Assembly (NCBI RefSeq): GCF_027257155.1
Contig: NZ_JAPWDU010000005.1
Span: forward strand, 1 to 64,000
DNA length: 64,000 nucleotides
Origin: Cerasicoccus sp. TK19100
GTDB lineage: Bacteria; Verrucomicrobiota; Verrucomicrobiia; Opitutales; Cerasicoccaceae
Direction of reading: 5' to 3'
Part shown: piece after piece, positions 1 to 64,000 of the stretch
Position numbering within the stretch: the first letter of the stretch is position 1
How the letters are laid out: each line of letters begins with the position of its first letter
Notes under the pieces: generated by a model
The model's database searches: none
Told to the model about the DNA's origin: nothing
What the model saw: only the letters and a program-made list of their open reading frames with translations
Position numbers and translations under genes: made by a program

Positions 1-81
1 AGCCATTTTATTGGACCGCAACTGCCGAGGATATTATCGCAAAGGTCGCACACCTATGTGCTAAACTTCGCTGACAACACA

Positions 82-156
82 CTAGGGCTGCGCTTCAGTC
101 GCGCTGCGACTTACGCTGACCCTAGGCTAGTATGAGTTCGCACCTTTGGTGCTCAT
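82..156. repeat. Cluster of short palindromes at window start
   Basis: The first 229 bases hold no convincing gene. They contain CTAGGG (82-87) paired with CCCTAG (120-125). They also contain a hairpin at 132-156, in which ATGAG/CTCAT and GCACC-TTT-GGTGC stems are separated by a 3-nt bulge. The style resembles the palindrome mosaic after purH. No T-run follows, so a terminator role is not supported. Confidence 0.4.
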
Positions 157-229
157 CTTCAAGGACTGATGGTAGTCCGGCTTGATCGCGATTGATTCTT
201 TTGAATGTCCGTTGGCCCAAGGCCGGGCT

Positions 230-913
230 TTACGTTTTCTTGGCCACAAAGATCATCTGCCAGCCGAACATGCCGGGGAACGCTTTGGTGGCGGCGCGAT
301 CAATGGCGGAAGCCAGGCCGGAAGGCATGAGTTTGCGCAAGGGGCCGATGGGGGCGTTGCCTTCCGCAAAGGCCTCCACAATAGTGAAGCCGTGGCTGCG
401 CAGCAGGTCTTGGGCGGACTTAAAGGTGTACCACTTGAAGTGGGTGTTGTCCATGATGCCGCCCGATTCGTATTCAAACTCGCCCAGCAGCATTTTTAGC
501 CGATTGCGGTGGATGAGTAAGTTGGGCAGGGCGACCACGAATACGCCGTCGTCCGTCAATACGCGCCGGATGTCGGCCAGGAGTTTTTCGGGAAAGCAAA
601 TGTGCTCCAGAACGTGGGAGGCCAGAATCGCATCGTAGCCTGCGGTAACTTCGGCGGGGAGCCCGGATTCGAGGTTGTGAATGTAAACCGCGTTGAGGCA
701 TTTCCGGGCAATGGCCGCTTCGCTCTCAGAAAGGGTGAGCCCATCGACTTGGGCCCCGGTTTGAGCAAGGGCGCGTCCGTTGTCGCCAGCACCGCAGCCG
801 ACATCCAATACGCGCTTGGCGCTTGGCGGAATGCAGCCTATCACGCCGGGGTTGCCTGAGTTTTGGTAAACCTTGTCGTTTACTGGATCGTTTTTGATGC
901 CCTCGGCTTTCAT
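230..913 (-). CDS. Class I SAM-dependent methyltransferase
   Basis: Predicted soluble methyltransferase of 227 residues with a Rossmann-type SAM-binding fold. Motif I is visible near the N-terminus as RVLDVGCGAGDNG. A later segment, ILASHVLEH followed by a leader-strand FVVALPN, matches the Methyltransf_11/23 pattern seen in small-molecule and cell-surface sugar methyltransferases. The acceptor cannot be read from the sequence. I chose the ATG at 913. A TTG at 925 would add four residues, and neither has a clear Shine-Dalgarno site. The gene runs in the same direction as the ACT-domain gene upstream, 45 bases away, so they may be co-transcribed. Confidence 0.75.
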   Translation of the reverse strand: MKAEGIKNDPVNDKVYQNSGNPGVIGCIPPSAKRVLDVGCGAGDNGRALAQTGAQVDGLTLSESEAAIARKCLNAVYIHNLESGLPAEVTAGYDAILASHVLEHICFPEKLLADIRRVLTDDGVFVVALPNLLIHRNRLKMLLGEFEYESGGIMDNTHFKWYTFKSAQDLLRSHGFTIVEAFAEGNAPIGPLRKLMPSGLASAIDRAATKAFPGMFGWQMIFVAKKT

Positions 914-958
914 CGGGTCGGTCAACTTGGGTCCAGGCGTTGACTCGTTGCGCGCAGC

Positions 959-1417
959 TTAGCGTGCGAGGTCGTTGAGCTTGAGGACCTTGATGCCGCT
1001 GGAGGTGAGAATGTCGGTGGCCATATCGTTGTCTTCCAGGTGGAGGACGAGACCGCACTTGCCGTTGGGGCGCATGAGCATCGGGTAAGTGTAGTGGATG
1101 TTGATCTCGGTCTGAGTCAATGCGCAGGTGACGTTGCGAATGTCATCCTCGGAATTGAACTCGACGACCATAACCTCGTTGAGCGAGTAGGCAAAGGCAT
1201 GCTGCTCGAAGAGGTCTTTGGCGCTTTCCCAGTAGTCGGGGATCAGGCGGATAATGGCACTGTCCGTCGTGTCGACCGTGCAGATCGACAAGATGTGAAT
1301 GTCGTGCTGGGCCAAAAGGCCGATGATGTCATTAAGACGACCGACTTTGTTGTCCGCAAAAATGGAGAATTGCCGGATGTAATCATCGCCCGGGCTGCGC
1401 AGTATTTCCGCACTCAT
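959..1417 (-). CDS. Tandem ACT-domain protein
   Basis: A 152-residue protein made almost entirely of two ACT-like repeats. The first starts at about residue 14 with FSIFADNKVGRLNDI, the usual ACT opening in which a small ligand binds at the first strand-helix turn. The second covers about residues 82-148. No catalytic domain is attached. Stand-alone ACT proteins of this type are usually amino-acid-responsive regulators or subunits. The ligand is unknown. Its promoter region holds a word-repeat inverted element (1464-1613). Confidence 0.7.
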   Translation of the reverse strand: MSAEILRSPGDDYIRQFSIFADNKVGRLNDIIGLLAQHDIHILSICTVDTTDSAIIRLIPDYWESAKDLFEQHAFAYSLNEVMVVEFNSEDDIRNVTCALTQTEINIHYTYPMLMRPNGKCGLVLHLEDNDMATDILTSSGIKVLKLNDLAR

Positions 1418-1463
1418 AAGTGGGTTATATAAAGCGTCTTACGTATGTAAGACAATCTCTATT

Positions 1464-1613
1464 TTGGAGTGAGCAAATTTTGGAGTGAGCAAATTAAAGA
1501 GAGCAAATTAAAGTGTCGATTTGTTAGGGGAGGGGGAGAAGCTTGGGTTTGCGCCTATTGCAAAATCACTTCACCCAACTCTTTAATCTTTAATTTGCTC
1601 ACTTTAACACTCC
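1464..1613. repeat. Word-repeat inverted element
   Basis: The left arm holds two direct copies of TGGAGTGAGCAAATT (1465-1479 and 1481-1495) and a third, degenerate copy ending in GAGCAAATTAAAG (to 1513). The right arm (about 1580-1613) is their reverse complement, TCTTTAATTTGCTCACT then ACACTCC. The right arm touches the stop codon of the next minus-strand gene at 1613. The central part (1515-1579) is a G-rich, unrelated loop. Confidence 0.75.
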
Positions 1614-2125
1614 TAACGCGCCAGCGTTAGGTCCACCATCAGGTCGTGGGCAATGGATTCCAGCTCGGCCTGGATGGCTTGCTGGGCGTCGTCGCCGCCG
1701 CCGCTGAGGCGCATCTTGGCCCGGAAAAGCGGAGCGCCGGAGTCGGGCGCGGCTTCGGTGGAGGTCGTGAGCTCCTCGATGTTGACCCCGGCTGCGGCCA
1801 AGGCACGGGAAATCTTTTGGACAATGCCGGGCTGATCGCCGCCGAGCAGGTCGAGGCTGAAGCAGGGACCACTGGGCGCGGTGGACTTTTCTTCCACGTG
1901 CATGGTCAGCTCGAGGTCGGGGATTTCGCGCAGGGCGTCGCAAAGGGCGGCGGCCTGGTCATTGGCGACATGGACTTCCAGCAGGCCGACGAATCGCTGG
2001 GCTAGGTGGGCCATGCGGCTCTGTTCCCAGTTGCCGCCGTTTTCGGCGATAACGCGTGCCATACGCTCGACCAGACCAGGCTGGTCGCGTCCACTGAGGG
2101 TAAGGATCAACGAAGAATGGCTCAT
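1613..2125 (-). CDS. GcvR-like double ACT-domain regulator
   Basis: A 170-residue protein with two ACT domains, about residues 5-80 (LILTLSGRDQPGLVERMARVIAENGGNW) and 90-165 (DLLGGDQPGIVQKISRALAAAGVNIEEL). The paired G-x-D-x-P-G-(L/I)-V openings are the signature of the glycine cleavage repressor family GcvR. In enterobacteria GcvR acts by binding GcvA rather than DNA. No gcv genes or LysR regulator are nearby, so the target is unknown. The ATG at 2125 is the natural start because the ACT strand begins a few residues later. Confidence 0.75.
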   Translation of the reverse strand: MSHSSLILTLSGRDQPGLVERMARVIAENGGNWEQSRMAHLAQRFVGLLEVHVANDQAAALCDALREIPDLELTMHVEEKSTAPSGPCFSLDLLGGDQPGIVQKISRALAAAGVNIEELTTSTEAAPDSGAPLFRAKMRLSGGGDDAQQAIQAELESIAHDLMVDLTLAR

Positions 2126-2261
2126 GGCTGCATCGAATCGTTGTCGTGCCTGCGGGTCAAGGGTGATCGTTGTGGGAGGTGGCGCTCGCGAGCGGGGGAG
2201 GGTTTATTGTATTCGCAACTCAAGTCGCACCCAGTCGGTGCAACTGGTTTGCGAAGGATGC

Positions 2262-2389
2262 GTTTGGAGTGCGGCAGCCCTCTGGCGCTTTCGCATGGAA
2301 CCGAAGACAATGAAGAATTGCACCAAGTGTCGCTTGCTTACGTGCTCGCAAAATGCTGAAAGCGCCAGGGGGCTGGCGCACTCCAAACT
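2262..2389. repeat. REPIN-like inverted repeat, GGAG family
   Basis: Two arms of about 35 bases (2262-2296 and 2353-2389) are inverted copies with two mismatches and one indel. Each arm reads GTTTGGAG, then a small hairpin (GCGCCAG-CTGGCGC in the right arm), then CTTTC. The spacer is about 56 bases. The 286-base gap between the GcvR-like and ICMT-like genes contains this and, at about 2180-2195, a short GCTCGCGAGC palindrome. Confidence 0.8.
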
Positions 2390-2412
2390 TAGGCAATGTT
2401 TTTGCCAACTGA

Positions 2413-2856
2413 TCAGAGCCAGGGGCGGACGCGCTGGCGGTAGGCGGCGAATTCGGAGCTGTGCGTCTTGGCGAGGATGCGTTCCTCGGGGCGGATGAAT
2501 GCCCAGTGCAGCACCGCGATCAGGATCGGTATCGGCAGCAGTGTTATCCACGCGTGATGAAGCGTGGCCAGGCCGAAAAGCATGATCACCTGGCCAAGGT
2601 AAATGGGGTTGCGCGAGATGCGGAACACGCCATCGGTGATGAGGTGCGTGGGTTCGCGAAAGGGGCAGATCGGCGTCTCGTGGAGCCGGAACGACATCCA
2701 TGCTCCGAGCACGAAAAACATCCCCAGCCCGAGCAATGTGTATCCCGCCGCATACCACGGCCAGCCACCGCTACCTGAGTTGGAAGCCCAGCCCAAGACG
2801 AATTGCGCGATCACAGCCAGTAGAAACCAGAAAGGCGGCAGCTTGAGCGGGTTCAT
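2413..2856 (-). CDS. Isoprenylcysteine carboxyl methyltransferase-like membrane protein
   Basis: An integral membrane protein of 147 residues with about four hydrophobic segments. The C-terminal half carries the ICMT/PEMT family pattern: GVFRISRNPIYLGQVIMLFG, then a final WAFIRPEERILAKTHSSEF with the R-x-E-E segment that binds SAM in this family. Bacterial members methylate unknown substrates and are often annotated only as isoprenylcysteine carboxylmethyltransferase family proteins. The ATG at 2856 is directly followed by a hydrophobic stretch. Confidence 0.75.
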   Translation of the reverse strand: MNPLKLPPFWFLLAVIAQFVLGWASNSGSGGWPWYAAGYTLLGLGMFFVLGAWMSFRLHETPICPFREPTHLITDGVFRISRNPIYLGQVIMLFGLATLHHAWITLLPIPILIAVLHWAFIRPEERILAKTHSSEFAAYRQRVRPWL

Positions 2857-2904
2857 GTTTTTAGCCGCGGATTGACGCGGATGGAACGCGGATTTTTTGG
2901 TGAG

Positions 2905-3057
2905 GGTAGGGCGCAGTCTCCTGACATGCCGATGCGTTGGATTAGCGTAGGCCGGTCTCTTTAGAGGCCGGCAGGTTGACGGTGCAGCAGACGGATGGCT
3001 GAAGCCAACCGCTTACGCCACTCCACTGATGCGGCTGTCTGGAGACTGCGCCCTACC
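2905..3057. repeat. Composite REPIN-like element with nested hairpins
   Basis: The outer arms are GGTAGGGCGCAGTCTCC (2905-2921) and its exact inverse ending at 3057. Similarity continues inwards for about 30 more bases with mismatches. Inside lies a second hairpin, GTAGGCCGGTCTC-TTTA-GAGGCCGGC (2947-2972), also led by GTAG. A third stem GGTTG/CAACC closes the middle. The folded single strand would be cloverleaf-like. It fills the gap between the ICMT-like gene and ferritin. Confidence 0.75.
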
Positions 3058-3068
3058 TTTAATGCCGC

Positions 3069-3566
3069 TCAGATATCCTCGCGGGTGTTCGCGTCGTGGT
3101 CGAGATTGAAGAGGGCGTTGACGTGTTCGCCGGCGAGTTCGAGTTTTTGCACCCAGTCCGAGGCGGTCTTTTCTTCTTCGACTTGCTCTTGGAGGAACCA
3201 GCTCAGGAAGTGGCGGGTTTCGTAGTCCTTGGCCGTGTCAGCGACTTCGTAAATGTGGTGGATTTGCTTGGTGGTCTTTATCTCGCTTTCGAGTGCGAGT
3301 TGGAACGCCTCCAGTGGCTTCGAATACTTCGCCTTGGGTTCTTTAATGGCTTCCAGTTTTACCACGCCGCCACGGTCATTCAGGTAGTTAAAGAACTTCA
3401 TGGCGTGCATGCGCTCTTCCTCGCTCTGCTTGAGCATCCACTTCGCAAAGCCCGGGTAGGGCTGGGTCTCGAACCAGGCCGACATGGCGAGGTAGAGGTA
3501 GGAGGAGGTGAGTTCGTTATTGATCTGCGTGTTGATGGCCGCCGCCACTTCGTCGGAAATTTTCAT
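3069..3566 (-). CDS. ftnA: Non-heme ferritin
   Basis: A 165-residue bacterial ferritin, the cage subunit that oxidises Fe(II) and stores it as ferric mineral in the cytoplasm. The four-helix pattern is clear: INNELTSSYLYLAMSAWFE (helix A with the ferroxidase Glu), EEERMHAMKFF (helix B with E-x-x-H), LESEIKTTKQI (helix C) and WFLQEQVEEEKTASDW (helix D with the E-Q-x-x-E set). Length matches FtnA (about 165). No heme-binding Met of bacterioferritin type is obvious. It is monocistronic, with a possible promoter and an inverted repeat upstream. Confidence 0.93.
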   Translation of the reverse strand: MKISDEVAAAINTQINNELTSSYLYLAMSAWFETQPYPGFAKWMLKQSEEERMHAMKFFNYLNDRGGVVKLEAIKEPKAKYSKPLEAFQLALESEIKTTKQIHHIYEVADTAKDYETRHFLSWFLQEQVEEEKTASDWVQKLELAGEHVNALFNLDHDANTREDI

Positions 3567-3599
3567 AGCATAGATGTTGGTTAACGGTTGATGGCGTTA

Positions 3600-3628
3600 A
3601 ACTTAGACCACCTTCGTAATGGTGCCAA
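3600..3628 (-). promoter_or_regulatory. Candidate ferritin promoter
   Basis: Read on the minus strand: TTGGCA (3628-3623), a 17-base spacer, then TAAGTT (3605-3600), 34 bases before the ferritin ATG. The -35 hexamer lies inside an inverted repeat, GCCAAATGT-N6-ACATTTGC (about 3624-3646), which could be an operator. This is pattern recognition only. Confidence 0.35.
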
Positions 3629-3653
3629 ATGTTTTCCCACATTTGCGGGCACG

Positions 3654-3681
3654 AAAAAAGCGCGGCTGGTCTAGCCGCGCT
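3654..3681 (-). terminator. Rho-independent terminator of the PEP-CTERM gene
   Basis: On the minus strand a 9-bp stem AGCGCGGCT/AGCCGCGCT with a 4-base loop is followed by six T. It lies 24 bases after the stop of the PEP-CTERM gene at 3705. Confidence 0.9.
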
Positions 3682-3704
3682 TCGTGGAAAGTAAGATTGC
3701 AGGA

Positions 3705-4379
3705 TTACTTGCGGCGACGCCAAGCAACCAAACCTAGCACGCCGATACCGGCTAGCAGGGCGTAAGTCGAGGGCTCGGGGACTTGTGTGGCGTTGATCTG
3801 CACGTTGTCGATATCCAGGAATCCTGCGACACTGCCCCAGCTAACACTGCGAATGCGGATCGAGACGTTGGACTGGCCGTTTACTGCGGCGGGTAGTGCA
3901 ACGCTGGCAGTATCCCAACCAGCATTGTAGGATTCATCTTCAACAAAGTCTTCCCAGTTGGTGCCACCGTCCAGGCTGTAATCGACATCCAGGTTGGTGT
4001 CCCAAGTGAAGAAATTTTCGCTTTGGTAAGCGAATGAGACGACGACATCCTCGTAGCCAGAGAAATTAAAGCCATTAATTCTGAATGAGGCGCTGTCGTA
4101 GGCGGCACCCACATGATACCAGCCAACGGAGTTATTATCCGCGATGGGAGGGATTGGCGGGAGGATGTTTACCTCGGTGCCATCTTCATTGCTCAACTCA
4201 GAGCCGATCCCCACGCTAAAGTGGGTGAACACTGAAGATACCCCAGTCTGGCTTCCGTCATTAGGGGTGAGTTTGTCCCAAATGGCCTCTTCGTCCATAT
4301 TCCAGTAGGTGATCAACTCGGCTTGTGCCGCGGATACCCCGATTAGGCCCGTGATAAGCAATAGGTAGGATTTGTTCAT
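3705..4379 (-). CDS. PEP-CTERM sorting-domain protein
   Basis: An exported protein of 224 residues. The N-terminus is a signal peptide (MNKSYLLLITGLIGVSAAQA). The C-terminus is a textbook PEP-CTERM tail: VPEPSTYALL, a hydrophobic helix, then WRRRK. Exosortase is expected to cut at this tail. The middle is rich in Asn, Gly, Ser and acidic residues, with a predicted beta-sandwich segment (WEDFVEDESYNAGWDTASVALP ending in SIRIRSVSWG) resembling carbohydrate-binding jelly rolls. The substrate is unknown. It is a single gene with its own terminator. No exosortase gene is in the window. Confidence 0.85.
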   Translation of the reverse strand: MNKSYLLLITGLIGVSAAQAELITYWNMDEEAIWDKLTPNDGSQTGVSSVFTHFSVGIGSELSNEDGTEVNILPPIPPIADNNSVGWYHVGAAYDSASFRINGFNFSGYEDVVVSFAYQSENFFTWDTNLDVDYSLDGGTNWEDFVEDESYNAGWDTASVALPAAVNGQSNVSIRIRSVSWGSVAGFLDIDNVQINATQVPEPSTYALLAGIGVLGLVAWRRRK

Positions 4380-4432
4380 AAAATTATACTAGATGCTTGG
4401 TTAGGGTAAATATTCCCTGATTTTTTACGATC

Positions 4433-5272
4433 CTAAAAATCACCCGCAAAGAAGGGATTTCGCTGTTGCTCGTTGGTGACGGTGGTCATCGGGCCGTGAC
4501 CGGGGCAGAGGATGGCCTCGCCAGGCAAACTGAGGATGTGCTCGCGGATCATTTTGAGCGCGAGTCGGTAGTTCGCGCGGACGCCACCGATGGAACCGGC
4601 AAAAATGGCATCGCCCACAATGGCGACCGTGCGGGCGAGGCCTTCGACGATGAAGCTTGTCCCGCCCGGTGAGTGGCCGCTGGTTACGCGGGCGGTAATC
4701 TTGAGCGAGCCGAGCGTGAAGGATTCGCCATCGCGCAGCTCCGTGGCACCGGTGAGCGACTCGCTGGGGTGGGCATAAACTTTGCCACCGGGCTCAAGGC
4801 GGGCTTTGAGCGAGCTAAGGTCCTTAATGTGATCGCGGTGGGTGTGCGTTATATAAATAGACTGCAGCGTCCAGCCTTTGCGTTGCAGCATGGCGATCAG
4901 CGGGGATGCATCGGCACCGGTGTCGAAGGCGGCGGCCTGGCCCGTGGCGGGGTCGGCGATCAGGTAGGCGTTGACCGTCATTTCCTCGTAGCCGGGGACG
5001 GGATGCGGGGTGTTGATCTGCGCGAGTCCGTCGAGCTCGATGGGGTCAGGATACCAGGTCTTTTCGCCGAGGGCGATTAGGGCGTCGGCGTCGAGACCGA
5101 GGCTGGGCGCGATGACGCGAGCGGTGTCGGCACAGAAGGTGCCTTTGCGCAGTTGGCGGATGGCTTGGCGGTCGGCCCCGCATTGTTCGGCGAGCTCGCC
5201 GTCGCTAAGGCCGAGGCCGGATTGTGCTTTGCCGACGACGTCTTCGGCGAGGTCTTCAATGGGAATGCTCAT
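4433..5272 (-). CDS. HTH-fused metallo-beta-lactamase-fold hydrolase
   Basis: A 279-residue, two-part protein. Residues about 20-68 form a helix-turn-helix-like region (LSDGELAEQCGADRQAIRQLRKGT). Residues 85-279 form a metallo-beta-lactamase fold with the zinc ligands THTHRDH (H143, H145, D147, H148), GHSPGGTSF, VGDAIFAG and a final CPGHGP. The MBL half resembles glyoxalase II-type thioester hydrolases. The HTH half could bind DNA or act only as a structural cap. I chose the ATG at 5272, because an upstream extension to 5407 would cross the start of the divergent lipoprotein gene. Confidence 0.75.
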   Translation of the reverse strand: MSIPIEDLAEDVVGKAQSGLGLSDGELAEQCGADRQAIRQLRKGTFCADTARVIAPSLGLDADALIALGEKTWYPDPIELDGLAQINTPHPVPGYEEMTVNAYLIADPATGQAAAFDTGADASPLIAMLQRKGWTLQSIYITHTHRDHIKDLSSLKARLEPGGKVYAHPSESLTGATELRDGESFTLGSLKITARVTSGHSPGGTSFIVEGLARTVAIVGDAIFAGSIGGVRANYRLALKMIREHILSLPGEAILCPGHGPMTTVTNEQQRNPFFAGDF

Positions 5273-5324
5273 GGCGAAATGAATTGCGGTGATTGGCAGC
5301 TTGTCCAGTGTTGGCGGACGTTTT

Positions 5325-6245
5325 ATGAACACAAGGGGAAAAACATTTTGGGCCGTCGTGGCGTTGGCGCTGTTGACCGGATGCGCGACCTCCGCCGGCA
5401 CGGGCAAGGTGGCCTACTACGATGTGCCCCAGCGCGGCGCGGTGGCGCTGGAGGAAGTTGGCGAGTTGCCCCGCGCCATCAACGAATCATCCGGCCTGGC
5501 GCGTGGCGCGGAAGCGGGTGTTTACTGGACAATGAACGACAGCGGCGACCGTGCGCGGATTTTCGCGATCAATGCCTATGGGCAAGTGATCGGCAAGGCC
5601 GGTGCCGAGGGCGTGGCGGTCGAGGGCGCACGGAATCAAGATTGGGAAGACCTCGCCAGCGATTTTAACGGCAACCTCATCATTGCCGACTTGGGTAATA
5701 ACAACAACCGCCGCCGCAACCTGACCCTCTACCGCGTGCCGATGCCGGACTACGCGACCGCAACGAGCATCACGCCCACGGAGACTTGGCGTGTGCATTA
5801 TCCGGAGCAGTGGGAGTTCCCGCCGCCGATGAATAACTTTGACTGCGAGGCCGTCTTCGTTGCGCAGGATCAGATTTATCTCGTCATGAAGCACCGGGCC
5901 GACCGCGACGCCGCGCTTTACCGGATGGACACGTTCGATAAAGAGAAGTCCAACGCGCTGACCTTGGTCGCGAAAGCGAACCTCCGCGAGATGGTCACTG
6001 CCGCGGATTCCTGGAACAACGGTGAGCGCATCGCGGTGCTGACTTATACGGGTGTGTGGGTGTTCGACCCGCCCGGAGGCGATGCCGACAAGATGTTCGA
6101 GGGGCCGGCGCTGTGGCTGCCGATTCGCGAAGGCCAGATCGAGGCCATCTGCTTCATGGACGCCGATACGTTGCTCTTAACGAATGAGCAGCGTGGCGTA
6201 TTTCATTTGCCAATCTCGCGGATGCTGACGGTGGGGCGGCGGTAG
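5325..6245 (+). CDS. Putative beta-propeller lipoprotein
   Basis: 306 residues starting with a lipoprotein signal (MNTRGKTFWAVVALALLTGCATS, lipobox LTGC). The body has recurrent blades with motifs such as ESSGLARG, VYWTMNDSGDRARIFAIN, NQDWEDLASD and LIIADLGNNNNRRRNLTLYRV. These are typical of secreted six-bladed propellers related to the phytase-like and NHL groups. No catalytic residues can be assigned. The start at 5325 gives the complete signal peptide, whereas a GTG at 5289 would bury it. It is divergent from the HTH-MBL gene with 52 bases between them. Confidence 0.65.
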   Translation: MNTRGKTFWAVVALALLTGCATSAGTGKVAYYDVPQRGAVALEEVGELPRAINESSGLARGAEAGVYWTMNDSGDRARIFAINAYGQVIGKAGAEGVAVEGARNQDWEDLASDFNGNLIIADLGNNNNRRRNLTLYRVPMPDYATATSITPTETWRVHYPEQWEFPPPMNNFDCEAVFVAQDQIYLVMKHRADRDAALYRMDTFDKEKSNALTLVAKANLREMVTAADSWNNGERIAVLTYTGVWVFDPPGGDADKMFEGPALWLPIREGQIEAICFMDADTLLLTNEQRGVFHLPISRMLTVGRR

Positions 6246-6274
6246 GTGTTGTTACCGCTTGGAGGGTTCTTTGA

Positions 6275-6418
6275 GGTGGCGGCCGATGTCCCTATCGGCC
6301 AGAGCAGCGGCCAATAGCTAGGGATATTTCAATAGACTTATCTGCCATAAGCTGCTCTCGCGAACTTATGGATGCTGGCAGCCGAGTCTCTGGCCGATAG
6401 GGATATCGGCCGCCACCT
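6275..6418. repeat. REPIN-like inverted repeat, family 1 copy A
   Basis: 144 bases with two 30-base inverted arms. The left arm begins AGGTGGCGGCCGATGTCC and continues CTATCGGCCAGAG (6275-6304). The right arm (6388-6418) is its inverse with one mismatch. Each arm is itself a hairpin (GGCCGAT/ATCGGCC). The spacer is about 83 bases. A second copy of the family lies at 55044-55188. Confidence 0.9.
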
Positions 6419-6441
6419 TTGGGGAATGGCCTGTGGTAGAA

Positions 6442-7170
6442 TTAGCTAGTTTGGCCGATCAGCCCCTGGGCATATCGCTGGGTGGACTTAGCGTCTTGGC
6501 AGAGCCAGCGGGTTAGAATGCGCTCTTGTTCCTCGTCGCTGAGCCGCCAGGGGAGGTCGCTGTCGCGGAGGCGTTCGGTGAGCTCGTAGAGGCAGAGCGA
6601 GCTGAAGACGGACAAATTGTAGCTCTGAGTGAAGCCGTGCATCGGCAGGCTGAACCAGACATCGGCCGCGTCGTGGGCGGCTTGAGAAAGACCCTTACGC
6701 TCATGGCCGATCAGGACGGCCAGGGGCTTGTCGAGGGGGATCTCGTCGAGGGGCAGCGCGTCGTCGCGCAGCGTGGCGGCGGCGGTGCGGTAACCCTGCG
6801 CGCGGAGGCGGTCCAGGCAGTCGGTGGTCTGCTCGTAGCGCTCGACATCGATCCACTTCGCGCCGCCCATGGCGACCTGGTTGCTGATCTTGAACTTCTT
6901 GGTGACCTCGGCCACGTGGACCGTTTGTACGCCAAAACATTCGCAGGTGCGCAGAACGGCGGAGCTGTTGTGCGGCTGAAAGATGTCCTCCAGCACGACC
7001 GTGAGCCACTGGGTGCGCTCGCCGAGGACGCGCTTCATCTCGGTCAGGCGGCGCGGGTGGTCACGCTCGATAATGAGCTTTTCCCGCAGTTGGGCGAGCT
7101 GGTCGCGCGGCATGGACTCCAGCGCGGCGACGAGCTCATCGGGCAGAGGATCGAATACGGGATTGGGCAT
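6442..7170 (-). CDS. trmH: SPOUT-class tRNA 2'-O-methyltransferase, TrmH family
   Basis: 242 residues with the three SpoU/TrmH motifs: motif 1 QPHNSSAVLRTCECFGV, motif 2 LIGHERKGLS and motif 3 LPMHGFTQSYNLSVFSSL. These form the deep trefoil knot that binds SAM. The overall layout, without an N-terminal RlmB-type substrate domain but with short extensions on both ends, resembles E. coli TrmH (229 residues), which methylates G18 of tRNA. Target assignment rests on this similarity. It is divergent from rpsU. A word-repeat element begins 5 bases before its start codon. Confidence 0.8.
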   Translation of the reverse strand: MPNPVFDPLPDELVAALESMPRDQLAQLREKLIIERDHPRRLTEMKRVLGERTQWLTVVLEDIFQPHNSSAVLRTCECFGVQTVHVAEVTKKFKISNQVAMGGAKWIDVERYEQTTDCLDRLRAQGYRTAAATLRDDALPLDEIPLDKPLAVLIGHERKGLSQAAHDAADVWFSLPMHGFTQSYNLSVFSSLCLYELTERLRDSDLPWRLSDEEQERILTRWLCQDAKSTQRYAQGLIGQTS

Positions 7171-7175
7171 CGGGG

Positions 7176-7358
7176 GATAATAGCGAAGGCCGAATGGGGA
7201 ATGGCGAATGTTTTATTTGGAATGGCGAATGGTGAATTTAGGATTGCGAATGGCGAATAGCTCAGGGCGAATCCCCGTGGCATGGAAAGTGGAATATCCT
7301 TCATTTCGGCATTCGCTATCCACAATTCGTCATTCGTTATTACTTATTCGCTATTATC
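7176..7358. repeat. Word-repeat inverted element between trmH and rpsU
   Basis: The outer ends are perfect 12-mers GATAATAGCGAA (7176-7187) and TTCGCTATTATC (7347-7358). The left half carries three exact copies of GAATGGCGAAT (7199-7209, 7220-7230, 7248-7258) plus degenerate ones. The right half is built from ATTCG and TTCGCTAT words in the opposite sense. It occupies most of the 267-base divergent gap. Confidence 0.8.
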
Positions 7359-7371
7359 TACCGAATTTCGC

Positions 7372-7401
7372 TTGACGAATGGCGGAAGATGTCGCTTTAT
7401 C
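7372..7401 (+). promoter_or_regulatory. Candidate rpsU promoter
   Basis: TTGACG at 7372-7377 is followed, 17-18 bases later, by an AT-rich hexamer (CTTTAT/TTTATC, 7395-7401), about 37 bases before the rpsU ATG. The -35 match is good and the -10 match weak. It lies just outside the word-repeat element. Confidence 0.4.
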
Positions 7402-7437
7402 CTCTGCTTTTTCCCACAATTACTTTTAAGAATTCCT

Positions 7438-7638
7438 ATGCCAGTTGATGTCAAAGTCCGTAAAGGCGAGCCCATGGAAAAGGCGCTCCGCCGCTTGAAG
7501 AAGAAGCTCGACCGCGAGGGTGTCATCCGTGACGTCCGCGCCAAGCGTTATTTTGAAAAGCCCTGTGAAGTGCGCCGCCGCAAGAAGAAGGTTGCTGCCT
7601 TCACTAACATGCTGCGCCAGCGTTACGAGAACCAGTAA
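7438..7638 (+). CDS. rpsU: 30S ribosomal protein S21
   Basis: A 66-residue basic protein beginning MPVDVKVRKGEPMEKALRRLKK, the conserved start of bacterial bS21. It continues with the arginine/lysine-rich helix FEKPCEVRRRKKKVAA. S21 sits on the 30S platform near the 3' end of 16S rRNA and influences start-site selection. The ATG at 7438 is fixed by this conserved N-terminus. A strong terminator follows, so the gene appears monocistronic. Confidence 0.97.
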   Translation: MPVDVKVRKGEPMEKALRRLKKKLDREGVIRDVRAKRYFEKPCEVRRRKKKVAAFTNMLRQRYENQ

Positions 7639-7661
7639 GCGCATCAACGCAAAAGCTTTAG

Positions 7662-7692
7662 CCGGCGTGGACAGCAGTCCCGCCGGTTTTTT
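7662..7692 (+). terminator. Rho-independent terminator of rpsU
   Basis: A stem CCGGCG/CGCCGG, extended with one mismatch, encloses a loop and is followed by six T (7687-7692), 24 bases after the rpsU stop. The rest of the gap to 7919 shows nothing I can name. Confidence 0.85.
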
Positions 7693-7919
7693 GTGTCTCC
7701 ATTTGGCGACTTTGTAGGCGATTGACGCCGGACAAACTGAGTATTTGGCCCGATGGCGGGCCGTTACCGTTTGCCAAATGCTCGTAAAAAACCGCCCCGT
7801 GGGCGACAGCATGCTTGCGTTTATCTTATTAGCGCCTAAACACTTAACACCGAACTGCTCCGGCTGTCGGGCGACTACCACTCCGGCAAAATCCATCATA
7901 TCATTAATAATCTGCTGTC

Positions 7920-8720
7920 ATGAATTCATTCTACGGGATTACTCTGGGAGTCTTGGCTGGCTCGCTTTTCCTTTCCGGCTGTAAGGGCGTCAATAATTGG
8001 TTCGAACGCGAGCACGAGCTCATGCCGCTCAAGGAACAATACTTCAACGGCGAGCTCTCCTGGAACGAATATCGCGAGAAGAAGGAGCTGCTTCTTGAAG
8101 ACTTGGAGCGCCGCGAGTACCACGAGAAGCTGAAAGATAAGCGCGAAGCTGAGCGCATGGCCAACGACACTCATACGGTCAACCACATGGTGGAAGAAAA
8201 GACCGAAAAGGAGGTCAATGACGCCGTTCTCGCTGAAGATAACGCGATCATTTACGAAAAGCCGGAGCCGGTTGTCTCGCCCGAGCCCGAGTCCCAGTCC
8301 GCTGATGCAATCGACATGGGTCTGCTGTCACGCAGTATTAAGACCAAAGATACACCCAAAACTGGTCGCGACACAGGCATTGTGCTGACTTCCGAGCCGA
8401 CGGTCGCGCCCGGTGAAGAGCTGATTACGGACAGCAAGGACGTCAAGTGGACCAAGGGTAAGGACGGCGTTGTCACTTACGAAGATCCCAAGGGCGCTGA
8501 GATGGTTGAGCAGATCATCCAGCGGGCCGAGTCACCGCAGCCCCCGGCTCAAGTGCAGACCACTCCCGTCGATCAGGCTCTACAGGAAAAGGCCAAGCAG
8601 GCTCCGAACCCTGAAGAGACCGCCAAGCAGGTGCAGGAGAAGGTCGAAGAAGCTAAAGAAGACCCAGCCAAGGCTGAAGAAGAGGAGCCGGTCATTATGG
8701 ACTTTGGCACTATCGAGTAG
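7920..8720 (+). CDS. Coiled-coil lipoprotein of unknown function
   Basis: 266 residues with a lipoprotein signal (LGVLAGSLFLSGCKG, lipobox LSGC at Cys21). Highly charged helical segments follow (LSWNEYREKKELLLEDLERREYHEKL), then a Pro/Glu-rich and Gln-rich tail with KQVQEKVEEAKEDPAKAEEEE. No enzymatic motif is visible. The composition suggests an extended periplasmic or outer-membrane-anchored spacer. I do not recognise the family. The transcript probably ends near the weak GC-rich hairpin at about 8743-8765. Confidence 0.7.
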   Translation: MNSFYGITLGVLAGSLFLSGCKGVNNWFEREHELMPLKEQYFNGELSWNEYREKKELLLEDLERREYHEKLKDKREAERMANDTHTVNHMVEEKTEKEVNDAVLAEDNAIIYEKPEPVVSPEPESQSADAIDMGLLSRSIKTKDTPKTGRDTGIVLTSEPTVAPGEELITDSKDVKWTKGKDGVVTYEDPKGAEMVEQIIQRAESPQPPAQVQTTPVDQALQEKAKQAPNPEETAKQVQEKVEEAKEDPAKAEEEEPVIMDFGTIE

Positions 8721-8843
8721 ACGGTATAGACAGCTAGGCTTTCGATGTGGCGCTCCATGGGGCGCCGCATTTATTGTACAGATACATTAGGTAGCCCTAA
8801 AATATAAGGGATGCTTGGCGTTGTTCTTACTTAATTATTTAGT

Positions 8844-9476
8844 ATGATTTACAACATGAAAAAACTGCTGCCTTTTCTGTGTTTCTGCATTTTCTCGCTT
8901 CCTTCACACGCCTTGCTGCTCTTTACGCTGCAAGAAAACGGCCCCGACGTTGAGTTGACGGTTTCAGGTTCGTTGACGAGCTTGTCTGGATTGAGTTCGG
9001 CGGGTGTCTCGGCTCCTATCGTGGGTTTGGTTAATCCAAACACCGTGATTATTCAGACTGGGACGAACCTAACTGGTGAATTGTTTTTACCAACTGTGGG
9101 TAGTATTACTGGCGATTTGAACTTCGGTGCCGGGACATTGCTTAATGCCAATTTGAATGATGGAGGCTCGGCAATCGTGGGACTTGATCTAACGTTGGGG
9201 TTGGGTGCTGGTGCCTTGATTTTACCTAGCGGATATTCGGCAGGCACGCCAGTTACCGGTGGTGGCACTTTCACTGGGCAATCACTGGCGAGCATGGGAG
9301 TGACTCCAGGAGTGTATTCGTGGACTTGGACTGGCGCAGGTGACTCTGTCCAGCTAAATGCGGTTTCAGCAATTCCTGAGCCGGGGACTTATATTGCAGC
9401 GCTCGGGATGTTGGGACTGGTCGGCTTTGTTTGGATGCGCCGTAAACGTATGGCATCGACCATGTCTGAAGTCTGA
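8844..9476 (+). CDS. PEP-CTERM sorting-domain protein with extended tail
   Basis: 210 residues. A signal peptide (MKKLLPFLCFCIFSLPSHA) is followed by a Gly, Thr, Ser and Leu-rich beta-type domain, then IPEPGTYIAALGMLGLVGFVWMRRKR. After the basic cluster nine more residues follow (MASTMSEV at the very end), whereas PEP-CTERM proteins normally stop within one to three residues of the arginines. Start: ATG 8844 or the in-frame ATG at 8856. The latter gives a more typical signal peptide. Neither has a clear Shine-Dalgarno site. A strong terminator follows. Confidence 0.75.
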   Translation: MIYNMKKLLPFLCFCIFSLPSHALLLFTLQENGPDVELTVSGSLTSLSGLSSAGVSAPIVGLVNPNTVIIQTGTNLTGELFLPTVGSITGDLNFGAGTLLNANLNDGGSAIVGLDLTLGLGAGALILPSGYSAGTPVTGGGTFTGQSLASMGVTPGVYSWTWTGAGDSVQLNAVSAIPEPGTYIAALGMLGLVGFVWMRRKRMASTMSEV

Positions 9477-9492
9477 GCTTATTAGATGTCGA

Positions 9493-9525
9493 AGCGCCAG
9501 TAGTGATCGCTGCTGGCGCTTTTTT
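9493..9525 (+). terminator. Rho-independent terminator
   Basis: An eight-base stem AGCGCCAG/CTGGCGCT with a 12-base loop is followed by six T. It lies 16 bases after the PEP-CTERM gene stop and ends 9 bases before the convergent tlyA stop. Confidence 0.9.
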
Positions 9526-9533
9526 GTGTTCAC

Positions 9534-10310
9534 CTAGTGGATGTCGCTCTTGCTTAGGCCGAGCAGGTATTCGCGGTTGCCGTCGCCGCCAGCGACAGGG
9601 CATTCAATCTGGCCAATGATTTTGCAGCCGGGCAGGGCGGTGGCTTCGGCAATGACGCCGGCCAGCGTTTCGGCGCGAAGGGCGTCGTCGCGCAAGATAC
9701 CCTTGGTTTTGGAAATTACTTCCTTGGGGGCCTCGAATTGCGGCTTAACCAGTAGGATGGCCGTACCTCCCGGGGCGACGCGGTTCCAGATTGGCTCGAT
9801 GACCTTCTTTAAGGAGATGAAGGACAGGTCCGCCACGACGATGGGGTAAACCTCGTGGGGCAGTTCGGCCTCATCGAGGTCCTTGGCGTTGAGCCCTTCT
9901 ATATTAGTAACGCGTTCATCGTCGAGCAGGCGAGGGTGGAGCTGGCCATGCCCGACGTCGATTCCGGTTACGTGTGCCGCGCCGCGTTGGAGCAGGCAGT
10001 CGGTGAAGCCGCCCGTGGAAGCACCGACATCGAGCGCAGCCAGGCCGCTGAAGTCCAACGGATGCGCGTCGAACCACGACTCCAGCTTCTCGCCGCCCTG
10101 GGACACGAAGCGGGGCGGGGCGGTGATGGTCAGCGGCTCGTCGGCGGGAATCTTGGTACTCGGTTTGGCGATGGTGGACCCGTCGGCCCGAAATGCCTGA
10201 CCGGATTTGATAATTCGCTGAGCGATTGCCCGGGATTCGACCACCCCTTGGGCCACGAGAAGCTCGTCGGCACGTTTGGGGGGCGTGTGGGGGGCGAAGT
10301 GGGACGTCAT
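9534..10310 (-). CDS. tlyA: TlyA-family rRNA methyltransferase/hemolysin-like protein
   Basis: 258 residues. The N-terminal S4 RNA-binding domain (about 14-75, KRADELLVAQGVVESRAIAQRIIKSG) is followed by an FtsJ-like Rossmann methyltransferase (LDVGASTGGFTDCLLQRGA, then PIVVADLSFISLKK and LLVKPQFEA). This is the domain order of TlyA, which in mycobacteria 2'-O-methylates C1409 of 16S and C1920 of 23S rRNA. Activity here is inferred from family membership. It is divergent from mraZ, with the mraZ control region between them. Confidence 0.85.
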   Translation of the reverse strand: MTSHFAPHTPPKRADELLVAQGVVESRAIAQRIIKSGQAFRADGSTIAKPSTKIPADEPLTITAPPRFVSQGGEKLESWFDAHPLDFSGLAALDVGASTGGFTDCLLQRGAAHVTGIDVGHGQLHPRLLDDERVTNIEGLNAKDLDEAELPHEVYPIVVADLSFISLKKVIEPIWNRVAPGGTAILLVKPQFEAPKEVISKTKGILRDDALRAETLAGVIAEATALPGCKIIGQIECPVAGGDGNREYLLGLSKSDIH

Positions 10311-10428
10311 TTTGGGTGAATATCGGTTTTCGGGGAGTTATTCACCAAAATTACCAAGTTATTCACAAAAATCAGCCTCCAAATTTGCCAAAATCGTTAC
10401 GTATGACGTGTTTACGGAAGAAAAAAGG

Positions 10429-10456
10429 TTGACGGGGGAGCAAAGTGGGGCATTGT
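10429..10456 (+). promoter_or_regulatory. Candidate dcw promoter
   Basis: TTGACG (10429-10434) with a weak -10 at about 10451-10456 (CATTGT). The MraZ boxes begin inside the spacer and extend over the -10, a position where MraZ could block RNA polymerase. The -10 hexamer is poor, so this is tentative. Confidence 0.35.
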
Positions 10457-10470
10457 GGGATGTAGTGGGA
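10446..10470 (+). promoter_or_regulatory. MraZ operator: three TGGGR boxes at 10-bp pitch
   Basis: TGGGG (10446-10450), TGGGA (10456-10460) and TGGGA (10466-10470), each separated by exactly five bases. Known MraZ operators upstream of dcw clusters are direct repeats of TGGG(A/G) with 5-base spacers. The last box ends 26 bases before the mraZ ATG, consistent with autoregulation of the cluster. Confidence 0.88.
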
Positions 10471-10496
10471 CTACTGAGACGCGCGCACTTATCTCC

Positions 10497-10958
10497 ATGA
10501 TCGACTTCAACCAGGGCTTTTACGCAGGGGAGTTCAGACACAATCTGGACGCCAAGCGGAGGCTCACGGTCCCGTCCAAGTGGCGTAGTGAAGGTGACGA
10601 TTCTCAGACCTACCTCGCGTTCCCCGATCCAGCGGGTTGCGTGACGGTCTATCCGCCCGAGATGGTAGCCGAGCTGAAGGAGAAGATTTCCAAGGTCAGC
10701 ATTGGCGACAAGAAGGGCCGCCGGGCCATCACCAAGCTTCTGGCATCGGCTGACAGTTTTTCCTTCGACAAGAACGGGCGGATCACGGTCAACGACCGTT
10801 TGTTCCAGCACGCTGGCATTACCAAAGAGGTTGTGTTGGCGGGCACCGTTAACTTCTTCCAGCTCTGGAATCCGGAGCGCTACGAAGCCTACGTCGCCGA
10901 CGACGAAGAAGACGAAGACGGCGATCTGAGCGACATCCTCGCCGATCTGGGCTTCTAA
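10497..10958 (+). CDS. mraZ: Transcriptional regulator MraZ
   Basis: 153 residues, the usual MraZ length. The protein has two AbrB-like halves, each with the family D-x-x-x-R type strand-turn: LDAKRRLTVPSKWR near residue 18 and DKNGRITVNDRLFQHAGI in the second half. MraZ is a ring-forming DNA-binding regulator of the division and cell wall cluster. The ATG at 10497 starts MIDFNQGFYAGEFRHNLD. A more upstream frame start at 10455 would lie inside the operator. The acidic tail (DDEEDEDGDLSDILADLGF) is longer than in E. coli. Confidence 0.95.
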   Translation: MIDFNQGFYAGEFRHNLDAKRRLTVPSKWRSEGDDSQTYLAFPDPAGCVTVYPPEMVAELKEKISKVSIGDKKGRRAITKLLASADSFSFDKNGRITVNDRLFQHAGITKEVVLAGTVNFFQLWNPERYEAYVADDEEDEDGDLSDILADLGF

Positions 10959-10997
10959 TCCAAAGACACATGAAAATTTCCAACCGAACACCTCACC

Positions 10998-11201
10998 ATG
11001 AAAATCAGCAAACAACTCTACAACGCCGGCATCTTGGGCCGCCAACGTTCAGGACCGACCGACTGGGAATTTGACCAGCCACGCCGTCCGCTTGGCCGCC
11101 AGGACCTGCCCTTTCTCGAGGGGGCAACCCGCGAAGAGCCTTCCATGAAGGTTTCCGCCCGCGGCTGGAGGGTCCTGTCCCATGTGCTTCACCTTCGCTA
11201 A
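10998..11201 (+). CDS. Small hypothetical protein between mraZ and rsmH
   Basis: A 67-residue open frame (start MKISKQLYNAGILGRQRSG, end VLSHVLHLR) filling the 268-base gap between mraZ and rsmH. It is basic, without signal peptide or membrane segment. Spacing (39 bases after mraZ, 25 before rsmH) and the co-directional packing suggest a real gene, but I recognise no family. A second ATG at 10970 in another frame would encode a shorter basic peptide ending before 11075. Only one of the two is likely to be real. Confidence 0.45.
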   Translation: MKISKQLYNAGILGRQRSGPTDWEFDQPRRPLGRQDLPFLEGATREEPSMKVSARGWRVLSHVLHLR

Positions 11202-11226
11202 TGGCTCAACCGCTTTGACTCGGACT

Positions 11227-12150
11227 ATGGGACACCTGCCAGTGCTGCTCAACGAGGTGCTCGAATGCTTCTCGCCCATTCAGCAAGGCCGGTATCTCGA
11301 TGGCACCTTCGGCGGAGGCGGCCACACGACTGCCATCCTCGAAGCCAGCGAACAAGCACACGTCACCGGACTCGATTGCGACCCTGCCGCTGCTGAGCGG
11401 GCCGCCGCCCTGAGGGAGCGTTATCCCGACCGACTTTCGTTCTTTGATCTTAATTTCCGTAAACTGGACAAACTGACGCAAACTGGGTTCGCCGGGGTCT
11501 TGTTGGACCTCGGCGTTTCCTCCTTTCAGTTGGACCAGGCCGAGCGGGGCTTCTCCTTTCGGGAGGACGCGCCTGCGGACATGCGCTTGAACCCGCGTCA
11601 GGGCGTGTCCGCAGCCGAGTTTCTTGAAACCGCCAGCCGCGAAGACGTCATCCATGCCATCCGTAACCACGGTGAGGAAAAACAGTGGCGCCGGGTGGTC
11701 GACGCGATCTTCAACGCCCGCGGAACCGGCGTCCTGCAATCTACCGCGAAGCTGGCCGATTTGATCGCCGCTAACGTTTCCCAACGCCGCGGTGAGCGCA
11801 TCCATCCCGCGACCAAGTCGTTTCAAGGCATCCGCATTGCCGTCAACGACGAGTTGGGCGCGATCGAGGAGGGCCTGCCCAAGGCGTTTGACGCCCTGGC
11901 CCCCGGAGGCGTGCTGGCCGTTATCAGTTTCCACTCCCTGGAAGACCGTCTGGTGAAGCGATTCTTCAATCGCGTGACCGGGCGACCCGAGCATGGACGC
12001 GACTACCGCGCGCAAGATGAGCGCGTGCAACTCGCCGAAAGGCTTACCCGCAAACCGATTACCGCCGCCGAGGCGGAGATCGCCGCCAATCCGCGCAGCC
12101 GTTCGGCCAAACTACGGGCCGTCCGCAAGCTGACTTCACCTCAAGACTGA
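11227..12150 (+). CDS. rsmH: 16S rRNA (cytosine1402-N4)-methyltransferase
   Basis: 307 residues (E. coli 313). The conserved start GHLPVLLNEVLECF and DGTFGGGGHTTAILE (SAM-binding) are present, as are LLDLGVSSFQLD and the late signature VISFHSLEDRLVKRFF. RsmH methylates N4 of C1402 in the decoding centre. The ATG at 11227 matches the family N-terminus. An in-frame ATG at 11182 would overlap the small upstream frame and add an atypical leader. It is the second canonical gene of dcw clusters. Confidence 0.95.
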   Translation: MGHLPVLLNEVLECFSPIQQGRYLDGTFGGGGHTTAILEASEQAHVTGLDCDPAAAERAAALRERYPDRLSFFDLNFRKLDKLTQTGFAGVLLDLGVSSFQLDQAERGFSFREDAPADMRLNPRQGVSAAEFLETASREDVIHAIRNHGEEKQWRRVVDAIFNARGTGVLQSTAKLADLIAANVSQRRGERIHPATKSFQGIRIAVNDELGAIEEGLPKAFDALAPGGVLAVISFHSLEDRLVKRFFNRVTGRPEHGRDYRAQDERVQLAERLTRKPITAAEAEIAANPRSRSAKLRAVRKLTSPQD

Positions 12151-12155
12151 GGGTT

Positions 12156-12299
12156 ATGAAGACCGCCATCCAATCAGACCACATCTGGGATATGCTCAAG
12201 CGCCGCTCTACGACACAGATGACCGTTCGCCGTTGCAAGCGTGCGATATTCCGTCGCCTGCGTGGCGCTTTGCCCGGCCTGAGCCGGGACCACCGTTAA
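12156..12299 (+). CDS. Possible small basic protein between rsmH and ftsL-like gene
   Basis: An open frame of 47 residues starting MKTAIQSDHIWDMLKRRST, with an Arg-rich second half (RRCKRAIFRRLRGALPG). It starts 5 bases after the rsmH stop and ends 16 bases before the next gene, so it would complete the tight packing. It has no recognisable family, and a chance frame cannot be excluded. Confidence 0.35.
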   Translation: MKTAIQSDHIWDMLKRRSTTQMTVRRCKRAIFRRLRGALPGLSRDHR

Positions 12300-12315
12300 C
12301 CTCAACTTTTCTGCC

Positions 12316-12768
12316 ATGACTCATTATACGCAAAACATCAACATCTGCCGATTCTCGGCCTTCGCGATGGGCGCACTTACGTTGCTCGTTGTCGCCGGGG
12401 GTGCCTTTGGCGTGGTCTACTTGCGCAAGAGCGTGGCGACAACCGCCAAGGAAACGCAGGCCATCCAAGTGCAGATTACCCAGGCCGAGCGCCAGGCTGC
12501 CGCGCTGGATGCCCGCATTGCCAAGGCGCACAGTCCGCAGTATTTGACGTCCCGCGCTCCGGCCGGTCTGCGCCCGACCCAGGGTGACCAGATCGTTTGG
12601 ATGCCGCGTGCCACGCCGCTGCGCCCCACGGATTACGTCGACCCGGCATTGCCGGTCCAGGCACCCGCTGCTCCAGCGGCACCGATCAACCAACCCGCCA
12701 CTGCTGTGGCTGTGGCCCCCGCCGCCGAGCCGGAGTCACCACTATCCATTTCTTTCGCCTTACCATAA
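12316..12768 (+). CDS. FtsL-like bitopic division protein
   Basis: 150 residues: a short cytoplasmic start, one membrane helix (about 15-37, FAMGALTLLVVAGGAFGVVYL), then a coiled-coil-forming stretch (KETQAIQVQITQAERQAAALDARIAKA). This topology and its place between rsmH and ftsI are those of FtsL, which forms a trimer with FtsQ and FtsB and activates FtsWI. Sequence identity to FtsL families is too low to assign from reading alone. The last 45 residues are Pro/Ala-rich, which is unusual for FtsL. Confidence 0.65.
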   Translation: MTHYTQNINICRFSAFAMGALTLLVVAGGAFGVVYLRKSVATTAKETQAIQVQITQAERQAAALDARIAKAHSPQYLTSRAPAGLRPTQGDQIVWMPRATPLRPTDYVDPALPVQAPAAPAAPINQPATAVAVAPAAEPESPLSISFALP

Positions 12769-12803
12769 ACCACTGCCAAGGGAGGCTGCAGGCCTCGTAA
12801 CCA

Positions 12804-14585
12804 ATGAACCGCGCATACGTCTCAGGAATTAGATTCGCTTTTTTAACCGTCGTCATTTTCACGTGCTTCGTCGTCCTGCTTGGGCGATTGATCCACCTGC
12901 ATCTCGTCGAGGGCGAGAAGCTTGCGCGCATTGTTGAGCAGAACCGGGAACGCTTCCTGGATATCAAGGCCCGTCGGGGCAACATCGTGGACCGCCGGGG
13001 CAACCTGATGGCCACCACACAGGCCGTTTACGAAATCGGCGTGGACCCGCAGTCCGTCAATCCGGAAGACATGGTCCGCGCGCCGGAACTGGCCGCCGTT
13101 CTTGGCCTCGACCCCGAGCTGGTTTGGGAGAAATTCGAGCAAAAGCTGCGCACCGTCGATACGCCCAGTGGACCGGAAATTCGCAACGTGCGCTGGGTTG
13201 AACTCGCGGACGCCGTGGACGAAAAAACCTACGACGAAGTCATGGCCCTCGGCATTCGCGCCGTCTATGGGAATCGCAAGTATGAGCGCGTGTATCCCAG
13301 TGAGGGACTCGCCGCTCACGTGTTGGGCTTTGTCAATAAAGAGGAAACGCCGGTATCGGGCGTCGAGCGCTTTTGCGATTTTTATCTGGCCGGACAGGAC
13401 GGCTGGCGCAAGTCCGAGAAGGATGGTCGTCGCCGCGAGTTGGTGCAGTTCAGCTCGCGCGAAGTCGATCCTCGCGATGGCTTGAATGTCGAACTGACTA
13501 TCGACCTGAATATCCAGCACAAGGTGGAGCAGGAAATCGCGAAGCTCGTCGACGAATACCAGCCCAAGGGTGTCGCCGTAATCGTGAGCGAGGTTGCCAC
13601 AGGCCAAATCCTCGCGCTCGCCAATTACCCGACCTTCGACCCGAACGAGTTCTGGCGCTTCCCGATCGAGAACCACCGCAATCGCGCGGTGACGGATATT
13701 TACGAGCCGGGTTCGACGTTTAAGATCGTGCCCGCCGCTGGTGCGTTGAACGAAGACTTGGTCACCGCAGACCAGCTCTTTGACTGTGGGCAAGCGACCG
13801 TTAATTACAAGGGCCGCACCCTGCGTCTGCCCTCGGATCACCACCCGCTGGAGGAGCTTAGCGTCACTGAGATTGTGATCAAATCCAGCAACCGTGGGGC
13901 AGCTTTGCTTGGCCTGGAGCTAGAGGAAGAACGTCTTTACGAATACTCGAAGCGCTTTGGCTTCGGCGAGCCGACGGGCTTCCCGCTGGACTTGGAAGAG
14001 AATGGCATTCTCCACCCGGTCAATCGCTGGGATGGCTTGACGATTACTCGCTTGCCGATGGGGCACGCCATCAGTGCCACGCCGATGCAGGTACACTTCG
14101 CGATGAGCGCGATTGCCAATGGCGGCGTGCTGATGAAGCCGCAGATCGTGCGCCAGGTTTTTGATAACAACGGCGAAGTCGTCGTGCAGTATTCGCCCGA
14201 CGCCAAGTCGCGCGTCGTTTCTTCCTACACCGCAACGCAGATCACGCAGATGCTTGCTGGCGTTGTCGGGGAAAACGGCACGGCGCGCCGCGCGTCGATT
14301 GAAAATTACGGCGTGGCTGGCAAGACCGGCACCACACAAAAGATCGTCGATGGTCGCTATTCGCGGCAACATCATGTAGGTTCTTTTGTGGGCTTTTTTC
14401 CGCAGTCAAATCCGCGACTCGTCATCACCGTGGTGGTGGATGAGCCGGAGCTGAAAGGCGTGGGCTATGGCGGCGTCGTGGCGGCGCCTGTCTTTAAAAA
14501 CATCGCCGAGCACTGCATTCAATACCTGGGAATTCCGCCTGAACCGGAAAACCAAATGATGGCCTTTACGGAGGGCGCACGATGA
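12804..14585 (+). CDS. ftsI: Septal peptidoglycan transpeptidase (class B PBP, FtsI)
   Basis: 593 residues: membrane anchor at about 11-33, PBP dimerisation domain (RRGNIVDRRGNLMATT at about 53), then the transpeptidase domain. Catalytic motifs: S304-T-F-K307 (SxxK), S361-S-N363 (SxN) and K507-T-G509 (KTG). It crosslinks septal peptidoglycan together with FtsW and is the beta-lactam target. No C-terminal PASTA domain is present, as expected for FtsI of Gram-negative type. Its stop overlaps the murE start by four bases (ATGA). Confidence 0.95.
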   Translation: MNRAYVSGIRFAFLTVVIFTCFVVLLGRLIHLHLVEGEKLARIVEQNRERFLDIKARRGNIVDRRGNLMATTQAVYEIGVDPQSVNPEDMVRAPELAAVLGLDPELVWEKFEQKLRTVDTPSGPEIRNVRWVELADAVDEKTYDEVMALGIRAVYGNRKYERVYPSEGLAAHVLGFVNKEETPVSGVERFCDFYLAGQDGWRKSEKDGRRRELVQFSSREVDPRDGLNVELTIDLNIQHKVEQEIAKLVDEYQPKGVAVIVSEVATGQILALANYPTFDPNEFWRFPIENHRNRAVTDIYEPGSTFKIVPAAGALNEDLVTADQLFDCGQATVNYKGRTLRLPSDHHPLEELSVTEIVIKSSNRGAALLGLELEEERLYEYSKRFGFGEPTGFPLDLEENGILHPVNRWDGLTITRLPMGHAISATPMQVHFAMSAIANGGVLMKPQIVRQVFDNNGEVVVQYSPDAKSRVVSSYTATQITQMLAGVVGENGTARRASIENYGVAGKTGTTQKIVDGRYSRQHHVGSFVGFFPQSNPRLVITVVVDEPELKGVGYGGVVAAPVFKNIAEHCIQYLGIPPEPENQMMAFTEGAR

Positions 14586-16150
14586 TCGGATTTGCTTCTT
14601 TAGAAAACACACTCAGCTGGGGCATGGCCATGCGCAGCAACTCTTCGCAGGGCGGTGCCTTGGCGGCCAAGCGCACCATGCGCGCGCTGACCCACGGCGT
14701 GGACTGCATTAAGTCCACCGGCGATAGCGATGTGCCCGTGACTTGCCTTATCACCGACAGTCGTCGCGTGGCTCCGGGCGCTTTGTTCTTCGCCATCGAA
14801 GGCGCGAACACCAGTGGTTCTTTCTACGTGGAAGAAGCCATCGACCGGGGTGCCGTCGGCATTGTCGGCGAGCGCGAACCTGGCCCCCGCATGAGCGTGC
14901 CTTACTATCAGGTGAAGGACGCCCGTGTGGCGCTGGCCGAGATTGCCGGCCGTTTCTTTGATCACCCGGACCGCGCGATGGACCTGGTGGGCATCACAGG
15001 CACCAACGGCAAGACCACGGTATCGATGTTGACGCAGCACCTGCTCGCGGAAAAACCGAGCAGCGTTGGCTTGCTGGGCACGGTTCGCTACGACCTCGGT
15101 CGCCGCACGTTGCCCAGCTATAAGACGACGCCCGAAAGCGTGGACATTTACTCGATGCTCGACCAAATGCGCATCGAAGGTTGCGAGTCCGCCGTGCTCG
15201 AAGTCAGCTCCCACGCGATCGATCAGCACCGTGTGCGCGGCATGCGTTTCCCGGTCGCCGCGTTCCTGAATCTGACTCAGGACCACATCGACTACCACAT
15301 GTCGATGGACGAATATTTCCAAGTCAAACGCCGCCTCTTTACCGGCGAAACCGGCAACCAGCCGGAAGTCTGCGTCATCAACATCGACGACCCTTATGGT
15401 CTCCGGCTCGCGAAAGAGCTGGAGGCCAAGGGACGCGTCATCACCTTTGGCACGCACGAGGCGGCGGAGATTCGCGCTGAGCAGATTCAGCTCTCGCCCA
15501 ACGGCAGTGTTTTCAAGCTGACCTGGCAGGGTGGCGAGGCAGAGGTCGCGACCGAACTGGCCGGTAAATACAATGTGAGCAACCTCTTGGCCGCATTGGC
15601 GATTTGCGCTGGCATGGGCAAAGACTTGCAGCAGGTGCTGCCGCGCGTGGCGAGTTTCCCTGGCGTGCCGGGTCGCATGGAGCGCATCGATGTGGGCCAG
15701 ACTTATCCGGTGCTGGTGGACTACGCGCACACCGACGACGCCCTGCGCAACGCGCTGAGCATGCTGCGCGAAATCACCCCTGGACGCGTGCTGGTGGTGT
15801 TCGGCTGCGGTGGTAATCGCGACCGCGACAAGCGCCCGAAGATGACCGCTGCCGTGCAAGAGCTGGCCGACCACGCTTGGGCTACTGCGGACAATCCGCG
15901 CCGTGAGAAAATTTCCTCGATCTTCGACGATATGCACCAAGGCGTGACGAAGCCCGATGCCATTGAATTCATCGACGACCGCCGCCGCGCGATCAGCCTC
16001 GCGCTCGATGCCGCGGCCGCTGGCGACTGCGTGCTCATTGCCGGCAAAGGCCACGAAACTTATCAAGAATTTGCTGACACCGTTGCCCCGTTTGACGACC
16101 GACAAGTCGCGCGGGAATTACTCAACCTCAAAAAACTGCGACCTCACTGA
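14582..16150 (+). CDS. murE: UDP-MurNAc-tripeptide ligase, meso-DAP type
   Basis: 522 residues with the Mur ligase layout: N-terminal UDP-binding domain (TDSRRVAPGALFFAI), ATP P-loop G140-T-N-G-K144-T, carbamylated-Lys/metal region and C-terminal ligand domain. D437-N-P-R440 is the signature that binds meso-diaminopimelate, so the stem peptide is predicted to be DAP-type. The first about 35 residues extend beyond typical MurE, so a later start (for example ATG at 14624 or 14678) is possible. However, the ATGA overlap and a GGAGGG motif upstream support 14582. Confidence 0.93.
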   Translation: MIGFASLENTLSWGMAMRSNSSQGGALAAKRTMRALTHGVDCIKSTGDSDVPVTCLITDSRRVAPGALFFAIEGANTSGSFYVEEAIDRGAVGIVGEREPGPRMSVPYYQVKDARVALAEIAGRFFDHPDRAMDLVGITGTNGKTTVSMLTQHLLAEKPSSVGLLGTVRYDLGRRTLPSYKTTPESVDIYSMLDQMRIEGCESAVLEVSSHAIDQHRVRGMRFPVAAFLNLTQDHIDYHMSMDEYFQVKRRLFTGETGNQPEVCVINIDDPYGLRLAKELEAKGRVITFGTHEAAEIRAEQIQLSPNGSVFKLTWQGGEAEVATELAGKYNVSNLLAALAICAGMGKDLQQVLPRVASFPGVPGRMERIDVGQTYPVLVDYAHTDDALRNALSMLREITPGRVLVVFGCGGNRDRDKRPKMTAAVQELADHAWATADNPRREKISSIFDDMHQGVTKPDAIEFIDDRRRAISLALDAAAAGDCVLIAGKGHETYQEFADTVAPFDDRQVARELLNLKKLRPH

Positions 16151-17556
16151 TGCCACGCTTTAGCCCACAGCTGCTTGCCGATTGGACCGCCGGAAAGTGG
16201 TTGGGCACCACGCCAGACAAGCAGATCACTGGCTTCTGCCAGGACACCCGGAAGCTGAAACCGGGTGATTGCTTTGTCGCGCTCGAAACGGAGCAGCGGG
16301 ACGGTCATGCCTTCCTCGCTTCGGCGCGCGATGCCGGGGCAACCGCCGCGCTCGTGAGCAAACCGCGTGACGATATTAACCTGCCGCAGTTGTATGTGGG
16401 CGACTCGCTGGGCGCGTTTCAGACGATCGCTTGCCAGCACCGTCATGCATTTCCAGGGCAGGTTGTAGGCGTGACGGGGAGCTGTGGCAAAACGTCGACC
16501 AAGGATCTCATTGCACGTCTGCTTGGCGATGAGTGCCTGAAGACAGAAAAGAATTTAAACAACACCATCGGCGTGCCGTTGACCTTGACCCAGCTCGATG
16601 CGGAGAAGCATCGCTACGCGGTAGTCGAGGCGGGCATTAATCAGCCTGGTGAGATGTCGACCCTGGCCGCGATGATTTCGCCGGACGTGTCGGTGGTCAC
16701 CATGATTGGGCCGGCTCACTTGGAAAAGCTGGGCAGCCAGGAAAATATCGCCCGCGAGAAGGCTGAGCTGGTCCGCCTGTCTGCGCCCGGTTCTTCGCTG
16801 CTTTGCTCGGCAGGGTGTTTGCAGTATCCGGCGTTTCATCAGTTTGGCGGAGAAATTTTCAGCGTGTGCCAGGCTTGCGGAGAAGATTCCACACTCGACT
16901 ACACGGAATACCACAGCTGTTTCCGCTTCTTCCGCGAAGGGCAGGGGACACGGGTTCAGGTGAAGAGCGCTTTGTTCGCAGGGCAGTTCACCATCGACTC
17001 GCACCTGACTAAGGGCATGGTGTCCAACGCCGTGCTCGCCGTGCTGACCGCCATACTTTGCGGTGCAAAGTGGGAGACGGTGAAGCAGCGCTTACAAGGC
17101 TGGAAGCCCGGTGCCGACCGTGGCTCGATTTACCTGCGCGGCGATGACCTGTTTTACGTGGATTGCTACAACGCCAACCCCGCTTCGATGACCGATGCAC
17201 TGGAGACATTTGCCACGCTGGCACCTCCAGATGCGCCCCGGCTGTATGTGCTCGGCGGGATGAAGGAGCTCGGCGAGCATGCAGAAGCTTTGCATCGCAA
17301 AGTGGGTGCGGATGTTCCGCTGCGCGCACAGGATCGCGCGGTGTTAATCGGCGCGGAGGCCGAGGCCTACGCCGAAGGTTTGCGTGAGGCCGGTGCCTCG
17401 GCCAGCCAAGTCACGGTGTTTGATAGCTCCGATGTCGCTCAGGATGCGATGGGTGATTTCCACGGATCGATTTTTGTAAAAGGCAGCCGCGCCTATGCGC
17501 TGGAATCGTTGCTGCCGGAGGGTTTGATGACGCGTAAGGAGACGGCTGCATGTTAA
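16150..17556 (+). CDS. murF: UDP-MurNAc-tripeptide:D-Ala-D-Ala ligase
   Basis: 468 residues (E. coli 452). P-loop G110-S-C-G-K114-T, followed by NNTIGVPLTLTQL and a late YNANPASM, a MurF hallmark in the C-terminal domain (DCYNANPASMTDAL). The N-terminal DTRKLKPGDCFVAL binds the UDP moiety. It adds D-Ala-D-Ala in the cytoplasm to complete the pentapeptide precursor. Its ATG shares one base with the murE stop (TGATG), indicating translational coupling. Confidence 0.95.
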   Translation: MPRFSPQLLADWTAGKWLGTTPDKQITGFCQDTRKLKPGDCFVALETEQRDGHAFLASARDAGATAALVSKPRDDINLPQLYVGDSLGAFQTIACQHRHAFPGQVVGVTGSCGKTSTKDLIARLLGDECLKTEKNLNNTIGVPLTLTQLDAEKHRYAVVEAGINQPGEMSTLAAMISPDVSVVTMIGPAHLEKLGSQENIAREKAELVRLSAPGSSLLCSAGCLQYPAFHQFGGEIFSVCQACGEDSTLDYTEYHSCFRFFREGQGTRVQVKSALFAGQFTIDSHLTKGMVSNAVLAVLTAILCGAKWETVKQRLQGWKPGADRGSIYLRGDDLFYVDCYNANPASMTDALETFATLAPPDAPRLYVLGGMKELGEHAEALHRKVGADVPLRAQDRAVLIGAEAEAYAEGLREAGASASQVTVFDSSDVAQDAMGDFHGSIFVKGSRAYALESLLPEGLMTRKETAAC

Positions 17557-18650
17557 CGTATTTGGCAGGATTGGAGGAAGTTTGGGGACCGTTCCGATTG
17601 TTCGGTTCGATCACTTTTCGCATGATGATGGCGGCGGCCACGGCATTGGCCGTGGGCTTTATTATCGCGCCCCGGATCTTTGATCGCCTGCGCCGCCTAA
17701 AGGCCGAGCAAATTTTGCGCAACTCCAGCGAAGTCGGCAAATTGGCCGATCTACACGCCAGCAAAAAGAGCACGCCAACGATGGGCGGGCTCATGATTTT
17801 TGCCGCCGTAACCGGGAGTTCCATTCTTTGGGCCAAGCCGAATGTTTACGTGATCACGGCGCTGGTCGTCTACGCGGGGTTGACCGCGATTGGCTTCTTT
17901 GACGACTACCTGAAAGTAACGAAGAAAAGCAGCGCCGGTTTATCGAGCCGTTGGAAGCTGGCGGGGCAGGCTTTGTTGACCTTTCTCGCGCTTGGCCTAC
18001 TGCTCGGAAACTCCGAGACGCGCGGCGTGATGAGCGAGCTTTGGCTGCCGTTTTATAAATACGCGGTGCTGGCACCCATGCCGATTTGGTTCGCCTTTGT
18101 CTTTTTCTTTTTCGTGCTGGCGGGTTCGAGCAATGCGATCAACCTGACTGACGGCATCGACGGCTTGGCCATCGGTTGCACGGTGACGGTGGCTCTGGTT
18201 TACGCGATCTTTGCCTACGCTTCGGGTAACACGATTATCGCCGATTACTTCCTGATCAGCTACATCCCGGGGACGGGGGAACTGGCCGTGGTTTGCACTG
18301 CGCTGGTGGGTGGTAGCCTGGCGTTTCTCTGGCACAACAGTCACCCGGCTACGGTCTTCATGGGAGACACCGGTTCGCTGGCGCTCGGCGGCCTGATCGG
18401 AGCCATTGCCTTCATGGTCCATCAACCGGTTACGCTGGTTATCGTGGGCGGTATTTTTGTGATGGAAGCCGTGTCGGTTATCTTGCAAGTCGGTTCGTTT
18501 AAGCTGACGGGCAAGCGCATCTTTCGTATGGCACCGATCCACCACCACTTCGAGCTCGCCGGTTGGCATGAGTCGAAGGTCGTTATTCGCTTTTGGATTT
18601 TGTCGTTCATCTTCGCCTTCATCGGACTCGCCTCACTCAAACTTCGCTAA
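17550..18650 (+). CDS. mraY: Phospho-MurNAc-pentapeptide translocase
   Basis: 366 residues with ten predicted membrane helices. MraY signatures: KKSTPTMGGLMIF, FFDDYLKVTKK (aspartate pair), NLTDGIDGLAIG and MAPIHHHFELAGW. It makes lipid I by moving phospho-MurNAc-pentapeptide to undecaprenyl phosphate. A good ribosome-binding site (AAGGAG) precedes the ATG inside the end of murF, with which it overlaps by 7 bases. Confidence 0.97.
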   Translation: MLTYLAGLEEVWGPFRLFGSITFRMMMAAATALAVGFIIAPRIFDRLRRLKAEQILRNSSEVGKLADLHASKKSTPTMGGLMIFAAVTGSSILWAKPNVYVITALVVYAGLTAIGFFDDYLKVTKKSSAGLSSRWKLAGQALLTFLALGLLLGNSETRGVMSELWLPFYKYAVLAPMPIWFAFVFFFFVLAGSSNAINLTDGIDGLAIGCTVTVALVYAIFAYASGNTIIADYFLISYIPGTGELAVVCTALVGGSLAFLWHNSHPATVFMGDTGSLALGGLIGAIAFMVHQPVTLVIVGGIFVMEAVSVILQVGSFKLTGKRIFRMAPIHHHFELAGWHESKVVIRFWILSFIFAFIGLASLKLR

Positions 18651-18653
18651 TTC

Positions 18654-19961
18654 ATGACTCGCATCGCCAAGCAGATTCCCGACTTGCAAGCATCGCCCGC
18701 CGCGGTGCTGGGGGCTGGCGTGAGCGGACTTGGCGCGATGGCGCTGCTGCGCAGCCAGGGTGCGTGGGTAAATCTTTTTGACGAGCGCGGAACCTCCGGG
18801 GCAAAAACCGACTTCACCGAGCGCGACGCCAAGCAGCATCGCGTCGTGGTGCACAGCCCGGGCTTTGCGCCGAGTCACCCTTGGCTAGTACGCGCACGCT
18901 CAGCCGGAGCCAAGGTTTATGGCGAGCTGGATTTTGCCTCCATGTTTTGGCCGGGCGGCCTCGTTGCCGTGACGGGCGTAAACGGCAAGACCACGCTGAC
19001 CGAGTTTCTCGTGCACGCACTTAAAAACAGTGGGACGGACGCGCTGGCTGCGGGCAATATCGGCTACCCACTTTCCCGCTTTTTCGAAACCGCAGGTGCC
19101 GAGAACACGGTCGCGGTTTGCGAGGTCAGTTCATTCCAGGCCGAGGTCATGCATGCGTTTCGTCCGCAGGCGGTGCTCTGGACGAATTTCGCTGAAGACC
19201 ATCTGGAGCGGCACGGCTCCATGAAGAATTACTTTGCGGCGAAGTGGCGCCTGGTTGAGCGCTTGGCCCGCCCGCATTTAATCATTGGGCCCAGTGTGGC
19301 GCAGTGGGCAGCGGAGCTGGGATTCGCGCTGCCGACCTACACGAAGATCGTGAATGTCGACGCTGTGTCATCACCGGCGGACAGTCCCTTTGCGCGTGCG
19401 CCGCAACGTGAAAACTACGCGATCGCGCGAGCCTACTGGGAAGCTGAGGGCAACGACATGGCCGAGCTCGAAGCCGCGGCGCGCACCTTTAAATTACCCG
19501 CTCACCGTCTGGAGCTCATCGCCGAATGCGAGGGCGTGAAGTTCTACGACGATTCCAAAGCAACGAATTTCCATGCCGCTGAAGCTGGTTTGATTGCGAC
19601 AGATGAACCGGTTATCTGGATCGGCGGCGGGCGTCGTAAAGGCGGGGACATCGCGGGGTTTGCCCAGCGCATTGCCCGAAAAGTTCACTTTGCCTGCCTG
19701 ATCGGGGAGTCCGCTGCCGAGCTGGCTGAGGCATTAACCGCTGCAGGCACCCCAAATGCGGTGTTGCCGAATCTACCCGACGCCGTCCGCGAAGCCTGGA
19801 AACGCCACGAAAATGGGGGTTCTATCCTACTTAGCCCTGGCTTTTCCAGTCATGATCAATTTTCCAGCTATGCGGAGCGCGGGGAATGCTTTAAACAAGC
19901 GGTTTTGAGTTTGAAGGGCGTCACTGCCGCAACTACCGTCACCGAATGCGTCAAATCGTAA
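18654..19961 (+). CDS. murD: UDP-MurNAc-L-Ala:D-Glu ligase
   Basis: 435 residues (E. coli 438). The N-terminal Rossmann-like segment AAVLGAGVSGLGAMALL reads the UDP substrate. The P-loop is T107-G-V-N-G-K112-T. NFAEDHLERHGSMKNY and YDDSKATNFHA follow in the usual order. It adds D-glutamate to UDP-MurNAc-L-Ala. It lies 3 bases after mraY. The C-terminal LSPGFSSHDQFSSYAERGECF matches MurD enzymes. Confidence 0.95.
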   Translation: MTRIAKQIPDLQASPAAVLGAGVSGLGAMALLRSQGAWVNLFDERGTSGAKTDFTERDAKQHRVVVHSPGFAPSHPWLVRARSAGAKVYGELDFASMFWPGGLVAVTGVNGKTTLTEFLVHALKNSGTDALAAGNIGYPLSRFFETAGAENTVAVCEVSSFQAEVMHAFRPQAVLWTNFAEDHLERHGSMKNYFAAKWRLVERLARPHLIIGPSVAQWAAELGFALPTYTKIVNVDAVSSPADSPFARAPQRENYAIARAYWEAEGNDMAELEAAARTFKLPAHRLELIAECEGVKFYDDSKATNFHAAEAGLIATDEPVIWIGGGRRKGGDIAGFAQRIARKVHFACLIGESAAELAEALTAAGTPNAVLPNLPDAVREAWKRHENGGSILLSPGFSSHDQFSSYAERGECFKQAVLSLKGVTAATTVTECVKS

Positions 19962-19972
19962 AAACCATCACC

Positions 19973-21193
19973 ATGAAACTTGCCCACATTTTCACCATCG
20001 TTCTCGGACTGCACGCGGTTGTTATCCTCGCGCTGTTCGTCGGGCCAGGATGCGCCTCGGACAAGGGGGAAACCAACGCTGCCGCAGCTCAGCCGACTGG
20101 CGAGCCCAGCCATGCGCAGGAGCAACCTTACCGCCCGGCCAATGCACCCGTGCGCCCCAACCCAACCGCTGCCCAGAGTGGCAGCCAGACCCGCTACCCG
20201 CCCACGCGGCCAGACTGGAACATCAGTGACTCTTCATCGCCAGAGGTTGTCGTGCCCGCCAGCCAGACCTACGTGGCGCGGGACACCTATGTTGCCGAGT
20301 CTTCGGAGCCGCTCGTTTACGAGGACAGCAGCGTGCAAGAGTTTAACAAGGTGCGCTCCTCCGGGACGCCCAGTACTCCGGATGCACCGGTCACGACTGT
20401 TGCCACTCCGCAACCCTCGTCTGGCGGAAAGACCTACATTGTGAAGAAGGGCGACGTGCTTTCGAAGATCGCCCGCAATAACGGCGTAACGCTGGGAGAG
20501 GTCATGGCCGTGAACGGCTTCGACAAGAGCTCGGCCAACAGCTTGAAGATCGGCCAGGTCATCATTATTCCGGCTGCGTCGGATGACGAACCCTCCGCTC
20601 CGGTCAATGCGCCCACACCCACCTACGCACCGGTGCAGATCAGCGAAGAAGGCCAGGTTTACACCGTGCAATCGGGCGACAACCTCTCCAGCATCGCCAA
20701 GCGCTACAACTCGAATGTGCGCACCATCCTCAGCGCGAACGGCCTGAGCAGTGACCGCATTTTCGTCGGCCAGGAGTTGCTGATCCCGAAGGTTGAGGCC
20801 GCGCCGCAGCCAGAGGTAGGCGTGCCCAATGCCGCCGGTGAAGTGCCTTACGTCGTTGCCTCGGGTGACACTTTGGGGGCAATCGCCAACCGCTATGGCG
20901 TGTCGGTAAAAACCATCATGCAGTCCAACGGAATTTCTGATCCGCGCCGTCTGCGTGTTGGCCAAACGCTGATGATCCCGACCGGTCTTGAGCCCGTTGC
21001 TCCGGCTCCGAAGCCAGCCCCGAAGCCCGCTGCGGTAGTTACGCCGAAGCCAGCGCCACTGGCACCCGCTGCTCCCGTTGTCCCAGCACCGGTCGTGCCT
21101 GCACAGCCACAACCCGTCTTTGTTGAAGAAGAAACGAACGAGCTCGACGAGATCGATATCGAGAACGCGCCGGTAGTTAACGTCCAGGAATAA
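19973..21193 (+). CDS. Triple-LysM lipoprotein inside the dcw cluster
   Basis: 406 residues. A membrane-targeting leader (MKLAHIFTIVLGLHAVVIL, then FVGPGCAS, a possible non-canonical lipobox) is followed by a Pro/Ser-rich linker. Three LysM domains follow at about 154-200 (YIVKKGDVLSKIARNNGV), 229-275 (YTVQSGDNLSSIAKRYNS) and 292-338 (YVVASGDTLGAIANRYGV). A Pro/Ala tail ends in acidic residues. LysM domains bind glycan chains, so the protein probably tethers to septal peptidoglycan. No amidase or M23 domain is attached. An alternative ATG at 19946 would overlap murD. Confidence 0.85.
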   Translation: MKLAHIFTIVLGLHAVVILALFVGPGCASDKGETNAAAAQPTGEPSHAQEQPYRPANAPVRPNPTAAQSGSQTRYPPTRPDWNISDSSSPEVVVPASQTYVARDTYVAESSEPLVYEDSSVQEFNKVRSSGTPSTPDAPVTTVATPQPSSGGKTYIVKKGDVLSKIARNNGVTLGEVMAVNGFDKSSANSLKIGQVIIIPAASDDEPSAPVNAPTPTYAPVQISEEGQVYTVQSGDNLSSIAKRYNSNVRTILSANGLSSDRIFVGQELLIPKVEAAPQPEVGVPNAAGEVPYVVASGDTLGAIANRYGVSVKTIMQSNGISDPRRLRVGQTLMIPTGLEPVAPAPKPAPKPAAVVTPKPAPLAPAAPVVPAPVVPAQPQPVFVEEETNELDEIDIENAPVVNVQE

Positions 21194-21196
21194 TTG

Positions 21197-22351
21197 ATGA
21201 AAGCCATTAGCCAGCACACTTTCCGCTACCTGCTCCGTCCTGGAGCAGGGTGGGCGTTGCTGGCTTGTGTCTTCGTGTTGACTTCGCTCGGCCTGATCAT
21301 GTTGACCAGCGCCGGGCAGTCCTACAACCAGTCGATTGACGCCGACCCGTTTTACCTGTTTCGCAAGCAGGGGATGTGGCTGGGTATTGCATTGTTCGCG
21401 GGTATCTTCACCTCGCTGATCAACCTGGAGTGGCTGGGCAAGATGAGCCACTACATCCTGGGTGTCGTGTTGATCCTACTCGGTGTCGTGCTGGTGCCGC
21501 AGATCGGGGTAGAGGTCAATGGTGCGCGCCGCTGGCTGGACCTCGGGCTGATGCGCTTGCAGGTGTCTGACTTGGCGAAGATCGCCCTCATCATTTGGCT
21601 GGCGCAGTATTACGGTTCGCGCCAGCGCAAGGTGACGCATTGGTTTCATGGCTTCATTGCGCCGGGCATGGTGGTTGGCTTGATTTGCGGCATGATCTTT
21701 TTGGAGCCCGACTTCGGGACGGCTGCGCTTTGCGGCGCAGTTGGCTTCTGGGTGATGTTCCTTGCCGGCGTGCGTCTGTGGTTCCTGCTCCCCTCGGCAT
21801 TGATGGGGGTGGCTGGTTTCAGCGTGGCCGTTTACATGGACCCCGTCCGTATGCGTCGGATCACGTCCTTCCTCGATGTGGAGGCGAACAAAGCCGACAG
21901 CGGTTATCAGCTTTGGCAGGGCATCCTGGCTTTTGGCGCTGGCGGTGTGCCCGGCGTTGGCTTGGGGCAAGGGCGCCAACAGTTGTTCTTTTTGCCCGAA
22001 GCGCACACGGACTTCATCTTCCCGGTCATTGGTGAGGAACTCGGGCTGACCGCCACGGCCGCCGTGGTGCTTCTCTTCGCCACGATCTTTGGTGTCGGGG
22101 TAATTGCGCTGCGCCGTGCGCCGAACTTGTTTCATTTCCTGCTCGCCACCGGTGCCTTGCTTTTCCTGACGCTGCAAGCGCTGATCAACATGGGCGTGGT
22201 CACCGGCCTGCTACCGACCAAGGGCATGTCGCTGCCGTTCATCAGCTACGGCGGCACGAACCTGGTGACGATGTTTGTCCTGATCGGATTGATCTTTAAC
22301 TGCTTTGCGAATTGGTCCGCTAAACCCCTGTTGAAGCCGCGCGAACTATGA
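21197..22351 (+). CDS. ftsW: Septal peptidoglycan glycosyltransferase FtsW (SEDS)
   Basis: 384 residues with about ten membrane helices. SEDS signatures are present: VNGARRWLDLGLMRLQVSDLAKIALI, EPDFGTAALC, SGYQLWQGILAFGAGGVPGVGLGQGRQQLFFLPEAHTDFIFPVIGEELG (conserved loop at about 236-284) and LPFISYGGTNLV. It polymerises lipid II glycan together with FtsI. An ATG start is preferred over the adjacent TTG. It overlaps murG by four bases. Confidence 0.95.
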   Translation: MKAISQHTFRYLLRPGAGWALLACVFVLTSLGLIMLTSAGQSYNQSIDADPFYLFRKQGMWLGIALFAGIFTSLINLEWLGKMSHYILGVVLILLGVVLVPQIGVEVNGARRWLDLGLMRLQVSDLAKIALIIWLAQYYGSRQRKVTHWFHGFIAPGMVVGLICGMIFLEPDFGTAALCGAVGFWVMFLAGVRLWFLLPSALMGVAGFSVAVYMDPVRMRRITSFLDVEANKADSGYQLWQGILAFGAGGVPGVGLGQGRQQLFFLPEAHTDFIFPVIGEELGLTATAAVVLLFATIFGVGVIALRRAPNLFHFLLATGALLFLTLQALINMGVVTGLLPTKGMSLPFISYGGTNLVTMFVLIGLIFNCFANWSAKPLLKPREL

Positions 22352-23445
22352 GTAATTTTGTCATTTCCTGCGGAGGAACGGGCGGCCACTTGGCGCCGGG
22401 CATCGCCATTGCCGAAGCCTTGATGGAGAAGGGGCACCACTGCCGACTGATCATCAGCAACAAGGATGTCGATTCCCGCCTGGTTAAAAATTATCCGCAA
22501 CTGCAATACGCGCGCTCGCCGGGTGTGGGCTTCGCGTGGAGCCCGGCCAAGTTTGTAAAATTCAACATCGAGCAAGTGCGCGGCCTGTTGTTTACGATCA
22601 ACTTGATGCGCGAGTTTAAGGCCGACGCCGTGATTGGCTTTGGCGGCTTTCTGACGGTGGGCGCGGTGTTCGCGGCGTTCTTTACCGGTGTGCCCGTGAT
22701 GCTGCATGAGGCCAACCGTCGTGCCGGTCGCGCGATTCGCATGCTGGCCGGTTTTGCGCGCCGGATATATCTACCGCCGGGCGTGACGATCAAGGGCCTG
22801 CCGCGCAAGATGATCCACCACTGCGGCTACCCGATTCGTAAGGAAATCCACCGCATGCCGCAGGACGAAGCTCGTGCGAAGCTGGGTCTCGATGTCACGG
22901 GTAAGCTACTGCTGGTCATGGGAGGCAGCCAGGGAGCGACGGCACTGAATAAGTGGGTCTCGCGTAATTTTGAGGCACTGGCCAAGGAGAGTATCAGCGT
23001 GTATTGCGTCAGCGGTTTGAACAAAATGTCGGTCGATGTGATCGAGCGAAAGTCTGCTGACGGACAAACCGTGCGCGCGGTTTTCACCCCGTTTGTGGAT
23101 GACATGGCGGCTGCTTTGAGCGCGGCTGACCTCGTGGTCGCACGTGCTGGCGCAGGCAGTATCGCTGAGTTTGCGCGCTGCCGTTTGCCATCCATCCTGG
23201 TGCCGTTTCCGCACTCGGCGGATGATCACCAACTGGCCAACGCACAGTTCCTGGAGCAACAGGGCGGTGCGGTGGTCATCGAGGAAAAAGAAATGGACCG
23301 TCTCTTGGGCGAGGTGACCGATACGATTTTTAACGACTGGTTGATTAAGCGCTTTCGCGAAAATTTGGAGCGCCTCGACCGGGCCAATCCCGTGGATAAC
23401 ATTGTCAAAGACATGGCGAGCATCGCCTTGACGACGCATGATTAA
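22348..23445 (+). CDS. murG: UDP-GlcNAc:lipid I N-acetylglucosaminyltransferase
   Basis: 365 residues of GT-B fold (GT28). The glycine-rich loop GGTGGHLAPGIAIAEAL opens the acceptor domain. The donor domain has the LVMGGSQGATALNK loop and ARAGAGSIAEFARCRLPSILVPFPHSADDHQLANA. It converts lipid I to lipid II on the inner face of the membrane. Its start overlaps ftsW (ATGA) and its end overlaps the murC-murB gene by 8 bases. Confidence 0.95.
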   Translation: MSNFVISCGGTGGHLAPGIAIAEALMEKGHHCRLIISNKDVDSRLVKNYPQLQYARSPGVGFAWSPAKFVKFNIEQVRGLLFTINLMREFKADAVIGFGGFLTVGAVFAAFFTGVPVMLHEANRRAGRAIRMLAGFARRIYLPPGVTIKGLPRKMIHHCGYPIRKEIHRMPQDEARAKLGLDVTGKLLLVMGGSQGATALNKWVSRNFEALAKESISVYCVSGLNKMSVDVIERKSADGQTVRAVFTPFVDDMAAALSAADLVVARAGAGSIAEFARCRLPSILVPFPHSADDHQLANAQFLEQQGGAVVIEEKEMDRLLGEVTDTIFNDWLIKRFRENLERLDRANPVDNIVKDMASIALTTHD

Positions 23446-25609
23446 GATGATGCCAGAGCCGACTACTTCCTCCCTGCCGGACGCCGTGTTTATGCTTGGC
23501 GTGGGTGGCATGGGCATGGCACCGCTGGCCATCTATTTGGCCGAAGCCGGTGTCGCGGTCACGGGTTGGGACGACGGTTTGCGCCCCGAGGTGGCGACGT
23601 TGTTGCAGCGCCACGGTGTGCAGCTTAGCGACGAACTCCCCGAGTCCCCCAAGCTGGTTGCGCGGTCCAGCGCTATTGGCGAGACGCACGAGCTTTACCT
23701 GGAAGCCAAGCAACGCGGTGCCCGTGTGCTGCGTCGTGGCGAACTGCTGGCGGAAATCGTTGCGGGCAAGAAACTGCTCGCGGTGGTGGGCAGCCATGGC
23801 AAATCCACGACGACGGGCATGCTTATTCACCTGCTGAACCAAGCCGGCTATGACTGTGGATATTTGCTGGGAGCACTGTTTCGTGATGACAGCTCGCCCG
23901 CGCATTTTTCTGCCTTGAGCGACTGGGTGATCGCCGAAGTCGACGAGAGCGATGGCACCGTAGAGGGTTTCTCACCGGAGATCACGGTGGCGGTAAACTT
24001 CGATTGGGACCATGCGGACCTTTACCCGAAGGAGTCTGATTTACGCGCCGCCTTCAGCCGGTTGTTCAGCCGGACAAAGAGCAGTGTGATCATCCCGGAA
24101 GACTGTTTCGTGCTCAACGAAATTGCCCCCGAGAACAAGGCGCTTCGCTGCCACGCCGCGGCGGGTTTCAATGCGTCGAACACGGCCTTGGCGCTGGCAG
24201 CTGCGCGAGAGCTTGGGGCCGAGGTAACGCTCGGGATGCTAAAGGGCTTTGCCGGCATTCGCCGCCGCCAGGATGTGATGTATCAGGCAGGCGAGGTAAC
24301 GCTGGTGGCCGACTACGCGCACCACCCGACGGAGATCACCGCCCTGCTGCAACATGCGCGCAGTGAATGGCCGGGTCGGCAAATCGTCGTTTTTCAGCCG
24401 CATCGTTTCACGCGCACGCGCCAGTTTGCGGCGGAGTTTGCCAAGTCCCTGGAGATTGCCGATGAGGTCTTTCTGCTGCCGGTTTATGCCGCGAGCGAAT
24501 CGCCTCTACGCGATGGTGCCAGCGAGGCCATTGTCGAAAAGGCCGGGCAGGATTGGCCCGTGCTTGATGCTCAGCAAATGTGCCGCGCAGTGGAAAACGC
24601 CATGGGTGACGAGCGACCGGTTACGGTGATGTTTGTCGGCGCTGGGGATATCGACCATCTGGCGCATCGTTTTGCGGCGGATTGGCGAACCACCGAGTCG
24701 TGGCGTAACGGGCTTTCCCCGAACACCGTGCTTAAACTCGGTGAGCCGCTGGCGAACAAAACCACGTTACGCGTGGGCGGCCCTGCGCGCTTTTATGCGG
24801 AGCCCGTCGATGCGGAAGACTTGGCGCAGCTCATTAACTTTGCGCGGCAAAGTAAGTTGCCATGGTTTGTTTTGGGCCGCGGCTCAAACTTGATCGTGGC
24901 CGACGCTGGCTTTGATGGATTGGTGATTAGCCTGAAGAGCGACCACTTCCGTGAGTTTAAACCATTTGATGATGGCCGAATCGAAGTCGGCGCAGGCCTG
25001 GCGTTGAAGCGTCTCTGCGGCTTGGCTGCGAAAGAGGGGCTGGGTGGTTTTGAGTTTCTCGAAGGCATTCCCGGGACCGTGGGCGGCGCATTGCGGATGA
25101 ACGCCGGTGCGATGGGCGGCTGGATGTTCGACGTCGTCGAAAGCGTGACTTACATGACTGCCGACGGCGAGATCCGCGAGCGGTCGTGTGACGAGTTTCA
25201 TGTGGAATACCGCTGCTGCCATGAACTGCGCGATGGCATGGCCTTGAGCGCTGTTCTTAAAGTCGGTGCCCAAGTCGAGGGTGATGATATTCGCCAGCAG
25301 ATGGATGCATACGCCGGTAAGCGCAAGGAGTCGCAACCGCGTGAACCCAGTGCGGGCTGTATCTTTAAAAACCCGGCTAACGACCACGCGGGCAAACTGA
25401 TTGATGAGCTTGGCCTGAAGGGTAAGCGCATCGGTGGGGCGGAGGTGTCCACCGTGCACGGTAATTTTATCATTAACCGCGAGCAGGCGAAAGCCTCCGA
25501 TGTGCTGGCATTGATTCGTGAAATCCGCGCAGTCATCAAGCGAGAACGCGGCATCGATCTGGAGCCGGAGGCGCTGCTGGTTGGCCAACGTTGGGAGGAT
25601 GTCCTATGA
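23438..25609 (+). CDS. murC-murB: MurC-MurB fusion protein
   Basis: 723 residues joining two enzymes. Residues 1 to about 425 are MurC (UDP-MurNAc:L-Ala ligase) with MLGVGGMGMAPLAIYL, a P-loop G118-S-H-G-K122-S and YAHHPTEITALL. Residues about 428-723 are MurB (UDP-GlcNAc-enolpyruvate reductase, FAD) with LRVGGPARFY, LGRGSNLIVAD, GIPGTVGGALRMNAGA and SAGCIFKNP, where Cys641 stands at the catalytic Ser/Cys position. The MurC part seems to lack about 70 residues of the central domain between the P-loop region and GFNASNTALAL. Total length is below the about 770-800 expected for the two enzymes. It overlaps murG and ddl. Confidence 0.92.
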   Translation: MIKMMPEPTTSSLPDAVFMLGVGGMGMAPLAIYLAEAGVAVTGWDDGLRPEVATLLQRHGVQLSDELPESPKLVARSSAIGETHELYLEAKQRGARVLRRGELLAEIVAGKKLLAVVGSHGKSTTTGMLIHLLNQAGYDCGYLLGALFRDDSSPAHFSALSDWVIAEVDESDGTVEGFSPEITVAVNFDWDHADLYPKESDLRAAFSRLFSRTKSSVIIPEDCFVLNEIAPENKALRCHAAAGFNASNTALALAAARELGAEVTLGMLKGFAGIRRRQDVMYQAGEVTLVADYAHHPTEITALLQHARSEWPGRQIVVFQPHRFTRTRQFAAEFAKSLEIADEVFLLPVYAASESPLRDGASEAIVEKAGQDWPVLDAQQMCRAVENAMGDERPVTVMFVGAGDIDHLAHRFAADWRTTESWRNGLSPNTVLKLGEPLANKTTLRVGGPARFYAEPVDAEDLAQLINFARQSKLPWFVLGRGSNLIVADAGFDGLVISLKSDHFREFKPFDDGRIEVGAGLALKRLCGLAAKEGLGGFEFLEGIPGTVGGALRMNAGAMGGWMFDVVESVTYMTADGEIRERSCDEFHVEYRCCHELRDGMALSAVLKVGAQVEGDDIRQQMDAYAGKRKESQPREPSAGCIFKNPANDHAGKLIDELGLKGKRIGGAEVSTVHGNFIINREQAKASDVLALIREIRAVIKRERGIDLEPEALLVGQRWEDVL

Positions 25610-26535
25610 GCGAGCGTGCGCATGTAACGGTCCTTTGCGGTGGTGCTTCGCCGGAGGCCAAAGTGTCGCGGGTGACGGGGCCATCGGTCGCGGAGGCGTT
25701 GAAGCAGTTTTACGATGTGGAGCTGATTGATTTGGCCGATGATTCTTTGCCCGCTTTGGACGCGGCAAAGACTGTGGTCTTCCCGGCGATGCATGGGCCT
25801 TTCGGTGAGGACGGGCAACTGCAGATGCTGCTTGATCAGGCAGGCGTGTCTTACGCCGGTTGCGATGCTGCATCCAGTGCGCTCTGCATGAACAAGGTCA
25901 ACACCAAGAATGCGGTGACAGACAGCGGCTTTGCCCTGGCCAAGGACTTTACCTTTGCAGCGCAAAGTAAACCGTCGGCCGAAGCCATCATTGCTAAGCT
26001 AGGTGAGGGCGTGGTGATTAAGCCGCTGGACAGTGGCAGCAGCGTGGGTGTCCATATCGCTCATGGTCGTTACGAGTTGAACGCCGTATTGGAGCGCGTT
26101 AAGGCTGGCGACTGGATGGCGGAGCAGCTCATCGCCGGGCGCGAGATGACCATTGGCCTGCTCGATGGCGGCGCGATGGGCATCGTCGAAATTCGCCCGA
26201 AAGACGGCATTTACGACTACGAACACAAATACACCACGGGCGCCACAGAGTATCTTTTTCCGGCGCCTATGGATGAAACTTTGTCTTGCAAAGTAAGGTC
26301 TTTTGCAGAGAATGCTTTTGCATCCTGCAACTGCCGGGACTTCGCTCGATTGGATTTTATACTAACTCACGACGACCAACCATTCTTCTTGGAGATTAAC
26401 ACCATCCCCGGCATGACGCCCACCAGCCTCCTGCCTAAAAGCGCAAGTTGCGTTGGGCTGGGATTTCAGCCTCTGGTGAGAAGAATGATGGAACCCGCAA
26501 TCGCACGCGCGGCGAAGCACCGCGCTGCTTCCTGA
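25606..26535 (+). CDS. ddl: D-alanine--D-alanine ligase
   Basis: 309 residues of ATP-grasp fold. VLCGGASPEAKVSRVTGPSV, PAMHGPFGEDGQLQMLLD (the E-D-G loop), KPLDSGSSVGVHI, RDFARLDFIL and FLEINTIPGMTPTSLLP are all family signatures. It makes the D-Ala-D-Ala dipeptide used by MurF. The start overlaps the murC-murB stop (ATGA). Length is standard for the DdlB branch. Confidence 0.96.
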   Translation: MSERAHVTVLCGGASPEAKVSRVTGPSVAEALKQFYDVELIDLADDSLPALDAAKTVVFPAMHGPFGEDGQLQMLLDQAGVSYAGCDAASSALCMNKVNTKNAVTDSGFALAKDFTFAAQSKPSAEAIIAKLGEGVVIKPLDSGSSVGVHIAHGRYELNAVLERVKAGDWMAEQLIAGREMTIGLLDGGAMGIVEIRPKDGIYDYEHKYTTGATEYLFPAPMDETLSCKVRSFAENAFASCNCRDFARLDFILTHDDQPFFLEINTIPGMTPTSLLPKSASCVGLGFQPLVRRMMEPAIARAAKHRAAS

Positions 26536-26537
26536 TC

Positions 26538-27473
26538 ATGGCCAAGAAAAAGAAAACCAAGTCCAACACGCCAAGCACCTGGCGGAACATTCAGCAATCC
26601 TTTACCGGACGCGCGGTGACGCCGCATGCCCGCAAGCGACGCTGGATGCTCAACCTCAAGCTCTTGGGCGGGGTTGTGGGCTTGGCCTTGGCTGGTTGTG
26701 CGCTGTGGGCCGGTGTTCGGTATTTACAAAGTGATTCCTTTGCACGGTTAATGGCGGGCGGCTCAGACCCCGTGCGCAATGTTTATCTGGAGAGCGATGG
26801 CGTGCTCGACGAGCAGTGGCTCAATGCGCGTATCGACCTGCCGGAAAACATTGAGCTGATGGCGATCGATATCGACTCCATGCAGCGCGAACTCAATAGC
26901 GATGGTCAGGTGCGCTCGGTGTTGGTGGAGCGTGTATTTCCCGACGCACTGCGCATTCGCATCTCGGAGCGTCAGCCGGTTTTACGTGTTGTGGTGCAGG
27001 ATGCCACGGGACGGAAATACCTGCGGCTGATTTCGAAGGAAGGCATTGTTTACCCGGGGAAGCGTTACCCGGCTGAGGTGGTTCGTAACCTACCCTATGC
27101 CGCGGGGGTCACTCTGCGTCGCAAAGTAACGGGCGATTATTTCCCGGTTGAGGGGGTTCCCGAAGTGTCGGCTTTCCTCTCACACGCGCGCTCGCTAATG
27201 CCCGAGCGTGTCCAAAATTGGGAAAGCGTTTCGCTGGCCAAGTTTGATCCGTCGGGTAAGGCTCACAGCTCCTGCCTGGAGGTGGTGACGGCCGAGGGCT
27301 ATACCATTGTTTTTTCGCCACATGAGCTGGACGAACAATTCGCGCGGCTCAATGCCATCCTGTCTCAGATGGAGTCGCAGCGACAGCGCGTTGACCGCAT
27401 CGACCTGTCGATGGAGGACGCCGTTGTTAAAGTCGCAGACTCGACCAGCCGGGGCCCAGTTCGTTTTCGATAA
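26538..27473 (+). CDS. ftsQ: Cell division protein FtsQ
   Basis: 311 residues: a basic cytoplasmic start (MAKKKKTKSNTPS), one membrane helix (about 40-60, LGGVVGLALAGCALWAGV), then a POTRA domain at about 75-150 ending in VERVFPDALRIRISERQPVLRV. A beta domain follows. The V-F-P-D-x-L-x-I-x-I-x-E-R-x-P motif is highly typical of FtsQ/DivIB. It scaffolds FtsL/FtsB in the periplasm. The ATG at 26538 is 2 bases after the ddl stop. A longer frame reaching into ddl was rejected. Confidence 0.92.
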   Translation: MAKKKKTKSNTPSTWRNIQQSFTGRAVTPHARKRRWMLNLKLLGGVVGLALAGCALWAGVRYLQSDSFARLMAGGSDPVRNVYLESDGVLDEQWLNARIDLPENIELMAIDIDSMQRELNSDGQVRSVLVERVFPDALRIRISERQPVLRVVVQDATGRKYLRLISKEGIVYPGKRYPAEVVRNLPYAAGVTLRRKVTGDYFPVEGVPEVSAFLSHARSLMPERVQNWESVSLAKFDPSGKAHSSCLEVVTAEGYTIVFSPHELDEQFARLNAILSQMESQRQRVDRIDLSMEDAVVKVADSTSRGPVRFR

Positions 27474-27508
27474 TTCCTTTACCTCAATGCTAACCGAACG
27501 ACCGCACC

Positions 27509-28720
27509 ATGAGCCAAAGTAGAATAATCGGAGCCGTCGACATCGGCGCCGCTTCCGTCACCGTCTTAGTTGGCGATATCGTCAACGGGCGTAGCCTGAA
27601 CATTATTGGCAAGCAGGACGCGACCTCCGAGGGCGTCAAGAAGGGGGAGATTGTCGACTTTAAGGCAGTCAGCAACGCCGTGCACGCCGCCATCATGGGC
27701 GCGGAAAAAAGTGCGGGCGCACAGATTGAGGCCATCTACCTTTCGCAGACGGGTAGCCACCTCGAAGGTTTTTATAACAGCGCCGCGGTCAATGTCAGCT
27801 CCAGTGAGAACCGCGTCAGTGAGGCCGACATCGCCCGCGCGATGAACGAAGCCAAGGCCAAGAAACTTTCCGACGACCGTCTTTATATTCACCACATTCG
27901 CAGCCACTTCATGCTCGATGGCCGCCCGACGCATGAGCCCCTCGGCATGGAAGGCGAGAAGCTAGAGGTCGGCTATTGGTCGATCCACGGCGACGAGCGC
28001 AAGGTGCGTGACCACATCCACGTGATCAACGGCTTTGGCCTGAACGTGGAGGACATTATCCTGTCGAGCATCGCTTCGGGCACCGTGATTGCATCCGACG
28101 AAGAGAAGCGTGCGGGTGTGATGGTCATCGACATGGGCGCAGGGGTGACCGACTGGGCAATTTACCAAAATGGAATCGTGGCCCGGACTGGCGTGCTCCC
28201 CGTGGGCAGCGACCACATTACGAACGACCTCGCCCTCGGCCTGCGCGTGAACCGCAAGTATGCCGAAAAGCTGAAGCAGGGCTTCGGCAAGGCGGTGCTT
28301 GAAAACGACGACAAGCAGGAGAAGGTCTGGATGGTGGGCGACCAAATGATCGGCGACCGCCGCATTCCCAAGCAGGCGTTGATCCAGATTATCCGCGAGC
28401 GTGTCGAAGAAATCTTTGAACTGATCCACAAGCAAGCGGGCGAACTTTGCGGTGCAAAGTATCTGCCGGCCGGTGTGCTGCTGACTGGCGGTGGTTCCCA
28501 CCTGGAGCAGATCGATGTGGCGGCGGAGAAGATCCTCGGCGTCACCACGCGCCAGGGCGAACTGCCTTCCTGGGTGCATGACAACCTGCAGCGTCAGGAA
28601 TACAGCACGGGCCTGGGCCTGCTGCACTTCGCGCTTTCCGGCCAGTCGCTGGACGACTCTGCAATGCAGAGGAAACAACGCGGCCTGCTGCGCCGGGTCA
28701 CTCAACTTTTTGCCCACTAA
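27509..28720 (+). CDS. ftsA: Cell division protein FtsA
   Basis: 403 residues of actin-like fold. Phosphate-1 loop AVDIGAASVTVLVGD, phosphate-2 VMVIDMGAGVTDWAIY and adenosine motif GVLLTGGGSHLEQID are visible, with the FtsA-specific 1C subdomain between them. The C-terminal RGLLRRVTQLFAH is an amphipathic membrane-targeting helix. FtsA anchors FtsZ to the inner membrane. It lies 13 bases before ftsZ. Confidence 0.95.
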   Translation: MSQSRIIGAVDIGAASVTVLVGDIVNGRSLNIIGKQDATSEGVKKGEIVDFKAVSNAVHAAIMGAEKSAGAQIEAIYLSQTGSHLEGFYNSAAVNVSSSENRVSEADIARAMNEAKAKKLSDDRLYIHHIRSHFMLDGRPTHEPLGMEGEKLEVGYWSIHGDERKVRDHIHVINGFGLNVEDIILSSIASGTVIASDEEKRAGVMVIDMGAGVTDWAIYQNGIVARTGVLPVGSDHITNDLALGLRVNRKYAEKLKQGFGKAVLENDDKQEKVWMVGDQMIGDRRIPKQALIQIIRERVEEIFELIHKQAGELCGAKYLPAGVLLTGGGSHLEQIDVAAEKILGVTTRQGELPSWVHDNLQRQEYSTGLGLLHFALSGQSLDDSAMQRKQRGLLRRVTQLFAH

Positions 28721-28733
28721 AGGAGATACGATC

Positions 28734-30026
28734 ATGAGCGAACATACCGGAAAATCATTTCGCAGTGACCTGAACTCCGAAGGCGTACGGGTAAAGATCA
28801 TTGGTGTCGGCGGTGCCGGCGTCAACGCAGTGGACCGCATCCAAATGACGCCGCACGAGAGCATTCATCTGGCGGCGGTCAACACCGACGCGCAGGCGCT
28901 GGAGGGCTCGCCCATCGGCGAAAAGCTGCTTATCGGTAAGTCCGTAACGCGCGGTTTAAGCACGGGCGGCGATGTCGAAATCGGCCAAACGGCGGCGGAG
29001 AAGGACGAGAACAAACTCCGCCAAATGGTCGATGGGCAGGACCTGATTTTTATTGTCGCCGGATTGGGCGGTGGCACCGGCAGTGGCGCGGGCCCGGTAG
29101 TGGCCAAGCTTGCCTCGGAGCAGGGCGCGCTGGTGATCGCATTTGTCACGCAGCCGTTTACCTTTGAAGGGGCGCGCCATCACGAGGTGGCCGAGAATGC
29201 CTTGGTGGCTATGCGCGCGCATTGCGATGCCGTGATCCCGCTACCCAATGATTTGCTGCTGCAGCAGATGGACGAAAGCGCGACGGTGCTCGATGCTTTT
29301 GCGCAGGCGGATGCCTGGATCAGCCGCGGCATTCAATCGATCTGCGCGATGCTGACGCAGACCGGCCTGATCAACTTGGACTTCGCCATGCTGCGCAAGG
29401 TGTTCCAGGGCCGTTGCGGCAAGACCTTGTTTGGCCTTGGTCGTGGCGAGGGTGACGACTTTATGGCCGAGGCGTTGAATGACCTCGCGCTGTGCCCGCT
29501 GCTGCACACGCCGGGCTTTGCCAAGCGCGCCGACAGCCTGCTGGTGAATATCATCGGTGGCACAGATTTAGGCATCGCTCACGTGAACCAGATCATGACG
29601 GCGATTTCGGACAAGTTTGGTAGCAAAGAGCAGATCGTGCTGGGTGCCGTGGTGGACGAGAGTTGCCAGAACTCGGTGGAGATCTGTGTCATCGGCACGA
29701 CGCACATTGGCGGCTACCGACCGGAGCGCAAGGTGCGCCGCGTCGCGCCGCGCGTGGACATTGCCCCCGAGCCCAAACCAGCTGCCCGGCAGACGGCGGA
29801 CGACGAACTTTTCTCCACGGTCGACGCGAAGTCGAAGATGCCAGTTCACGAGAGTAAGCTCGGCAAAAAACGGCAGCCCGAAATGGAGCTTGATCAGGAG
29901 GAGTTCATGTTTGTCGCCGAGGATGAGCAGCGCGGATTCTTTGAGAATACCGAACGTAATATCTTCGACGGGGAAGACTTGGACGTGCCCACCTACTTGC
30001 GACGCGGCGTGCGCATTACTCTGTAG
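28734..30026 (+). CDS. ftsZ: Cell division GTPase FtsZ with altered T7 loop
   Basis: 430 residues. GTP-binding signature G112-GGTGSG118, N-terminal VKIIGVGGAGVNAVD and AVNTDAQAL, then LLVNIIGGTDLGI. The T7 synergy loop reads N-L-D216-F-A-M219 where most FtsZ have N-x-D-F-A-D, so the second acidic residue is Met. A variable linker of about 90 residues leads to the conserved tail DVPTYLRRG, with five residues after it. A strong Shine-Dalgarno AGGAG lies 8 bases before the ATG. This is the last gene of the dcw run. Confidence 0.95.
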   Translation: MSEHTGKSFRSDLNSEGVRVKIIGVGGAGVNAVDRIQMTPHESIHLAAVNTDAQALEGSPIGEKLLIGKSVTRGLSTGGDVEIGQTAAEKDENKLRQMVDGQDLIFIVAGLGGGTGSGAGPVVAKLASEQGALVIAFVTQPFTFEGARHHEVAENALVAMRAHCDAVIPLPNDLLLQQMDESATVLDAFAQADAWISRGIQSICAMLTQTGLINLDFAMLRKVFQGRCGKTLFGLGRGEGDDFMAEALNDLALCPLLHTPGFAKRADSLLVNIIGGTDLGIAHVNQIMTAISDKFGSKEQIVLGAVVDESCQNSVEICVIGTTHIGGYRPERKVRRVAPRVDIAPEPKPAARQTADDELFSTVDAKSKMPVHESKLGKKRQPEMELDQEEFMFVAEDEQRGFFENTERNIFDGEDLDVPTYLRRGVRITL

Positions 30027-30104
30027 TGCAAAGCATTTGGCCAGGAGTGGGGCAAAAGATTATGCTTTCAAGCCTGAGCGGACTTCGGCAATAGTGGCGG
30101 GTTT

Positions 30105-31892
30105 ATGTTGCACGTCCGGAATGTTTCTTTGGCCTTTGGTGGACCCTCGCTGGTGGATGGCGCTTCGTTTGAGGTGCGTCCGGGCGAGCGCGTGTGTTTG
30201 GTCGGCCGCAATGGCGCGGGCAAGTCGTCGCTGTTAAAAGTCTTGGGCGGTCGCATTGCGCCAGATGGTGGCGAGGTTTACACACCGCCCGGCGTCAAGG
30301 TGGCGATGCTCGAGCAGGAAGCACCCATGGATATCACCGGTCGTGTTTACGATGTGGTCGACCAGGCGTTGGAGTCTGCATCGCTCGAAGCCTGGGAGCG
30401 CGAGGCGCGGGTGGACCGACTGCTGCGCGACATGGAGCTGGATGGCGATGTGGCGTTCGAATCGATGTCGGCTGGCATGAAGCGTCGTGTGCTGCTGGCG
30501 CGCTGTCTCGTGATCGAGCCCGGCGTGCTCCTGCTGGACGAGCCAACGAACCACCTGGACGTGGATGCCATTGCGTGGATGGAAGAGTTTCTGCCGAAGT
30601 TTCGCGGCGCGCTGCTTTTCATCACGCACGACCGTGCATTTTTGCAAAGCCTGGCTACACGGATTCTCGACTTGGAGCGTGGCGTGTTGATCAGTTGGGA
30701 CTGTGATTACCAGACCTACCTTCAGCGCAAGGAGGCGTGGCTGCAAGCCGAGGCACGGCAACAAGCCGAGTTCGATAAAAAATTGGCTAAGGAAGAAGTC
30801 TGGATTCGCCGTGGCATCGAGGCGCGCCGCACTCGCAACGAGGGCCGCGTGCGTGCGCTCTTGAAAATGCGCGACGAGCACCGTGGGCGCCGTGAGCGGC
30901 AGGGCTCGGTAAACCTCGGCATGGAGGAGGCTGATCGCTCCGGGCTAAAAGTTATTTCCACCGAAGGCGCGACCTTTGGCTACGGCGATCGCACGATCAT
31001 TCGCGATTTTACCACGCTGATTCGGCGGGGGGACAAGGTGGGCATCGTCGGCGGCAACGGCGCGGGCAAGTCGACGTTGGTCAAGCTGCTGCTGGGCAAA
31101 CATGCGCCGCAAAGCGGTTGGGTAAAGCACGGTACCAACCTGGAGATCGCGTATTTCGATCAACACCGCGAAGCGCTCGATCCGGAGATGAAAGTTGTCG
31201 ACGCCATTGCGGGCGGCCTCGATACGATCACGATTAATGGCCAGCGCCGTCACGTGATGGGTTACTTGGGCGATTTCCTTTTTTCGCCGGACCGCGCGCG
31301 TGGGCCGGTGAAGGTGCTTTCTGGTGGTGAGAAGAATCGCCTGCTGTTGGCGCGACTTTTTACCAAGCCGTTCAACCTGTTGGTGATGGACGAGCCGACG
31401 AACGACCTGGATTTGGAAACGCTGGAGCTGCTCGAAGAGCGCCTGCTCGAATACAATGGCACGCTGCTGTTGGTCAGCCACGACCGCGCGTTTTTGGATA
31501 ACGTCGTCACCGAACTCTTCGTGCTCAAAGGTGACGGCGAGGTGGTGCAAATGGTCGGTGGCTACAGCGACTACCGCGTGCTGATGAAAAAGGAAAAGAC
31601 AGCGGCGACGGAGAAATCCAAAGCGCAAGCGACGCCGAAGGGCAAGACGCCAAAGCCGCGCAAATTCCTCAATCGCGAGCGCTGGGAGTGGGAAGCATTA
31701 CCTGGCGAAATCGAAGCACTGGAGACCGAGCAGTCGCAGCTCGCTGAACAGCTGGGCGATGCCGCCACCTATCAAGACCCGGATAAGTTGGCCAAGACAC
31801 AGGCTCGGTTAGAAGAGATTGAAAACCTGCTGCTCGAAAAATACGAACGCTGGGAAGAGCTTGATACACTGAAGGCGGAGTTGGAGGGGTAG
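30105..31892 (+). CDS. uup: ABC-F family ATPase, Uup-like
   Basis: 595 residues with two ABC ATPase domains and no membrane segment. Walker A motifs are G34-RNGAGK40-S and G316-GNGAGK322-S. Walker B motifs VLLLDEPTNHLDVDA and LLVMDEPTNDLDLET are both intact. The first signature is degenerate (MSAGM) and the second is LSGGE. The C-terminus has a coiled coil (LPGEIEALETEQSQLAEQL to the end), as in Uup. Family members act on ribosomes or branched DNA. The exact role here is open. Confidence 0.88.
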   Translation: MLHVRNVSLAFGGPSLVDGASFEVRPGERVCLVGRNGAGKSSLLKVLGGRIAPDGGEVYTPPGVKVAMLEQEAPMDITGRVYDVVDQALESASLEAWEREARVDRLLRDMELDGDVAFESMSAGMKRRVLLARCLVIEPGVLLLDEPTNHLDVDAIAWMEEFLPKFRGALLFITHDRAFLQSLATRILDLERGVLISWDCDYQTYLQRKEAWLQAEARQQAEFDKKLAKEEVWIRRGIEARRTRNEGRVRALLKMRDEHRGRRERQGSVNLGMEEADRSGLKVISTEGATFGYGDRTIIRDFTTLIRRGDKVGIVGGNGAGKSTLVKLLLGKHAPQSGWVKHGTNLEIAYFDQHREALDPEMKVVDAIAGGLDTITINGQRRHVMGYLGDFLFSPDRARGPVKVLSGGEKNRLLLARLFTKPFNLLVMDEPTNDLDLETLELLEERLLEYNGTLLLVSHDRAFLDNVVTELFVLKGDGEVVQMVGGYSDYRVLMKKEKTAATEKSKAQATPKGKTPKPRKFLNRERWEWEALPGEIEALETEQSQLAEQLGDAATYQDPDKLAKTQARLEEIENLLLEKYERWEELDTLKAELEG

Positions 31893-31896
31893 TATT

Positions 31897-31984
31897 CTGG
31901 AGGGCAACACTCCGTTGTTGCCACTACTTGGAACATTCAGCGTTAACTGGCGAGTGGTGGCAACGACGGAGCGTTGCCCTCCGG
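31897..31984. repeat. REPIN-like inverted repeat, GGAG family 2
   Basis: 88 bases starting four bases after the uup stop. The left arm CTGGAGGGCAACACTCCG continues TTGTTGCCACTACTT. The right arm (31952-31984) is its inverse with three differences in the first 25 bases, two of which are G-T wobble pairs. Each arm starts with GGAG followed by a hairpin GGCAAC/GTTGCC. The spacer is about 21 bases. Confidence 0.85.
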
Positions 31985-32007
31985 CGAGTGAAGCCGATTT
32001 CGCACTG

Positions 32008-33492
32008 CTATTCCGAGCCGCTGGGGAGGCGTGCAAGGCGTTCTTTGTCCGACAGGCCGTGGATGGCGCGTAGCTTGGCAGACATGGCTGCGACGAGGTC
32101 GGGGCGTTCGCCGTAGAGGTTGCGGCTTTCGCTGATATCAGCGGAAAGGTCGTAGAGCTCGCCGGGGAAATCGTGGTGCGTGTAGCCGCGTTCGGCTTTG
32201 AACCAGTCAGGCTCCGGGCTGTCGGTGTCTTGGCCGGTGGGTGCGTCGATGTAGACCCAGTTGTCCTGACGTATCGCGAATTGGCCGTCCTGACTGTGGT
32301 GGACCAAGTGGTCGCGCACGGCGACATCTTTACCTTCGAGCAGTGGCAAATTACTGACGCTGTCTTCGGCGGCACCAGGGGGCAGGGGAGTGCCGGTGAT
32401 CGCGGCACAGGTTGCCATGAAATCGCCGAGTGAGGCATATTGCGTGCAAGTTTCGCCACTGGGTGTAACGCCGGGCCAGCGTGCGATGAAGGGCACGCGG
32501 TGTCCGCCCTCCCAGTTATCTCGCTTCACGCCGCGCAGCTCGCCCATGCTGTAGTGCCGGTGGTTGCGAATGCGCTCGTAGGCACCGCCATCGGCCCCCT
32601 TGAGACACTCCGGTCCATTGTCACTGGTGAAGACGAGCAGCGTGTCATCGGCGATACCTTTGCGTTGCAAAGCTTCCATGATTTCGCCGACGACCCAATC
32701 GACTTCGACCACGAAATCGCCGTATAGGCCCGCGCTGCTTTTGCCAATGAACTCGTCGTTGGGCACGATCGGAGTGTGCGGCGAAGTAAGCGCGAAGTAG
32801 AGGAACAGCGGTTGGTCGGCGACGTTTTCAATCTCCTCCTTGGCCTTGTCGACGAGTTTGGGAACAACGGCTTTTAAGTCCCAACCGGGTGCCTGTAATC
32901 CGGTGTAACCGGCGACATGCCCGGGCCGCTGCTCGGTCGGCTGGATCAGCAGGCGGTCCTGCTCAAACCAGGTGAAGGGTGGAAAGTTTGGCACGTCGAT
33001 GCCGAAGTGGTAATCGAACCCACAGTCGATGGGGCCACCCCGATAGGGTGCCTTGAAGTCGATCCGTTCGTTGTGCGCGCAGCGTTCGGGTATGGACATC
33101 ACGCCGGGCGTAAAATCATTAGCCGTCGATGTGCCGTCTTTCTTGGTCCAGTCCAGGCCGAGGTGCCACTTGCCGATGCAGCTCGTGCGGTAGCCCTGGT
33201 CGCGTAAGTAGCTGGCAACGGTGGGGCGGTCGGGCTCGATGAGCGGGCCGTCCCATGGCCAGAGCACGCTGCTTTTCAGGTGGGTGCGCCAGCAGTAGCG
33301 CCCGGTAAGGATGGAGTAGCGGCTCGGCGTACACACGGCAGAGGTCGCATGCATGTCGCTAAAGCGCAGTCCTTCGCCGCAAAGGCGGTCGATGTTGGGC
33401 GTGGGGATTTTCGAGTCCGGATTGTTGCAGGGGAGGTCGCCGTATCCCAAATCATCGGTGAGGATATAGACAATGTGCGGCTTGCGGGGCAT
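32008..33492 (-). CDS. Formylglycine-dependent sulfatase
   Basis: 494 residues of the arylsulfatase family (S1). C54-T-P-S-R is the C-x-P-x-R motif whose Cys is converted to formylglycine. Metal ligands are seen in LTDDLGYGD near residue 12 and FTSDNGPE later. No signal peptide is evident from the ATG at 33492 (a GTG at 33498 changes little), so either the enzyme is cytoplasmic or a leader is missing. In marine Verrucomicrobiota such enzymes desulfate algal polysaccharides. The substrate here cannot be read. It is a single gene. Confidence 0.9.
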   Translation of the reverse strand: MPRKPHIVYILTDDLGYGDLPCNNPDSKIPTPNIDRLCGEGLRFSDMHATSAVCTPSRYSILTGRYCWRTHLKSSVLWPWDGPLIEPDRPTVASYLRDQGYRTSCIGKWHLGLDWTKKDGTSTANDFTPGVMSIPERCAHNERIDFKAPYRGGPIDCGFDYHFGIDVPNFPPFTWFEQDRLLIQPTEQRPGHVAGYTGLQAPGWDLKAVVPKLVDKAKEEIENVADQPLFLYFALTSPHTPIVPNDEFIGKSSAGLYGDFVVEVDWVVGEIMEALQRKGIADDTLLVFTSDNGPECLKGADGGAYERIRNHRHYSMGELRGVKRDNWEGGHRVPFIARWPGVTPSGETCTQYASLGDFMATCAAITGTPLPPGAAEDSVSNLPLLEGKDVAVRDHLVHHSQDGQFAIRQDNWVYIDAPTGQDTDSPEPDWFKAERGYTHHDFPGELYDLSADISESRNLYGERPDLVAAMSAKLRAIHGLSDKERLARLPSGSE

Positions 33493-33596
33493 GACCACAT
33501 TGCAATCACATAACGCGAAAGGTTAAAGCCAATTCTGAAGCGAAGTTTCAAGCCCCGGACAAGGTGCTGGACAATTATTAATAACTTAAGGATAAC

Positions 33597-34061
33597 ATGG
33601 ATGTGATAGAAACAGATGATGCGAATTGGGGACGCGCTTGCTACTGCCCTGTTGATGGCTTTGCGATGGCGCGGAGTGGGCGCGCGGAATCGCCATACTT
33701 TATTTGTCAGAAGTGCCAAGGGGTTTGGGCACCAGGAGCATCCGTGCGGCAATTCTTCCGAGAGGCCAGCTTAAAGCAATTCATCCAAAAGGATGCGGAA
33801 GCCTGCCATTGCCGGAATTGTGCCAGTTGTCAGCAGCGGCTCTCGGTGATTCTCTATAAAGGCGTGGAGCTGGATTACTGCCTAGGCTGCGGCGGCATCT
33901 GGTTCGATGTCGGTGAATTGACGAAGCTGAGGCAATACCTCAATACGAGTGCCATGGAGAATCGTCAGATGAAAAGAAAAGGACGCTGGGGAGACGCGGT
34001 AGGCGACTCACTGATTAGCTTGGATTTTCTGGAAGTTTTGCTCGTTTTTTTCGATTGGTAG
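33597..34061 (+). CDS. Double zf-TFIIB zinc-ribbon protein
   Basis: 154 residues with two Cys4-type zinc ribbons of the zf-TFIIB family. The first runs CYCPVDGFAM to CQKCQGVWAPGASV, and the second CQQRLSVILYKGVELDYCLGCGGIWFDVGEL. The second copy fits the family consensus closely, including the acidic x-GEL end. A hydrophobic C-terminus (FLEVLLVFFDW) follows. The function of this family is unknown. It converges on the PEP-CTERM protease gene with only 5 bases between the stops. Confidence 0.75.
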   Translation: MDVIETDDANWGRACYCPVDGFAMARSGRAESPYFICQKCQGVWAPGASVRQFFREASLKQFIQKDAEACHCRNCASCQQRLSVILYKGVELDYCLGCGGIWFDVGELTKLRQYLNTSAMENRQMKRKGRWGDAVGDSLISLDFLEVLLVFFDW

Positions 34062-34066
34062 CTGAA

Positions 34067-34960
34067 TTACCGCCGCCGTCTCCACGCGACGATTCCCAGC
34101 ATCGCCAGCGCGGCGATGGCCGCGAAATGCCCGGGCTCGGGGACGGCCATGACGCCGGTAGTGGTCTCGATCCAGTCGATGAAAGGTTGTAGATTGATCG
34201 CTCCGGAAAGATCGCCGTAGTCGGAGTTGAAGCTGCCGTCGGTGACGCCGCGAAAGCTGTTGATGCCGATCAGGTAATCGAAATCGCCGATTTGGGTGAA
34301 GACGCCGCCGCCGCTGTCAAAGGGGGTCAGCTGGCCCTCCAGGGCAGTGGGAAATGGGTCGGACTTTTCGTTAAAATTTTCGCTGCCATCAGGGCGGTCG
34401 AAGTCGGCCACGAAGGCATCGGCGGTTACGCCTATCTCGTCGCCCGTGTATTCGATCATGTTGGTGAATCCGCGCAGGGCATATGTCGCGCCTTGAGCGC
34501 CAGTAAGGCCGTCGCCGCCCTGCCCGTAGCCAACCCAGCTACCTTCGCGGCCCAGGACGCCATCGGGCGAGCTGAACTCCCACAACTGTGCCGGGTTGAT
34601 GTCGCCAATGGCCGTTTCCAGTCGCACCAAGGCAAGGTCATAAGCGTGGTTCGAAGAATACGACTGATAGTCTGGGTGGACAATGATTTCGCTGCTGCCA
34701 ACGACATGGTCGCCGATGGTAAACGTCATGCTGTTGCTGAAGTCGGCCACGTGTCCAGCGGTTAGCACCCACTGGCTACTGATCAGGACACCGCTGCCGC
34801 TGAAGGCCCCGTTGAGCTTGCCGACCGACGGGAAATTCGCGGCGTAGTTCACGTAATCCGCGTCGCTGATGCCTGGCGCGTCTTCCGTTGCGATACGGGT
34901 AGAGGCTTGGGCGCTGATGGCGAGCGACAAACTTGCGACTAATGGCCAGTAGGATTTCAT
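34067..34960 (-). CDS. PEP-CTERM-anchored trypsin-like serine protease
   Basis: 297 residues from the ATG at 34960. Signal peptide MKSYWPLVASLSLAISAQA. The S1 (chymotrypsin) fold has H70 in LTAGH, D108 in AYDLALVRL and S216 in PFDSGGGVF, the last being a variant of GDSGGP. A C-terminal VPEPGHFAAI, hydrophobic helix and WRRRR form the PEP-CTERM signal. A secreted, envelope-anchored protease is predicted. ATG 34972 is an alternative start. Confidence 0.85.
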   Translation of the reverse strand: MKSYWPLVASLSLAISAQASTRIATEDAPGISDADYVNYAANFPSVGKLNGAFSGSGVLISSQWVLTAGHVADFSNSMTFTIGDHVVGSSEIIVHPDYQSYSSNHAYDLALVRLETAIGDINPAQLWEFSSPDGVLGREGSWVGYGQGGDGLTGAQGATYALRGFTNMIEYTGDEIGVTADAFVADFDRPDGSENFNEKSDPFPTALEGQLTPFDSGGGVFTQIGDFDYLIGINSFRGVTDGSFNSDYGDLSGAINLQPFIDWIETTTGVMAVPEPGHFAAIAALAMLGIVAWRRRR

Positions 34961-35024
34961 GGGATGGAGCATGGCAGTTGTTTTTATTATGACAACTACA
35001 GCATTGTTAAAATTCCCCGTTAAT

Positions 35025-36164
35025 TTAAACCGCGAAGTGAGCCTCGACATTTTGCTGCCAGGAGAGCTCGGCGACGCGGGCTTTGCCAGCCTGGGTCATC
35101 TCTTCGCGCAGTTGCGGAGACTCGATTAGCTGGGCAAAGGCGTTGGTCAGCGCGGCCTCGTCTCCGGGCTTGATCACGAAGCCCGACTGGCCGTGGCGCA
35201 CGGCTTCGGCGACGCCGCCGGTATCGTGTGCGATGACGGGGAGCCCACAGGCGGCAGCTTCCAGATAGACCAAGCCGAAGCCCTCAATGCTGATGCCGCT
35301 CTGGATGCTGGTCATCGCAAAAATGTCGGCATCGGCATAGATTTGCGGCAACTCGTCGTCATCGACTTCGCCCACGAACTCCACCGGGATGCCCGACTCG
35401 GCTGCGGTTTGCTTGAGGCTTTCCGCGTAGTCGCGGCCGCCTTTTACGATGGGGCCGACGATGTGATACTCCACCTGCGAGCGGAGATTTTCCGGCAGTC
35501 GGGCGAGGGCCTCCATCACGTAGTGCTGTCCCTTGCGCGGGTGGATGCGGCCCACGGTCAGCACGCGCACGCGGCTGTAAAGGTGGTCGCGCTTGCGCAG
35601 GGGCGGGTTGGCGAAATCATGGCGTAGCGCGCCCGGGACGATGCGGATTTTCTGCGGGTCGGTCGCGGGAAATTTCTCCAGCAGCAAGCGTTGATTATAC
35701 TCGGATACGACGCCAATGCGGTCGGTTTTGGCGAGGAGTCTTTTAAAGAGAAACCGGCGGTGCGGGCTTTGGCTGTAGCGTAAAATCTCGGTGCCGTGGA
35801 GTGTTAGCGCAAGCGCCTTGGGGCGGGGTAGGCCGAGCAGCGGCGCGTACATCATGGTGAAAATCGGGCCGGGCTCAGGCAGGTAGAGCAGACTGCGCTC
35901 GACCTCCGCGTGATGGGTGCGAAGCATGGTGGCGGTGGCGTGACGACAGGACCAGCCGAGGCTGCCGATATTGGCAATCGGCTTGAGCGGAAACGGGGTC
36001 CGCCGGTCGAGCATACCTTCGCGGTTCGAGGCCCAGACGTTGACCTCGTATCCGGCCTGCTGGGCGGCCAGCGCCATCTCCTCAGCATACGTGGCGATAC
36101 CCCCGCGCTTCGGATAGAATTCGTGGGTGATCAGAATGATTGGCGTAGCAGTAGAAGGCGACAT
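35025..36164 (-). CDS. Family 4 glycosyltransferase
   Basis: 379 residues of GT-B fold. ILITHEFYPKRGGIATYAEEMALAAQ at the start is the acceptor-domain motif of GT4. The donor domain has VGRIHPRKGQHYVMEAL and IQSGISIEGFGLVYLEAAACGLPVIAHDTGG, the E-x7-E pattern of retaining GT4 enzymes. It probably acts in surface polysaccharide or lipid glycosylation. The ATG at 36164 is preferred. Upstream starts would enter the divergent SDR gene. Confidence 0.85.
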   Translation of the reverse strand: MSPSTATPIILITHEFYPKRGGIATYAEEMALAAQQAGYEVNVWASNREGMLDRRTPFPLKPIANIGSLGWSCRHATATMLRTHHAEVERSLLYLPEPGPIFTMMYAPLLGLPRPKALALTLHGTEILRYSQSPHRRFLFKRLLAKTDRIGVVSEYNQRLLLEKFPATDPQKIRIVPGALRHDFANPPLRKRDHLYSRVRVLTVGRIHPRKGQHYVMEALARLPENLRSQVEYHIVGPIVKGGRDYAESLKQTAAESGIPVEFVGEVDDDELPQIYADADIFAMTSIQSGISIEGFGLVYLEAAACGLPVIAHDTGGVAEAVRHGQSGFVIKPGDEAALTNAFAQLIESPQLREEMTQAGKARVAELSWQQNVEAHFAV

Positions 36165-36206
36165 CACGATTGACCAAGCGCGAAAGTTTGGGAACATGAG
36201 CGGTTT

Positions 36207-37019
36207 ATGCAACCCTTGTCGCAGCGATATCGCACCGCTTTGGTCACGGGAGCCAGTTCGGGTTTGGGCCGCGCCTTTGCCGAAATGCTCCTGGCCGAAG
36301 GCGTGGAGGTGTGGGCGACCAGTCGCGACGCCCAGCGCTTGCCCATGCACGACCAACTGCACCCGCTGGCGCTTGATCTGGCTGATGGCCGCAGCATGGA
36401 GGCCTTTATGCGCGGCATGCATCCGCTGTTTCCGGAGATCGATATCCTCGTGAACAACGCGGGCAACGGCGTTTTTGGCGCGTTTGAGGAGATCGCCCCC
36501 AACGACATCGGCGAGCAACTGCGCGTGCTATTGCATGGGCCGATCGCGCTTTGCCATCAAGTTTATCCGCACATGATGGCGCGCGGTGGCGGTGCGATTG
36601 TCAACGTGGCCTCGCTGGCAAGGGATTTCCCGCTACCGTATTTCAGCCTCTACAATGCGGCCAAGGCCGGTCTTTCGAACTTTACCCGCAGCCTGCAAAC
36701 CGAGTGCGTCGACAGCGGCGTGACCGTGATTGACTTCCAACCTGGCGACTTTAAGACGGCGTTCAATGCCTCCTCCAAACGGGCCGAGGACTTCAGCAAC
36801 GAACGCGTTGCGCAAGCTTGGGCGAGCCACGAAAAACACCTCAACGCCGGGCCCGATCCGAAGAAGGCTGCGCTGGATCTGCGCGCCGCACTGCAGCGTG
36901 AGAAGAGCGGCGTCGTCCGCACGGGGGACTTTTTTCAGGCCGCGATTGCACCGTTTCTCACGCGCTTTAGCTCGTGGAACCTGACCGAGCGCGTCATGCG
37001 TGCCTACTACAAGCTGTGA
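36207..37019 (+). CDS. Short-chain dehydrogenase/reductase
   Basis: 270 residues of classical SDR type. NAD(P)-binding VTGASSGLGRAFAEMLL, NNAGNGVFG and the catalytic Y-x-x-x-K (YNAAK) with an upstream Ser in VNVASLA are present. The last 40 residues resemble acyl-chain or sphinganine-type reductases, which often have longer C-termini, but the substrate is not readable. Its stop overlaps the next glycosyltransferase (GTGA), so the two are coupled. Confidence 0.85.
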   Translation: MQPLSQRYRTALVTGASSGLGRAFAEMLLAEGVEVWATSRDAQRLPMHDQLHPLALDLADGRSMEAFMRGMHPLFPEIDILVNNAGNGVFGAFEEIAPNDIGEQLRVLLHGPIALCHQVYPHMMARGGGAIVNVASLARDFPLPYFSLYNAAKAGLSNFTRSLQTECVDSGVTVIDFQPGDFKTAFNASSKRAEDFSNERVAQAWASHEKHLNAGPDPKKAALDLRAALQREKSGVVRTGDFFQAAIAPFLTRFSSWNLTERVMRAYYKL

Positions 37020-38107
37020 AGATCGCAATCGTCCAGGACTGGCTGCGCACGGGCGGGACAGAGAAGCACACCGTGCATCTGGCTAACCGCTTTGCCGCTG
37101 CGGGCCACGACGCCGTGGTGGTGACGTGCCGGCCGCGTGGGGCCTTGGCGAAAAACCTGAATGCGCGCCACATTTCGCTGCAGCCCATCGACACGCATTG
37201 CAACATCTGGACGCCGGGGCTGACGACTACTCTACGCGCCGAAGCACCCGAGATCATTTTGCTCATGGGCAAGGTGGCCAATTGCCGCGGTTTGCGTATT
37301 AAAGAGCGCGTGCCGGAGTCGGTCATCATTGGCACGCTTCGCACGGGTAACGCGATCCCGCATCACTACGAGCGCAGTTTGTGCCTGGACGACGCCGTGG
37401 TGTGCAACTCCAACTGGACCGCCGAGCGCGCCAAGAAAATCGGCGTGGCGCACGACCGCGTGCTCGTCGCCCCCAACGCAGTGGGCCGCAAATGGGACTG
37501 GGAGCAACATGATCAACTCCGCGCCAAAATCCGCGCGGAGGAGGGCGTGGGCGGGGCCCCCGTATTGGTGAAAGTGGCGGCCTTTCGTCCGGGCAAAGGT
37601 CAGATGGAGCTGATCCATGCGCTGGCAAATTTTCGCCCGGGCTCAGACTGGCGTCTCTGGTTGGCGGGGGATGGCGTGACGCGCCGCGAATGCGAGGCAG
37701 CGTGCCGTAACTTTGGCTTGGCCAATAAGGTGAAATTCTGGGGCAACGTGGCCGATCCATACCCGCTTTTGGCGGGCGCAGATGTGGCGGTGTTCGCCTC
37801 GCAGGCGGAGTCTCAGCCCAATGCGCTGGTCGAGGCGCAGTGGTGCGGGTTGCCTGTGGTTGCCTACTGCACCGGGGGCGTGCGCGAGTGTTTCATCCCC
37901 GGCGAGAGCGGCTATGCCGTGCCTTTAAATGACGCCAGTGCATTTCGCGAAAAGCTGGGTGCTCTGCTGGATGACACGCCTCTATTGGAGCAGATGAGTG
38001 AGCGCGGACGAGCCTTTGCCGTGAAGAAATTTCAATCTGGCGACAATGCCGCGTGCTACCTGGATTTGTTTGAGCGCCTGCTGAAAAAGCGCCGCACTGC
38101 GATCTAG
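37016..38107 (+). CDS. Glycosyltransferase, GT-B fold
   Basis: 363 residues starting with GTG inside the SDR stop (V-K-I-A-I-V-Q-D-W). LRTGGTEKHTVHLANRFAAAGHD is the acceptor loop. The donor domain has VKVAAFRPGKGQMELIHAL and FASQAESQPNALVEAQWCGLPVVAYCTGG, the GT4 E-x7-E pattern. It is probably involved in the same glycan pathway as the divergent GT at 35025. A longer frame start at 36974 lies within the SDR gene and is less likely. Confidence 0.8.
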   Translation: MKIAIVQDWLRTGGTEKHTVHLANRFAAAGHDAVVVTCRPRGALAKNLNARHISLQPIDTHCNIWTPGLTTTLRAEAPEIILLMGKVANCRGLRIKERVPESVIIGTLRTGNAIPHHYERSLCLDDAVVCNSNWTAERAKKIGVAHDRVLVAPNAVGRKWDWEQHDQLRAKIRAEEGVGGAPVLVKVAAFRPGKGQMELIHALANFRPGSDWRLWLAGDGVTRRECEAACRNFGLANKVKFWGNVADPYPLLAGADVAVFASQAESQPNALVEAQWCGLPVVAYCTGGVRECFIPGESGYAVPLNDASAFREKLGALLDDTPLLEQMSERGRAFAVKKFQSGDNAACYLDLFERLLKKRRTAI

Positions 38108-38234
38108 GCTTTTGTTGGCCAGCTACAATCTCCGGTATTGGCCTCATTTCTGTTTGCCAAAGATGCACGCATGCTGTCATGCTTATGGGGTCAGTGTATC
38201 ACCTTGCATTGGCGATTTTTAAACTACTGCATCG

Positions 38235-40109
38235 ATGAACAAGGACATCCAAATCTTTGCCTGCCTGTGCATCGGCAACGGCGTGCTCGATGTTAAATCC
38301 TGCCAGAAACTGAAGAAGTTGCTCGATGACGATGTCGAGCTGCTGGAGTTCGCGCAGGCCATTCTGGACCACGAAATCTTTGACGATTTCGACGCGATGC
38401 AGGAAATGCTCGATCAGGCTGTGGAAATGTCTGAGCAGGGGGACGAGCCGCCGTTTGACCCCTTCATGGAGCTCAAAAAGAAGAAGGGCGGCTCGCGGCC
38501 AAGTGTTGTGCTAAAGCCGGAGATGTCCGAGCTGGAGCCGGAGCCCGAATCGGAGCCCAAGAAGCCGTCTATCAGCTTGCGTAAACAGCCGGAACCCGAG
38601 CCCGAGCCAGAGCCAGTGGCGGATGAGCCTGAAATCTCCGACTTGGCCTCGGCGGTCAGCGCGATCTGGCAAGCCACTGGTGAGAAACCGCCGGAAAACG
38701 CCGTGGCGGGCGTCGACATGTCCAAAGTCGAGGCCGATCCCAGCTTTTCATCGGAAAATGCCAAGAAAGCGCTCTTCGCACTGGGCGAGCATGCCGACCA
38801 GATGCAGGAGTTCCGCAAGATGGCGGAGGAGATTTTTGCCCAGATGAGCAAGCCGGTGGAGGAGCGCACCAAGCCGCGCGAGGCTGTGGTGAAGACTCAG
38901 GGCGCGAAACCGGTTTGGCCGGACCCGGGCCGCCTCGATCCGAACAATGCCAGCCAGATGCGCCAGGCGCTGATCGGGCTGCTGCTCCAAGCCTCGGAAT
39001 ACGGCGCGAGTGATGTCCACATTTCGGCGGATAGCCGGTTGTTTATCCGTCGCAGCCGCAACGTGGAATACATCTCGGAGTCCATCGTGTCGCGGGAGCT
39101 TTCCAAGGCGATTAATACTAGCGTGCTTAGCGACGAGCAGCGGGAGTTTTTTGACCACGAGAAGGATTACGACTTTGCCATGCCGTTCGACTCCGGCCCG
39201 CGCTTTCGCGTGAACCTGATGGAGCACAAGGATGGCGTGGCGGGCACGTATCGCATTGTGCCGGCGCGAATTCCCGACCTGGCCGACCTCGGTTTCGATC
39301 CGCAGGGGCAGGAGACGATTACGAAGCTGCTTGCTTATCACAACGGCTTGATCCTCGTCACCGGGCCCGTCGGAGCGGGCAAGACGACCACGCTTTCCTC
39401 GTTGGTGGACATCCTTAACGCCACGCGTCAAGACCACATCATTACGGTCGAAGAGCCGATCGAGGTCATCCAAAAATCCAAGGAGTGCCAGATCACGCAA
39501 CGCGGCGTTGGCCCGCATACACAGACTTTCAAGAGTGCGCTCAAGGGGGCCTTGCGCCAGGACCCGGACATCATCGTGATCGGCGAAATGCGCGACCTGG
39601 AAACCATCGAAATGGCGATCAGTGCCTCGGAAACCGGTCACCTCGTGATCGGCACGATGCACACCAGTGACGCCTCCACGACGCTCAATCGTCTGCTCGA
39701 TGTGTTTCCGCCCGCCCAGCAGCCGCAGATTCGCGCGATGGTGGCCGAGAGTCTGCGCGGTATCTTGTGTCAGCGTCTGCTACCGGCCAAGGACGGCAAC
39801 GTTGCCCTTTGCTACGAGCTTTTGCTCAAAAACACCGCCGTGTCCGCGCTGATTCGCGAAGGCAAATCCGAGGGCTTGAGCAACATTATCGAGACCGGCA
39901 AACGCGATGGCATGGTCCTGATGGACAACTCCATCATGGGCCTGTGGGAAGCGGGCCGTATTGACGACGCAACTGCGATTGCCAACCTCCGCAGCGACCC
40001 GCTAAAGTTGCGCATTCGCAATGGCGGAGCAAGTGCTGGCGCTCAGGCTTCGTTCGTTTCTTCTCAGTCGCCGGAACCACCCAAGAAGAAGGGTCTCTTC
40101 GGACGTTAA
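38235..40109 (+). CDS. PilT-like ATPase with long acidic N-terminal extension
   Basis: 624 residues. The C-terminal about 380 residues are a PilT/PilU-type hexameric ATPase: ASDVHISAD, Walker A G377-PVGAGK383-T, Asp box TVEEPIEV, Walker B LRQDPDIIVIGEMRD and the His box TGHLVIGTMHT. The N-terminal about 240 residues are not found in standard PilT. They include a helical start, a Glu/Pro-rich repeat (PEPEPEPEPVADEPE) and a short helical segment. Twitching retraction, or a related secretion motor, is plausible. It precedes a VOC-fold gene and a second PilT. Confidence 0.85.
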   Translation: MNKDIQIFACLCIGNGVLDVKSCQKLKKLLDDDVELLEFAQAILDHEIFDDFDAMQEMLDQAVEMSEQGDEPPFDPFMELKKKKGGSRPSVVLKPEMSELEPEPESEPKKPSISLRKQPEPEPEPEPVADEPEISDLASAVSAIWQATGEKPPENAVAGVDMSKVEADPSFSSENAKKALFALGEHADQMQEFRKMAEEIFAQMSKPVEERTKPREAVVKTQGAKPVWPDPGRLDPNNASQMRQALIGLLLQASEYGASDVHISADSRLFIRRSRNVEYISESIVSRELSKAINTSVLSDEQREFFDHEKDYDFAMPFDSGPRFRVNLMEHKDGVAGTYRIVPARIPDLADLGFDPQGQETITKLLAYHNGLILVTGPVGAGKTTTLSSLVDILNATRQDHIITVEEPIEVIQKSKECQITQRGVGPHTQTFKSALKGALRQDPDIIVIGEMRDLETIEMAISASETGHLVIGTMHTSDASTTLNRLLDVFPPAQQPQIRAMVAESLRGILCQRLLPAKDGNVALCYELLLKNTAVSALIREGKSEGLSNIIETGKRDGMVLMDNSIMGLWEAGRIDDATAIANLRSDPLKLRIRNGGASAGAQASFVSSQSPEPPKKKGLFGR

Positions 40110-40114
40110 CCGCC

Positions 40115-40474
40115 ATGATACTCGCCACGATACCCGTCATCCGCGTCAAAGACGCACCAACCGCCGAGGCCTTCTACTGCGGTAAACTGGGCTTCACGAA
40201 GCAGTGGGAATTTATTCCCGGCGACAAGCCGAACCCCGCTTACCTGGGGCTGCAGCGTGACAATCGCTGGGTGTATGTTTCCTCGTTTACGGGAGATGGT
40301 ATTGTCGGCAGCGTGGTGAACTTCGTCGTGGATAACGTCGACGCGCTTTACGAAGAGTTTAAAGAGCACAATGTCGCCTTTGCCCTGGAACCGTTCGATC
40401 AATCCTGGGGCAACCGCGAGATGTATCTCGACGACCCTGACGGCAACAAACTCCGCTTCATTCAGGAGTCGTAA
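40115..40474 (+). CDS. VOC-superfamily (glyoxalase/bleomycin-resistance fold) protein
   Basis: 119 residues, one VOC module with two beta-alpha-beta-beta-beta units. PVIRVKDAPTAEAFYCGKLGF opens the first, and REMYLDDPDGNKLRFIQES closes the second with a typical metal-ligand Glu. Members include antibiotic-binding proteins of bleomycin-resistance type and metal enzymes, and the ligand is unknown. It starts 5 bases after the upstream PilT-like stop and lies between two PilT genes, which suggests co-transcription rather than shared function. Confidence 0.8.
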   Translation: MILATIPVIRVKDAPTAEAFYCGKLGFTKQWEFIPGDKPNPAYLGLQRDNRWVYVSSFTGDGIVGSVVNFVVDNVDALYEEFKEHNVAFALEPFDQSWGNREMYLDDPDGNKLRFIQES

Positions 40475-40507
40475 CTTCCACCCCTCCACACTTCTAAACT
40501 TTAAAAG

Positions 40508-41560
40508 ATGGCTGAAATCGACGCACTGCTCTCCGGAATGCTGGATAACGACGGATCGGACCTCCACCTCACCGTGGGTTCGCCGCCGAAGATTCGGGCC
40601 TCGGGGGCCATCGTGCCGCTGACGGACGAGGTCATCACGGCCAAGAAAATGGCGACGCTCCTCAGCCAGATCACCAATGAGACGCGCTGGAATCATTATC
40701 TGGAAACGCGTGACCTCGACCTGGCCTACGAAATCAAGGGCCTGGCGCGTTTTCGTGGCAGCTATTTTTATAATCACTGGGGGCAGGCGGCCGTCTTTCG
40801 CCAGATTCCGGCCGAGATTTTATCCTTCGATACGCTGAAGCTGCCCGAGGTGCTGCGCGAGGTCTGCGCGTATAAAGAGGGGCTCGTTTTTGTGACCGGG
40901 CCGACCGGTTCGGGTAAGTCGACCACGCTTGCGGCGATGATCGACTACATCAACGACAACTACCAGAAGCACATCATCACGATCGAAGACCCGGTCGAGT
41001 TCGTGCACCCGAATAAAAAGAGCGTCATCGTGCACCGGGAAGTCGGCGAGCACAGCCACTCGTTTGCCAATGCGCTGCGCGGTGCTATGCGCGCCGACCC
41101 GGACATCATTCTCGTGGGCGAAATGCGTGAGCTGGAGACAATCAAGCTCGCGCTCGGCTGCGCCTCGATGGGCATGCTCGTCTTTGGCACGCTGCACACC
41201 AACAACGCCCCCAAGACCGTCGACCGCATCATCGACGCGTTCCCGGCGGAAGAGCAGGGCCAAATCCGCATCATGCTTTCGGGCTGCCTCTCGTGCGTGG
41301 TCTCGCAGCTACTCTGCAAAAAGGTGCCCAAAGGGCGCGTGGCGGTACACGAAATTTTGCTCAAGCACGACGCCTTGCCCAACACTATCCGCAGCGGCAA
41401 GACCAGCGCGATTCGCGGCATCATTGAGAGCAGCATGGCTTCCGGCATGCGCATGATGGACTTCTCCATCAAGCAACAGCTCGACGCCGGCAACATTACC
41501 GGCAACGAAGCCTACATGAAGGCCGCCGACAAGGAAGCCTTCAAGCAATACCTCACCTAG
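40508..41560 (+). CDS. pilT: Type IV pilus retraction ATPase PilT
   Basis: 350 residues, the standard PilT length. GSDLHLTVGSPPKIRASGAIVPL opens the N-terminal domain. Walker A is G131-PTGSGK137-S, followed by IEDPVEFVHPNKKS (Asp box), MRADPDIILVGEMRE (Walker B) and MLVFGTLHTNNAPKTVDRIIDAFP (His box). IRSGKTSAIRGIIESSMASGMRMMD is the C-terminal PilT signature. It powers pilus disassembly in twitching. Confidence 0.93.
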   Translation: MAEIDALLSGMLDNDGSDLHLTVGSPPKIRASGAIVPLTDEVITAKKMATLLSQITNETRWNHYLETRDLDLAYEIKGLARFRGSYFYNHWGQAAVFRQIPAEILSFDTLKLPEVLREVCAYKEGLVFVTGPTGSGKSTTLAAMIDYINDNYQKHIITIEDPVEFVHPNKKSVIVHREVGEHSHSFANALRGAMRADPDIILVGEMRELETIKLALGCASMGMLVFGTLHTNNAPKTVDRIIDAFPAEEQGQIRIMLSGCLSCVVSQLLCKKVPKGRVAVHEILLKHDALPNTIRSGKTSAIRGIIESSMASGMRMMDFSIKQQLDAGNITGNEAYMKAADKEAFKQYLT

Positions 41561-41594
41561 CCAATCGCGCTATTGTCAATCGCAGTTGGCAGCC

Positions 41595-42293
41595 CTACAA
41601 AGGCAATCCATCCGAGACGGAGACTTCTTCGACGTGGCCATCGAAGAACAGCGCCAGGCGGACATTTCCGTAAATGGGTGCTTCGGGGGTGCTGCTGGAC
41701 CAACTGCCAACGCGCGGGTGCTTTTGATCGACGTCCATCATGGCCCAGGTTGCGGCGGGGTCGATAATGCGTGAGGTGGTCACCGGGATCGTTTCGCTCT
41801 CGTTTTCCGTTAAATTTGGATGCACGCCCCAGGGGTTGATGATTTCATTAGTATTCGGGTTTTCGGCCTTGTCGTTCAGAATAAAGGTGCGTGGCTCGGT
41901 GACACCGGCAGCGAGCATTTCTTCCAGCGGGTAGGCAGGCGGGATCATCGACTCGACACGGGTGGGAGGCGTCGGGCTATCCGTCACATCCAGATAGGGA
42001 GACAGAAAATAGGCCAGTCGGCCGTCTTCCTCGCCGCGGTCGGGCTCATAAAAGGGGACCTGTCCCGGCCACAGCGGGCCTGGGTAGGCACCCAGGTTAT
42101 CCTGAGTATACATGCTGATGCCGGCACCGATATTACGCATGTTGTTGACGCCGTTAGACTTCTGCGCGGAGTTGCGAACGGCCCCCACGGCGGGGATCAG
42201 GATAGCGGCGAGAATACCGATGATGGCGACGACGACGAGCAGCTCCACCAAGGTAAATGCGGAGCGGTAGTGGTATTTTGGAAGCATATTCAT
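41595..42293 (-). CDS. Prepilin-type pseudopilin with DUF1559-like tail
   Basis: 232 residues. The N-terminal YHYRSAFTLVELLVVVAIIGILAAILIPAV is a class III prepilin segment cut before Phe, with Ala rather than Gly at position -1. A long loop region follows. The end has ALFFDGHVEEVSV, the H-x-G/D-G-H-V motif common to pilin-like proteins of Planctomycetes and Verrucomicrobiota. It may be a substrate-binding or secretion-system pseudopilin. Start ATG 42293 or 42287. It faces pilT tail to tail and diverges from purH. Confidence 0.85.
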   Translation of the reverse strand: MNMLPKYHYRSAFTLVELLVVVAIIGILAAILIPAVGAVRNSAQKSNGVNNMRNIGAGISMYTQDNLGAYPGPLWPGQVPFYEPDRGEEDGRLAYFLSPYLDVTDSPTPPTRVESMIPPAYPLEEMLAAGVTEPRTFILNDKAENPNTNEIINPWGVHPNLTENESETIPVTTSRIIDPAATWAMMDVDQKHPRVGSWSSSTPEAPIYGNVRLALFFDGHVEEVSVSDGLPL

Positions 42294-42393
42294 AGTGTAG
42301 TGCTTTTCCTATCACTTCGCAATCCGCGAAAGTGTGTTTATGGAGAAGGAATTTCGTTGCCTCAGGCGGGCGCCTTCCGCGAAATCTCTCCCC

Positions 42394-43944
42394 ATGCCCA
42401 AGCAAGCCCTTATTTCGGTCAGTGATAAAGCAGGCGTGGTGGATTTCGCCACGTCGCTCGTTAAGGAGCACGATTACGTGATCCTCTCCACCGGCGGCAC
42501 CGCCAAGATTCTTGCGGAGGCGGGTCTGCCCGTCACCGAGGTTGGCGACTACACCGGCTTCCCGGAGATGATGGAAGGCCGCATTAAAACACTGCACCCG
42601 AAGATCCACGGCGGGCTGCTCTGCCGCCGCGACAAGGAAGACCACCTGGCCCAGGCCAAGGAGCACAACATCGGCATGATCGATCTGGTCTGCGTGAATC
42701 TTTACCCGTTCGAGGCGACCGTGGCCAACCGCGATGCTACCTTCGAAGACGCCATTGAAAATATCGACATCGGTGGCCCGTCCATGCTCCGCAGCGCCGC
42801 CAAGAACCACGCCAGCGTGAGCGTGGTCTGCGACCCGGCTGACTACGACCGTGTGCTCGCCGCGATGAAGGAAGGCGATGAGGCCCTGACTGCGCTCCGT
42901 CGCGAGCTGGCGCTCAAGACCTTCCAGCGCACCGCCGCCTACGACGCCGCGATCAGCAATTACCTGGACAACAAGCTCGCCAGCGAAATCCCGGGCGGCA
43001 CGCTCGGCCTGCCGACGCAAATCAACGTCAACCTCAAGCGCGCGCAAACGCTCCGCTACGGCGAAAACCCGCACCAGAAGGCGGCGCTTTTTGGTCGTTT
43101 CCACGAGTGCTTCGAGCAGCTTCAGGGCAAGGAGCTTTCTTACAACAACCTGATCGACATCACCGCCGCGGCCTACCTGATCGGCGAGTTTGAGAAGCCG
43201 ACCGTGGCCATTCTCAAGCACACGAACCCATGTGGCGTCGCCTCGGACCTGAACCTCGTCACTGCGTGGGAGCAGGCTTTCGAGACTGATAAGCAAGCTC
43301 CATTTGGCGGCATTATCGTGATGAACCGCACGCTCGACGCCGACTTGGCCAAGATCATTTCCTCCATTTTCTGCGAGGTGATCATCGCGCCGGACTTCAC
43401 AGCCGAAGCCCGCGAAATCTTTGCCAAAAAGAAGAACCTGCGCCTGATGGTTTCCCGCGACTGGCTGCGCGCCGAGTCCCTGCAAGAGGTCAAGACCGTC
43501 ATTGGCGGCGTGCTCCTCCAAGACCGCGACAGCAAGAAGATCGACCCGCGCGAGTTTAAGGTCGTCACCAAGCGCCAACCCACCGAGGAAGAATGGGCCG
43601 CGCTGCTCTTCGGCTGGCGCGTGGTTAAGCACGTGAAGTCCAACGCCATTGTTTACGCCAAGCCCGAGCGCACGATTGGCGTTGGCGCGGGCCAGATGTC
43701 CCGCGTGGATTCCAGCAAGATCGCCGTTTGGAAAGCCGGCGAAGCCGGACTCGGTCTCGATGGCAGCGTGATTTGCTCGGATGCCTTTTTCCCATTCCCG
43801 GACGGCCTGATTGCCGCTGCCGACGCCGGTGCCCGCGCCGCAATCCAGCCCGGCGGCTCCGTCAAGGACGCCGATGTCATCGCCGCCGCTGACGAACGCG
43901 ACATGGCCATGGTCTTCACCGGCACCCGCCACTTCAAACACTAA
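42394..43944 (+). CDS. purH: Bifunctional AICAR formyltransferase/IMP cyclohydrolase
   Basis: 516 residues with both activities. The N-terminal cyclohydrolase has [15 protein letters not shown] and [13 protein letters not shown]. The formyltransferase has [43 protein letters not shown], and the end [26 protein letters not shown]. It catalyses the last two steps to IMP. ATG 42394 fits the conserved start. Its TAA stop lies within a perfect hairpin. Confidence 0.96.
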
Positions 43945-44071
43945 GGCTTCGCCTTAGGATCCCCGATGCTGCGCATCGTGATTTCGCCATTGGCGAAATG
44001 GGTGTGCGGCAGTTCGGGGGGAAGGTGTGAGCGTGGGGCTTAGGCGAAGTTGTCCAAGGCGGAAGCCTTGG
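43941..44071. repeat. Mosaic of perfect short hairpins after purH
   Basis: Four hairpins in a row: CTAAGGCTTCGCCTTAG (43941-43957), GATGCTGCGCATC (43965-43977), ATTTCGCCATTGGCGAAAT (43981-43999) and CCAAGGCGGAAGCCTTGG (44054-44071). The first contains the purH stop codon. Their loops are 3-4 bases. There is no T-run, so none is a standard terminator. This explains the 162-base gap to the trpA stop. Confidence 0.8.
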
Positions 44072-44106
44072 GTGACGGATATCTGCCTGGAGTTTTTGTT
44101 AACCGG

Positions 44107-44904
44107 CTAGGCGAGGGCACCGATCAACTCGTCTGCCTTGGCGCGGAGGGCGGATACGCCCGCCTCCGGTTGCTCGACGTTGGACGCCAGGCAGTTGACC
44201 AAGGCGCTGCCGACCACGACGCCATCGGCCACGGAGCCAATGGTCTTCACGTGCTCAGGGCGGGAGACGCCGAAGCCGACGACCAGCGGCACATCCGTTA
44301 CGGAGCGAATCTGCGCCACGGAGTCCTTTAAGTCAGCGGACAACTCGGCCCGCTCACCGGTGACGCCGGTGCGCGATACGTAGTAAAGAAAGCCTGTGGC
44401 GGCGTTTGCTATTTTCGCAATGCGCTCGCGTGGGGTGGTGGGGGCTAGGATGAAGACGGTGCCCAAGCCCTCGTCCGCGCAAACTTTTTGCCAGCTGTCG
44501 GCCTCTTCGGGCGGCAAGTCGAGCACGAGGAATCCATCGACGCCGGCTTCCTTGGCCTGGCGCGCATAGTCGGCCTCACCCGGCGCGAAGACGAGGTTGT
44601 AATAGGTATAGAGAACGACCGGCACTTCGCTGAATTTGCGAATCTCGCGGACGAGGTCCAGCACCTTGGCCTGCGTCATGCCGCCTTCCAAGGCGCGTTG
44701 CGCGGCCAGTTGGTTGGTCAAGCCGTCGGCCAGCGGATCGGAAAACGGCGCGCCGAGCTCCAAAATGTCGGCACCGGCCTCAATGAGCGCGCGGCAGGCT
44801 TCCAGCGAGGTCTCAAAGCTGGGATCGCCCGCGCAGAGGTAGGAAACGAATAGAGGGCGGCCGGTTTCGCGGCCTTTTTGGAATGCTTGGGAAATGCGAC
44901 TCAT
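44107..44904 (-). CDS. trpA: Tryptophan synthase alpha subunit
   Basis: 265 residues (E. coli 268). YLCAGDPSFETSLEACRALIEAGADILELGAPFSDPLADGLTNQ carries the catalytic Glu and the substrate loop. DLPPEEADSW and VGFGVSRPEHV are also present. It cleaves indole-3-glycerol phosphate for the beta subunit. trpB is not adjacent, so the trp genes are scattered (trpF is at 56508). The ATG at 44904 starts MSRISQAFQKG. A longer start at 44985 is unlikely. Confidence 0.95.
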   Translation of the reverse strand: MSRISQAFQKGRETGRPLFVSYLCAGDPSFETSLEACRALIEAGADILELGAPFSDPLADGLTNQLAAQRALEGGMTQAKVLDLVREIRKFSEVPVVLYTYYNLVFAPGEADYARQAKEAGVDGFLVLDLPPEEADSWQKVCADEGLGTVFILAPTTPRERIAKIANAATGFLYYVSRTGVTGERAELSADLKDSVAQIRSVTDVPLVVGFGVSRPEHVKTIGSVADGVVVGSALVNCLASNVEQPEAGVSALRAKADELIGALA

Positions 44905-45039
44905 GGTGGGAATTTCTCGCTCTAGGACATGTCTGGCACTGCGGGGTGACAATTGTTTTCTGCTTATGGGTGAAATTTTTGCCATCCATGGGATACTTTT
45001 ACAGATATCGCCTTGCGCCGCGCCCGCTGCGTTGCCTAG

Positions 45040-46632
45040 ATGAACTCCGTCATGTCCTGGGATCGTTTTAAAGAAAACTACTTATTTATCGAACAGCTCG
45101 ACTTCGCGCTCGACATCAGCCGCATGAATTTTGCGGACGATTACTTCGAGACGATGAAGCCGAAGATCGACAAGGCTATCGCTGCGATGGAAGAACTCGA
45201 GGGTGGCGCTATCGCCAACCCCGATGAAAACCGCATGGTCGGCCACTATTGGCTGCGCGACGCGAGCCTGGCACCCACGCCGGAGTTGCAAAAGGAAATT
45301 GCCGATACCGAACAGTCGATTAAGGACTTCGCCAAGAAGGTCCTCGGCGGTGAGATCCAGGGCTCGGCGGGTAAGTTTGAAAACCTCCTGTGCATTGGCA
45401 TTGGCGGCTCGGCCCTCGGCCCGGAGTTCGTCAACCAGGCGCTCGGCAATCCCGCCAGCGACCCGATGCACGTCTTCTTCTTTGATAACACGGACCCGAA
45501 CGGCATCGACAAGGTGCTGGCGCAGCTCGATGGCAAGCTCGGCAAGACGCTGGCCGTCGTCACCTCCAAGAGCGGTGGCACGCCCGAGACGCGCAATGGC
45601 ATGGTCGAGGCGGAAAACGCCTGGGCCAAGGCTGGCCTGAAGTTCGGTCAACACGCCGTGGCGATTACCGGCGTTGGCTCCAAGCTGGACAAGCATGCCG
45701 TGGAAAACGGCTGGCTGACGCGCTTCCCAATGTGGGACTGGGTGGGTGGCCGCACGTCTGAGCTCGCAGCCGTGGGTCTCGTCCCCGCTGCGCTGTCGGG
45801 CTACGACATCGACGCCATGCTCCTCGGTGCGAAGGAGATGGACGCCGTTACCCGCGTGAAGGACTTTAAGCGCAATCCGGCTGCGCTGCTGGCGCTCATG
45901 TGGTACTATGCGACCGATGGCGCGGGCAAAAAGGACATGGTGATCCTGCCTTACAAGGATCGCCTGGAGCTTTTCTCCCGCTACTTGCAGCAGCTCGTCA
46001 TGGAGTCGCTCGGCAAGGAGCTCGACCTTGACGGAAACACCGTTCACCAGGGCATCGCCGTTTACGGTAACAAGGGCTCGACCGACCAGCACGCCTACGT
46101 GCAGCAGCTGCGCGACGGCGTCTTGAATTTCTTTGCGACCTTTATCGAGGTCCACACCGACCGCGCCGGCGAGTCTCCCAAGGTGGAGGCCGACTTTACC
46201 GCGGGCGACTTCCTGCAGGGCTTCTTCCTGGGCACGCGCGACGCGCTGGATGAGAAGGGCCGCGAGTCGATCACCATCACCGTCAAGGACGTCACCCCGC
46301 ACACGGTCGGCATGCTGATCGCCCTTTACGAGCGTGCCGTGGGTCTCTACGGATCACTCGTTAACATCAATGCCTACCACCAGCCAGGCGTAGAAGCCGG
46401 TAAAAAGGCCGCCGCGATCACGCTGGAGCTCCGCCAGAAGATCGTCGACACGCTTACGGCCAAGGCCGGAGAAGCCTTTACCGCAGAACAACTTGCTGCG
46501 GAATTAGGTCTTGAATCGAAAACCGAACTCATTTTTAAATTGCTAGATCATATGGCGGCCAACCAGAATCGCCCCTTACGCAAGCTGGTTGGTGAGCCTT
46601 TCTACGAATCTAAATACCTGATTGAGCAGTAA
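45040..46632 (+). CDS. pgi: Glucose-6-phosphate isomerase
   Basis: 530 residues. [54 protein letters not shown] and [18 protein letters not shown] (the PGI signature) all match the SIS-fold isomerase. Glycolysis enzyme of the cytoplasm. Starts: ATG 45040, or 45052 ([10 protein letters not shown]), which fits the family core better and would shorten the protein by four residues. Confidence 0.95.
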
Positions 46633-46679
46633 GCTCTAAGAACCATCCCCGAAACAGACAATATCTCCTATTTGACATT

Positions 46680-47486
46680 ATGAAAGGTCTCTCCATAGCG
46701 CTTCGCATTATCGCGATCCTCGGCGCCGCTGCCGCCGCATTCTTCTGGTATTCCACTAATGGTAAGGTGAAGGCCGCCAACGAGGAAATCGCCGCCATTG
46801 AACAGCAGAAGAAGGCCGCTGAATCTCAGATTCAGGACCTCGAGGCCGAGAAGATGAAGTTTCAAGGCATGGCCAATGACCTTGACCAAAAGCTCGCCGA
46901 CGCCAATTCCAAGATCAACTTCTCGTCCAACGAGCTGAACAAGCTTCGCCGCGACATCAATCGCCAGAAGGATGATTATCAGGATCTCGAAAAGCGTTAC
47001 TCCACCCTCGACACCGCTCACGAGCAGTTGAAGGTCGAAATCTCCAATGTGCAAAAGCCGGACACCGCTTCGGTTGATCCCGCGATTATTAAGGATCTCG
47101 AAACGCAAATCGAAACCCTGCAGTCTCAGGTTGGCGACTACAAGGACAAGATCGACGCCCTCAATTACCAGATTAAGAACACCGCCAGCGCAATCCCCTC
47201 GGGTGATGGCTCTCCGGTGACGCTCGCTGGCGGCCCGGTTGGTCCCGTTAAGGAGCAGGATGCTTCCATCCTCCGCACCGATATGGACCGCGGTATCCTG
47301 ATCATCAGCCGTGGCCAGGTCGACGGCATGCAGAAGGAAATGCAGTTCGATGTTGCCAAGGGCTTTGGCAAGAAGGTCCGCGTCAAGGTGGGCACCGTTG
47401 CACCGACTTACAGTGTCGCTTACGTGCTCCCCGGCCAGGACCCCAGCCACCTGCAAGAAGGCGATCCCGTCAATATTACTCAATAG
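46680..47486 (+). CDS. Membrane-anchored coiled-coil protein
   Basis: 268 residues: one N-terminal membrane helix (LSIALRIIAILGAAAAAFFWYS), then a long coiled coil (about 28-150, Ala, Glu, Lys and Gln-rich heptads), and a globular C-terminus with strands (GILIISRGQVDGMQKEMQFDV and later VRVKVGTVAPTYSVAYVLP). The C-terminal part resembles a small beta-barrel seen in cell-envelope scaffold proteins, but no family is recognised. It is followed closely by a small lipoprotein. Confidence 0.65.
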   Translation: MKGLSIALRIIAILGAAAAAFFWYSTNGKVKAANEEIAAIEQQKKAAESQIQDLEAEKMKFQGMANDLDQKLADANSKINFSSNELNKLRRDINRQKDDYQDLEKRYSTLDTAHEQLKVEISNVQKPDTASVDPAIIKDLETQIETLQSQVGDYKDKIDALNYQIKNTASAIPSGDGSPVTLAGGPVGPVKEQDASILRTDMDRGILIISRGQVDGMQKEMQFDVAKGFGKKVRVKVGTVAPTYSVAYVLPGQDPSHLQEGDPVNITQ

Positions 47487-47526
47487 GACTTGTCGGCGGT
47501 CAGAAGTTGGCTACCGTAATCCCTCG

Positions 47527-47724
47527 ATGAGAGAACAATTGAAACAGCATTCGCGGCTCTGGCTAGCTGCGGCATTCGTAGCGCTCGGCGGTTTATTCCT
47601 GTCCGGTTGTGAATCCGCAGATCCTGAGCAAAGCAACCTGCCTTGGGCGCGCCCGGCTACTTGGGAAGGCGGCGCGCCTGGTATGGGCGGCGGCGGCTTC
47701 AACGCTGGTCGCGACTCCTACTAA
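47527..47724 (+). CDS. Small lipoprotein
   Basis: 65 residues. Signal LWLAAAFVALGGLFLSGCES with lipobox LSGC. The mature part is only about 37 residues, mostly Gly, Pro and Ala, ending GGGGFNAGRDSY. It lies between the coiled-coil protein and rsmI. The presence of a lipobox and the spacing make it credible, but its role is unknown. Confidence 0.6.
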   Translation: MREQLKQHSRLWLAAAFVALGGLFLSGCESADPEQSNLPWARPATWEGGAPGMGGGGFNAGRDSY

Positions 47725-47754
47725 TCCGAGCCCAGCCCTTTGCGGCGGCAGTCC

Positions 47755-48465
47755 ATGGATGATTCCTCCGCAGAGCAACTGGAGCCGGGGCTCTATGTCG
47801 TCTCCACGCCAATTGGCAACCTTGGCGACCTGTCTGCGCGCGCGATTCGTGTGCTCCGGCTAGCTGCGTTGATTGCCTGCGAAGATACGCGTACGACCGG
47901 TCGACTGCTTGCGCACATTGAGTCACAGCAGCCCACGGTTTCCTACCACGAGCACAACGAGCTGGCCCGCGCCACCGAACTGGCGGACAAAATCGAAGCC
48001 GGGCAGGCCATCGCCCTGGTCTCCGATGCGGGCACACCCACGCTCAGCGATCCCGGCTTTCGTGTCGTACGTGAGTGCAAACGCCGCGGCCTTCCGGTGA
48101 TTCCTGTTCCGGGTGCATCGGCGCTGTTGGCCTCATTGGCCGCCAGCGGGGTGCCGACTGACGCATTTTTCTACGCGGGCTTTTTGCCGCCAAAGTCCGC
48201 GGCCCGCCGCACCTTTTTGGAGCGTCACAAGGACTTTCCCCACACGATTATCCTGTATGAGTCGTGCCACCGTATTGAAAAATTCATTGCGGAGATGGCG
48301 GACGTCCTCGGGCCGGAGCGCGTAGTCTGTCTCGCACGCGAACTCACTAAAAAATACGAAACGATTCGCACCGCACCGCTCAAAGAACTTGCGGCAGGTG
48401 GAAATTCGATTAAGGTCAAAGGTGAGTTCGTCGTACTAATTGCAACCGAAGGTTTTACATTATGA
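47755..48465 (+). CDS. rsmI: 16S rRNA (cytidine1402-2'-O)-methyltransferase
   Basis: 236 residues of tetrapyrrole-methylase fold. YVVSTPIGNLGDLSARAIRVL, IACEDTRTTGRLLAH, LVSDAGTPTLSDPG and VIPVPGASALLASLAASG are the RsmI core. E. coli RsmI is 286 residues, and the shorter C-terminus here lacks the usual extra domain. It works on the same nucleotide as RsmH. ATG 47755 replaces an upstream TTG. Its stop overlaps ppx (ATGA). Confidence 0.93.
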   Translation: MDDSSAEQLEPGLYVVSTPIGNLGDLSARAIRVLRLAALIACEDTRTTGRLLAHIESQQPTVSYHEHNELARATELADKIEAGQAIALVSDAGTPTLSDPGFRVVRECKRRGLPVIPVPGASALLASLAASGVPTDAFFYAGFLPPKSAARRTFLERHKDFPHTIILYESCHRIEKFIAEMADVLGPERVVCLARELTKKYETIRTAPLKELAAGGNSIKVKGEFVVLIATEGFTL

Positions 48466-49499
48466 GATTGGGAGTCATCGATATCGGCAGCAATTCCATC
48501 AAGCTTTTGGTGGCGGAAACCGGATCATCACTCGCCATTCACTATGAGACCACCTGGGAGACGCGCATTGGCACGGTCATGGGCATGGATCACCCGGTGC
48601 TCACGCGCAAGTCGATCGAGAACGCCTGCGCCGCCGTCAAATCCCTCATCGAAGAAGCTTCCGGGTATGACGTGGAAAAATTCTTTATCGCCGCGACGTC
48701 CGCGGTGCGCGATGCCTCAAACCGTGACGACTTCATTGAGGCCATTCGCGAGGCCACCGGCCAAAAACTCAAGGTACTGACCGGAGATGAGGAGGCAGCC
48801 TACATTGCCTGGGGCATTTCGACGGACTCCGTGCTCGCGCAGTATCAGGAATTTTGCCTCGCCGACTTGGGCGGTGGCAGCCTGGAGCTGATCCACGTGC
48901 GCAACCGAGACATTGTGTCCAAGGTTAGCCTGCCTCTTGGCGCGATTCGCCTCTCGCAGCAGCTTCTCGACGACATGAATCAGCCGATGAAGTCCGTGGA
49001 AATGCGAAAGATCATCCGCCGCGTGCGTAAGACGATCGACGAATCCGGGTTTCAGTTTCCTAAAGACGTCAGCATCCTGGCTGGCACCGGTGGCGCGCTG
49101 ACCGTTGCTCGGGCGATCCGGGCGTCCTGGCTTGGCCAGACCGAGCAGGAGGCGGGTAACTCGCTCAGCTTGGCATATTTGCGTTTTCTGTATATTGAAC
49201 TCGCGGCGATGAAGCTGGAGGAGCGCACGAAAATTCCGCCTTTACCGGCGGAGCGGGCGGACATCATGCCCGCAGCATTGCTGATCCTGCTCACGGTCGC
49301 TGAGATGGCGGGTGCCGGTTCCTACATTTTCTCGTCGCACAATTTGCGCTACGGCATTGCGGCGAAATACTTCTCCAACGAGGAAGGGACGCCCCAGTTC
49401 CTTGCCCACGCGGCACAAGCCGGGCTGAGTCCGGAGCGCCGGATCGAGAAGCACCAAGATCTCAATGCGGCCAACCGGAGTGCGCCAGGTGCCAACTAG
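48462..49499 (+). CDS. ppx: Exopolyphosphatase/pppGpp phosphohydrolase (Ppx/GppA)
   Basis: 345 residues of the ASKHA fold. LGVIDIGSNSIKLLVAE, ATSAVRDASNRDDF, GDEEAAYIAWG and LADLGGGSLELIHV are the Ppx/GppA signatures. It lacks the extra C-terminal HD-like part of long PPX, so it is similar to short PPX1/GppA-type enzymes. Polyphosphate and pppGpp preference cannot be told apart by reading. Overlaps rsmI by four bases. Confidence 0.88.
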   Translation: MRLGVIDIGSNSIKLLVAETGSSLAIHYETTWETRIGTVMGMDHPVLTRKSIENACAAVKSLIEEASGYDVEKFFIAATSAVRDASNRDDFIEAIREATGQKLKVLTGDEEAAYIAWGISTDSVLAQYQEFCLADLGGGSLELIHVRNRDIVSKVSLPLGAIRLSQQLLDDMNQPMKSVEMRKIIRRVRKTIDESGFQFPKDVSILAGTGGALTVARAIRASWLGQTEQEAGNSLSLAYLRFLYIELAAMKLEERTKIPPLPAERADIMPAALLILLTVAEMAGAGSYIFSSHNLRYGIAAKYFSNEEGTPQFLAHAAQAGLSPERRIEKHQDLNAANRSAPGAN

Positions 49500-49529
49500 A
49501 GCGCTTCTGCAGGATTGATGGGATATTTT

Positions 49530-49546
49530 CGCAAATGATATTTGCG
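49530..49546. promoter_or_regulatory. Perfect 17-bp palindrome upstream of the DUF4380-like gene
   Basis: CGCAAATGATATTTGCG, stems of seven bases around a GAT centre, 78 bases before the ATG at 49625 and 30 after the ppx stop. There is no T-run. The size and position fit a dimeric-repressor operator. Binding protein unknown. Confidence 0.35.
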
Positions 49547-49624
49547 CCGATTCGATCCGCGTCTATCTTCCCCGGATCGTTGGTCCGCATCTTAGGCGGG
49601 CTCACTACGCTAATATTTTGATCT

Positions 49625-50545
49625 ATGCCTACCACCTCAGAAATTTATGGCTGGAATTGTGTAATGCTTAGCTCCGGCGGCGCGACACTCGCCATCCCGA
49701 CTGAAATCGGCCCCCGTATCGTCTCCTGCACGATCGACAACGGCGCGAACCTTTTCCACAGCGTCAAGGAGGAGCGTGGCGGCAGCGGCGAAAAAGAATG
49801 GCTCCTGCGCGGTGGCCACCGCCTCTGGCATTCGCCGGAAATCAAGCCCCGCACTTACGACCCCGACAACGCCACTATCAATATTGCCGAGATCGACGAA
49901 GGCCGCGAGTTGTTGCTTGAAGCGCCGACGCCAGACCCGTCCGGCATCCAAAAAACCATCCAAATTGCCGCCCTCGGCGCGGAAACGTTCAAGCTAACGC
50001 ACCGCATCCGCAACACCCTGCAATGGCCCGTCCAATGCGCGCCCTGGGCAATGACTGTCATGGAGCGCGGCGGCTACTCCACCATCCCACTGTTGCCGAA
50101 GGGAAGCCACGAGACGGACCTGCTGCCCAACTACCACATGGTGCCGTGGACCTACACCGACTTTTCGCGCCCCGAGTGGGAATTTCACCCGGACTTTATC
50201 GGCATCGACACCACCAAGGCGCAGGTCCCGCAGAAGCTAGGCCTGAGCAATTATCCCGGTTGGGCGGCCTACTGGCAGGAGGCGGGCACCTTTGTGAAGG
50301 CGGCGACGTTTGACCCGCGCAAGACCTACCCGGATTTTGGCTGTGTTTATGAGACCTTCTGCAATGATTTCATGATCGAGCTGGAAACGCTTGGGCCGTT
50401 GGTCACGATCCAGCCCGGTGCCAGCGTTGACCACGTCGAGTATTGGGGCGTCTTCGCCGGCCTGCCCAAGCCCGAAACCGACGAAATCTACCGCGACGAG
50501 TTTCGCCCGGTCATCGAAGGCTGGCGCGCGGATTTGATCAGCTAG
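49625..50545 (+). CDS. DUF4380-like beta-sandwich protein
   Basis: 306 residues. Segments RGGHRLWHSPEIKPRTYDPD, LTHRIRNTLQWPVQCAPWAMTVM and WEFHPDFIGID fit the pattern of DUF4380 proteins, which have an aldose-epimerase-like galactose-mutarotase fold. There is no signal peptide. A sugar-related ligand is plausible but unproven. It is followed by a word-repeat element and a 31-nt leader before fmt. Confidence 0.65.
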   Translation: MPTTSEIYGWNCVMLSSGGATLAIPTEIGPRIVSCTIDNGANLFHSVKEERGGSGEKEWLLRGGHRLWHSPEIKPRTYDPDNATINIAEIDEGRELLLEAPTPDPSGIQKTIQIAALGAETFKLTHRIRNTLQWPVQCAPWAMTVMERGGYSTIPLLPKGSHETDLLPNYHMVPWTYTDFSRPEWEFHPDFIGIDTTKAQVPQKLGLSNYPGWAAYWQEAGTFVKAATFDPRKTYPDFGCVYETFCNDFMIELETLGPLVTIQPGASVDHVEYWGVFAGLPKPETDEIYRDEFRPVIEGWRADLIS

Positions 50546-50617
50546 GCGGATTAAATTTTTGAGCAGCAGGTAAGAAAGGGAACGAAGCCAGACGGGCGTG
50601 TTCGCTTTTTTAACAGC

Positions 50618-50676
50618 AAGATCGGGAAGAACGGGAAGCGAACTCGTAGGATCTTTCCGGTCTTCCCGGTCTTCCT
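50618..50676. repeat. Word-repeat inverted element before fmt
   Basis: Left arm AAGATCGGGAAGAACGGGAAG (50618-50638). The right arm, ATCTTTCCGGTCTTCCCGG and TCTTCCT (50651-50676), is the inverse, with the word GGGAAGACC in two phases. It sits in the 263-base gap between the DUF4380-like gene and fmt. It has no T-run. Confidence 0.6.
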
Positions 50677-50771
50677 GTTTATACCTACGTTGGAATTGAT
50701 ATTATTCTTACACGTGGTTTCGCTATCTCAGCAACCTTCTGTTAAATAGTCCTATCCTCCGCTGCATTCGG

Positions 50772-50802
50772 CCTTTTTCCTTTAATCTTTTTCCTTTAAT
50801 CT
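50772..50802 (+). repeat. 31-nt pyrimidine-rich leader, copy 1
   Basis: CC followed by two tandem units of TTTTTCCTTTAATC (14 bases each) and a final T, ending six bases before the fmt ATG. An identical 31-nt tract lies at 61281-61311 before rnhC. It is not a Shine-Dalgarno site on this strand. Confidence 0.85.
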
Positions 50803-50808
50803 CCCTTC

Positions 50809-51792
50809 ATGCCTAACGTCGTCTTTTTCGGTTCGGATCCGATATCGCTCCCGTTGTTAAATTACCTCCGCGAACGTGCGCCCGATGGGGTGACATTGGT
50901 TGGTGTGGTGAGTCAGCCGGACCGGCGGAAGGGGCGGGGCAAGCAGCTCTCGCCCAATGAAATCTCCGCCTGGGCGCTGGAGCACGGCATCGAGCTGCTG
51001 CGTCCGGAAAAGCCCGGGCCCGAGCTGGAGGACTGGCTGCGCGAGCGCGACGTAGCGCTGGCCTTGGTCATGGCCTACGGGCATATCTTGAAGAAGTCGC
51101 TCCTGGCCGTGCCGCCAAGGGGCTTTGTTAATTTCCACGCGTCGCTGCTGCCGGCTTATCGCGGTGCCTCGCCGATTGAAACCGCCGTCGCCAGTGGCGA
51201 GTCCGAGACCGGCGTTTCGCTAATGCGCATCGTGCCGAAAATGGACGCTGGCGCGGTCTGCGATGTGGAGCGCGTCGATGTCGGCCCGAGTGACACCGGG
51301 GCCTCCATGCGTGGCAAGCTGGCCGATGCCTGTGCACCGTTGATCGAGCGAAATTTGCCTGCTTTGCTCGATGGGACGACGGCGTTTACCGAGCAAGACC
51401 CTGAGGCTGTCACCTACTGTCGCAAGCTTGAGAAAGCCGACGGCGCGTTGGACTTCAATGCTAAGGCCCCACAGCTTGCCGCGCGGGTGAATGGGCTCTT
51501 TCCGTGGCCAGGCTGCTACTTCGACCATGAGGGCGTGCGGATCAAGGTGCAGGGTGGTCACGCCGAGAGCGGTCATGGCGCACCGGGTGAGATTTTATGC
51601 GCGACGGTGGATGGCCTCGTGGTCGCGTGCGGGGAGGGGGCCCTGCGCATCGAAAATTTGCAGCGGTCTGGGGCCAAAATGCTGACCGCTGGCGACTTTT
51701 TGCGGGGATATCCGCTGGAGCCGGGAACCTTTCTCGAAAGCGGCGAACTTACCAAATTAGTGTCAAAAGCGCCTTTTCCGCGCAAAGTCTGA
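50809..51792 (+). CDS. fmt: Methionyl-tRNA formyltransferase
   Basis: 327 residues. VVFFGSDPISLPLLNYL and VMAYGHILKKSLL precede NFHASLLPAYRGASPIETAV, the folate-binding and catalytic (N-x-H-x-S-L-L-P-x-Y-R-G) segment of the formyltransferase fold. The C-terminal domain (LDFNAKAPQLAARVNGLFPWPGCYF) binds the tRNA. It makes fMet-tRNA for translation start. def is not adjacent, which is unusual because fmt often pairs with it. Confidence 0.95.
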   Translation: MPNVVFFGSDPISLPLLNYLRERAPDGVTLVGVVSQPDRRKGRGKQLSPNEISAWALEHGIELLRPEKPGPELEDWLRERDVALALVMAYGHILKKSLLAVPPRGFVNFHASLLPAYRGASPIETAVASGESETGVSLMRIVPKMDAGAVCDVERVDVGPSDTGASMRGKLADACAPLIERNLPALLDGTTAFTEQDPEAVTYCRKLEKADGALDFNAKAPQLAARVNGLFPWPGCYFDHEGVRIKVQGGHAESGHGAPGEILCATVDGLVVACGEGALRIENLQRSGAKMLTAGDFLRGYPLEPGTFLESGELTKLVSKAPFPRKV

Positions 51793-51846
51793 CCCATACG
51801 CCGGATTTTGCTTTTGTTGATGCCCGCTGTTTTCTAAGACATTGTC

Positions 51847-52428
51847 ATGTATCGATTTCTTTTCGTTTTTCTGGCCCTGAGTTGGCCGGTTTTCGCCACT
51901 GCGCAAAATAACGCCTTTGCGCGGATGTCGCAGGATGTCCAGCTAATGCAGGAGCAGATCGGCCAACTGCGTCTGCAAGTCGAGCAAATGCAGCGCCAGC
52001 AGGACCAGATGCTAAAAAACTATGAGGCGCTGCTGAAGCGGCAGGATGCCGTTACCACGAGCTTGAACACCTTCGTCGCGCAGACGGAGACCAAGCTCAG
52101 CGCCTTGCCCGAGCGCGAAGCCGCCGCCAAGCGTGAGATCCTGGCCGAGGTTTCCAAACAGATCGAAGTACTTGCCAAGCAGACCGACGCCGGCTTCAAG
52201 GCGCTGGCCGAGGCCATGAACGCCACGCCAAACGTCAATGTGCAGACTAATTTTTCCGAAGACTACCCGACCACGGGCTATTCCCACGTCGTCAAGGGCG
52301 GCGAGACGATCTCCGGCATCGCCAAGAAATACGGCTCGTCGATCAAGGACATCATGAACGCCAACCGCATTGCGCGCGCGCAAGATCTCAAGGCTGGCGA
52401 GACAATTTTCGTCCCCGTAAACGAGTGA
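51847..52428 (+). CDS. Coiled-coil LysM protein
   Basis: 193 residues. Signal peptide (MYRFLFVFLALSWPVFATAQ), a coiled coil at about 30-125 (LMQEQIGQLRLQVEQMQRQ and AKREILAEVSKQIEVLAKQ), and one C-terminal LysM at about 147-192 (HVVKGGETISGIAKKYGSSIKDIMNANRI). A periplasmic peptidoglycan-binding role is predicted. It is next to parB, with which it may be co-transcribed. Confidence 0.8.
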   Translation: MYRFLFVFLALSWPVFATAQNNAFARMSQDVQLMQEQIGQLRLQVEQMQRQQDQMLKNYEALLKRQDAVTTSLNTFVAQTETKLSALPEREAAAKREILAEVSKQIEVLAKQTDAGFKALAEAMNATPNVNVQTNFSEDYPTTGYSHVVKGGETISGIAKKYGSSIKDIMNANRIARAQDLKAGETIFVPVNE

Positions 52429-52487
52429 TGTTTAAATTGCCCGCGAAAGAATTTGAAACACCCCCAACATTCGTGCTGAACTGATTC

Positions 52488-53426
52488 ATGGCAGCTTCGA
52501 AAAGCAGACTTGGCCGCGGCCTGGGCGGCATCATCGCCGGTGGCGGCGCAAAGAAAACGGCAACTAAAAAAGCCGCAACTAAAGCCGCGCCCAAGGCAGA
52601 ACCCGAGGCCAAGCCAGCACCCGTGGTTGCCGGGCCATACCGCGACATCCCGGTCTCGGCCATCGTGCCCAACCCATACCAGCCGCGGCGCGAAATGGAC
52701 CCCGCGCATGTTCAGGAGCTCGCTAATAGTATTTCCAGCGAAGGGCTGCTGCAGCCGATCGTGGTTCGCCCCAACAAGCAGAAGGACCAATATGAGCTGA
52801 TCGCCGGCGAGCGCCGTTGGCGCGCCCACCAGAAGCTGGGGCTCAAAACCATCGCCGCCCGCGTGATGGACGCCAGCGATACGTCGTCGGCTGTGATTTC
52901 ACTGATCGAAAACTTGCAGCGCGAGGGCCTGAATCCGATCGAAGAAGCTCTCGGCTATGCGAGCCTGATGAAGGATTTTGACCTGACACAGGAGGCGGTG
53001 TCTGACCGCATTGGTCGCCCGCGTGCCTCGATTGCCAACACTTTGCGTCTGCTAGCGCTGGATCGCGAAATCCAGGGTTACTTGGCCAAAGGCATGCTCA
53101 GCACCGGTCACGCCAAGGTGCTACTTGGCGTGGAAGACCCGGCCCAGCGCATCATTCTGGCCCGCCGCGCCATCGAGAGCGGCATGAGCGTTCGCGAGAT
53201 CGAAAAGCAGGTGAAGCGCATCAAGTCCGAGAGCAATTTGCGCAAAGACAACGCCTCCACTGACGACGCCTCGGACACCGTTGTCCGCGATCTGGAGAAG
53301 CAGCTTTCCAGCCGCCTGAATACCAAAGTCCACCTGAAACACACCGCAAAGAAGGGGCGTTTGATCATCGAATATTATGGTAACGATGACCTGCAGCGCA
53401 TCCTCGAACGCACGGGCTTGCAGTAG
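52488..53426 (+). CDS. parB: ParB/Spo0J partition protein, no parA adjacent
   Basis: 312 residues. A Lys/Ala/Pro-rich N-terminus leads to the ParB CTPase domain (VPNPYQPRREMDPAHVQELANSI, then GERRWRAHQKLG), followed by the HTH (IEEALGYASLMKDFDLTQEAVSDRIGRPRASIANTLRLL) and a C-terminal dimerisation segment (LEKQLSSRLNTKVHLKH). GERRWRA is the nucleotide-binding signature. The usual parA partner is missing nearby. I did not see a clear parS. Confidence 0.93.
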   Translation: MAASKSRLGRGLGGIIAGGGAKKTATKKAATKAAPKAEPEAKPAPVVAGPYRDIPVSAIVPNPYQPRREMDPAHVQELANSISSEGLLQPIVVRPNKQKDQYELIAGERRWRAHQKLGLKTIAARVMDASDTSSAVISLIENLQREGLNPIEEALGYASLMKDFDLTQEAVSDRIGRPRASIANTLRLLALDREIQGYLAKGMLSTGHAKVLLGVEDPAQRIILARRAIESGMSVREIEKQVKRIKSESNLRKDNASTDDASDTVVRDLEKQLSSRLNTKVHLKHTAKKGRLIIEYYGNDDLQRILERTGLQ

Positions 53427-53510
53427 AAGGTTCGAAAGTTCGTAGGTTCGAAAGTTGTTTTATCGAGCGGATCAACCTCCGGACCTTCAAACTTCCAAAC
53501 ATTCGAACCT
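53427..53510. repeat. Word-repeat inverted element after parB
   Basis: Left arm GGTTCGAAAGTT twice (53429-53440 and 53444-53455). The right arm (53483-53510) is built of ACCTTCAAACTTCC and ATTCGAACCT. The element starts directly after the parB stop. Confidence 0.65.
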
Positions 53511-53525
53511 AATAAAAAACCTTGA

Positions 53526-53560
53526 AACCGCCGCGTTGAACGCCCATTCTGCGCGGTTTT
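53526..53560 (+). terminator. Possible weak terminator before secG
   Basis: AACCGC-CGCG pairs with GCGCGGTT with one bulged C, followed by TT and CC. The T-run is short, so it may be only a hairpin. Confidence 0.3.
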
Positions 53561-53575
53561 CCAATTAACTCCCAC

Positions 53576-54133
53576 ATGAGTGCAATCATTTTTGGCCTTC
53601 TCACCCTTTTGCTGATCCTCGTCAGCGGGTATCTTATCCTGATCATCCTGATGCAGCGTGCGAGCAGCGCGGGCATGGGCTCCGCCATGGGCGGAGGTGC
53701 CGCCGAGTCCGCCTTGGGCGCAGGCGCAGGCAATGTGCTGACCAAGGGCACCATCTTTGGAGCCGCAGCGTTTTTTATTCTTTGCTTTGGCCTGTATCTG
53801 GGCCTGTTGGCGCAAGCCGAGGAAACCGGCCCGGTCAACACCCTGCCGACTGAGATCGCTGCTCCGGATGCTCAATCGACACAGAATCCTTCGGCTCCGC
53901 TCGTCAATTTGCCAGAAGGCATGGACTGGACCGCTGGTTCGCAGGCGTTGCAAAATGGCAACACCACGACGGTGACCAGTGATCAGGGTACGATGATTGT
54001 TACCGAGGACGCCATTGAGGTGACTCCCTCCACTGAGGCCACTGAGAGCGCGGAACAAACGGCTGACGATGCCAAGGCCGCTGCTGAAGAAGCTGCACCG
54101 GCGGCTGAATCTTCCGAAACAAAAGCTGAGTAG
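53576..54133 (+). CDS. secG: Sec translocon subunit SecG with long tail
   Basis: 185 residues. The first about 80 are SecG: two membrane helices (FGLLTLLLILVSGYLILIILM and GTIFGAAAFFILCFGLYLGLL) joined by QRASSAGMGSAMGGGAAESALGAGAGNVLTKG. A further about 100 residues form an acidic, Thr/Ala/Glu-rich tail without a known domain. E. coli SecG is 110 residues. It belongs to the SecYEG translocon. Confidence 0.9.
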   Translation: MSAIIFGLLTLLLILVSGYLILIILMQRASSAGMGSAMGGGAAESALGAGAGNVLTKGTIFGAAAFFILCFGLYLGLLAQAEETGPVNTLPTEIAAPDAQSTQNPSAPLVNLPEGMDWTAGSQALQNGNTTTVTSDQGTMIVTEDAIEVTPSTEATESAEQTADDAKAAAEEAAPAAESSETKAE

Positions 54134-54168
54134 CCCTGTCTGCATTGCACGGCGGAAAGCCGACTTTT

Positions 54169-55023
54169 ATGCGATTGGCACTCATTACTTTGACGCTTGT
54201 TTTTTTGGCTCCGCTTGCTTGGAGCCAGAAGCCCGGTGAACGCGCTCACGGCCCGAAAGCCGTCGACCCGATTGACCAGGAGGAGGGGCGTAAGATTATC
54301 GAAAGTTTCCGCAACCAGCGTTTGCGCGGCGACTTCATTTTCACCTTCCAGATGGTGCATCAGCCGGCGCGTGCCAAGGATGTCGTTTACGAAGGCGTGC
54401 TGTGGGGCACATGGAATGAGCACGGACCGCTGGACCGTGTAGTGGTTTGGCCCAAGGGCCAGCGCGACACCAACTCACGTGAGTTCATCGTTCAGGGCGG
54501 TGCCGACCCGCATGTGTGGACGCTCCAAGATGGTAAGCCTGTCGAAATGAGCAAAGAGCAGCAGGGCGAACCGTTTTTCCCGGAAATGGTTTATACGCCA
54601 TACGACGTCGTGATGCCGTTTGCGCATTGGGACCTCTACGAATACGTTTCCTCCAAGCGCATGGCGCGTGGTCGCCCAGCGCACTTTTTTGTCTTTTATG
54701 CTCCGGCCGATGTCGCCGACCTAATGCCAGACCTGGCTGCGGTGGAGCTCGCGATCGACGCCAGCTTCAACGCACCCTTGAGTGCCAAGATGCTCGACAC
54801 TGAAGGCGAGCGCCTGCGCACGCTCGACATCGGCGGTTTCAAGGAGATCGATGAGCAATACATCGTCAAGGAGATCGACTTGATCGACGAGCGATCCGGC
54901 GACAAAACCCGTTTCCGTGTGACCGGTGCTGCACTCAATCTGCTCCTGCCCGAGTCTCTGTTTCAGCCGGAGACCTTGACGAAGGATCCGGACATTTCGC
55001 AGGTGATCTTTGAGCCGGTTTAA
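54169..55023 (+). CDS. Outer membrane lipoprotein-sorting-like protein
   Basis: 284 residues. Signal peptide (MRLALITLTLVFLAPLAWS), then a LolA/LolB-like beta fold: IIESFRNQRLRGDFIFTFQMVH, LWGTWNEHGPLDRVVVWPKG and, near the end, YIVKEIDLIDERSGDKTRFRVTGAAL. Such stand-alone proteins are annotated as outer-membrane lipoprotein-sorting proteins in many genomes. A carrier role for lipid or lipoprotein is possible. ATG 54169 replaces 54145 because it begins the signal. Confidence 0.7.
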   Translation: MRLALITLTLVFLAPLAWSQKPGERAHGPKAVDPIDQEEGRKIIESFRNQRLRGDFIFTFQMVHQPARAKDVVYEGVLWGTWNEHGPLDRVVVWPKGQRDTNSREFIVQGGADPHVWTLQDGKPVEMSKEQQGEPFFPEMVYTPYDVVMPFAHWDLYEYVSSKRMARGRPAHFFVFYAPADVADLMPDLAAVELAIDASFNAPLSAKMLDTEGERLRTLDIGGFKEIDEQYIVKEIDLIDERSGDKTRFRVTGAALNLLLPESLFQPETLTKDPDISQVIFEPV

Positions 55024-55043
55024 ACCCCGGCTTCAGTGGAATA

Positions 55044-55188
55044 AGGTGGCGGCCGATGTCCTCATCGGGCAGAGCAATCACCTTAAGCGGTGCACGTTTC
55101 AAATCATGCATTCTGGTGATGCGTTTATCGCGGACTCATTAGTTCTTTTCGAATCGCCTCTGGCCGATGAGGACATCGGCCGCCACCT
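55044..55188. repeat. REPIN-like inverted repeat, family 1 copy B
   Basis: 145 bases. The left arm starts AGGTGGCGGCCGATGTCC and continues TCATCGG. The right arm is its inverse with one mismatch in 31. The central loop has short similarities to that of copy A at 6275. Compared with copy A, two bases in the arm have changed on both sides so that pairing is kept. Confidence 0.9.
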
Positions 55189-55199
55189 GTTTTCGTACG

Positions 55200-56504
55200 C
55201 TAGCTCTGGACGTCATCCAGGCCGTGGCCGAGCAAAGCACCGCCGAGTGAGATCAGCGCGCAGAAGCCGATTGCCCACGCGTAGCCGAGCGAGGAAAGGG
55301 CACCGCTGATCCCACCGAGTAGAATCAGTGCGATGCCGATCAGCGTGTTGGCCAGAGCTACCAGGGTGCTGCGGTTGTCGGCATTGGCGAGGTCGATCAC
55401 ATAAGTTTTGCGGCCGATCCGCGTCCCTTGGTGGACGACGGCCAGCGCGAAGAAAACCAGCATCACCAGCACTGTGCGCGTGGTTGAGGCGTTCATTTGG
55501 GCGATTAAGATGGAAACGCCCGCCAGCGTCGCGCCCAGATAGCCGACGATGATCAACACCAGACGGCTGGATTTGTCCGAAAGACGCCCCCAAATGTAGG
55601 AGCTGAGCAGCGCGGCCAGCCCACTACCGCCCATCAGAATGCCTAGGCTTTGCGCGCTGCCCTTGCTCTCCTGAAAGGCGATCATCACGACCATCGGCAG
55701 CACGAGGGCGTTGCCAATCAGCCCAGTGCGCACCGCGATGAATGAGCGGAAGCCGCGGTTTTGCTTGAGCTCACGAAGGCCACTTTTCAATTGGTTTACG
55801 AAGCCGTTGCCGTCGTCATCGACCTCGCTCGGTAGCTCTTTCAACTGAGCAAACAGGATGGCCCCCAGTAGCCACAAGGCCGCCGCGATGCCAAGGATCA
55901 CGCACAAGGTCGGCACCGTGACGTCGTCTTCGTCGAGAAAGATAAAGTAAGCCGCCACCAGAAGGGCACCGCCGCCCGCCAACGCACTGGCCGTCCCGCC
56001 TGCGAGGCCGCGCCTTTGCTTGGGCAGCGTCTTGCCGGTCAGCTCCTTGCTGGTGATCGACTGGAACACGCGACCGAGGCTGAACAACGCCAGCAGCGCC
56101 AGCAGCAACCAGCCCGCGAGTGCGCCCTCGAACAGCAGCGCCACCGTGATCATTAGCAAAATGCTAGCTGCCTGCGTGACCGAGCCGCCGACAAGAAACC
56201 ACTTGCGAATCGCGTGCTGGCGCATCATCGCCGCCGCCGTGATTTGCGGGAGCAGGGACAGGGATTCGCGCACGGGCACGATGAGCGAGATCGCCGCGGC
56301 CGGGGCACCGATGCTGGCCATCAGCCAGGTCAGGAGTAGGCGCGGGCTGAAAAGCTGATCGCCGGTTTTGGTCGCCACCGAGCCGATGACTTGCACGAGG
56401 AAATTGCGCGGCACATGTTTGGCTGCCTCCTCGGTAATGTCATTAGCCTGCGCGCCGTTCTCATCGCCGGACAAGCGGCGGTAAATGACGTCGGCGAGGC
56501 CCAT
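55200..56504 (-). CDS. Major facilitator superfamily transporter
   Basis: 434 residues with about 10-12 hydrophobic helices and a charged cytoplasmic loop around 240-260. The first about 40 residues are polar. No substrate signature is visible. It is transcribed with trpF, 3 bases downstream of its stop, so it may export or import something linked to that locus, but this could be coincidental packing. Confidence 0.75.
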   Translation of the reverse strand: MGLADVIYRRLSGDENGAQANDITEEAAKHVPRNFLVQVIGSVATKTGDQLFSPRLLLTWLMASIGAPAAAISLIVPVRESLSLLPQITAAAMMRQHAIRKWFLVGGSVTQAASILLMITVALLFEGALAGWLLLALLALFSLGRVFQSITSKELTGKTLPKQRRGLAGGTASALAGGGALLVAAYFIFLDEDDVTVPTLCVILGIAAALWLLGAILFAQLKELPSEVDDDGNGFVNQLKSGLRELKQNRGFRSFIAVRTGLIGNALVLPMVVMIAFQESKGSAQSLGILMGGSGLAALLSSYIWGRLSDKSSRLVLIIVGYLGATLAGVSILIAQMNASTTRTVLVMLVFFALAVVHQGTRIGRKTYVIDLANADNRSTLVALANTLIGIALILLGGISGALSSLGYAWAIGFCALISLGGALLGHGLDDVQS

Positions 56505-56507
56505 GGC

Positions 56508-57149
56508 TTAGCCGCGCAAAATCTCGAAAAGCGCCTTGAGCTTGGCGGGGTCCTTGATGCCGGGTGCCGACTCGACGCCGCTATTGACGTCGATCGTTTC
56601 CGCGCCACTGGTCCGCACCGCCTCAGCGACGTTGTCCGGGGTGAGGCCGCCGGCGAGGATGAACCGCTTGTGCGAGTACATCGTGGCCCAATCGGCGAAC
56701 TGCTGCCAGTTGCCGGTTTGGCCGGTGCCGCCGTATTTATCCTTGTGGTAGGCGTCGATGAGGATGGTGTTAGAAAACTCCAGCAAGGTCTGCGGAAAGG
56801 GTTCGCCTGGCGGGATTTTCGGCGCGAGCCACAAGCGTTCCTTGCCCACGATGCCGCTCCACGCCGCGAGCGTGGCGAGGTTTACGTCGATATCGCAGTG
56901 AATCTGAAAATGGTCGAACCCGCAGTCGGCCCAGTCTTCGAGCTCGTCGGTGCCGGTGTTGACATCCACCATCACGCGCATGCCCGCAGGGATGCGTTGG
57001 CAGAGGTCCCACGCCTGGTCTCGCGTCACGGCGCGCGGTGACTTCGGGTAAACGATCATCCCGCAATAGTCCGCGCCCAAGTCCAGCACCGCGCTGATAT
57101 CGACACGGCGCGTCAAGCCACAGATTTTGATCTTTAGTTGCGAGTTCAC
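56508..57149 (-). CDS. trpF: Phosphoribosylanthranilate isomerase with GTG start
   Basis: 213 residues of TIM-barrel fold. KIKICGLTRRVDISAVLDLGADYCGMIVYPKSPRAV contains the family's N-terminal catalytic Cys and substrate loop. FILAGGLTPDNVAEAVR and IDVNSGVESAPGIKD bind phosphate. The only usable start is the GTG at 57149, and codons 2-5 (N-S-Q-L) lie in a repeat arm. No nearby trp genes. Confidence 0.93.
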   Translation of the reverse strand: MNSQLKIKICGLTRRVDISAVLDLGADYCGMIVYPKSPRAVTRDQAWDLCQRIPAGMRVMVDVNTGTDELEDWADCGFDHFQIHCDIDVNLATLAAWSGIVGKERLWLAPKIPPGEPFPQTLLEFSNTILIDAYHKDKYGGTGQTGNWQQFADWATMYSHKRFILAGGLTPDNVAEAVRTSGAETIDVNSGVESAPGIKDPAKLKALFEILRG

Positions 57150-57221
57150 AGTTTCGAGTTCAGGGGTGACGAGTGGTATTTACTACAAACTCGTAACTCG
57201 CAACTCGCAACTCCGAACTAA
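57134..57221. repeat. Word-repeat inverted element overlapping trpF start
   Basis: Left arm TTAGTTGCGAGTTCACAG and TTTCGAGTT (57134-57160), with the right arm (57188-57221) carrying inverse words AACTCGCAACT. It covers the GTG start codon and the first four codons of trpF and ends 3 bases before the stop of the next gene. Confidence 0.7.
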
Positions 57222-57224
57222 CTC

Positions 57225-58415
57225 TTAAAACGCGTTCCAGATCGCGTCGATGTCGACGTGATCCAGGATCAGGTTGCGAATGATCGGGATTTTGTCGGTG
57301 TCCTGCGGCTGTGTTTTGACCGTCATCGAGTTGATGCGGCTGGCGACCGAGTAACTTTCCTCGCTGCAAATGACGCACGGGATGTTGGTCTGCGCGAGCA
57401 TCTCCATGAGCTTGGGGTGGGGGAGGATGTTGCGCGTCAAAATAATACCACTCACTACCTTTTTGCCGGAGATGCCAGCGCTGGCGATGGCGGAGAAAAT
57501 GATGTCGTCGCGGTCGCCGGGGGTGATGATCAAAACGCCGGGCTGGAGGTAGTCGATGACGCCCTTTGCGGTCATCGCACCGATAACGACGCGCAGGATG
57601 CGCTCGTTGGCGGCTTGCTCGCGGCCATTGATCCAGCGGCCACTGATTTCCTCGACGATCTGTGAAAGGTTCGGTGCGGCCAGTTGCTTGGCCAGCGGAA
57701 GCACGCCGAGTAGCGGCACGCCGAGGCGGCGCAGGCCCTCACCCGCGTAGGTGCGCACGGTGTCCATTTTGTCCGGTAGCACCTTGTTCAGAATCGCCCC
57801 GATGACTTCCACACCGTGCTTGTCGAAAAGGGCCTTGTTGATCGCAATTTCGTCTACCGGTCGGCCGATGCCGCCCTGGGCAACGATGACGGCCTTGGCA
57901 CCGAGGAGCTTGGCAACCTGGGCGTTGGAAAGGTCGAACACGGCACCGACGCCCGCATGGCCGCTACCTTCGATAATGCAGACCTCCTTCTCGTAAGCGG
58001 CGCGGTCAAACGCGCGGCAAATGCGGTCCTGCAAGATGCCGAGGTTCTCCTCGGGGTTGTCGAGGAAGCGTCGGGTAAAGGTGCCATCGACGGCGACCGG
58101 GCTCATCGCGTCGATCGGGATCTTGACGTCGTATATCGAGTCGAGCAGCACGGAGTCCTCGTCGACCTTATGGCCGTCTTTTTCGACGAAGCGTTGGCCG
58201 ACAGGCTTGATGAAACCGACGTCCGGCGTGCGATTACGCATGGCTCCGTAGAGGCCGAGGCTGGTGGTGGTTTTACCATCGTTTTGGCGCGTGGCGGCCA
58301 CGAAGATACGCTTCGTGGTGCTATTGCGCGGTGCAGTCAGCAGCGTGGCGGTATCTTCGTCACCCGCGAACGGCTTGGAAGTGATGGTGCTCTTGGTCTT
58401 TTTTCTCGGCGGCAT
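57225..58415 (-). CDS. P-loop/DRTGG protein, equivalent to the N-terminal half of long Pta
   Basis: 396 residues. After a basic, Thr-rich N-terminus the protein has an AAA_26-type (DtbS/BioD-like) P-loop, FVAATRQNDGKTTTSLGLYGAM, then VGFIKPVGQRF, and CIIEGSGHAGVGAVFDLSNAQVAKLLGA. The C-terminal third is a DRTGG domain (LIITPGDRDDIIFSAIAS), with DRTGG-type G-D-R-D-D. In E. coli these domains are fused to the N-terminus of phosphotransacetylase. Here they are a separate gene, 43 bases downstream of pta. Confidence 0.85.
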   Translation of the reverse strand: MPPRKKTKSTITSKPFAGDEDTATLLTAPRNSTTKRIFVAATRQNDGKTTTSLGLYGAMRNRTPDVGFIKPVGQRFVEKDGHKVDEDSVLLDSIYDVKIPIDAMSPVAVDGTFTRRFLDNPEENLGILQDRICRAFDRAAYEKEVCIIEGSGHAGVGAVFDLSNAQVAKLLGAKAVIVAQGGIGRPVDEIAINKALFDKHGVEVIGAILNKVLPDKMDTVRTYAGEGLRRLGVPLLGVLPLAKQLAAPNLSQIVEEISGRWINGREQAANERILRVVIGAMTAKGVIDYLQPGVLIITPGDRDDIIFSAIASAGISGKKVVSGIILTRNILPHPKLMEMLAQTNIPCVICSEESYSVASRINSMTVKTQPQDTDKIPIIRNLILDHVDIDAIWNAF

Positions 58416-58458
58416 ATGTGGCGCGTCTAAATGGGTTGCAGTCGTAGGTTCCGCGAGA

Positions 58459-59493
58459 TCAATCCATCGGGAAGAGATACTTCGGGTCGACGGCTTGAGC
58501 GGCAACAATCACCGAGGCACCAAAGATGTCATGCGCGCTCGCACCGCGGGAAATCTCGGCGGCGGGCTTGGACAGACCGGTGATGATCTGGCCGTAGGCA
58601 CGACAATCGGCGACGATTTGCGCGAGCTTGGCGGCGATGTTACCCGCGTTCAGGTCCGGGAAAATGAGCACGTTGGATTTGCCAGCTACGCTGCTGGAGA
58701 TGCCCTTTTGCTCGGCGACACCGGGCACGAGCGCTGCGTCGACCTGCAGTTCGCCGTCGATGTCCACATCGATGCCCAGTGTGCGGGCCTTGTCGCGGGC
58801 CAAGGCGGTGGCGGACTTCATTTTGAGCAAAGACGGGTTCTTGGCGCCTTCCTTTTTCGAAGCATAGCTGAGCATAGCCACGCGGGGCGGCTCGTTGGTC
58901 AGGTGCTTGGCCAGCAGCGCGGTGGTGATGGCCATGTCCGCCAGCTGGTTTTGGTCCGGATCGGGGATAACGCCGCAGTCCGAGAGGAAGAGCGCGCCCT
59001 CAATGCCGAGGCGGTCGTCTTCCTTTTCCAAAATCAAAATGGAGGAGGCCGTTTCCACGCCTTTTTGCATCGGAATGATGCGGAAGAGAGGGCGCAGGGC
59101 GCTGGAGGCGACGGCGGTGGCTCCGGAGACAAGCGCGTCCGCCGAGCCGGTGGCGAGCATCATGGTCGCGAAATACGAGGTGTTGAGCAGATAGTCGCGC
59201 GACTCTTGCTCGTTGAAACCGCGGAAGCGGCGCAGGCCCTGGAACTTGTTGACAAACTCCGGCATCTCGTCGCTGTCGGACGGGTCGATGATGCGGATGC
59301 CGTCCAGCTTGATGTCGAGCTGCTCAGCGCGTTGTTTGATGACCGCGCGCTCACCTAAGAGGATGGGAGCGCCGAGGCCGCGGTTCACATAGAGTCGGGC
59401 CGCCTGAATAATGCGGGGGTCAGCGCCTTCAGCATAGACGAGGCGCTTGGGGTGGTTTTGCAGGCGGATTGATAAGCGGTTAATCAGTGACAT
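58459..59493 (-). CDS. pta: Phosphate acetyltransferase (stand-alone catalytic domain)
   Basis: 344 residues of the PTA_PTB fold. RLVYAEGADPRIIQAARLYVNRGLGAPILLG, a central MLATGSADALVSGATAV, and SLLKMKSATALARDKA followed by VLIFPDLNAGNIAAKLAQI are family signatures. It interconverts acetyl-CoA and acetyl phosphate. E. coli Pta (714 residues) carries extra N-terminal domains, here encoded next door. No ackA is seen. ATG 59493 rather than 59559. Confidence 0.93.
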   Translation of the reverse strand: MSLINRLSIRLQNHPKRLVYAEGADPRIIQAARLYVNRGLGAPILLGERAVIKQRAEQLDIKLDGIRIIDPSDSDEMPEFVNKFQGLRRFRGFNEQESRDYLLNTSYFATMMLATGSADALVSGATAVASSALRPLFRIIPMQKGVETASSILILEKEDDRLGIEGALFLSDCGVIPDPDQNQLADMAITTALLAKHLTNEPPRVAMLSYASKKEGAKNPSLLKMKSATALARDKARTLGIDVDIDGELQVDAALVPGVAEQKGISSSVAGKSNVLIFPDLNAGNIAAKLAQIVADCRAYGQIITGLSKPAAEISRGASAHDIFGASVIVAAQAVDPKYLFPMD

Positions 59494-59590
59494 CGGGAAA
59501 GTTTCAGGTTGTCGGGGAATGACTTGTGAAATTGAGTAGACGTTCTCCACAAAAGACAACTCCTCCTTAGAAGCAAACTAAAAGCCAACT

Positions 59591-61177
59591 GTGTCCCAAC
59601 GCCTGAAAAGCATGATTACCGTCTCCGCCAGCGTGCTGGGCTCTCGCGTGCTCGGGCTGCTGCGGGATTCGCTGACGGCGGCATTCCTGGGGGTTTCGTT
59701 GGCCAGCAATGCCTTTATTTTCGCCTTTCTGGTGCCGAATCTCTTTCGACGGATGTTTGGCGAAGGCGCGCTGACCTCGGCCTTCGTGCCCGTGCTGTCT
59801 GACCACGCCAACCACGGTGACGAGCGCGCTTTTCGCTTTGTAAACCAGGTGCTGCTTCGGCTGGCGATCCTGACGGTGGGCATCATGGCGGTTCTCTGTG
59901 TGTTGTTTTTTGGTGGGGCGATTTTAATCAAAAACGTCTGGCTGGGGCCGGACGGGTGGACCAAGCCCATTGCTGAACAGTGGCAGCTGGGCGCAGTTTT
60001 GAGCGTCGTGATGATGCCCTACATGCCGATGATCTGCGTGACGGCGATTCTTGGCGCGGTGCTCAATGTGCGCAGCCGCTTTGCCGTGCCAGCGCTCTCG
60101 AATATGCTGCTCAATGTCGGCATGATTGCGGCGCTGCTCATCGGCGGCCTGATGATGCATTTGCCGGCGATTGAGCTCGTCTGGGTGTTGACGATTGGCG
60201 TGCTCGCGGGCGGCGTGATGCAACTGGCCACGGCGATCTGGGCGCTCTGGCGCGAGGGCTGGCGGCCCAGAATCGAGCGCGGGCCGGTGGAGGGCATGGA
60301 CGAGCTGAAGCGCCTCTTCATTCCCGGACTCTGGGGCGCAGCGATCTTGCAGATTAACATACTCGTCTCGCGGTTGCTGGCCTTCGGGCTCAACGAAACG
60401 GCGACGACGACGCTTAACTACGCCAACCGTCTGATCGAGCTGCCGCTGGGTATCTTTGCGGTGGCGATCTCCACGGTGATTTTCCCGCAGATGAGCGCCA
60501 TGGTTTCCGCCAAAGACCGCGAGGGCCTCGTGGAAAGCTACGGGCACGGCCTGAGGATGACGCTGGCGCTAACGATGCCGGCCGCCGTGGGCCTGATCGT
60601 GCTCAATGAGCCCGTCCTGCGGATGCTGTTTCAATGGGGGCGCTTCAGCGAGGGTGATGTCGCCATGACTGGTCCGCTGTTAATGATTCTGGCCGCGACG
60701 ACGCCGTTTTTCGCCGTGAGCAGTTTTATCACGCGCGGCTTCCATGCGTTTAAGGACACGAAAACGCCGGTTGCCTGTGCACTGGTGGCGTTTGTGGTTA
60801 ACGCGGGCCTCGGCGCGGTGTTGATGTTCCCACTGGAGGCCAAGGGGCTTGCCTTGGCGAATCTGCTTTCATCGCTCGCACTAACGTTTTTCCTCGCCCG
60901 TGGCATCGTGAAGAAAAAGCCGGAGCTGTCCGGCATTCGCCTGATGCGCGCGGTGGGCAAGATCACGGTATCTGCCATCGGGATGGCGGCGGCCACCTAT
61001 GGTATGCTGTTGGCGGTTGGCGCGCTGATGGGCGAGACGAAACAAGCGGCCTTCGTGGCCTGCGGCGTGATCATCCCGGCAGGCGCGGCGGTGTATTTCG
61101 CGATTTTATTTGCGCTGAAGTTTGAAGACAGCGCGGAGATCCTGAAGCTGATCCGTCGCGTGCTGAAGCGGGGTTAG
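59591..61177 (+). CDS. murJ: Lipid II flippase MurJ
   Basis: 528 residues with about 14 membrane helices, MOP/MVF superfamily. The N-terminus LGSRVLGLLRDSLTAAFLG and VPNLFRRMFGEGALTSAFVPVL is typical. NYANRLIELPLGIFAVAISTVIFPQMS and SSFITRGFHAFKDTKTPV also match. It flips lipid II for the septal and lateral synthases. GTG start at 59591 fits the family N-terminus. ATG 59612 would trim it. Divergent from pta. Confidence 0.94.
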   Translation: MSQRLKSMITVSASVLGSRVLGLLRDSLTAAFLGVSLASNAFIFAFLVPNLFRRMFGEGALTSAFVPVLSDHANHGDERAFRFVNQVLLRLAILTVGIMAVLCVLFFGGAILIKNVWLGPDGWTKPIAEQWQLGAVLSVVMMPYMPMICVTAILGAVLNVRSRFAVPALSNMLLNVGMIAALLIGGLMMHLPAIELVWVLTIGVLAGGVMQLATAIWALWREGWRPRIERGPVEGMDELKRLFIPGLWGAAILQINILVSRLLAFGLNETATTTLNYANRLIELPLGIFAVAISTVIFPQMSAMVSAKDREGLVESYGHGLRMTLALTMPAAVGLIVLNEPVLRMLFQWGRFSEGDVAMTGPLLMILAATTPFFAVSSFITRGFHAFKDTKTPVACALVAFVVNAGLGAVLMFPLEAKGLALANLLSSLALTFFLARGIVKKKPELSGIRLMRAVGKITVSAIGMAAATYGMLLAVGALMGETKQAAFVACGVIIPAGAAVYFAILFALKFEDSAEILKLIRRVLKRG

Positions 61178-61184
61178 GTCGAAG

Positions 61185-61251
61185 CGTAGCACAGGCGTCT
61201 CGCCTGTGTAAATTAGTTGGATTGGTGAACAGGCGAGACGCCTATTCTACG
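61185..61251. repeat. REPIN-like inverted repeat, GTAG family
   Basis: 67 bases starting 7 bases after the murJ stop. The left arm CGTAGCACAGGCGTCTCG continues CCTGT. The right arm is its inverse with two mismatches. Each arm is GTAG plus a 7-base hairpin (ACAGGCG-TCT-CGCCTGT). The spacer is about 20 bases. Confidence 0.9.
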
Positions 61252-61280
61252 AACTGCAAACTACTTCCACCCATCCACCA

Positions 61281-61311
61281 CCTTTTTCCTTTAATCTTTT
61301 TCCTTTAATCT
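61281..61311 (+). repeat. 31-nt pyrimidine-rich leader, copy 2
   Basis: Identical to 50772-50802: CC, then two units of TTTTTCCTTTAATC, then T. It ends 15 bases before the rnhC ATG. Confidence 0.85.
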
Positions 61312-61326
61312 TTTATCTCCCTCCTC

Positions 61327-62322
61327 ATGCCCAAGCGCAAGAAACAGCCAGAGCCCGAAGAAGAGGGACCCAAGAAAAAGACGCTCTACACGATTAAAAT
61401 CACCGACGAGCAGATGATGCTCGTTAAGGAGTGGTGCGAGAAGCGGCTGTGGGAATTTTACGCGGTCGATTACGCCTACTTCGGCTACAAGGGGGACCAG
61501 GTGAACATCGTCGGCTACGAGTCGGGCAAGCTCGTGGTGCAGGGCAAAAAGACCGAAGACTGGGTGACCTTCGTGCTCGAAGGTGAAATTACCCATGACC
61601 CCAAAATGGGCTACGACGAGGTCAACAACCCCGAGTGGTTCACTGATCACGCCGGGCTCGACGAGTCGGGCAAGGGTGACCTGTTTGGGCCACTGGTGTC
61701 GTGCTGCGTGATCGCCACGGGCGACATGGTCACCGAGTGGCGTGAAAAGGGCATCCAGGACTCGAAGAAAATCACCAGCGACAAGGCCATCCTCAAGCTG
61801 GATAAAATCATTACCGAGACCAAGGGCGTCGTCGTGAAGCGCATGTGCCTGCGTATGGCGAAATACAACGAGCTCTACACCAAATTTGGCAGTAACCTTA
61901 ACCGCCTGCTGGCCTGGCAACACGCCAAGTGCCTCGAAGCCGCGCTCGACGAAAAGAAGGTCAAATGGGGCCTGCTGGACCAGTTTTCCAAGCAGCCGCT
62001 TGTGCAGCGCGCTTTGACCAAGGACCACTACGCGGCGACTGAGTTCGACCTGCAAATGCGCACCAAGGCGGAGTCCGATCCCGTGGTTGCGGCGGCGTCG
62101 ATTTGCGCGCGCGCGGAGTTTGTCCGCCGCATGGCCGCGCTGTCCAAGGAGGCGGATATTCCGCTGGCCAAAGGTGCCAGCAAGAAAGTGAAGGATCAGG
62201 CCAAGGAGATCGTTAAAAAATTTGGCGACGCCCGCCTCGGCGATTTTGCCAAACTCCACTTCCGCACCGCCTTCGAGGCCCGCGGCCTTCCCGTGCCCGA
62301 GAAGAAGGTGTGGAAGGGGTAG
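61327..62322 (+). CDS. rnhC: Ribonuclease HIII
   Basis: 331 residues. The N-terminal TBP-like substrate-recognition domain (about 20-100) is followed by the catalytic domain with D112-E-S-G-K-G-D, the signature of HIII over HII. CLRMAKYNELY and the DQFSKQPLVQRALTKDHYAATEFDLQMRTKAESDPVVAAASICARAEFVRRM region hold the other acidic ligands. It cleaves RNA in RNA-DNA hybrids. Short Lys/Pro/Glu-rich start. No adjacent partner. Confidence 0.94.
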   Translation: MPKRKKQPEPEEEGPKKKTLYTIKITDEQMMLVKEWCEKRLWEFYAVDYAYFGYKGDQVNIVGYESGKLVVQGKKTEDWVTFVLEGEITHDPKMGYDEVNNPEWFTDHAGLDESGKGDLFGPLVSCCVIATGDMVTEWREKGIQDSKKITSDKAILKLDKIITETKGVVVKRMCLRMAKYNELYTKFGSNLNRLLAWQHAKCLEAALDEKKVKWGLLDQFSKQPLVQRALTKDHYAATEFDLQMRTKAESDPVVAAASICARAEFVRRMAALSKEADIPLAKGASKKVKDQAKEIVKKFGDARLGDFAKLHFRTAFEARGLPVPEKKVWKG

Positions 62323-62415
62323 CGTGTTGAGTCTGTGACAGAGGCTTATTTAGGCCTTTGATCGATGCTTGTTTAGGCTGAAAAGGCCGAATTTTGATAA
62401 ATTAGCATTTATTCT

Positions 62416-62442
62416 TTGACGAATTGGCGATTTTTGTATAAC
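62416..62442 (+). promoter_or_regulatory. Candidate promoter of the last PEP-CTERM gene
   Basis: TTGACG (62416-62421) and TATAAC (62437-62442) separated by 15 bases, in an AT-rich 172-base gap. The spacer is short, so this is uncertain. Confidence 0.35.
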
Positions 62443-62494
62443 GATTTAGTTAACATTGATTCGTTCTTCTTATCATCAACTCAATACTACCCCT

Positions 62495-63379
62495 ATGAAA
62501 AGTACACTACCGGTTAACCCGCTCTTTACCAACAAGCTTGGCGCTCGCTTGTTGATCTCTGCATCACTGATACTTGGTGTCTCCTCGGCTGCCCATGCCG
62601 ATACTTTGGCCTATGATGGATTTGGCGTTGGTGGCGATGGTTATACTGATGGCGCTGGAATCAGCGGTAACGGCAATGGCACGGGATGGGCAGGAGCCTG
62701 GACCGGTGGCTCGCAGTATGCGACGGTCACCGGGAGTATCGCGCCCAGCTCGGTTGAGAGCGAGAACGGCATGGTTACCTTTGGCGATGGGACGTCCAGC
62801 CAAGCTTTGGGACGCCAGTATAATGCTAGTTTCAGCGCCAGCGGCCTCACGGAAGGGTGGGCCAGTTGGACGGTTCAGCGAAATGGTTTGCGCGAGTTCC
62901 GGCTAAATCCTTTTGCGACTAACACCACCGGTGCGGGTCAGTTTATGGGGATCCACGCGGAAAATTTCAGCACTACGTTGGTGGCGAACATCCGTTTCGG
63001 CTCGGCAGCAGACATCGCTGTAGGCACCTCGTTTGAAATGGCCGAAGACACCAGCTATTTCATGGTGGCGCAGGCGCTGCTGAACTCCAGCGGCACGCCC
63101 GATACCTTCAATGTCTGGATTTTTGAATCGAGCAGTTACACGGGTGCCGCGCTCGGGACACCGACGATTTCGGTTTCGCACGACTCCGACCACACTTTTA
63201 ACTCTTGGTCGATGACTGACCAGAACCCGCAAGGAAACACCGCGAATGTCATTTATGACGAGTTCCGCCTCGGTGAATCTTTTGCAGACGTGTCTGGCGT
63301 TGTGCCCGAGCCCTCGACTTACGCGCTTTTGGCCGGTGTGGCTTGTGTCGGCGTAGCCTTTTTGCGTCGCCGCAAGTAA
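62495..63379 (+). CDS. PEP-CTERM sorting-domain protein
   Basis: 294 residues. A long-headed signal peptide (MKSTLPVNPLFTNKLGARL, hydrophobic LLISASLILGVSSAAHA) is followed by a LamG/concanavalin-like beta-sandwich region (TLAYDGFGVGGDGYTDG, NIRFGSAADIAVGTSFEM, VIYDEFRLGESFADVSG). The C-terminus is VPEPSTYALLAGVACVGVAFLRRRK. Ligand unknown. ATG 62495 is chosen. The stop of the convergent truA follows 16 bases later. Confidence 0.85.
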   Translation: MKSTLPVNPLFTNKLGARLLISASLILGVSSAAHADTLAYDGFGVGGDGYTDGAGISGNGNGTGWAGAWTGGSQYATVTGSIAPSSVESENGMVTFGDGTSSQALGRQYNASFSASGLTEGWASWTVQRNGLREFRLNPFATNTTGAGQFMGIHAENFSTTLVANIRFGSAADIAVGTSFEMAEDTSYFMVAQALLNSSGTPDTFNVWIFESSSYTGAALGTPTISVSHDSDHTFNSWSMTDQNPQGNTANVIYDEFRLGESFADVSGVVPEPSTYALLAGVACVGVAFLRRRK

Positions 63380-63394
63380 GTCTAGCGACCGGGT

Positions 63395-64000
63395 TTAATA
63401 ATACACGCGCTCCAGCCACAGCCCTTTAGACGGGGCGGTGGCGACGCGGTTTGTGCGCTCGCGGCTTTCTAAAATCGTGCGAACTTCAGCTGGAGTGAGC
63501 TTGCCTAAGCCAACCTCTACCAATGTGCCCGCCAAGCTGCGGACCATCTTGTAGAGGTAGCCACTGGCCTCGGTGACGAGGGTCAGTGTGGGGCCTTCAC
63601 GATGGACCTCCAGCGTGCGCATGTCCTTGATGGGGTTGTCCTCGGAGCCGTCGCCGCGGTTGGCACCGAAGGCGGTGAAATCATGCTGCCCAAGGAGCTG
63701 CGCGGCAGCGGTGTTCATCGCAGATTCGTCTAGACGGCGTCGGCCGAGCTCCCAGCAATAGCGAGCATCCCATGGGCGCGCCCAGCCTTCATAAAATCGG
63801 TAGGCATAGCGCTTACCAGTTGCGGAGAATCGGGCGTGAAAATCGTCCGCCGCCGGTTCAACTTGATAGACCTGAATGCCGGCCGGCAGACCGCTGCGGA
63901 AGGCGCGTTCGAGCTTGTCCGCGCCGTGTTCCCAGTCGGCTTTGAAATTGAACGTCTGCGCTTTGGCGTGGACCCCGGCATCGGTGCGACCGCTGCCATG
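63395..64000 (-). CDS. truA: tRNA pseudouridine(38-40) synthase TruA, cut by window end
   Basis: 201 residues are visible on the minus strand, the gene continuing past 64000. The frame is open throughout and reads HGSGRTDAGVHAKAQ close to the window end. That is the TruA catalytic motif, with the nucleophilic Asp in G-R-T-D-A-G-V-H-A. RFSATGKRYAYRFYEG and LLGQHDFTAFGANRG, then YLYKMVRSLAGTLVEVGLGK, follow. It modifies U38-40 of tRNA anticodon loops. The missing part is the N-terminal strand region. Confidence 0.95.
   Translation of the reverse strand, partial: HGSGRTDAGVHAKAQTFNFKADWEHGADKLERAFRSGLPAGIQVYQVEPAADDFHARFSATGKRYAYRFYEGWARPWDARYCWELGRRRLDESAMNTAAAQLLGQHDFTAFGANRGDGSEDNPIKDMRTLEVHREGPTLTLVTEASGYLYKMVRSLAGTLVEVGLGKLTPAEVRTILESRERTNRVATAPSKGLWLERVYY

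Follow-up and report, generated by a model that had tools for sequence, protein, structure and literature searches.

Intergenic inverted elements with arms of tandem words in Cerasicoccus sp. TK19100 are probably gene-less members of a cassette family carrying PF05635 or PF13366 genes

In Cerasicoccus sp. TK19100 the gap between the divergent genes trmH (SpoU family) and rpsU contains a gene-less inverted element, with no assigned strand, at 7176..7358 of the window (the whole 64,000 nucleotide stretch of DNA that was analysed), and it raises the question of what an inverted element is when its arms, here of GAATGGCGAAT type, are themselves made of tandem short words. The left arm (7176..7258, + strand) consists of imprecise heptads, GAATGGC, GAATGGT, GAATAGC and so on, for which TRF gives periods of 7, 21 and 28, and sequence reading and the inverted-repeat and tandem scan place the inverted words ATTCGCTAT, ATTCGTCATTCG and others in a right arm at 7308..7358 (- strand). 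The initial annotation reported exact 12 nt ends, GATAATAGCGAA (7176-7187) and TTCGCTATTATC (7347-7358), and three exact GAATGGCGAAT words, and all are present. The predicted free energy of the element folded as RNA is -73.9 kcal/mol, with z -4.75 relative to 200 shuffled sequences. Long stable stems of this sort favour the alternative that these are selected RNA elements, a transcribed stem-loop that regulates, terminates or is excised, in the way that RNase III excises the 23S rRNA intervening sequence (IVS), and whose arms stay complementary through compensatory selection as the words drift; the location of this element between divergent genes speaks against it. We think it probable instead that the elements belong, as gene-less and MITE-like members, to a family of small selfish cassettes.

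Such cassettes are seen in relatives. The word CACGAAGNNCACGAAGNNCACGAAG was found in 22 of the 288 genomes searched in the phylum, where it often forms inverted pairs (the reversed control gave one match), and in one of these genomes, G030, such words adjoin fragments of PF13366 genes; it was for this reason that PF05635 and PF13366 genes were tested for arms. PF05635 proteins are four-helix bundles, the family of the 23S rRNA intervening-sequence protein, and PF13366 (GxxExxY) proteins are PD-(D/E)XK nucleases. In relatives inverted tandem-word flanks were present at 28 of 30 PF13366 loci and 19 of 30 PF05635 loci, against 2 of 27 control loci of the SpoU family. Gene calls were crude and arm scores heuristic, and the thresholds were set after seeing examples; a cross-phylum set was fetched later and tested with cross-locus controls. 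It comprised 80 PF05635 loci from other genomes, obtained with an alignment of 11 proteins, and 11 plasmid loci, mostly cyanobacterial. Of these 89 were usable, and they span about 20 phyla or classes, with an archaeon and members of candidate phyla of bacteria among them; they are best matches rather than a random sample, and some are closely related (several Flavobacteriia, several Nostocales). Arms were found at 67 of the 89; the same score was reached by 2.3% of the pairings of a left and a right arm from different loci, and by 1.1% of shuffles. Of the 89 loci 72 have tandem words (4 expected), and among these period 7 is dominant (53 loci), with period 8 in 14. On the strand read towards the gene AG is in the word consensus of 96 of 111 arms (86%, where 71.5 or 64% are expected) and CT in that of 20, against 19 expected (18% and 17%), and since AG is above and CT at expectation it is specifically AG that is favoured on that strand. 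Over 21 genomes the number of cassette genes correlates no more than modestly with that of gene-less hairpins (Spearman 0.51, P 0.018, from 20-40 kb per genome), which counts against our preferred reading.

The arms of the other elements in the window can be compared with those of these cassettes. The initial annotation had four further inverted elements in the window, each with entirely different words, and all four are present; the words however are not unique to their sites, and the majority are found again in congeners and at other places in this genome. The element at 1455..1613 (no strand; 1464-1613 in the initial annotation) has the GAGCAAATTAAAG words of two PF05635 cassettes, L098 of this genome (G000:C7:34651) and L308 (G001:C7:142567), against which it scores 24.5 and 25.5 with a shuffle maximum of 13.5; the segment folded, 1455-1596, ended short of the element's end and gave z = -1.46. 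That at 50612..50679 (no strand; GGGAAGA(AC/CC) words of period 9; fold z = -6.16 for 50608-50684) has arms near-identical to those of the GxxExxY cassette L307 of this genome (G000:C7:46813), with a score of 25.5 and a shuffle maximum of 14.5. Immediately 3' of the parB stop codon, at 53427..53510 (no strand), is an element of GGTTCGAAAGTT words (fold z = -3.31 for 53424-53514) that scores 19 against the PF05635 cassette L114 of this genome (G000:C3:568143), the shuffle maximum being 14. The last, at 57134..57219 (no strand; GAGTTNC heptads; fold z = -2.99 for 57130-57224), has its best match in cassette L112, with a marginal score of 15.0 (shuffle maximum 11.5), and no strong gene-bearing partner.

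There are also one-armed arrays in the window. One at 50773..50802 (- strand) has two copies of CTTTTTCCTTTAATC, as in the PF05635 cassette L113 (G003:C2:88773; score 30, shuffle maximum 20), and CTTTTTCCTTTAATC recurs in an array at 61282..61314 (- strand), just upstream of a gene at 61327. A third, of GxxExxY type (GCCGCGGATTGACGCGGATGGAACGCGGAT; 2858..2896, + strand), adjoins a pair of REP-like palindromes. The arrays at 50773-50802 and 61282-61314 both lie just upstream of start codons, and the position of the former is kept in the congener G001.

The window elements thus have inverted arms of imprecise tandem words of 7-9 nt with 15-80 nt between them, and enclose no PF05635 or PF13366 gene. 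They are intergenic and not inside 23S rRNA, and no part of the window matched an Rfam covariance model at the gathering threshold. Three of the five inverted elements and one one-armed array share words with cassettes found in this genome or in a congener, at scores far beyond those of shuffles, and it is solely as putative gene-less relatives of cassettes, through arm words in common, that we have filed the window elements. For the element at 7176-7358 there is no gene-bearing cassette with matching words among the 80 loci sampled, the best score of 15.0 being equal to the shuffle maximum, and a DNA search of its own genome gave weak partial copies only; its assignment to the cassette family rests on its architecture and its orthologues and not on a cassette word match.

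Further inverted repeats with repetitive arms, for which the initial annotation proposed a scan of the genome, are numerous. The genome was sampled rather than scanned whole. Over 400 kb of this contig a strong inverted repeat coincides with a strong tandem run in 7 intergenic segments and in none of the shuffles, and in at least one of the 7 the inverted repeat is a REP beside a word array. The intergenic tandem periods that exceed shuffles are 7, 14, 21 and 28 and, in a few cases, 8, 9 and 23, and elements with CCACGAAGGACACGAAG and GCCACGGATGAACGCGGATG were also recovered.

The presence of REP-like palindromes in the window, and of 8 matches to Y1 transposases and one to a reverse transcriptase in the genome, might suggest that these are REP/BIME elements which RAYT (Y1) transposases mobilise, or that a genome-encoded reverse transcriptase moves them, and like REPs the word-armed elements are small intergenic palindromes of high copy number. 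We consider this very improbable. A REP palindrome is conserved in sequence within a genome and has no tandem words, and the GTAG tag of the conserved palindromes found near RAYT genes is absent here, the arms being tandem words. The REP-like palindromes form a separate set without tandem words. The initial annotation was right that neither REPs nor standard terminators explain the elements. These palindromes are at 2262-2388, 2905-3057, 6274-6418, 31899-31982, 55044-55188 and 61185-61251, and two are of the same family (AGGTGGCGGCCGATGTCC...). Furthermore G002, in which there is no Y1 or reverse transcriptase match, carries cassettes and about 50 dispersed words, and G005 has GxxExxY genes, again with no match to either. 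A reverse transcriptase or Y1 transposase as a required partner within the genome was accordingly rejected; a plasmid or a past host may have supplied one in trans.

The words of gene-bearing cassettes are also dispersed in the genomes of the genus, where they have expanded in a lineage-specific way. GGTTAAAGGTTAAAG, a word of the G002 cassette, occurs (allowing one mismatch) 50 times in G002 against 3, 8 and 5 times in its congeners, and GAGCAAATTAAAG, from the cassette of this genome (G000) and G001, occurs 9 times in G000, 14 in G001, not at all in G002 and once in G003. For GATTAAAGGAAAAAG, a word of the G003 cassette, the counts are 45 in G000, 30 in G001, 4 in G002 and 51 in G003. All three words are absent from G004-G009, which are six members of the family from three other genera. 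The correspondence between cassette words and dispersed words is clear for two of the words and loose for the third, GATTAAAGGAAAAAG, which is abundant in G000 and G001 though the words of their own cassette at the site compared are different, and this counts against our preferred reading.

We also read about 40 loci, in three genomes, of a family with words AGGAAAA (A) and AGATTAA (B). The arms have arrangements such as AABA and BABB, the loops mostly differ, and the copies are dispersed, with precise ends and non-homologous flanks. In this genome two elements, C8 and C12, have the same arms and 82 nt loops that agree at 99%; their flanks are unrelated, and the junctions fall at the arms. The C12 site is orthologous to a site in G003, which points to C8 as the newer of the two. 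No target-site duplication was seen at C8 and C12, the one clear duplication, and this too counts against our preferred reading. Four gene-less elements of G003 (L285, L286, L290 and L294) contain a further inverted repeat, GGAGTGCGCCAGCCCTCTGGCGCTTT, inside the loop.

These data bear on the origin proposed by the initial annotation, in which replication slippage and strand switching build each array from local sequence with no mobile element involved. Heptad number does vary between copies, the two arms of a locus resemble each other more closely than they do the arms of other loci, and the same gap in a congener may hold entirely different words, all as local creation would have it. Within one genome, however, dozens of unlinked sites carry the same words, which gene-bearing cassettes have as well; there is a tie to two gene families across many phyla, and an identical loop occurs at two unrelated sites. 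Creation of each element at its own site is not supported, since words are common to cassettes and dozens of dispersed sites and one element was copied to an unrelated site. As a sole origin it is already disfavoured; we regard it as improbable.

Comparison of orthologous sites shows that the two arms change together, or that elements with different words occupy one and the same gap. The initial annotation envisaged that words might differ between strains at the same site, and between congeners they do. The gap at 57150-57224 has an inverted element in both G000 and G001, with entirely different words. At 50546-50808 the two genomes have different elements, yet a one-armed CTTTTTCC array in common, while at 53427-53575 the elements are of the same word family and have diverged. 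At 2857-3068 G000 has an array and the gap in G001 is only 20 nt. In the trmH-rpsU gap G002 has an inverted element of related words, G003 no more than a short array of different words, and G001 a one-armed array beside another gene; this gene, next to a GAATGCC array, was not counted as a cassette, being without a matching right arm. An orthologous PF05635 cassette could be followed through five genomes, in which the protein is recognisably the same and the arms match only within a genome (own arms score 20.5-30 and arms of different species 7-13), with the exception of G000 and G001, which have words in common. In another orthologous pair, L293 and L301, the arms are kept and the loops have diverged. 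Three GxxExxY cassettes, L128 (G005), L131 (G004) and L145 (G008), apparently have the same downstream gene and different arm words, which looks like a further case of joint change.

Joint change of the arms, and their retention in L293 and L301 while the loops diverge, are also in keeping with selection on an RNA stem, which is the rival that we rate highest, though we still think it unlikely. One congener is without inverted arms in the trmH-rpsU gap and another gap is without any element, several arms are inexactly complementary (BABB facing AABA), and one-armed arrays occur, all of which argue against such selection.

A GC-rich hairpin abuts the outer end of many arms (L267, L278, L281, L284, L285, L291, L292 and L299). 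In one family of elements this was so at 19 of 65 boundaries, against 3.3% at gene ends, and at the cassettes of relatives it was so at 13%, against 2.8% in shuffles; at the cross-phylum loci the figure is 2.2%, and at that rarity the hairpin was dropped as a general target signal. In the orthologous pair L281 and L282 its position is the same and its sequence differs, and the orthologue of L269 in G003 has one arm only, the left arm, loop and GC-rich hairpin being absent.

Of the encoded proteins, a PF05635 model (pLDDT 96.7) has its best match in Xcc0516 of X. campestris, at 46% identity, and its next in Avd, the pentamer of the ribonucleoprotein of diversity-generating retroelements, with TM about 0.8. 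The GxxExxY proteins keep a D...ExK motif in 29 of 30 and have a PD-(D/E)XK-like fold, for which the best matches, which are weak, are to Cas4 and exonucleases.

In the cassette model that we favour, a full cassette has a left arm of about four imprecise tandem words, in most cases heptads with AG at the core, then a PF05635 or PF13366 gene, then the inverted right arm. The two arms form a long hairpin, and it is probably they that the encoded protein, or partners of it, would recognise. Gene-less copies, with the same arms and unrelated loops, would spread in trans by a step that uses the arms; we infer mobility as the cause of spread, with recognition of the words by the protein. Slippage, which the initial annotation invoked, is a reasonable explanation for change in heptad number (ABA and AABA), and the strand switching that it coupled with this, taken as template switching from arm to arm, would be a good reading of joint arm change; as an origin the two are not supported. 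Copying of one arm from the other, or selection on the stem, may thus hold the arms alike, so that the words drift and still match. A more extended reading, to which we would give less than an even chance, is that a pentameric four-helix bundle (Avd-like) or a Cas4-like nuclease, encoded between the arms, reads about four copies of a lineage-specific heptad. The elements would then form a large class of mobile elements, so far unrecognised and present in many phyla, whose recognition depends on short words that each lineage chooses afresh; the words of cassettes and gene-less copies would change together, with the short tandem repeats (STRRs) of cyanobacteria and the heptamers of Xanthomonas as gene-less members.

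With regard to known systems, the elements resemble MITEs in being small, gene-less and dispersed, with terminal inverted repeats in common with gene-bearing relatives, and differ in that they have no known transposase, no target duplication was seen and the tandem-word arms differ between elements. The 23S rRNA IVS of Coxiella and Leptospira, with its S23p or four-helix-bundle ORF, likewise has a PF05635-family gene between terminal inverted repeats, which in Coxiella are cut by RNase III in vitro, and has been termed selfish with mobility unknown (PMC4990558); that PF05635 is the family of the IVS protein, and the cutting, also count in favour of RNA elements. The cassettes differ from it in their intergenic location, tandem-word arms, many gene-less copies and lineage-specific words. 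Rehm et al. 2015 (PMC4692102) described dispersed intergenic heptamers, GGGAATC in Xanthomonas and GGGGA(C/T)T in Nostoc PCC 7120, with a preferred unit number of four and two arrays in inverted orientation in 70 cases (Xcc) and 75 cases (Xac). These are like our words, and X. campestris has the PF05635 protein Xcc0516 (PDB 2GSC), but they were read there as quadruplex-forming and not associated with mobile elements, with no flanked gene linked to them. The STRRs of Calothrix and Nostoc and the TAACTGA repeats (MacGregor 2015, PMC4679880) are again intergenic tandem heptamers, and the sampled cyanobacterial PF05635 cassettes have heptamer arms; unlike the arms they are direct repeats, and were given a regulatory reading. 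Inverted heptamer pairs (PMC4692102), heptamer repeats (PMC4679880) and a PF05635-family gene between inverted repeats (PMC4990558) were therefore already known. Among open-access papers we found none that joins word repeats with PF05635 or GxxExxY genes.

Heptamer repeats between bacterial genes have been described since the 1990s with their cause unexplained, and four-helix-bundle and GxxExxY genes are widespread with no known role. If the two are arms and cargo of one kind of element, this would provide a testable explanation for the heptamer repeats and for both gene families. The differing words would then become a question of recognition between protein and nucleic acid, and the elements would offer a natural case of two arms rewritten together.
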